From the NCBI GenBank assembly GCA_016207825.1, contig JACQZI010000009.1:1-13248 (forward strand): a DNA stretch of 13,248 nucleotides, written 5' to 3'. Shown in pieces: positions 1 through 13,248 of the stretch. The stretch comes from Planctomycetota bacterium. GTDB taxonomy: Bacteria > Planctomycetota > MHYJ01 > JACQXL01 > JACQZI01. Position numbers and translations under genes: made by a program. Below the pieces are notes generated by a model that saw only the letters and a list, made by a program, of their open reading frames with translations, was not told the origin of the DNA and made no database searches. The number at the start of each line of letters is the position of its first letter. Positions within the stretch are counted from its first letter, which is position 1.

Positions 1-2
1 CG

Positions 3-197
3 GAAATCAGGAAATCGGATAACGACCCGGCGGTCATCAAGGAGCAGAACGACGAAACCAACGAAGTGGTCCAGGGTTTTGTCAACAAGAGCCTGCATCT
101 GGAACAATTTGAAACCGGCGGCAGTTCGCACGTTGATTTTGTCTATGACGAACTCAAAGGGCTATATCTCGAGATACTGGTAAACAAGAAGCCGTGA
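3..197 (+). CDS. C-terminal end of an unrecognised protein (5' end outside window)
   Basis: An open frame runs from the window edge to a TGA at 195-197 and encodes 64 residues, ending in ...LEILVNKKP. The piece is acidic and soluble-looking, with no membrane segment, signal peptide or cysteine. The G+C-balanced codon use matches the other well-coding genes of the window, and a strong terminator follows 21 bp after the stop, which supports a real gene end. The tail (an alternating hydrophobic stretch, HVDFVYDELKGLYLEILV) looks like a beta-hairpin. It is faintly reminiscent of FlaG-type tails, but I do not claim that assignment. Function cannot be assigned from this fragment. Confidence 0.65.
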   Translation, partial: EIRKSDNDPAVIKEQNDETNEVVQGFVNKSLHLEQFETGGSSHVDFVYDELKGLYLEILVNKKP

Positions 198-218
198 ATA
201 ACTGGGATGTTAAAGATG

Positions 219-261
219 CCTCGTCCTGATTCTTTAAGGCTGGAATCGGGACGAGGTTTTT
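219..261 (+). terminator. Intrinsic (rho-independent) terminator
   Basis: A 14-nt arm at 219-232 (CCTCGTCCTGATTC) pairs with 243-256 (GAATCGGGACGAGG), with one T-G wobble, around a 10-nt loop. It is followed by TTTTT at 257-261. It lies 21 bp after the stop of the + strand gene ending at 197. The opposite direction has no T tract, so it is not an obvious terminator for the - strand gene ending at 342. Confidence 0.9.
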
Positions 262-341
262 CATTAACGGAGAATCGGCAATCGGATTGATTTTAGTTAG
301 TATTGTGTCACCGAATTTCCTGGAGCTATAGGGAGAGGATG

Positions 342-1478
342 CTAATTTAACCCACTTAAATCCCATAATTCAACAGTTTTATTATCATTAATTAACGCTA
401 GAGTCTTTCCGTCTGGAGAAAGTTTTACTTTTACGAAAGGGGTAGATGAACATACTGATGAATAAAATGCGCCCAATCTTCTATTTGAGAGAGTGTTATA
501 TATAAAAATCAGGCTTTTAGACATATAACCATGTCCTTCTAAGCCTTTAGCGCTATCTGTTCGCCATCCTGCGACCGCATAACGCGAACCATCAGAGTTG
601 AAAGAAATGCTTTCTAAAGAATATTTTTTAATTTTCTTTTCCGATATTAAAGACAATCGGTTCCTATCAAAAACCGAAATGTTGTTATCAATAAAATAAA
701 AATACTTATTCCCAGGGATCAATCCCGCTTCAGAGCCAACAAAAAATGGACGAGTGATTTCTTGTGTTTCTGTTATTTTCCCTGTGCTAATATCCATTTT
801 TTCGGTCGTAATCTGCGTCGATTTCCCTAATCCGTCTATGATAAAAATAAAATTGCCGTCTTCTGTGCTTTCGCCTCCGCCGTTTTCAATAATCGTATTA
901 TTAATAATATTTGTCTCTTTAATAACATTTCCAGTAAGATAGTTAAAATGGCATAATTTAATGAAATTAGAAACTAAAACACCCAAAGCTTCTTGATTAT
1001 TTAGCCAATGGATTTTCACCATGTGGCCTGCCACAGGGAGTTTTACTTGACACACAATGTCACCCGTATCTGTATCTACCACTTTAGCAGGGTTAGAGCG
1101 CTCATCATAATTTGAATTTGGGTCACTTTCTAACACCACCTCAAAGCAAACCACATATTTACCATCCGGTTCTCGTATTCCTTTAATACTATGTGCGTCT
1201 GGCAGAGAAACGCATTTCACTATTTTTGTTGTTTTAATATCCCTGATATAGGCCGTATTATGCTTTTCAAAAATACGGATGTTTTGTTTGTCGGATAAAA
1301 AATAAATATTTTCAGGCTGCTCTTCACACTTAATAATAGGGCCAATAAATTTAATATTCCCAATGACTTCATTTTCCTGGGGCAATGGCTCTTCATTTTG
1401 TGATTCGCCTCTCTCGCACCCGCTTATTATCATAAAAGAAAGGCTTAAAACAAGACTATTTATAAACAGCTTCGACAT
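342..1478 (-). CDS. Beta-propeller (WD40-like) lipoprotein
   Basis: 378 residues. The N-terminus has a short basic start (MSK), a hydrophobic stretch and a lipobox, I-S-G-C, with the lipidated cysteine at residue 21. It is followed by an acidic linker, so it is probably a lipoprotein on the outside of a membrane. The rest is built of repeated beta-strand units. The clearest are near the C-terminus: SFNSDGSRYAVAGW at about residue 290 and VKLSPDGKTLALINDNKTVELWDL, which is a WD40-type blade ending the protein. Earlier blades are more degenerate. The start is supported by AAGGAAA about 5-6 nt upstream. The gene is clearly more AT-rich than its neighbours (12-21 G+C per 60 bases in the lines I counted, against about 36 in the 2583-4901 gene), a possible sign of different origin. 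The partner or ligand is unknown. It is the last gene of the - strand run, 82 bp after the 1561-1896 gene. Confidence 0.8.
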   Translation of the reverse strand: MSKLFINSLVLSLSFMIISGCERGESQNEEPLPQENEVIGNIKFIGPIIKCEEQPENIYFLSDKQNIRIFEKHNTAYIRDIKTTKIVKCVSLPDAHSIKGIREPDGKYVVCFEVVLESDPNSNYDERSNPAKVVDTDTGDIVCQVKLPVAGHMVKIHWLNNQEALGVLVSNFIKLCHFNYLTGNVIKETNIINNTIIENGGGESTEDGNFIFIIDGLGKSTQITTEKMDISTGKITETQEITRPFFVGSEAGLIPGNKYFYFIDNNISVFDRNRLSLISEKKIKKYSLESISFNSDGSRYAVAGWRTDSAKGLEGHGYMSKSLIFIYNTLSNRRLGAFYSSVCSSTPFVKVKLSPDGKTLALINDNKTVELWDLSGLN

Positions 1479-1492
1479 ATTTTCCTTTCTTG

Positions 1493-1504
1493 GATTACGT
1501 AATC
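1493..1504. promoter_or_regulatory. 12-bp perfect palindrome upstream of the lipoprotein gene
   Basis: GATTACGTAATC is a perfect inverted repeat located 15-26 nt upstream of the start codon of the 342-1478 gene, just beyond its ribosome-binding site. Its size and placement fit an operator for a dimeric regulator, but a single 12-bp palindrome can arise by chance. Confidence 0.3.
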
Positions 1505-1560
1505 AAATCACCTATTTCTTACATTCTCCCTTCCCCTTCGAAAGAGTCAATCTATTCGGC

Positions 1561-1896
1561 TTATTTCCAATATTCCTTTATCACGTGCGTAATCATATAA
1601 ACCACCCAGCCGATGGCGCACAGGAAGTAAATGATGCGGATGGGTTTGCGTGGATTCTTTAAACCCAGATGCACCAGGACCAACGCCGGAACCCCGATAA
1701 AGGTGAAGAATAAAAGAGGCATGGCAAGCATTTTAATGATACGCTCCATAACCGGGCTTGTCTCCACCGGCGGCTCACCTCCGAATAGGGCAATGCCGGC
1801 AATAATCAGGATAAACAATACCCCGACGGAAATATACGAGATGGTGATAATTTTAAACCACTTTGCTGGTTTCGTCTCTTTATTCATTTCTTCCAT
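1561..1896 (-). CDS. Small three-helix membrane protein, function unknown
   Basis: 111 residues with three predicted membrane segments: about 17-39 (ISYISVGVLFILIIAGIALF), about 57-77 (LAMPLLFFTFIGVPALVLVHLGL) and about 87-105 (IIYFLCAIGWVVYMITHVI). There is a lysine-rich N-terminus and a basic KNPRKPIR loop between helices 2 and 3. I do not recognise the family. No good Shine-Dalgarno is present. The only purine run, GAAAAA, lies 5 nt before the ATG and belongs to the end of the palindromic repeat at 1908-1988. A second ATG at codon 4 follows GGAAGAA but the spacing is too short to prefer it. It could be co-transcribed with the 1995-2483 gene if the intervening palindrome does not block RNA polymerase. 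Confidence 0.7.
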   Translation of the reverse strand: MEEMNKETKPAKWFKIITISYISVGVLFILIIAGIALFGGEPPVETSPVMERIIKMLAMPLLFFTFIGVPALVLVHLGLKNPRKPIRIIYFLCAIGWVVYMITHVIKEYWK

Positions 1897-1907
1897 TTTA
1901 CTTTTTC

Positions 1908-1988
1908 TTAACAGGGACTTGTAATAGACTTATACGAGACTAAGAAAATAAATTCGTCTCTTAAGAGTCTCGTCAAAGTCCCTGTTAA
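1908..1988. repeat. Palindromic repeat element, copy 1
   Basis: About 81 bp bounded by a perfect 13-bp inverted repeat, TTAACAGGGACTT (1908-1920) and AAGTCCCTGTTAA (1976-1988). Bases 1909-1988 match 2494-2573 without a difference that I can see. Similarity continues one gap further on the left through TTTTTC (1902-1907 against 2488-2493). Inside is a second inverted repeat, ACGAGACT / AGTCTCGT (1934-1941 and 1965-1972). Read on the - strand, the inner stem directly follows the outer left arm, while the right side has a 12-nt unpaired stretch. It lies 6 nt after the stop of the 1995-2483 gene and about 12 nt before the start of the 1561-1896 gene. There is no T tract, so it is not a standard terminator. 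Confidence 0.9.
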
Positions 1989-1994
1989 TATTTC

Positions 1995-2483
1995 TTAATA
2001 TTTATATAATGGTATATCGCATCTTAAAGACGGGGAATTCGGGAAAACCGCTTCTATCCCCACAGACAAGAAATATTCCAATCCCGCCTGCTTAAACCCG
2101 GATTTAATGTATATCTTTGCATCATTTTCCATAATTTCGCTATCCGCAAGATTTATCCATTTATCAGACAGCTTTTCCATTACGCCCATTTTATACTGCG
2201 GTTCGGGGCTAAACAGCTTAATATTCACCATGCATTGGGGAGGAATCGCTATCTTATTGCCGTCATTATCCAGGAAAGAGAGCTTCAGGTAAAGAGCATA
2301 TTCCTCGGTCAGGTTATCAGGGATATCGGATGTCTTAATTATCTCTGCCTTAATTTGCGCAAATGAGGCGGCAACAGGCAACCGGGTATCGGCGGGGCGG
2401 CTGAGATTAACCAGCACGATTATCCCGATAGCCAGGAACAAGCCGAATCCGGCAATCAGTTTTAATATGCTTGATGGTTTCAT
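1995..2483 (-). CDS. Membrane-anchored extracytoplasmic protein, function unknown
   Basis: 162 residues. A short basic N-terminus (MKPSSILK) precedes one hydrophobic segment at about 7-27 (LKLIAGFGLFLAIGIIVLV). There is no cysteine lipobox or clear cleavage site, so this is probably a signal anchor with the remaining 135 or so residues outside the cytoplasm. That part has alternating strand-like segments (YALYLKLSFLDNDG, CMVNIKLFSPE, YFLSVGIEAVF), suggestive of a beta-sandwich, and two cysteines that could pair. I do not recognise the family. The gene is flanked on both sides by identical 80-bp palindromic repeats, which is its most striking property. There is no Shine-Dalgarno, only GAAAAA 4 nt before the ATG, contributed by the repeat edge. 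It may move or be lost as a unit by recombination between the repeats (inference). Confidence 0.75.
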   Translation of the reverse strand: MKPSSILKLIAGFGLFLAIGIIVLVNLSRPADTRLPVAASFAQIKAEIIKTSDIPDNLTEEYALYLKLSFLDNDGNKIAIPPQCMVNIKLFSPEPQYKMGVMEKLSDKWINLADSEIMENDAKIYIKSGFKQAGLEYFLSVGIEAVFPNSPSLRCDIPLYKY

Positions 2484-2493
2484 ATCATTTTTC

Positions 2494-2573
2494 TAACAGG
2501 GACTTGTAATAGACTTATACGAGACTAAGAAAATAAATTCGTCTCTTAAGAGTCTCGTCAAAGTCCCTGTTAA
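2494..2573. repeat. Palindromic repeat element, copy 2
   Basis: Identical by eye over 80 bp to 1909-1988 and in the same orientation. The terminal inverted repeat here is 12 bp, TAACAGGGACTT (2494-2505) and AAGTCCCTGTTA (2561-2572). On the - strand it starts 9 nt after the stop of the 2583-4901 gene and ends 10 nt before the ATG of the 1995-2483 gene. The distance between equivalent points of the two copies is 585 bp. Confidence 0.9.
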
Positions 2574-2582
2574 ATACGCATC

Positions 2583-4901
2583 CTATTTTAAATTATAACT
2601 GTAATATAATTGTAAATTTAATATGCCAAATGTCGTGGAGTATAACCTCCCGCCGACCGAGCCCCAGGCGCAGACCGGGTCCCAGCTTCCGTCATTATCT
2701 CCACCTACCCTCTGGTGCTTGAGTAAGACATCCTTTAAGGTGTTATTCCATTTCGTCCAGTATTCTGATTTGGTTTCCCTATCCAGATAGTCGCTATGAA
2801 TAAGCGCCATGGTCATGAAATACCAGTAAAACTGGTTAAGGATATTGTTTTCCAATCCGATAACGGTCCTATCCTGCTGTAATAAGCCTTCATTGCCGGA
2901 AACGCCGCGGTAGGGCTCCCAGACCGGAAGATATTTCATCAGGAACTCAGTTGCCTTTTTATCCGTATCCATATATTTATTATGGTTTAGGAGACTGCGC
3001 AGTAAAAACCGGGAGGCAATTCCGGTTGCCATGCTGTCATACCCGCCGAAGCAGTAAGAAGGCCCTTCCAGAAAACAGACCCTGCCGGTGGATTGGTTTG
3101 TCAGGCGCTCAAGATAGATTTCCACATCCCTTGACTGCGATGGCGGAATCTTCAATCCGGCTGCCTCGCTTGCCACAAATAGCGACATAATATAATAAAT
3201 GCTCGTGCCGATATCAGTCGGTTCCAGGTAAAACGACCACGGGTAATTGAGTTGCACGCGATAATTACGCGCGTGCTCCAGCGCCTTATTAATAGAAGGG
3301 AGCAACGTTTCATCCTTTGTCATGGCATAGGCTTCAACTAAAGCAAGCGTTGAAATACTATGGTTATAACGCCGGCAGATAGGCTTAAGCACCATAGATT
3401 TTGCTTTTTCCTGATTAGCCGCATCCAGGTTAATCGCTCCGGTTGAATCCTGGCAGCTCAGGATATAATCGAGTCCCGCCTTGACAAAAGCCCGGTATTT
3501 GCCGTATTTATGAGTTGAGCCCGAACCCATGAAAGAAAGCATTGCCAGACCGGTCGCCGCGGCATCCATGAACTGGTCTTCATTGGTAAAATCAGGCAGG
3601 TTGAATTCCTTGCCGGAGAACGGATTAAGCCCGGATAAACTCCACCTGCCGTCGAGTGACTGATGGAGTGCAAGCCAGAGAAGCCCGCGTTGGATAGCTT
3701 TTTCGGTTTCCTCATTGCCGCCATTCGCCTCAAGCGCTTTTACTTTATCTTTGCCGAAGCGGTTGGCAAAGAGCGTCGGCACTTCCCCAATTGCGCTTTC
3801 ATCAGGTGCGTTCGTTACCAATAATTTTAGCAGGCTCTTAACGCGCCAGTCTGTTTCATTATAAATAATCGTTTGCAGGGTAATGCCAAAATCACGGCAG
3901 TCCATTTCCACCAACGCCGCGGCTATATTAAGCCTGATTTCCGCTGATTGTGAATTACGCATCAGCTCTACCAGCGCTTCTATAATCTTATTACGCAATT
4001 CCGCCGGGAACAACTTTATATTAGAAATATTGGCAAGCGCCTGTATCTTGCAAATAGCCGGTTCGGCATCCTCGGTCTCTAACGCGGCCAACAGCTGTTT
4101 TACGCAATCATCAAGCGGTGTTTTGGCAGGCGGGAATCGGGAAGCCTGCCGCCCGATTAGTTTCGCCATAAATGCGCGGGCAGCCGGATCGTAGCTGTTG
4201 AACCGGTCATTTATCAGGTAATCGATTGTTTCATCATAGTGCTTATACAAATATTGGTTTAAGGCTTCTTCCAGCTCCCATTGGAGGGTGAAATCATTTT
4301 CATTCAACACCAGGAGCAGGGTATCGAACGCCTTTCGCGTATCATATTTTGTAATAAATTTCATGGCACTTTGGCGCAGTTCCCAGCCGCCTGACTGGTC
4401 CGCCAACGGAATCGTCAGGTATTCTATGGCATTGGCGATAAGGTCAGGATGCTCCGCGGGAATTCCGCCCAGTGCGTTTATTGCCGCCTGCCTGACCATT
4501 AAATCATTGTCTTTCAGGGTCTGGATTACGGCGCCGTGAATCAGCCCGCCCTTATTACCCATATCGCTTAAGACATTGATAAGCAGGGCGCGGATAGCAG
4601 GATTTGGGAAGTTTATGGCTTTGTCATTCATCCAGGCAACGGATTCATCATCGGTAATACTTGATAGGGCGGTGAAAAGGGCAGACTGGATTTCCTCGCT
4701 TCTCTCTTCCGCCAGCGTCATTAACAGCCTGACTGCGGAGAGATTATTGAATCTCCCTATCTTTTCTATTGAGGCGATTTTCCCCGCCGAATCGCCGTTT
4801 GACAGGTCATTGGCAAGAGTTTTCAAATCCGGCCCATCAGGGAAAACAGGCAATGCCAATATGACGCCCATTAAAACCAACAATAAGCATTTTATTTTCA
4901 T
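2583..4901 (-). CDS. Secreted HEAT-repeat / prenyltransferase-squalene-cyclase-like barrel protein
   Basis: 772 residues. A Sec-type signal peptide (MKIKCLLLVLMGVILALPVFP, about 1-21) is followed by HEAT-like alpha-helical repeats over about 25-370 (for example LMVRQAAINALGGIP near 134-148 and AEIRLNIAAALVEMD near 320-334). From about 395 there is an alpha/alpha-barrel region like that of prenyltransferase / squalene-cyclase repeat proteins: RGLLWLALHQSLDGRWSL near 405-422, SCQDSTGAI near 482-490, and a final DGSWDP...GRLYSTTFGILNLQLYY near 737-767. I see no DxDD cyclase acid motif, so terpene cyclisation is unlikely and a binding or carbohydrate/protein-processing role in the periplasm is possible. 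The start overlaps the upstream metal-exporter gene by 4 bp (ATGA), with AAAGGAA about 12 nt upstream, indicating translational coupling. Proteins of this design are common in Planctomycetota; their function is not established. Confidence 0.82.
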   Translation of the reverse strand: MKIKCLLLVLMGVILALPVFPDGPDLKTLANDLSNGDSAGKIASIEKIGRFNNLSAVRLLMTLAEERSEEIQSALFTALSSITDDESVAWMNDKAINFPNPAIRALLINVLSDMGNKGGLIHGAVIQTLKDNDLMVRQAAINALGGIPAEHPDLIANAIEYLTIPLADQSGGWELRQSAMKFITKYDTRKAFDTLLLVLNENDFTLQWELEEALNQYLYKHYDETIDYLINDRFNSYDPAARAFMAKLIGRQASRFPPAKTPLDDCVKQLLAALETEDAEPAICKIQALANISNIKLFPAELRNKIIEALVELMRNSQSAEIRLNIAAALVEMDCRDFGITLQTIIYNETDWRVKSLLKLLVTNAPDESAIGEVPTLFANRFGKDKVKALEANGGNEETEKAIQRGLLWLALHQSLDGRWSLSGLNPFSGKEFNLPDFTNEDQFMDAAATGLAMLSFMGSGSTHKYGKYRAFVKAGLDYILSCQDSTGAINLDAANQEKAKSMVLKPICRRYNHSISTLALVEAYAMTKDETLLPSINKALEHARNYRVQLNYPWSFYLEPTDIGTSIYYIMSLFVASEAAGLKIPPSQSRDVEIYLERLTNQSTGRVCFLEGPSYCFGGYDSMATGIASRFLLRSLLNHNKYMDTDKKATEFLMKYLPVWEPYRGVSGNEGLLQQDRTVIGLENNILNQFYWYFMTMALIHSDYLDRETKSEYWTKWNNTLKDVLLKHQRVGGDNDGSWDPVCAWGSVGGRLYSTTFGILNLQLYYSYNLK

Positions 4902-6454
4902 AACCAGTTTATTTCCTTTAGTGAAGAATAAACGAGGACGAGTCCGATACCAACGATAATAAGAGGCCCGATAACCGCAAGCACCCGTATAATTTTAGGC
5001 GCTGAACTGAAACGCCCGAGAATGCGGCTCCCGCTGACCAGAAGGATTCCAATAGTTATAAGAACGCTGGCCAATCCCAGGCTGAAAGCAAGTATGATAG
5101 CCAATCCCCAGGCAATCCGGTTTATCTTAATCGCCATCAAAAGCACGACAATCGCCGCCGGGCAGGGAAGCATCCCGCCGGATATTCCCAAAGGCAATAA
5201 TGTTCCCAATGTTATTTTTGTGGGGTGATTATGGGAATGCTCATGGATATGTACGCCGGAAGCATCGTGAGTATGACCATTATGAGAGTGTTCATGAGGA
5301 TGCCGAAGGTGGCTATGTCCGTGCTGTCCTTCGCCACTCCGTAGCTTCGGAACAGCGGAGGATGGCATATCCGGAAATTTAAGCAGGCGCGAGATAAACA
5401 TCCATATCCCGATGATAACGATAAGTGCGCTGGAAACGATACCGAAGATACCGGATAAAGCGGTATAGCTGATGCTTTGCGCCAGAATCAGGAAAAGGAC
5501 TCCGGCGATTATCACTACAGATACGTGGGTAAGTGTCACGGTAAGCCCAAGGAATATGGCATCCCAGATGGTTCCTTTGGAACCGATTAAGTAAGCCGCG
5601 ACAAGGGTCTTGCCATGGCCGGGCGCAAGGGCATGTGCAGCTCCATAAAAGAACGAGATGAGCAAAGCCACCAGGATGACGATAAAATTAAGCTGCGCTT
5701 CGCCTAGGAACTTAAGCATCATTTCCTTGGTTTTATCTTCTGCCTGGGCCGGACCCTGAGCGCTCCCGAAAAATCCTCCCAGCGGGTCAGGCGAGCCGCC
5801 GAAACCGGGCAGAAGCCGGAAAGATAATGTCAGGTTAGTTTTTTCATCCGTAATCACTCCGAAACCCTGCCTCAACATTTTCATGTTTGCCTCTTCATCA
5901 GGCATGTATTTCACCTCGGTCCCGTCCTGGGAAACAACATAGAGTTTAAACGTTACCTGTTTACGCAGGATATTACGGAGCGTTATGGAAATGCGGTGCC
6001 ATTCATTATCCGGATTTTCTATAAAATGGGCGAAAGGGAAATTAAGCTTAATCCTGTTTGCATCAACTTTATCGCTTCCCGATAAATCGCATTTTACAAA
6101 GTCGCTGTATAAAGTAAATGAGACCGGTTTACCGTCCACTTCAACAATAAACTTTTCATCCACCACTCTTTTGGTTAAATCCGCCATGAAAGCAGCCTGT
6201 TCATCCATGGAAAGAACTCCATCATTATTTGTATCCATTGCGGTTCGGCAGGGCACGGATTCGATATCACCGTAGAGAATCCAATAATCAACCGTAACCA
6301 TCGCCTTGACCGTATCACTGTAAGGCCAGAACCTTATCTCAATATAATCGCCGATGCCCATGATATCCTTGTCGGTAATATCATGTGCGAATAGGGGAGT
6401 GGAAGTGGAAACCAAGACCGCCAGGTAAATAACGAGCTTAATCAGTTTTTGCAT
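4898..6454 (-). CDS. NicO/RcnA-family Ni2+/Co2+-type exporter with periplasmic EF-hand domain
   Basis: Numbered from the start chosen here (518 residues). A signal peptide (MQKLIKLVIYLAVLVSTSTP, cleavage near LFA-HD) leads into an extracytoplasmic domain of about 220 residues. This contains a canonical EF-hand loop, DTNNDGVLSMDE, at 74-85. The membrane domain follows from about 255: the NicO signature AAHALAPGHGKT near 272-283, a TLTH motif near 307-310, a cytoplasmic or periplasmic histidine loop with 14 His in 33 residues (378-410, with HEHSHN twice), and GISGGMLPCPAA near 424-435. NicO/RcnA proteins export nickel or cobalt, and His-rich loops bind metal; the exact ion is inference. An ATG nine codons upstream (6481) is open, but the start at 6454 has AAGAAGG 7 nt upstream and begins a proper signal peptide. 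It overlaps maf by 13 bp and the next gene by 4 bp. Confidence 0.85.
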   Translation of the reverse strand: MQKLIKLVIYLAVLVSTSTPLFAHDITDKDIMGIGDYIEIRFWPYSDTVKAMVTVDYWILYGDIESVPCRTAMDTNNDGVLSMDEQAAFMADLTKRVVDEKFIVEVDGKPVSFTLYSDFVKCDLSGSDKVDANRIKLNFPFAHFIENPDNEWHRISITLRNILRKQVTFKLYVVSQDGTEVKYMPDEEANMKMLRQGFGVITDEKTNLTLSFRLLPGFGGSPDPLGGFFGSAQGPAQAEDKTKEMMLKFLGEAQLNFIVILVALLISFFYGAAHALAPGHGKTLVAAYLIGSKGTIWDAIFLGLTVTLTHVSVVIIAGVLFLILAQSISYTALSGIFGIVSSALIVIIGIWMFISRLLKFPDMPSSAVPKLRSGEGQHGHSHLRHPHEHSHNGHTHDASGVHIHEHSHNHPTKITLGTLLPLGISGGMLPCPAAIVVLLMAIKINRIAWGLAIILAFSLGLASVLITIGILLVSGSRILGRFSSAPKIIRVLAVIGPLIIVGIGLVLVYSSLKEINWL

Positions 6455-7017
6455 AAGGACGCCTTCTTGATTAATCTGCATACTAAATCCAAAGGCAGAC
6501 CGACGGCATTGTCCACCCTGCCTTTGATGATTTTAATGTAAGGGTCGCCCTGTTCCTGTATGGCATAACCGCCGGCTTTATCATAATGCTTATAGGATTT
6601 CAGGAGTTCCGCCATCCTTTCAGGGGACAGTTTTTTCATATAGACAACGGTTTCCGAATACCCGCCCAGCGCGAGGTTATTCTTTTTATTTATCACGCAA
6701 ACGCCGGTAATGACCGAATGCCTTGTTCCGGAAAGGGCGCGCAATATCTTTTTGGCGGAGTTGAGGTTTTTCGGCTTTCCGATAAACTTGCCTTTTGAAT
6801 AAACGATTGTATCCGCGCCGATTACCAATCCGCTCTTTATCTTACCCGCGACGCTTTCTGCCTTTTTGACGGCCAAATCGCATACGTATTGATAGGGCGA
6901 AATATTACTCTCCGGAAACTTTTCATGAACATCAGGTTTGATTACGCGAAAGGCAGGAATCCTGCGTTTAAGAAGGGCACGACGCCGTTCAGATGCCGAT
7001 GCTAAAATGATTTGCAT
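6442..7017 (-). CDS. maf: Maf-family nucleotide pyrophosphatase (dTTPase/UTPase type)
   Basis: 191 residues, the usual length of the family. Maf proteins hydrolyse non-canonical or excess nucleoside triphosphates to monophosphate and pyrophosphate in the cytoplasm. They are linked to house-cleaning of nucleotide pools and to septum formation. Visible motifs: the N-terminal IILASASERRRALL with the conserved Ser/Arg phosphate-binding residues, GADTIV near 68-73 with the metal-binding Asp, GKP near 80-82, LSGTRHSVITGV near 94-105 and YDKAGGYAIQEQG near 144-156. The DKAGGYAIQ segment resembles the YhdE/Maf subgroup acting on dTTP and UTP more than the YceF subgroup; that is family knowledge applied by eye. 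It starts 6 nt after the stop of the zinc-ribbon gene with a poorly placed AAGGA about 13-16 nt upstream, and it overlaps the metal-exporter gene by 13 bp, so it sits inside the operon. Confidence 0.93.
   Translation of the reverse strand: MQIILASASERRRALLKRRIPAFRVIKPDVHEKFPESNISPYQYVCDLAVKKAESVAGKIKSGLVIGADTIVYSKGKFIGKPKNLNSAKKILRALSGTRHSVITGVCVINKKNNLALGGYSETVVYMKKLSPERMAELLKSYKHYDKAGGYAIQEQGDPYIKIIKGRVDNAVGLPLDLVCRLIKKASLCKN
6462..6468 (-). promoter_or_regulatory. Ribosome-binding site that sets the metal-exporter start
   Basis: AAGAAGG on the - strand, 7 nt before the ATG at 6454. It favours the internal methionine over the longer frame starting at 6481, which has no comparable site. It lies inside the 3' end of maf. 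Confidence 0.7.
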
Positions 7018-7023
7018 TTAGTA

Positions 7024-8529
7024 TCATTTATCCTTGTTTGCCAGCCACCATCTTTGCCAGTCTACGCAGATATCATATTTGCCGGCTTCGTTCATAGCAT
7101 TAAGGTTCGGGGCATCACTCCAGCCGGTTATTTTTATGAGCGCCCTGGAAGCCTCCTGTCCGATAAAAATATCGTCATTGGCCAGTTCAATAATCAGGAC
7201 AGGCACAACGTCGTTTTTACCAATATCTGTAAGCTGTTTTAAAGCATCGTCAAATTCTATCTCCCTTTCAGTCGTTTTCCTTAAGATAGATATTACCTTC
7301 GGCTGAAGATCTTCTTTTACGAGAGGCTTAAAATCGCCGACTATTTTCAAACTGCCGCCTCCTCCGGATGAAGCATCGCCTGTCCCTGAAGCGGTTGTAG
7401 CACCGGATGCGATAGAATCGTCAAAACCCTTAATAAGTGCAGGCGAAGGATAGACGTAATCAGGCACGGTATCCTTATTCAGCCAGAACATTTTCCATTG
7501 CCCCAATATTTCCGCGGGCGTCAATGGTTTCCTCCTGCCCGGGCCGGTTGGGGCAAATTGCTTTTTAGTAAGCGTTTCAAGGGCGCTGAAATACAATTTG
7601 GCATCCGGTCCTTCTGGAGCATCAACCAGCAAGTCAATTAAGGCAACTATTCCGATATCTCCTTTCGCCACGACATCTTTATACATTTTTGCGATATCGC
7701 CGCTTGTTTTTGTCTTATCCCGCATTGTTTTTATCATCTCGGAAATCTCTGTTTTTAACGCTTCATCTGCTTTCACCCAGTTTTCCACTCCTTTTAGCTT
7801 GGGCTTAGCAGGCTCATTTGTTTTTTTAGCCTCATCCTTCGGCTGTTCTTCTGTTGTTTCTTCATCGCCGTTCTTCTTATCTTTTTTATCCGTCTCCTTT
7901 GAGCCGGATAATAAAATAATAATCACGATAAGCACTATCACTCCGCCGACAATCCCTCCGATTAAGAGCATTTTATTCTTCTTTTTAGGTTCTTCCTCAA
8001 AGCCCTCTTCTCCCTCGCCCTCTTCAGCGCCTTTGCGGGAAGGAAGCTTTTTGCCGAATTTCGAAGCGCCTTTTCCGCCCTTTAGCTTGCCGAGCTTCCC
8101 GAATTTAGAGACTGAACCTCCTTTTTGGGCGGCTAATCCGGATTTACCCAATCGGCTGGTCGGGCGGCGTGTAGGCGGGGCTTCTTCTTCAGTTACTTCT
8201 TCTTCGGCTGGCGCTTCATTCTGAGGAATCTCTTCCTCAACAAATGCCTCTTTTGGTTTTGGAGGGGGAGCCGCGGCCTTTGGCGGCAGGGGAGAAGGCG
8301 GCTTGGTTTGCGGCCTTTGGGGAGGCGCGGGCGGCCTCATTTGGCTTGGCGATGCGGCCTGAACCGGTTTTTGCATCTGCGCCGGCTGAACTGCCGGAGG
8401 GGCAACCGGAACAGTATTAATCATCCCGCATTTCTGGCATTTGAATTTTGTCCCTGGTTTCAGGTTGGCAATATTATAACCGACATTACAACCGGGGCAA
8501 TTAAATACTTTTCTAACTCCGTTTGCCAT
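7024..8529 (-). CDS. Zinc-ribbon, proline-rich, single-TM protein with HEAT-like C-terminus
   Basis: 501 residues. The N-terminus is a zinc ribbon: CPGC at 11-14 and CQKC at 31-34, an MJ0042/zinc-ribbon-like arrangement. Residues about 40-95 are rich in Pro/Gln/Ala. Residues 95-120 are acidic, and 121-170 are basic and Gly/Lys-rich (SKFGKLGKLKGGKGASKFGK). After another acidic-then-lysine patch there is one membrane helix at about 187-208, followed by a charged Lys/Glu/Asp linker. The C-terminal region (about 245-501) looks like two degenerate helical-repeat units, each ending in a tryptophan motif (GQWKMFWLNKD near 343-353; DWQRWWLANKD near 490-500), joined by a Ser/Gly linker. The zinc ribbon is expected in the cytoplasm and the helical part outside. 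This design is familiar from planctomycetal genomes, without known function. The start has AGGAG about 8 nt upstream and a good promoter further upstream; it heads the - strand operon. Confidence 0.8.
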   Translation of the reverse strand: MANGVRKVFNCPGCNVGYNIANLKPGTKFKCQKCGMINTVPVAPPAVQPAQMQKPVQAASPSQMRPPAPPQRPQTKPPSPLPPKAAAPPPKPKEAFVEEEIPQNEAPAEEEVTEEEAPPTRRPTSRLGKSGLAAQKGGSVSKFGKLGKLKGGKGASKFGKKLPSRKGAEEGEGEEGFEEEPKKKNKMLLIGGIVGGVIVLIVIIILLSGSKETDKKDKKNGDEETTEEQPKDEAKKTNEPAKPKLKGVENWVKADEALKTEISEMIKTMRDKTKTSGDIAKMYKDVVAKGDIGIVALIDLLVDAPEGPDAKLYFSALETLTKKQFAPTGPGRRKPLTPAEILGQWKMFWLNKDTVPDYVYPSPALIKGFDDSIASGATTASGTGDASSGGGGSLKIVGDFKPLVKEDLQPKVISILRKTTEREIEFDDALKQLTDIGKNDVVPVLIIELANDDIFIGQEASRALIKITGWSDAPNLNAMNEAGKYDICVDWQRWWLANKDK

Positions 8530-8715
8530 AAACCACTCCTCATCATTACGATAGATTATTAATTTAACAGCGCACCCATATAATATGCCCTTTTAAATTA
8601 ATTTGTCAAGATTTTAACATCTCCACAATGCCTTTAACGCCTCCAGAAAAAGTGACTAAAAAACTTGCGCCGCGCTTATTATTAAGTAAGATATGATGCA
8701 AAGGAGAATGCCACT
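8530..8715. other. Divergent intergenic region
   Basis: 186 bp between the two divergent operons. It is AT-rich near 8550-8620 and carries the promoter of the leftward operon. For the rightward operon I see only a weak candidate: TTGCGC (about 8665-8670) with TAAGAT 16 bp downstream, overlapping the zone just before the AAAGGAG ribosome-binding site. No terminator or RNA gene is evident. Confidence 0.45.
8580..8609 (-). promoter_or_regulatory. Sigma70-type promoter of the - strand operon
   Basis: On the - strand TTGACA (8604-8609, perfect -35) is followed after 18 bp by TATTAT (8580-8585, one mismatch to the -10 consensus). It lies about 50 bp upstream of the ATG at 8529. The -10 region also spells TATAAT on the + strand (8579-8584), but no matching + strand -35 is seen. 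Confidence 0.6.
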
Positions 8716-9774
8716 ATGACGAATTACCCGGAATTTCATTCGCACCGCTGGGCCAGGAACCTGAAAGAAGCCGGAGAACGCGCCCATAATAAAACCAACC
8801 TCGACTTGCTCTATAAAGGCGACTTTGCCAACCCCAGGAAAATATTTCCGGGGCTTAAAGTGATGGCGGCATTCTGGAAATCCGAGGAAGAAATGATGCG
8901 CTGCCGTTTTGATGTGATGGCAGAATACGCCAAAATGCCCGAACTCACACAGGGAAAGGATTTTTCCGAAAACTTAAAAATTAGTTTCGATAAATTTATC
9001 CAGGATGTCAAAGAACTTGTTAAACGGAATAAAATACTTCCGGAAAAAAGCCTGGAAGAAGCCATTAAAGCCAACCCGCCGAAAACGCCTGATAACTGGG
9101 CGGATATATTAAAACAGTTGTTTAAGGATACCGAAAAAGCGGTGGCCGAAGGGAATATGCCGGAAGAATTGCTTAACCGCTGGCTTATTTTCTGCCTGCA
9201 GGGGATAATCGCGTATAACTACGGTTTAATCAAACAAGCCGTCCTTTGCGGATTAATCCTGAAAAAACACGGTGAAAAGAAAATGGATGAAATCATAGAA
9301 AAATCACGCGATGATTACGGATGGCGTTTAAGCCGCATATTTTTCCGGGAAGTGTTTCCGGCCGCTGATATCACCGATATGACGGATTTGCAAACGCTCG
9401 GCCGTTATGGGATGTTCGCAGACCAGGAAGTCATTACCGAGGAAAAAATGCCTCCGGCGGATAAAAAAGATACCGAGCCGAAAGTAAAGACATCGCAGTT
9501 TCTCAACTGCCAGGAATACAGCATATTCGACACAGTATTTAAATTAATGAAAGTACCGGTTAATCATGCCGGTGTGGGCATGTGCGCTTATTGCGAAGAA
9601 CACGGAAGGAAAAACACCCAGCTATTCGTTCCGCCAAGCATGCACCCGGAAACGAAGCTCTTGCAGGCGTTGGCATTGGGCGCGGATAAATGCATATTTG
9701 AAACCAAGCTTTATCCGGCCAATGATATGGAACGGTTTATGGAAGCACAAAACAAAGTATTTGGAGAGGAATAA
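8716..9774 (+). CDS. Protein with C-terminal ATC-hydrolase-like domain
   Basis: 352 residues, cytoplasmic, with no signal peptide. The first 260 or so residues are mainly alpha-helical. The C-terminal part (about 262-335) resembles the L-2-amino-thiazoline-4-carboxylate hydrolase family domain (PF14196-like): FLNCQEYSIFDTVFKLM, then a CAYCEE segment at 290-295, a variable stretch with PSMHPETK, then ALGADKCIFETKL with C326. In that family, conserved cysteines and a final G-x-x-x-C-x-F signature are typical; the match here is by eye and the substrate may differ. The four cysteines C265, C290, C293 and C326 could also bind metal. The start has AAAGGAG 9 nt upstream. It is the first gene of a + strand operon, 3 bp before an SDR gene and followed by an SCP2 gene, suggesting an enzyme or binding protein acting on an acyl or hydrophobic metabolite (inference). 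Confidence 0.6.
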   Translation: MTNYPEFHSHRWARNLKEAGERAHNKTNLDLLYKGDFANPRKIFPGLKVMAAFWKSEEEMMRCRFDVMAEYAKMPELTQGKDFSENLKISFDKFIQDVKELVKRNKILPEKSLEEAIKANPPKTPDNWADILKQLFKDTEKAVAEGNMPEELLNRWLIFCLQGIIAYNYGLIKQAVLCGLILKKHGEKKMDEIIEKSRDDYGWRLSRIFFREVFPAADITDMTDLQTLGRYGMFADQEVITEEKMPPADKKDTEPKVKTSQFLNCQEYSIFDTVFKLMKVPVNHAGVGMCAYCEEHGRKNTQLFVPPSMHPETKLLQALALGADKCIFETKLYPANDMERFMEAQNKVFGEE

Positions 9775-9777
9775 GTT

Positions 9778-10530
9778 ATGAGATTAAAAGACAAAGTTGC
9801 CATTATTACAGGGGCGGGTTCCGGGATAGGCGCGGCATCAGCCGTTCTTTTTGCCCAGGAAGGGGCGAAAGTCGCGGTGGTGGACTTAAACCATAAAGGT
9901 GCCGAGGAAGTTGCCAAGCAAATAAAGGCAAAAGGCGGCAAAGCAATCGCACTCAAGGTAAATATCGCCAGCACGGATGAAGTCGATAAGATGGCTGAAA
10001 CCGTTTTGAAAGAATTCGGCACTATAGATATTTTGGTGAACAACGCCGGCACGAATGAATTCGTCCCGTTCCCTGTCCTACAGGAAGCGGATGTCGCCAA
10101 GATAATGGATATTAATTTCATGGGCGCATTCAGGTGCGTCAAGGCGGTGCTTCCGACCATGACCGAGAAGATGTACGGAAAGATCATCAATATCACCTCG
10201 GTAATGTCGGTAATCGCCGGCAAGGGGCAGAACGCCTACAACGCCTCCAAGGGCGCTTTGAAGATGCTTACCCAGGGTATGGCTTATGACTTGGCGAGTT
10301 ACAACATCAATGTAAATGCGGTCGGGCCGGGCATGACCAGAACCGGCTTGACAAAAAACCTCTTTGCCAACCCCGACCGGGTCAAGTGGTTTGAGGAAAA
10401 AATACCGCTGGGCAGGCTGGGGACACCGGAAGATATGGCTCCGGCAATACTTTTCCTGGCATCCGATGAATCGAGCTATATTACCGGGCAGACTATATTC
10501 GTCGACGGCGGAATGGTAGCAACCAGATAA
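9778..10530 (+). CDS. Short-chain dehydrogenase/reductase (classical SDR, FabG-like)
   Basis: 250 residues, the normal length for classical SDRs. It has the Rossmann cofactor motif TGAGSGIG (11-18), Asp36 at the end of strand beta-2 (VAVVDLN), which favours NAD(H) over NADP(H), and NNAG (88-91). The catalytic tetrad is Asn113 (DINFMG), Ser141 (NITSVMS), Tyr154 and Lys158 (YNASK). GPGMTRT near 183-189 and a C-terminal FVDGGM complete the pattern. The reaction is reversible oxidation of a hydroxyl to a ketone; the substrate is not deducible. Although FabG-like in sequence, the probable NAD preference and the absence of other fatty-acid synthesis genes argue against calling it fabG. It begins 3 bp after the preceding stop, with GGAGAGGA as a ribosome site inside that gene's end, so the two are co-translated. 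An SCP2 lipid-binding protein follows 29 bp later. Confidence 0.92.
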   Translation: MRLKDKVAIITGAGSGIGAASAVLFAQEGAKVAVVDLNHKGAEEVAKQIKAKGGKAIALKVNIASTDEVDKMAETVLKEFGTIDILVNNAGTNEFVPFPVLQEADVAKIMDINFMGAFRCVKAVLPTMTEKMYGKIINITSVMSVIAGKGQNAYNASKGALKMLTQGMAYDLASYNINVNAVGPGMTRTGLTKNLFANPDRVKWFEEKIPLGRLGTPEDMAPAILFLASDESSYITGQTIFVDGGMVATR

Positions 10531-10559
10531 TCTTTAACTTAATAGAAAAGGAGAAACAT

Positions 10560-10895
10560 ATGGCAACAGTGCAGGAAGTGGTAAACGGATTGCCGGGTTT
10601 ATTCAACACGGCCCGCGCAAAAGGCTACAACAGGCAAATCCAGCTTAATATCACGGGTGAAGGCGGGGGACTCTGGTGGCTTGAGATAAAAAACCAGGTC
10701 TGCACCGTTAATCAGGGAAAACTGGAAAATGCCAAACTAATCCTGGAAATGGAAGGTAAAGATTTTATCGATTATTTTACGGGCAAAGTGCATCCTATGG
10801 AACTGGTCCGCTCCAAAAAGATGAAATTTACCGGTCCGATGACCGAAGGCATTGCCTTTAATGCCATCTGGAATATACCGGTTGTTCCACAATAG
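10560..10895 (+). CDS. SCP2 sterol-carrier / lipid-binding domain protein
   Basis: 111 residues, a stand-alone SCP2 domain of typical size. The pattern fits the family: helix (VQEVVNGLPGLFNTARA), strands IQLNITGEGGGLWWLEIKNQVCTV, then AKLILEMEGKDFIDYFTGKVHPMELVRSKKMKFTGPM, including the characteristic 'D/E-x-x-D-F...F-T-G-K...P-x-x-x-x-x-x-K-x-K-x-x-G' run. SCP2 domains hold hydrophobic ligands such as fatty acids, acyl-CoAs or sterol-like molecules in a tunnel. There is no signal peptide, so it acts in the cytoplasm. AAGGAG lies 7 nt upstream of the ATG. Its place after an SDR suggests it presents or stores the SDR's hydrophobic substrate (inference). The WD40 gene starts 17 bp after its stop. 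Confidence 0.85.
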   Translation: MATVQEVVNGLPGLFNTARAKGYNRQIQLNITGEGGGLWWLEIKNQVCTVNQGKLENAKLILEMEGKDFIDYFTGKVHPMELVRSKKMKFTGPMTEGIAFNAIWNIPVVPQ

Positions 10896-10912
10896 CAATA
10901 TTTTGTTTTCCT

Positions 10913-12763
10913 ATGTTATTAGCGGAACTCAAAAAACATACGGATGCAATATCCGCGCTTGTTATTTCCCCTGACGGAAAGCATATGGCATCCGGCGGCA
11001 AAGATACTGTCATCCGATTATGGAAAATCGATGGCGACAAGTTCACGCCGTTGCGCGAGTTCGCCGGACATACCGATGCAATAAACACGCTGGCGTTTTC
11101 CGCTGATAATAAATATCTTGCCTCAGGCAGCAAGGATACCACCATTATCCTATGGGATATTGAAACAGGAGAAATATTAAATACGGTAAAGGATTATACC
11201 CAACCGGTACTGGCGGTAGCCTTTTCACCTGACGGCAAATACATGGCATCCGGCAGCTGGGATAATACAATAAAACTTTGGTCATGCGAAACTGGTGAAT
11301 GCGTAAAAACATTATTAGGGCATACCGACTGGGTAAGAACGATTGCCTTTTCGCCGGACAGCAAATATCTTGTTTCGGGAAGCAGCGATAAAACAATAAA
11401 ATTATGGTCTCCGGAAAAAGGCGAGTGCCTGAAAACGCTCAGTGCCCATTCGCAAGCCGTCCTTCGCGTTTGTTTTTCTCCGGACGGTAAATATATCGTA
11501 TCGGGCGGCATGGATAATACCGTAAAAATCTGGTCGGCTGAAAAACTGATTATCTTAAATAATCTACCGGGTCATACCCAGCCGATATCAAGCATCGCGT
11601 TCTTCCCTGACGGGAAACACATTATTTCAGGAAGCGAAGACATGACCATCCGCTGCTGGACCATCGATAAAGGCAAATGCATAAAAATATTGAATTCCGG
11701 CAATAAAATAATGTCGTTAGCCGCATTGCCGGACGGCAAGCACGTGATTTCCGGAAACGCCGACGGCACGCTGCAAACCTGGACTATTGAGACGGGCAGC
11801 TTTATCAAAAGCCTTCCCGGGCATAGTAACTGGGTAAAATCGCTGGCTTTTTCCCCTGACGGGAAAATCATCGCTTCCGGCAGCCACGATAACATGATAA
11901 AGCTCTGGTCAGCAGAAAAGCATGCCTTCATGAAAAATATCGAAGGGCATGCGGATTCGGTAATGTCCGTATCATTTTCCAAAGACGGCAAATACCTGGT
12001 TTCCGGCGCCGATGATAAAAGCGTGCGGGTATGGAATGTTGAAACAGGCGAATGTATAAAAACACTGCGGGGTCATACCGAATCGGTCCAAAGCGCTTGC
12101 TTTTCCAATGACGGGAAAATAATTGTATCAGCCAGCAGCGATAAAACAGTAAAAATATGGTCCGTGGAAAAATGGGAGTGCATAAAAACTTTGGAAGACC
12201 ATGCCCAGCCGGTTTGGGTGGTTGCTTTTTCCCCTGACGGGCAATATCTGGCTTCAGCCGGGAATGATAATAACATAATCTTATGGACTGCCGGTAATTT
12301 TGAATTCTCAAAAATACTTAAAGGGCATGTCGGCTGGATTAAAACGCTGGCATGGTCCCATGACAGCAAATATTTGGTGTCCGGGGGAAACGACATGACT
12401 GCGCGCCTATGGTTAATCCCCTTAAGCAAATGCATGCAGATATACAAAGGCCATTCACGCTGGGTATTATCTGTCGCGTTTTCAATCGACGGTAAAATTA
12501 TCGCCTCTGCCGGCGCAGACAATGCGATTAAAATATGGAGCCCCAATTCCGATAAATGCCTGAAAACCATCGTTTCCGACAAAGATAATTACCAAGATGG
12601 AATAGAAACATCCATAACGCCAAAATCAACATGGGACACTTCATACATGAAGAAAAAGATTAGCGCGGTAAAAGCGCTGGCTTTTTCGCCTGACGGATAT
12701 CTTGTTTCCGGTGGAGAAGACAACATGCTTAAAATCTGGTCTCTTTCTGAACTATTAATATAA
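10913..12763 (+). CDS. WD40 protein with 14 repeats (two seven-bladed propellers)
   Basis: 616 residues made almost wholly of WD40 repeats. I count fourteen: they begin at about residues 9, 53, 95, 137, 179, 221, 264, 304, 346, 388, 430, 472, 514 and 583, mostly 42 residues long, with the pattern H-T-x-x-V...F-S-P-D-G-K-Y-L-A-S-G-S-x-D...I-K-L-W. Repeat 7 lacks the leading His, and repeat 13 carries an insertion of about 26 residues (556-581). Fourteen repeats fit two stacked seven-bladed propellers. There is no signal peptide, membrane helix, kinase, NACHT or protease domain, so it is probably a cytoplasmic scaffold. It starts 17 bp after the SCP2 gene without a visible Shine-Dalgarno (TTTTGTTTTCCT precedes the ATG). 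No better in-frame start exists, and the first repeat begins at residue 9. The partner is unknown; operon position suggests a link to the SDR/SCP2 genes (inference). Confidence 0.92.
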   Translation: MLLAELKKHTDAISALVISPDGKHMASGGKDTVIRLWKIDGDKFTPLREFAGHTDAINTLAFSADNKYLASGSKDTTIILWDIETGEILNTVKDYTQPVLAVAFSPDGKYMASGSWDNTIKLWSCETGECVKTLLGHTDWVRTIAFSPDSKYLVSGSSDKTIKLWSPEKGECLKTLSAHSQAVLRVCFSPDGKYIVSGGMDNTVKIWSAEKLIILNNLPGHTQPISSIAFFPDGKHIISGSEDMTIRCWTIDKGKCIKILNSGNKIMSLAALPDGKHVISGNADGTLQTWTIETGSFIKSLPGHSNWVKSLAFSPDGKIIASGSHDNMIKLWSAEKHAFMKNIEGHADSVMSVSFSKDGKYLVSGADDKSVRVWNVETGECIKTLRGHTESVQSACFSNDGKIIVSASSDKTVKIWSVEKWECIKTLEDHAQPVWVVAFSPDGQYLASAGNDNNIILWTAGNFEFSKILKGHVGWIKTLAWSHDSKYLVSGGNDMTARLWLIPLSKCMQIYKGHSRWVLSVAFSIDGKIIASAGADNAIKIWSPNSDKCLKTIVSDKDNYQDGIETSITPKSTWDTSYMKKKISAVKALAFSPDGYLVSGGEDNMLKIWSLSELLI

Positions 12764-12773
12764 GCCTGCCCCC

Positions 12774-13121
12774 ATGACTGCCAAGGAAATTATAAAGAAA
12801 CTGGGGTTGAAAAAACATCCTGAAGGCGGTTATTACAGAGAAACCTATTCTTCGAAAGGGAAAACCCGGGTTTATGGCCGGGAAAGGAATTACTCATCCG
12901 CCATATATTTCCTTTTACCTAAAGGGTCAAAATCTAATTTACATCGACTGAAATCTGACGAACTCTGGCATTTTTACCTGGGCGGACCGTTAACGCTAGT
13001 CCAGATTTATAATAATGAAAAAATAGAAACAGTAACAATGGGGCAGAATATAAAATCCGGGCATTTTCTTCAGCATACAGTGCCTGCCGGATGCTGGTTC
13101 GGGGCTTTCCTGCTTTGTTGA
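12774..13121 (+). CDS. DUF985 (cupin_5) protein, C-terminally shortened
   Basis: 115 residues. The N-terminus matches the DUF985/cupin_5 family well: LGLKKHPEGGYYRETY, SSAIYFLLPKGSKSNLHRLKSDELWHFYLGGPLTL, then GQNIKSGHFLQHTVPAGCWFGAF. The conserved H-R-x-x-x-D-E-x-W-H metal-site-like motif is at about 57-66. Family members usually continue for about 35-50 residues after VPAG-W-x-x-A, with a G-x-Y-S-L-V-G-C-T-V-x-P-G-F-x-F-x-D-F segment. Here the frame stops after FLLC, and neither of the other two + frames downstream recovers that segment, so the end is missing rather than just frameshifted. The last strands of the cupin barrel are therefore absent. A palindromic element begins 39 nt after the stop, and an insertion or deletion there may have removed the tail (inference). 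There is no Shine-Dalgarno; the gene starts 10 bp after the WD40 stop. It could be a decaying gene. Confidence 0.75.
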   Translation: MTAKEIIKKLGLKKHPEGGYYRETYSSKGKTRVYGRERNYSSAIYFLLPKGSKSNLHRLKSDELWHFYLGGPLTLVQIYNNEKIETVTMGQNIKSGHFLQHTVPAGCWFGAFLLC

Positions 13122-13160
13122 ATAATTATTTTGAGGAGTGATATAAAAGTTAAAGTAAAA

Positions 13161-13228
13161 CAGGGTCATAGACGAAAATACTTGTAGAGAACAGTATTTT
13201 TATAAGGAGAACCCGTCTATGACCCCTG
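13161..13228. repeat. Palindromic element related in design to the 1908/2494 repeats
   Basis: The outer arms are CAGGGTCATAGACG (13161-13174) and CGTCTATGACCCCTG (13214-13228), with one bulged C. The inner stem AAAATACT (13175-13182) / AGTATTTT (13193-13200) has a 10-nt loop, and the right side only has an unpaired 13-nt stretch (13201-13213). The two repeats on the left of the window have the same plan. In matching orientation they share AACAGGG, then GACGA five bases later, TATAAG after the inner stem, and CCCTG at the end. No T tract follows, so it is not a standard terminator. Confidence 0.75.
13204..13209 (+). promoter_or_regulatory. Ribosome-binding site inside the palindrome
   Basis: AAGGAG lies in the one-sided internal loop of the 13161-13228 palindrome, 9 nt before an ATG at 13219. 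The ATG itself lies in the right outer arm, so the folded RNA would pair the start codon with 13161-13174. Confidence 0.5.
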
Positions 13229-13248
13229 ATTTATTATGTGAATCGGCA
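13219..13248 (+). CDS. Possible start of a gene running off the window
   Basis: An ATG at 13219 preceded by AAGGAG at good spacing opens ten codons, MTPDLLCESA, to the window edge without a stop. Ten codons cannot be assigned to a family. The ATG lies within a palindromic arm, so the ORF could be the first gene of a mobile element, a gene translationally controlled by the hairpin, or chance. Confidence 0.35.
   Translation, partial: MTPDLLCESA

Follow-up and report, generated by a model that had tools for sequence, protein, structure and literature searches.

Intergenic palindromes in a planctomycete genome are most likely gene-less copies of a mobile element carrying a GxxExxY gene

Two palindromes on either side of one gene in a 13,248-nucleotide stretch of DNA from a Planctomycetota bacterium (the window) are most likely gene-less copies of a mobile element that carries a gene for a GxxExxY protein. 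In the reading that we favor, with a probability of roughly 0.6, they are non-autonomous members of a mobile family with stepwise ends, TTAACAGGGACTTnnAnGAGACTTnnAnGAGAC, the gene-bearing form of which encodes a GxxExxY nuclease that would move them in trans. The distribution of related copies supports the assignment of both palindromes to a dispersed, mobile, MITE-like family, and the GxxExxY nuclease is a candidate for driving their movement.

The palindromes are 100% identical over 80 base pairs (1909–1988 and 2494–2573) and have the same orientation, as had been read from the sequence alone. They take up about 80% of both gaps around the intervening gene, which agrees with the earlier claim that they fill them, and are surrounded by a row of minus-strand genes (Table 1). 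An 80-bp match between sites whose outer flanks differ far exceeds what chance would produce. Neither palindrome contains an open reading frame of its own. The terminal inverted repeats of 12–13 base pairs and the inner repeat of 8 base pairs that had been described before capture only part of larger, stepwise arms of 35–36 nucleotides, which are 77–78% complementary and separated by a loop of nine nucleotides. A long hairpin is predicted from either strand, with an RNA folding energy of −33.5 kcal/mol (z about −7; none of 200 shuffled sequences folded equally well) and a z of −6 for DNA folding. A search of the window against Rfam produced no match, nor did searches of phage and plasmid collections with the element. 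Elsewhere in the window, a 616-residue open reading frame at 10913–12763 is composed of repeated units of about 126 base pairs; its translation resembles WD40 repeats, and it appears ordinary.

Table 1 Features of the window around the two palindromes
Feature	Position	Strand	Remarks
Element copy 1	1908..1988	.	Palindrome, TTAACAGGG...CCCTGTTAA; extra T at 1908 included
Element copy 2	2494..2573	.	Identical to copy 1
Left end, copy 1	1908..1943	+	TTAACAGGGACTTGTAATAGACTTATACGAGACTAA; degenerate end, first step assigned to A-type by eye, AATAGAC replaces AAGAGAC
Right end, copy 1	1953..1988	-	TTAACAGGGACTTTGACGAGACTCTTAAGAGACGAA; C-type first step
Left end, copy 2	2494..2528	+	
Right end, copy 2	2538..2573	-	
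Gap 1	1897-1994		Holds copy 1, on one side of ORF 1995-2483
Gap 2	2484-2582		Holds copy 2, on the other side of ORF 1995-2483
162-aa ORF between both copies	1995..2483	-	No Pfam family; kept at the same place in G001
111-aa flanking ORF	1561..1896	-	No Pfam family
772-aa HEAT-repeat protein	2583..4901	-	82% identical ortholog in G001, the anchor for the site comparison

Each end of an element consists of the stepwise motif named above. The arms in the window contain CAGGGACTT, followed by AGAC or GAGAC at intervals of about 11 base pairs. The general form of the arms, with TTAA ahead of it, is CAGGGACTTnnAn-GAGACTTnnAn-GAGAC, in which the steps recur roughly every 11 base pairs. In 29 complete elements, the base directly outside CAGGG is A at 57 of the 58 ends, and the next bases outwards are A (45), T (31), and T (43). 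Among 160 halves chosen for the presence of CAGGGACT together with an initial GAGAC, 90% have T at position nine, and their second step is less strictly kept. In 20 of 22 elements (P = 6e-5), one end has A before the first GAGAC and the opposite end has C; the count covers elements with A or C at both ends and treats them as independent, an assumption that tandem relatives weaken. The letters of the first and second steps are not correlated (P = 0.55). The arms of one element are not more similar to each other than to the arms of other elements, and selection for perfect hairpin pairing was rejected for this reason. This and the unlike end letters point to left and right ends that differ from each other and are read by a protein.

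Diverged whole copies were identified by BLAST and pattern searches elsewhere in the window's genome (78% and 75% identity), together with half copies. By BLAST, six of the eight further genomes in the order contain the family, which was not found at E ≤ 0.001 in the other 32 genomes sampled. The search for further copies that the sequence-only reading had proposed thus yielded more than the two in the window, and the pattern that it had set against mobility, only two copies that are conserved in distant relatives, was not found. Many copies are half elements, tandem arrays also occur, and the copies are scattered among unrelated genes. Among the matches listed from a pattern scan of genome contigs, the same stepwise ends occur in AT-rich DNA of WOR-3/Stahlbacteria, Mcinerneyibacteriota, bacterium STE_202 MAGs, and Planctomycetota/Brocadiia, although wrongly binned contigs may be behind some of the sharing among these MAGs. 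On inspection, the pattern matches in viral contigs appeared to be coincidental hits within coding DNA.

The genes neighboring the palindromes have the same order in G001, a genome of the same genus. Both orthologous gaps of G001 lack a CAGGGACTT element, an outcome that the sequence-only reading had named as a sign of mobility. In gap 2 of G001 there is a half copy of a different stepwise repeat, AACCACAGAATAACACAGAACGACACAGAAT; a third repeat type, around CACGGATTAAG / TACACTGATTAAGCGGATT, occupies gap 1. A complete copy in contig C88 of G001 is missing from the orthologous site in contig C30 of the window's genome (G000), where another gene is located. Therefore, the occupancy of sites by elements turns over within the genus. 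No anchored flank was found in G001 for the copy in contig C10 of the window's genome. The compared sites hold other sequence, and no cleanly vacant site with a precise junction was found. The check for target-site duplications gave a negative result: none was present in the 29 complete elements, and no offset or length exceeded shuffled sequences at P < 0.05. The earlier description of the palindromes as MITE-like therefore holds with regard to their mobility and dispersal; however, the label of a classical MITE does not fit elements that have neither a target-site duplication nor a known transposase at their ends. The complete copy in C88 of G001 (L011:1400-1590) is positioned just downstream of a promoter-like TTGACA...TATACT, so that the 5' leader of the following gene would include it.

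In G003, a genome of the same order, the ends of the family bracket a 139-residue gene in contig C26. The same ends and palindromes bracket the gene for a protein 74% identical to it in the WOR-3 MAG UBA3073. The bracketed gene encodes a GxxExxY protein (TIGR04256 / PF13366 PDDEXK_3), and the ends of the palindromes in the window are of the same type as those at both of these loci. The next-closest GxxExxY proteins, from G004:C237 (65%) and G080:C78 (59%), were found without regard to the ends of their loci; their genes are flanked by AACAGGGATTAACGAGATT / AACAGTGATTAAAGAGATT and AACAGGGACTTGCATCGGACT / AACAGGGACTTTAATCGGACT, respectively. The motif ACAG[GT]GA[CT]T is present on both sides of all four genes of this subfamily and of none of 54 other GxxExxY genes (Fisher 2.4e-6); since their ends had drawn attention to two of these four, the two independent members alone give 2/2 versus 0/54, or 1/1540. 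It brackets none of 43 control genes and none of 27 four-helix genes. The idea that every GxxExxY gene has ends of this type was rejected, as they characterize one subfamily only. GxxExxY genes are the only ones found between these ends; screening for transposase domains covered part of the end-adjacent proteins. In the WOR-3 MAG, a tandem array of palindromic units of about 119 base pairs follows directly downstream of the GxxExxY gene (L119/L297).

The presence of the GxxExxY unit varies as well, in support of its mobility: G005, a genome of the same family, has no GxxExxY gene at the junction that holds the unit in G003. The gene is also lacking from genomes that carry the ends. The window's genome has no GxxExxY gene of the matching subfamily, and the same applies to many genomes with such ends, which are incomplete MAGs. 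Broken GxxExxY genes with frame breaks are located in the window's genome at G000:C10:36790-37144 and G000:C27:69153-69501, in addition to intact genes of other subfamilies.

The AlphaFold model of the GxxExxY protein has a pLDDT of 94.5. The structures closest to it are SSO0001, the Cas4 protein Pcal_0546, lambda exonuclease, and MGME1, with modest TM-scores of 0.46–0.56 on the query. Residues E34, Y37, D73, and K85 are invariant in 38 proteins, and E83 is nearly so. The likeness of the predicted fold and the conservation of the predicted active-site residues indicate that GxxExxY is likely a small PD-(D/E)XK nuclease similar to Cas4 and lambda exonuclease. Among other resources, PADLOC assigned it to no defense family, PHROGs returned only a weak endonuclease match, and a search of the PDB by sequence found no relative. 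To our knowledge, neither GxxExxY (TIGR04256) nor the four-helix/S23p family (TIGR02436) has an assigned function.

We infer that the GxxExxY protein would recognize the end repeats of its own element and act on it, with an extruded or single-stranded hairpin as the probable substrate, and that it would move gene-less copies in trans. Insertion would occur without duplication, into gaps that adjoin stop and start codons. In the window, a single recent element may occupy both gaps as two copies, owing to either local transposition or gene conversion between the copies. Several observations count against this mechanism. The copies in the window's genome are without a visible source of the enzyme, since that genome has no matching GxxExxY gene, and many other genomes with the ends, which are incomplete MAGs, lack one too. 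None of the compared sites was cleanly vacant, many copies are half elements, the correlation between ends and proteins given below is modest, and two members of the subfamily of four came to notice by way of their ends. Unrelated four-helix genes are also located between inverted repeats, so that GxxExxY could be a passenger.

A rival reading is that the repeats themselves are primary, as hotspots or mobile DNA moved by replication slippage or palindrome recombination of the host, with GxxExxY and four-helix genes as passengers or regulators. It would account for two unrelated protein families in the same kind of bracketed repeats, for the many half copies and tandem arrays, and for different repeat types in the same slot of related genomes. 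However, it is unlikely, because the end type tracks GxxExxY subfamily and the unlike ends are a sign that left and right are recognized specifically. That the palindromes are not mobile, and began as a regulatory hairpin that gene conversion copied locally, has very little probability. Strong hairpins in the gaps of a co-directional row of genes, and a copy just downstream of a promoter-like sequence, are compatible with such a role, which could have been acquired later. Nevertheless, a regulatory hairpin as the primary origin is refuted by the orthologous gaps of G001, which conserve no copy; the scatter among unrelated genes points the same way, as do the arms of an element, which resemble each other no more than they resemble those of other elements.

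The palindromes resemble bacterial MITEs in being short and non-coding, with inverted ends, dispersal, and presence or absence between relatives. Their ends also occur around a GxxExxY-coding unit, which may be the counterpart of the autonomous, transposase-coding element that shares its ends with a MITE. Short inverted ends, dispersal, and lack of coding sequence could also indicate MITEs of an insertion sequence with an ordinary transposase. This is improbable, as the 29 elements lack target-site duplications, no conventional transposase parent was found among the part of the end-adjacent proteins that was screened, and GxxExxY genes are the only ones found between the ends. REP/BIME repeats moved by a RAYT (Y1_Tnp) transposase are likewise intergenic palindromes that lack target-site duplications and are sometimes clustered (PMC3733652). 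Y1_Tnp genes are present in most of the genomes studied here, and clusters of opposite orientation occur in places (L119). By contrast, REP/BIME palindromes have a GTAG or CGTC tag at one end (PMC3733652), whereas those in the window have TTAACAGGG at both ends, without either tag and without a RAYT there. The examined Y1_Tnp loci have none of the ends, the nearest being 2.2 kb away, which makes RAYT-driven movement a very improbable explanation.

The preferred reading, in which the palindromes derive from a GxxExxY element, may be one case of a wider pattern. When the left flank was compared with the reverse complement of the right, the median inverted-repeat score was 15 for the other GxxExxY genes and 8 for controls, and 53% versus 0% scored at least 14 (P = 4e-8); the control genes were taken from the same loci, and the tests were made mostly on MAGs of few lineages. 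Flanks of other GxxExxY genes have different motifs, such as AACCACAGATTAACACTGATAAACACAGATA, AACACGAATAACACGAATTAGACGAAT, and AACCACAAAGGCACGAAGGGCACAAAGA, the stepwise character of which was read by eye; by a crude autocorrelation score, their rhythm was not significantly separated from that of controls (means 18.0 and 16.9). The similarity of ends follows that of the proteins to a modest degree (Mantel rho 0.20, a value reached in 35 of 2000 permutations); in 15 of 33 cases, the ends of the closest relative by protein rank among the three most similar ones. Genes of the S23p-type four-helix family TIGR02436 are also bracketed by inverted repeats (median score 18 versus 8 for controls), and their rhythm is separated from that of controls (22.4 by autocorrelation), mostly with a period of seven. 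In the lineages that were searched, a genome typically holds many GxxExxY and many four-helix/S23p genes.

It can be put forward tentatively, as a possibility short of even odds, that GxxExxY genes constitute a large, unrecognized class of prokaryotic mobile elements, in which a Cas4-like nuclease moves DNA with subfamily-specific stepwise inverted ends, that gene-less copies like those in the window are scattered in genomes, and that S23p/four-helix elements with a 7-bp rhythm, including rRNA intervening sequences, are a parallel class. TIGR04256 and TIGR02436 would each be tied to stepwise inverted repeats of their own and to gene-less copies, which provides a concrete functional hypothesis. 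Many short intergenic repeats might be accounted for by the link as well, and the long-standing question of the spread of rRNA intervening sequences becomes accessible to testing. The gene between the ends belongs to the GxxExxY / PDDEXK_3 family; however, this is known only as a family name, and no element or function, nor any link to such repeats, was found in the literature searched, which included few subscription journals.

In the 23S rRNA intervening sequence of Coxiella burnetii, tandem heptamers precede the ORF of the S23p four-helix protein, and mobility of such intervening sequences has been proposed (PMC4990558). Like the elements described here, it is small and hairpin-forming, with a short ORF of unknown function beside tandem short repeats. 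However, it is located in rRNA, is processed by RNase III, and has another protein family and a heptamer rhythm instead of one of about 11 base pairs. The elements in the window are gene-less, lie between protein-coding genes, have no Rfam match, and are not members of the intervening sequences. The TAACTGA repeats of Beggiatoaceae are similarly abundant, stepwise, and intergenic, and mobility has been considered for them, but they are 7-bp direct repeats; the text describing them has no link to S23 or four-helix proteins (0 occurrences; PMC4679880).

The brackets of four-helix genes (L342-L371; for example, L345, L348, L355, and L371) mostly have a 7-bp rhythm, as in TTACAAGTTACAGGTTACAAG, CAGTAAGCAGTAAGC, and CAGACTACAGACCACAGAC. 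At the junction in G005 that corresponds to the GxxExxY unit of G003 (G005:C303, L386), there is a short palindrome of 7-bp rhythm, ATTGTTATATTGTTTTAATG...AACATTGTAAC, between genes that, as read from their sequences, appear MarR-like and metallo-beta-lactamase-like; different repeat types thus share intergenic slots.
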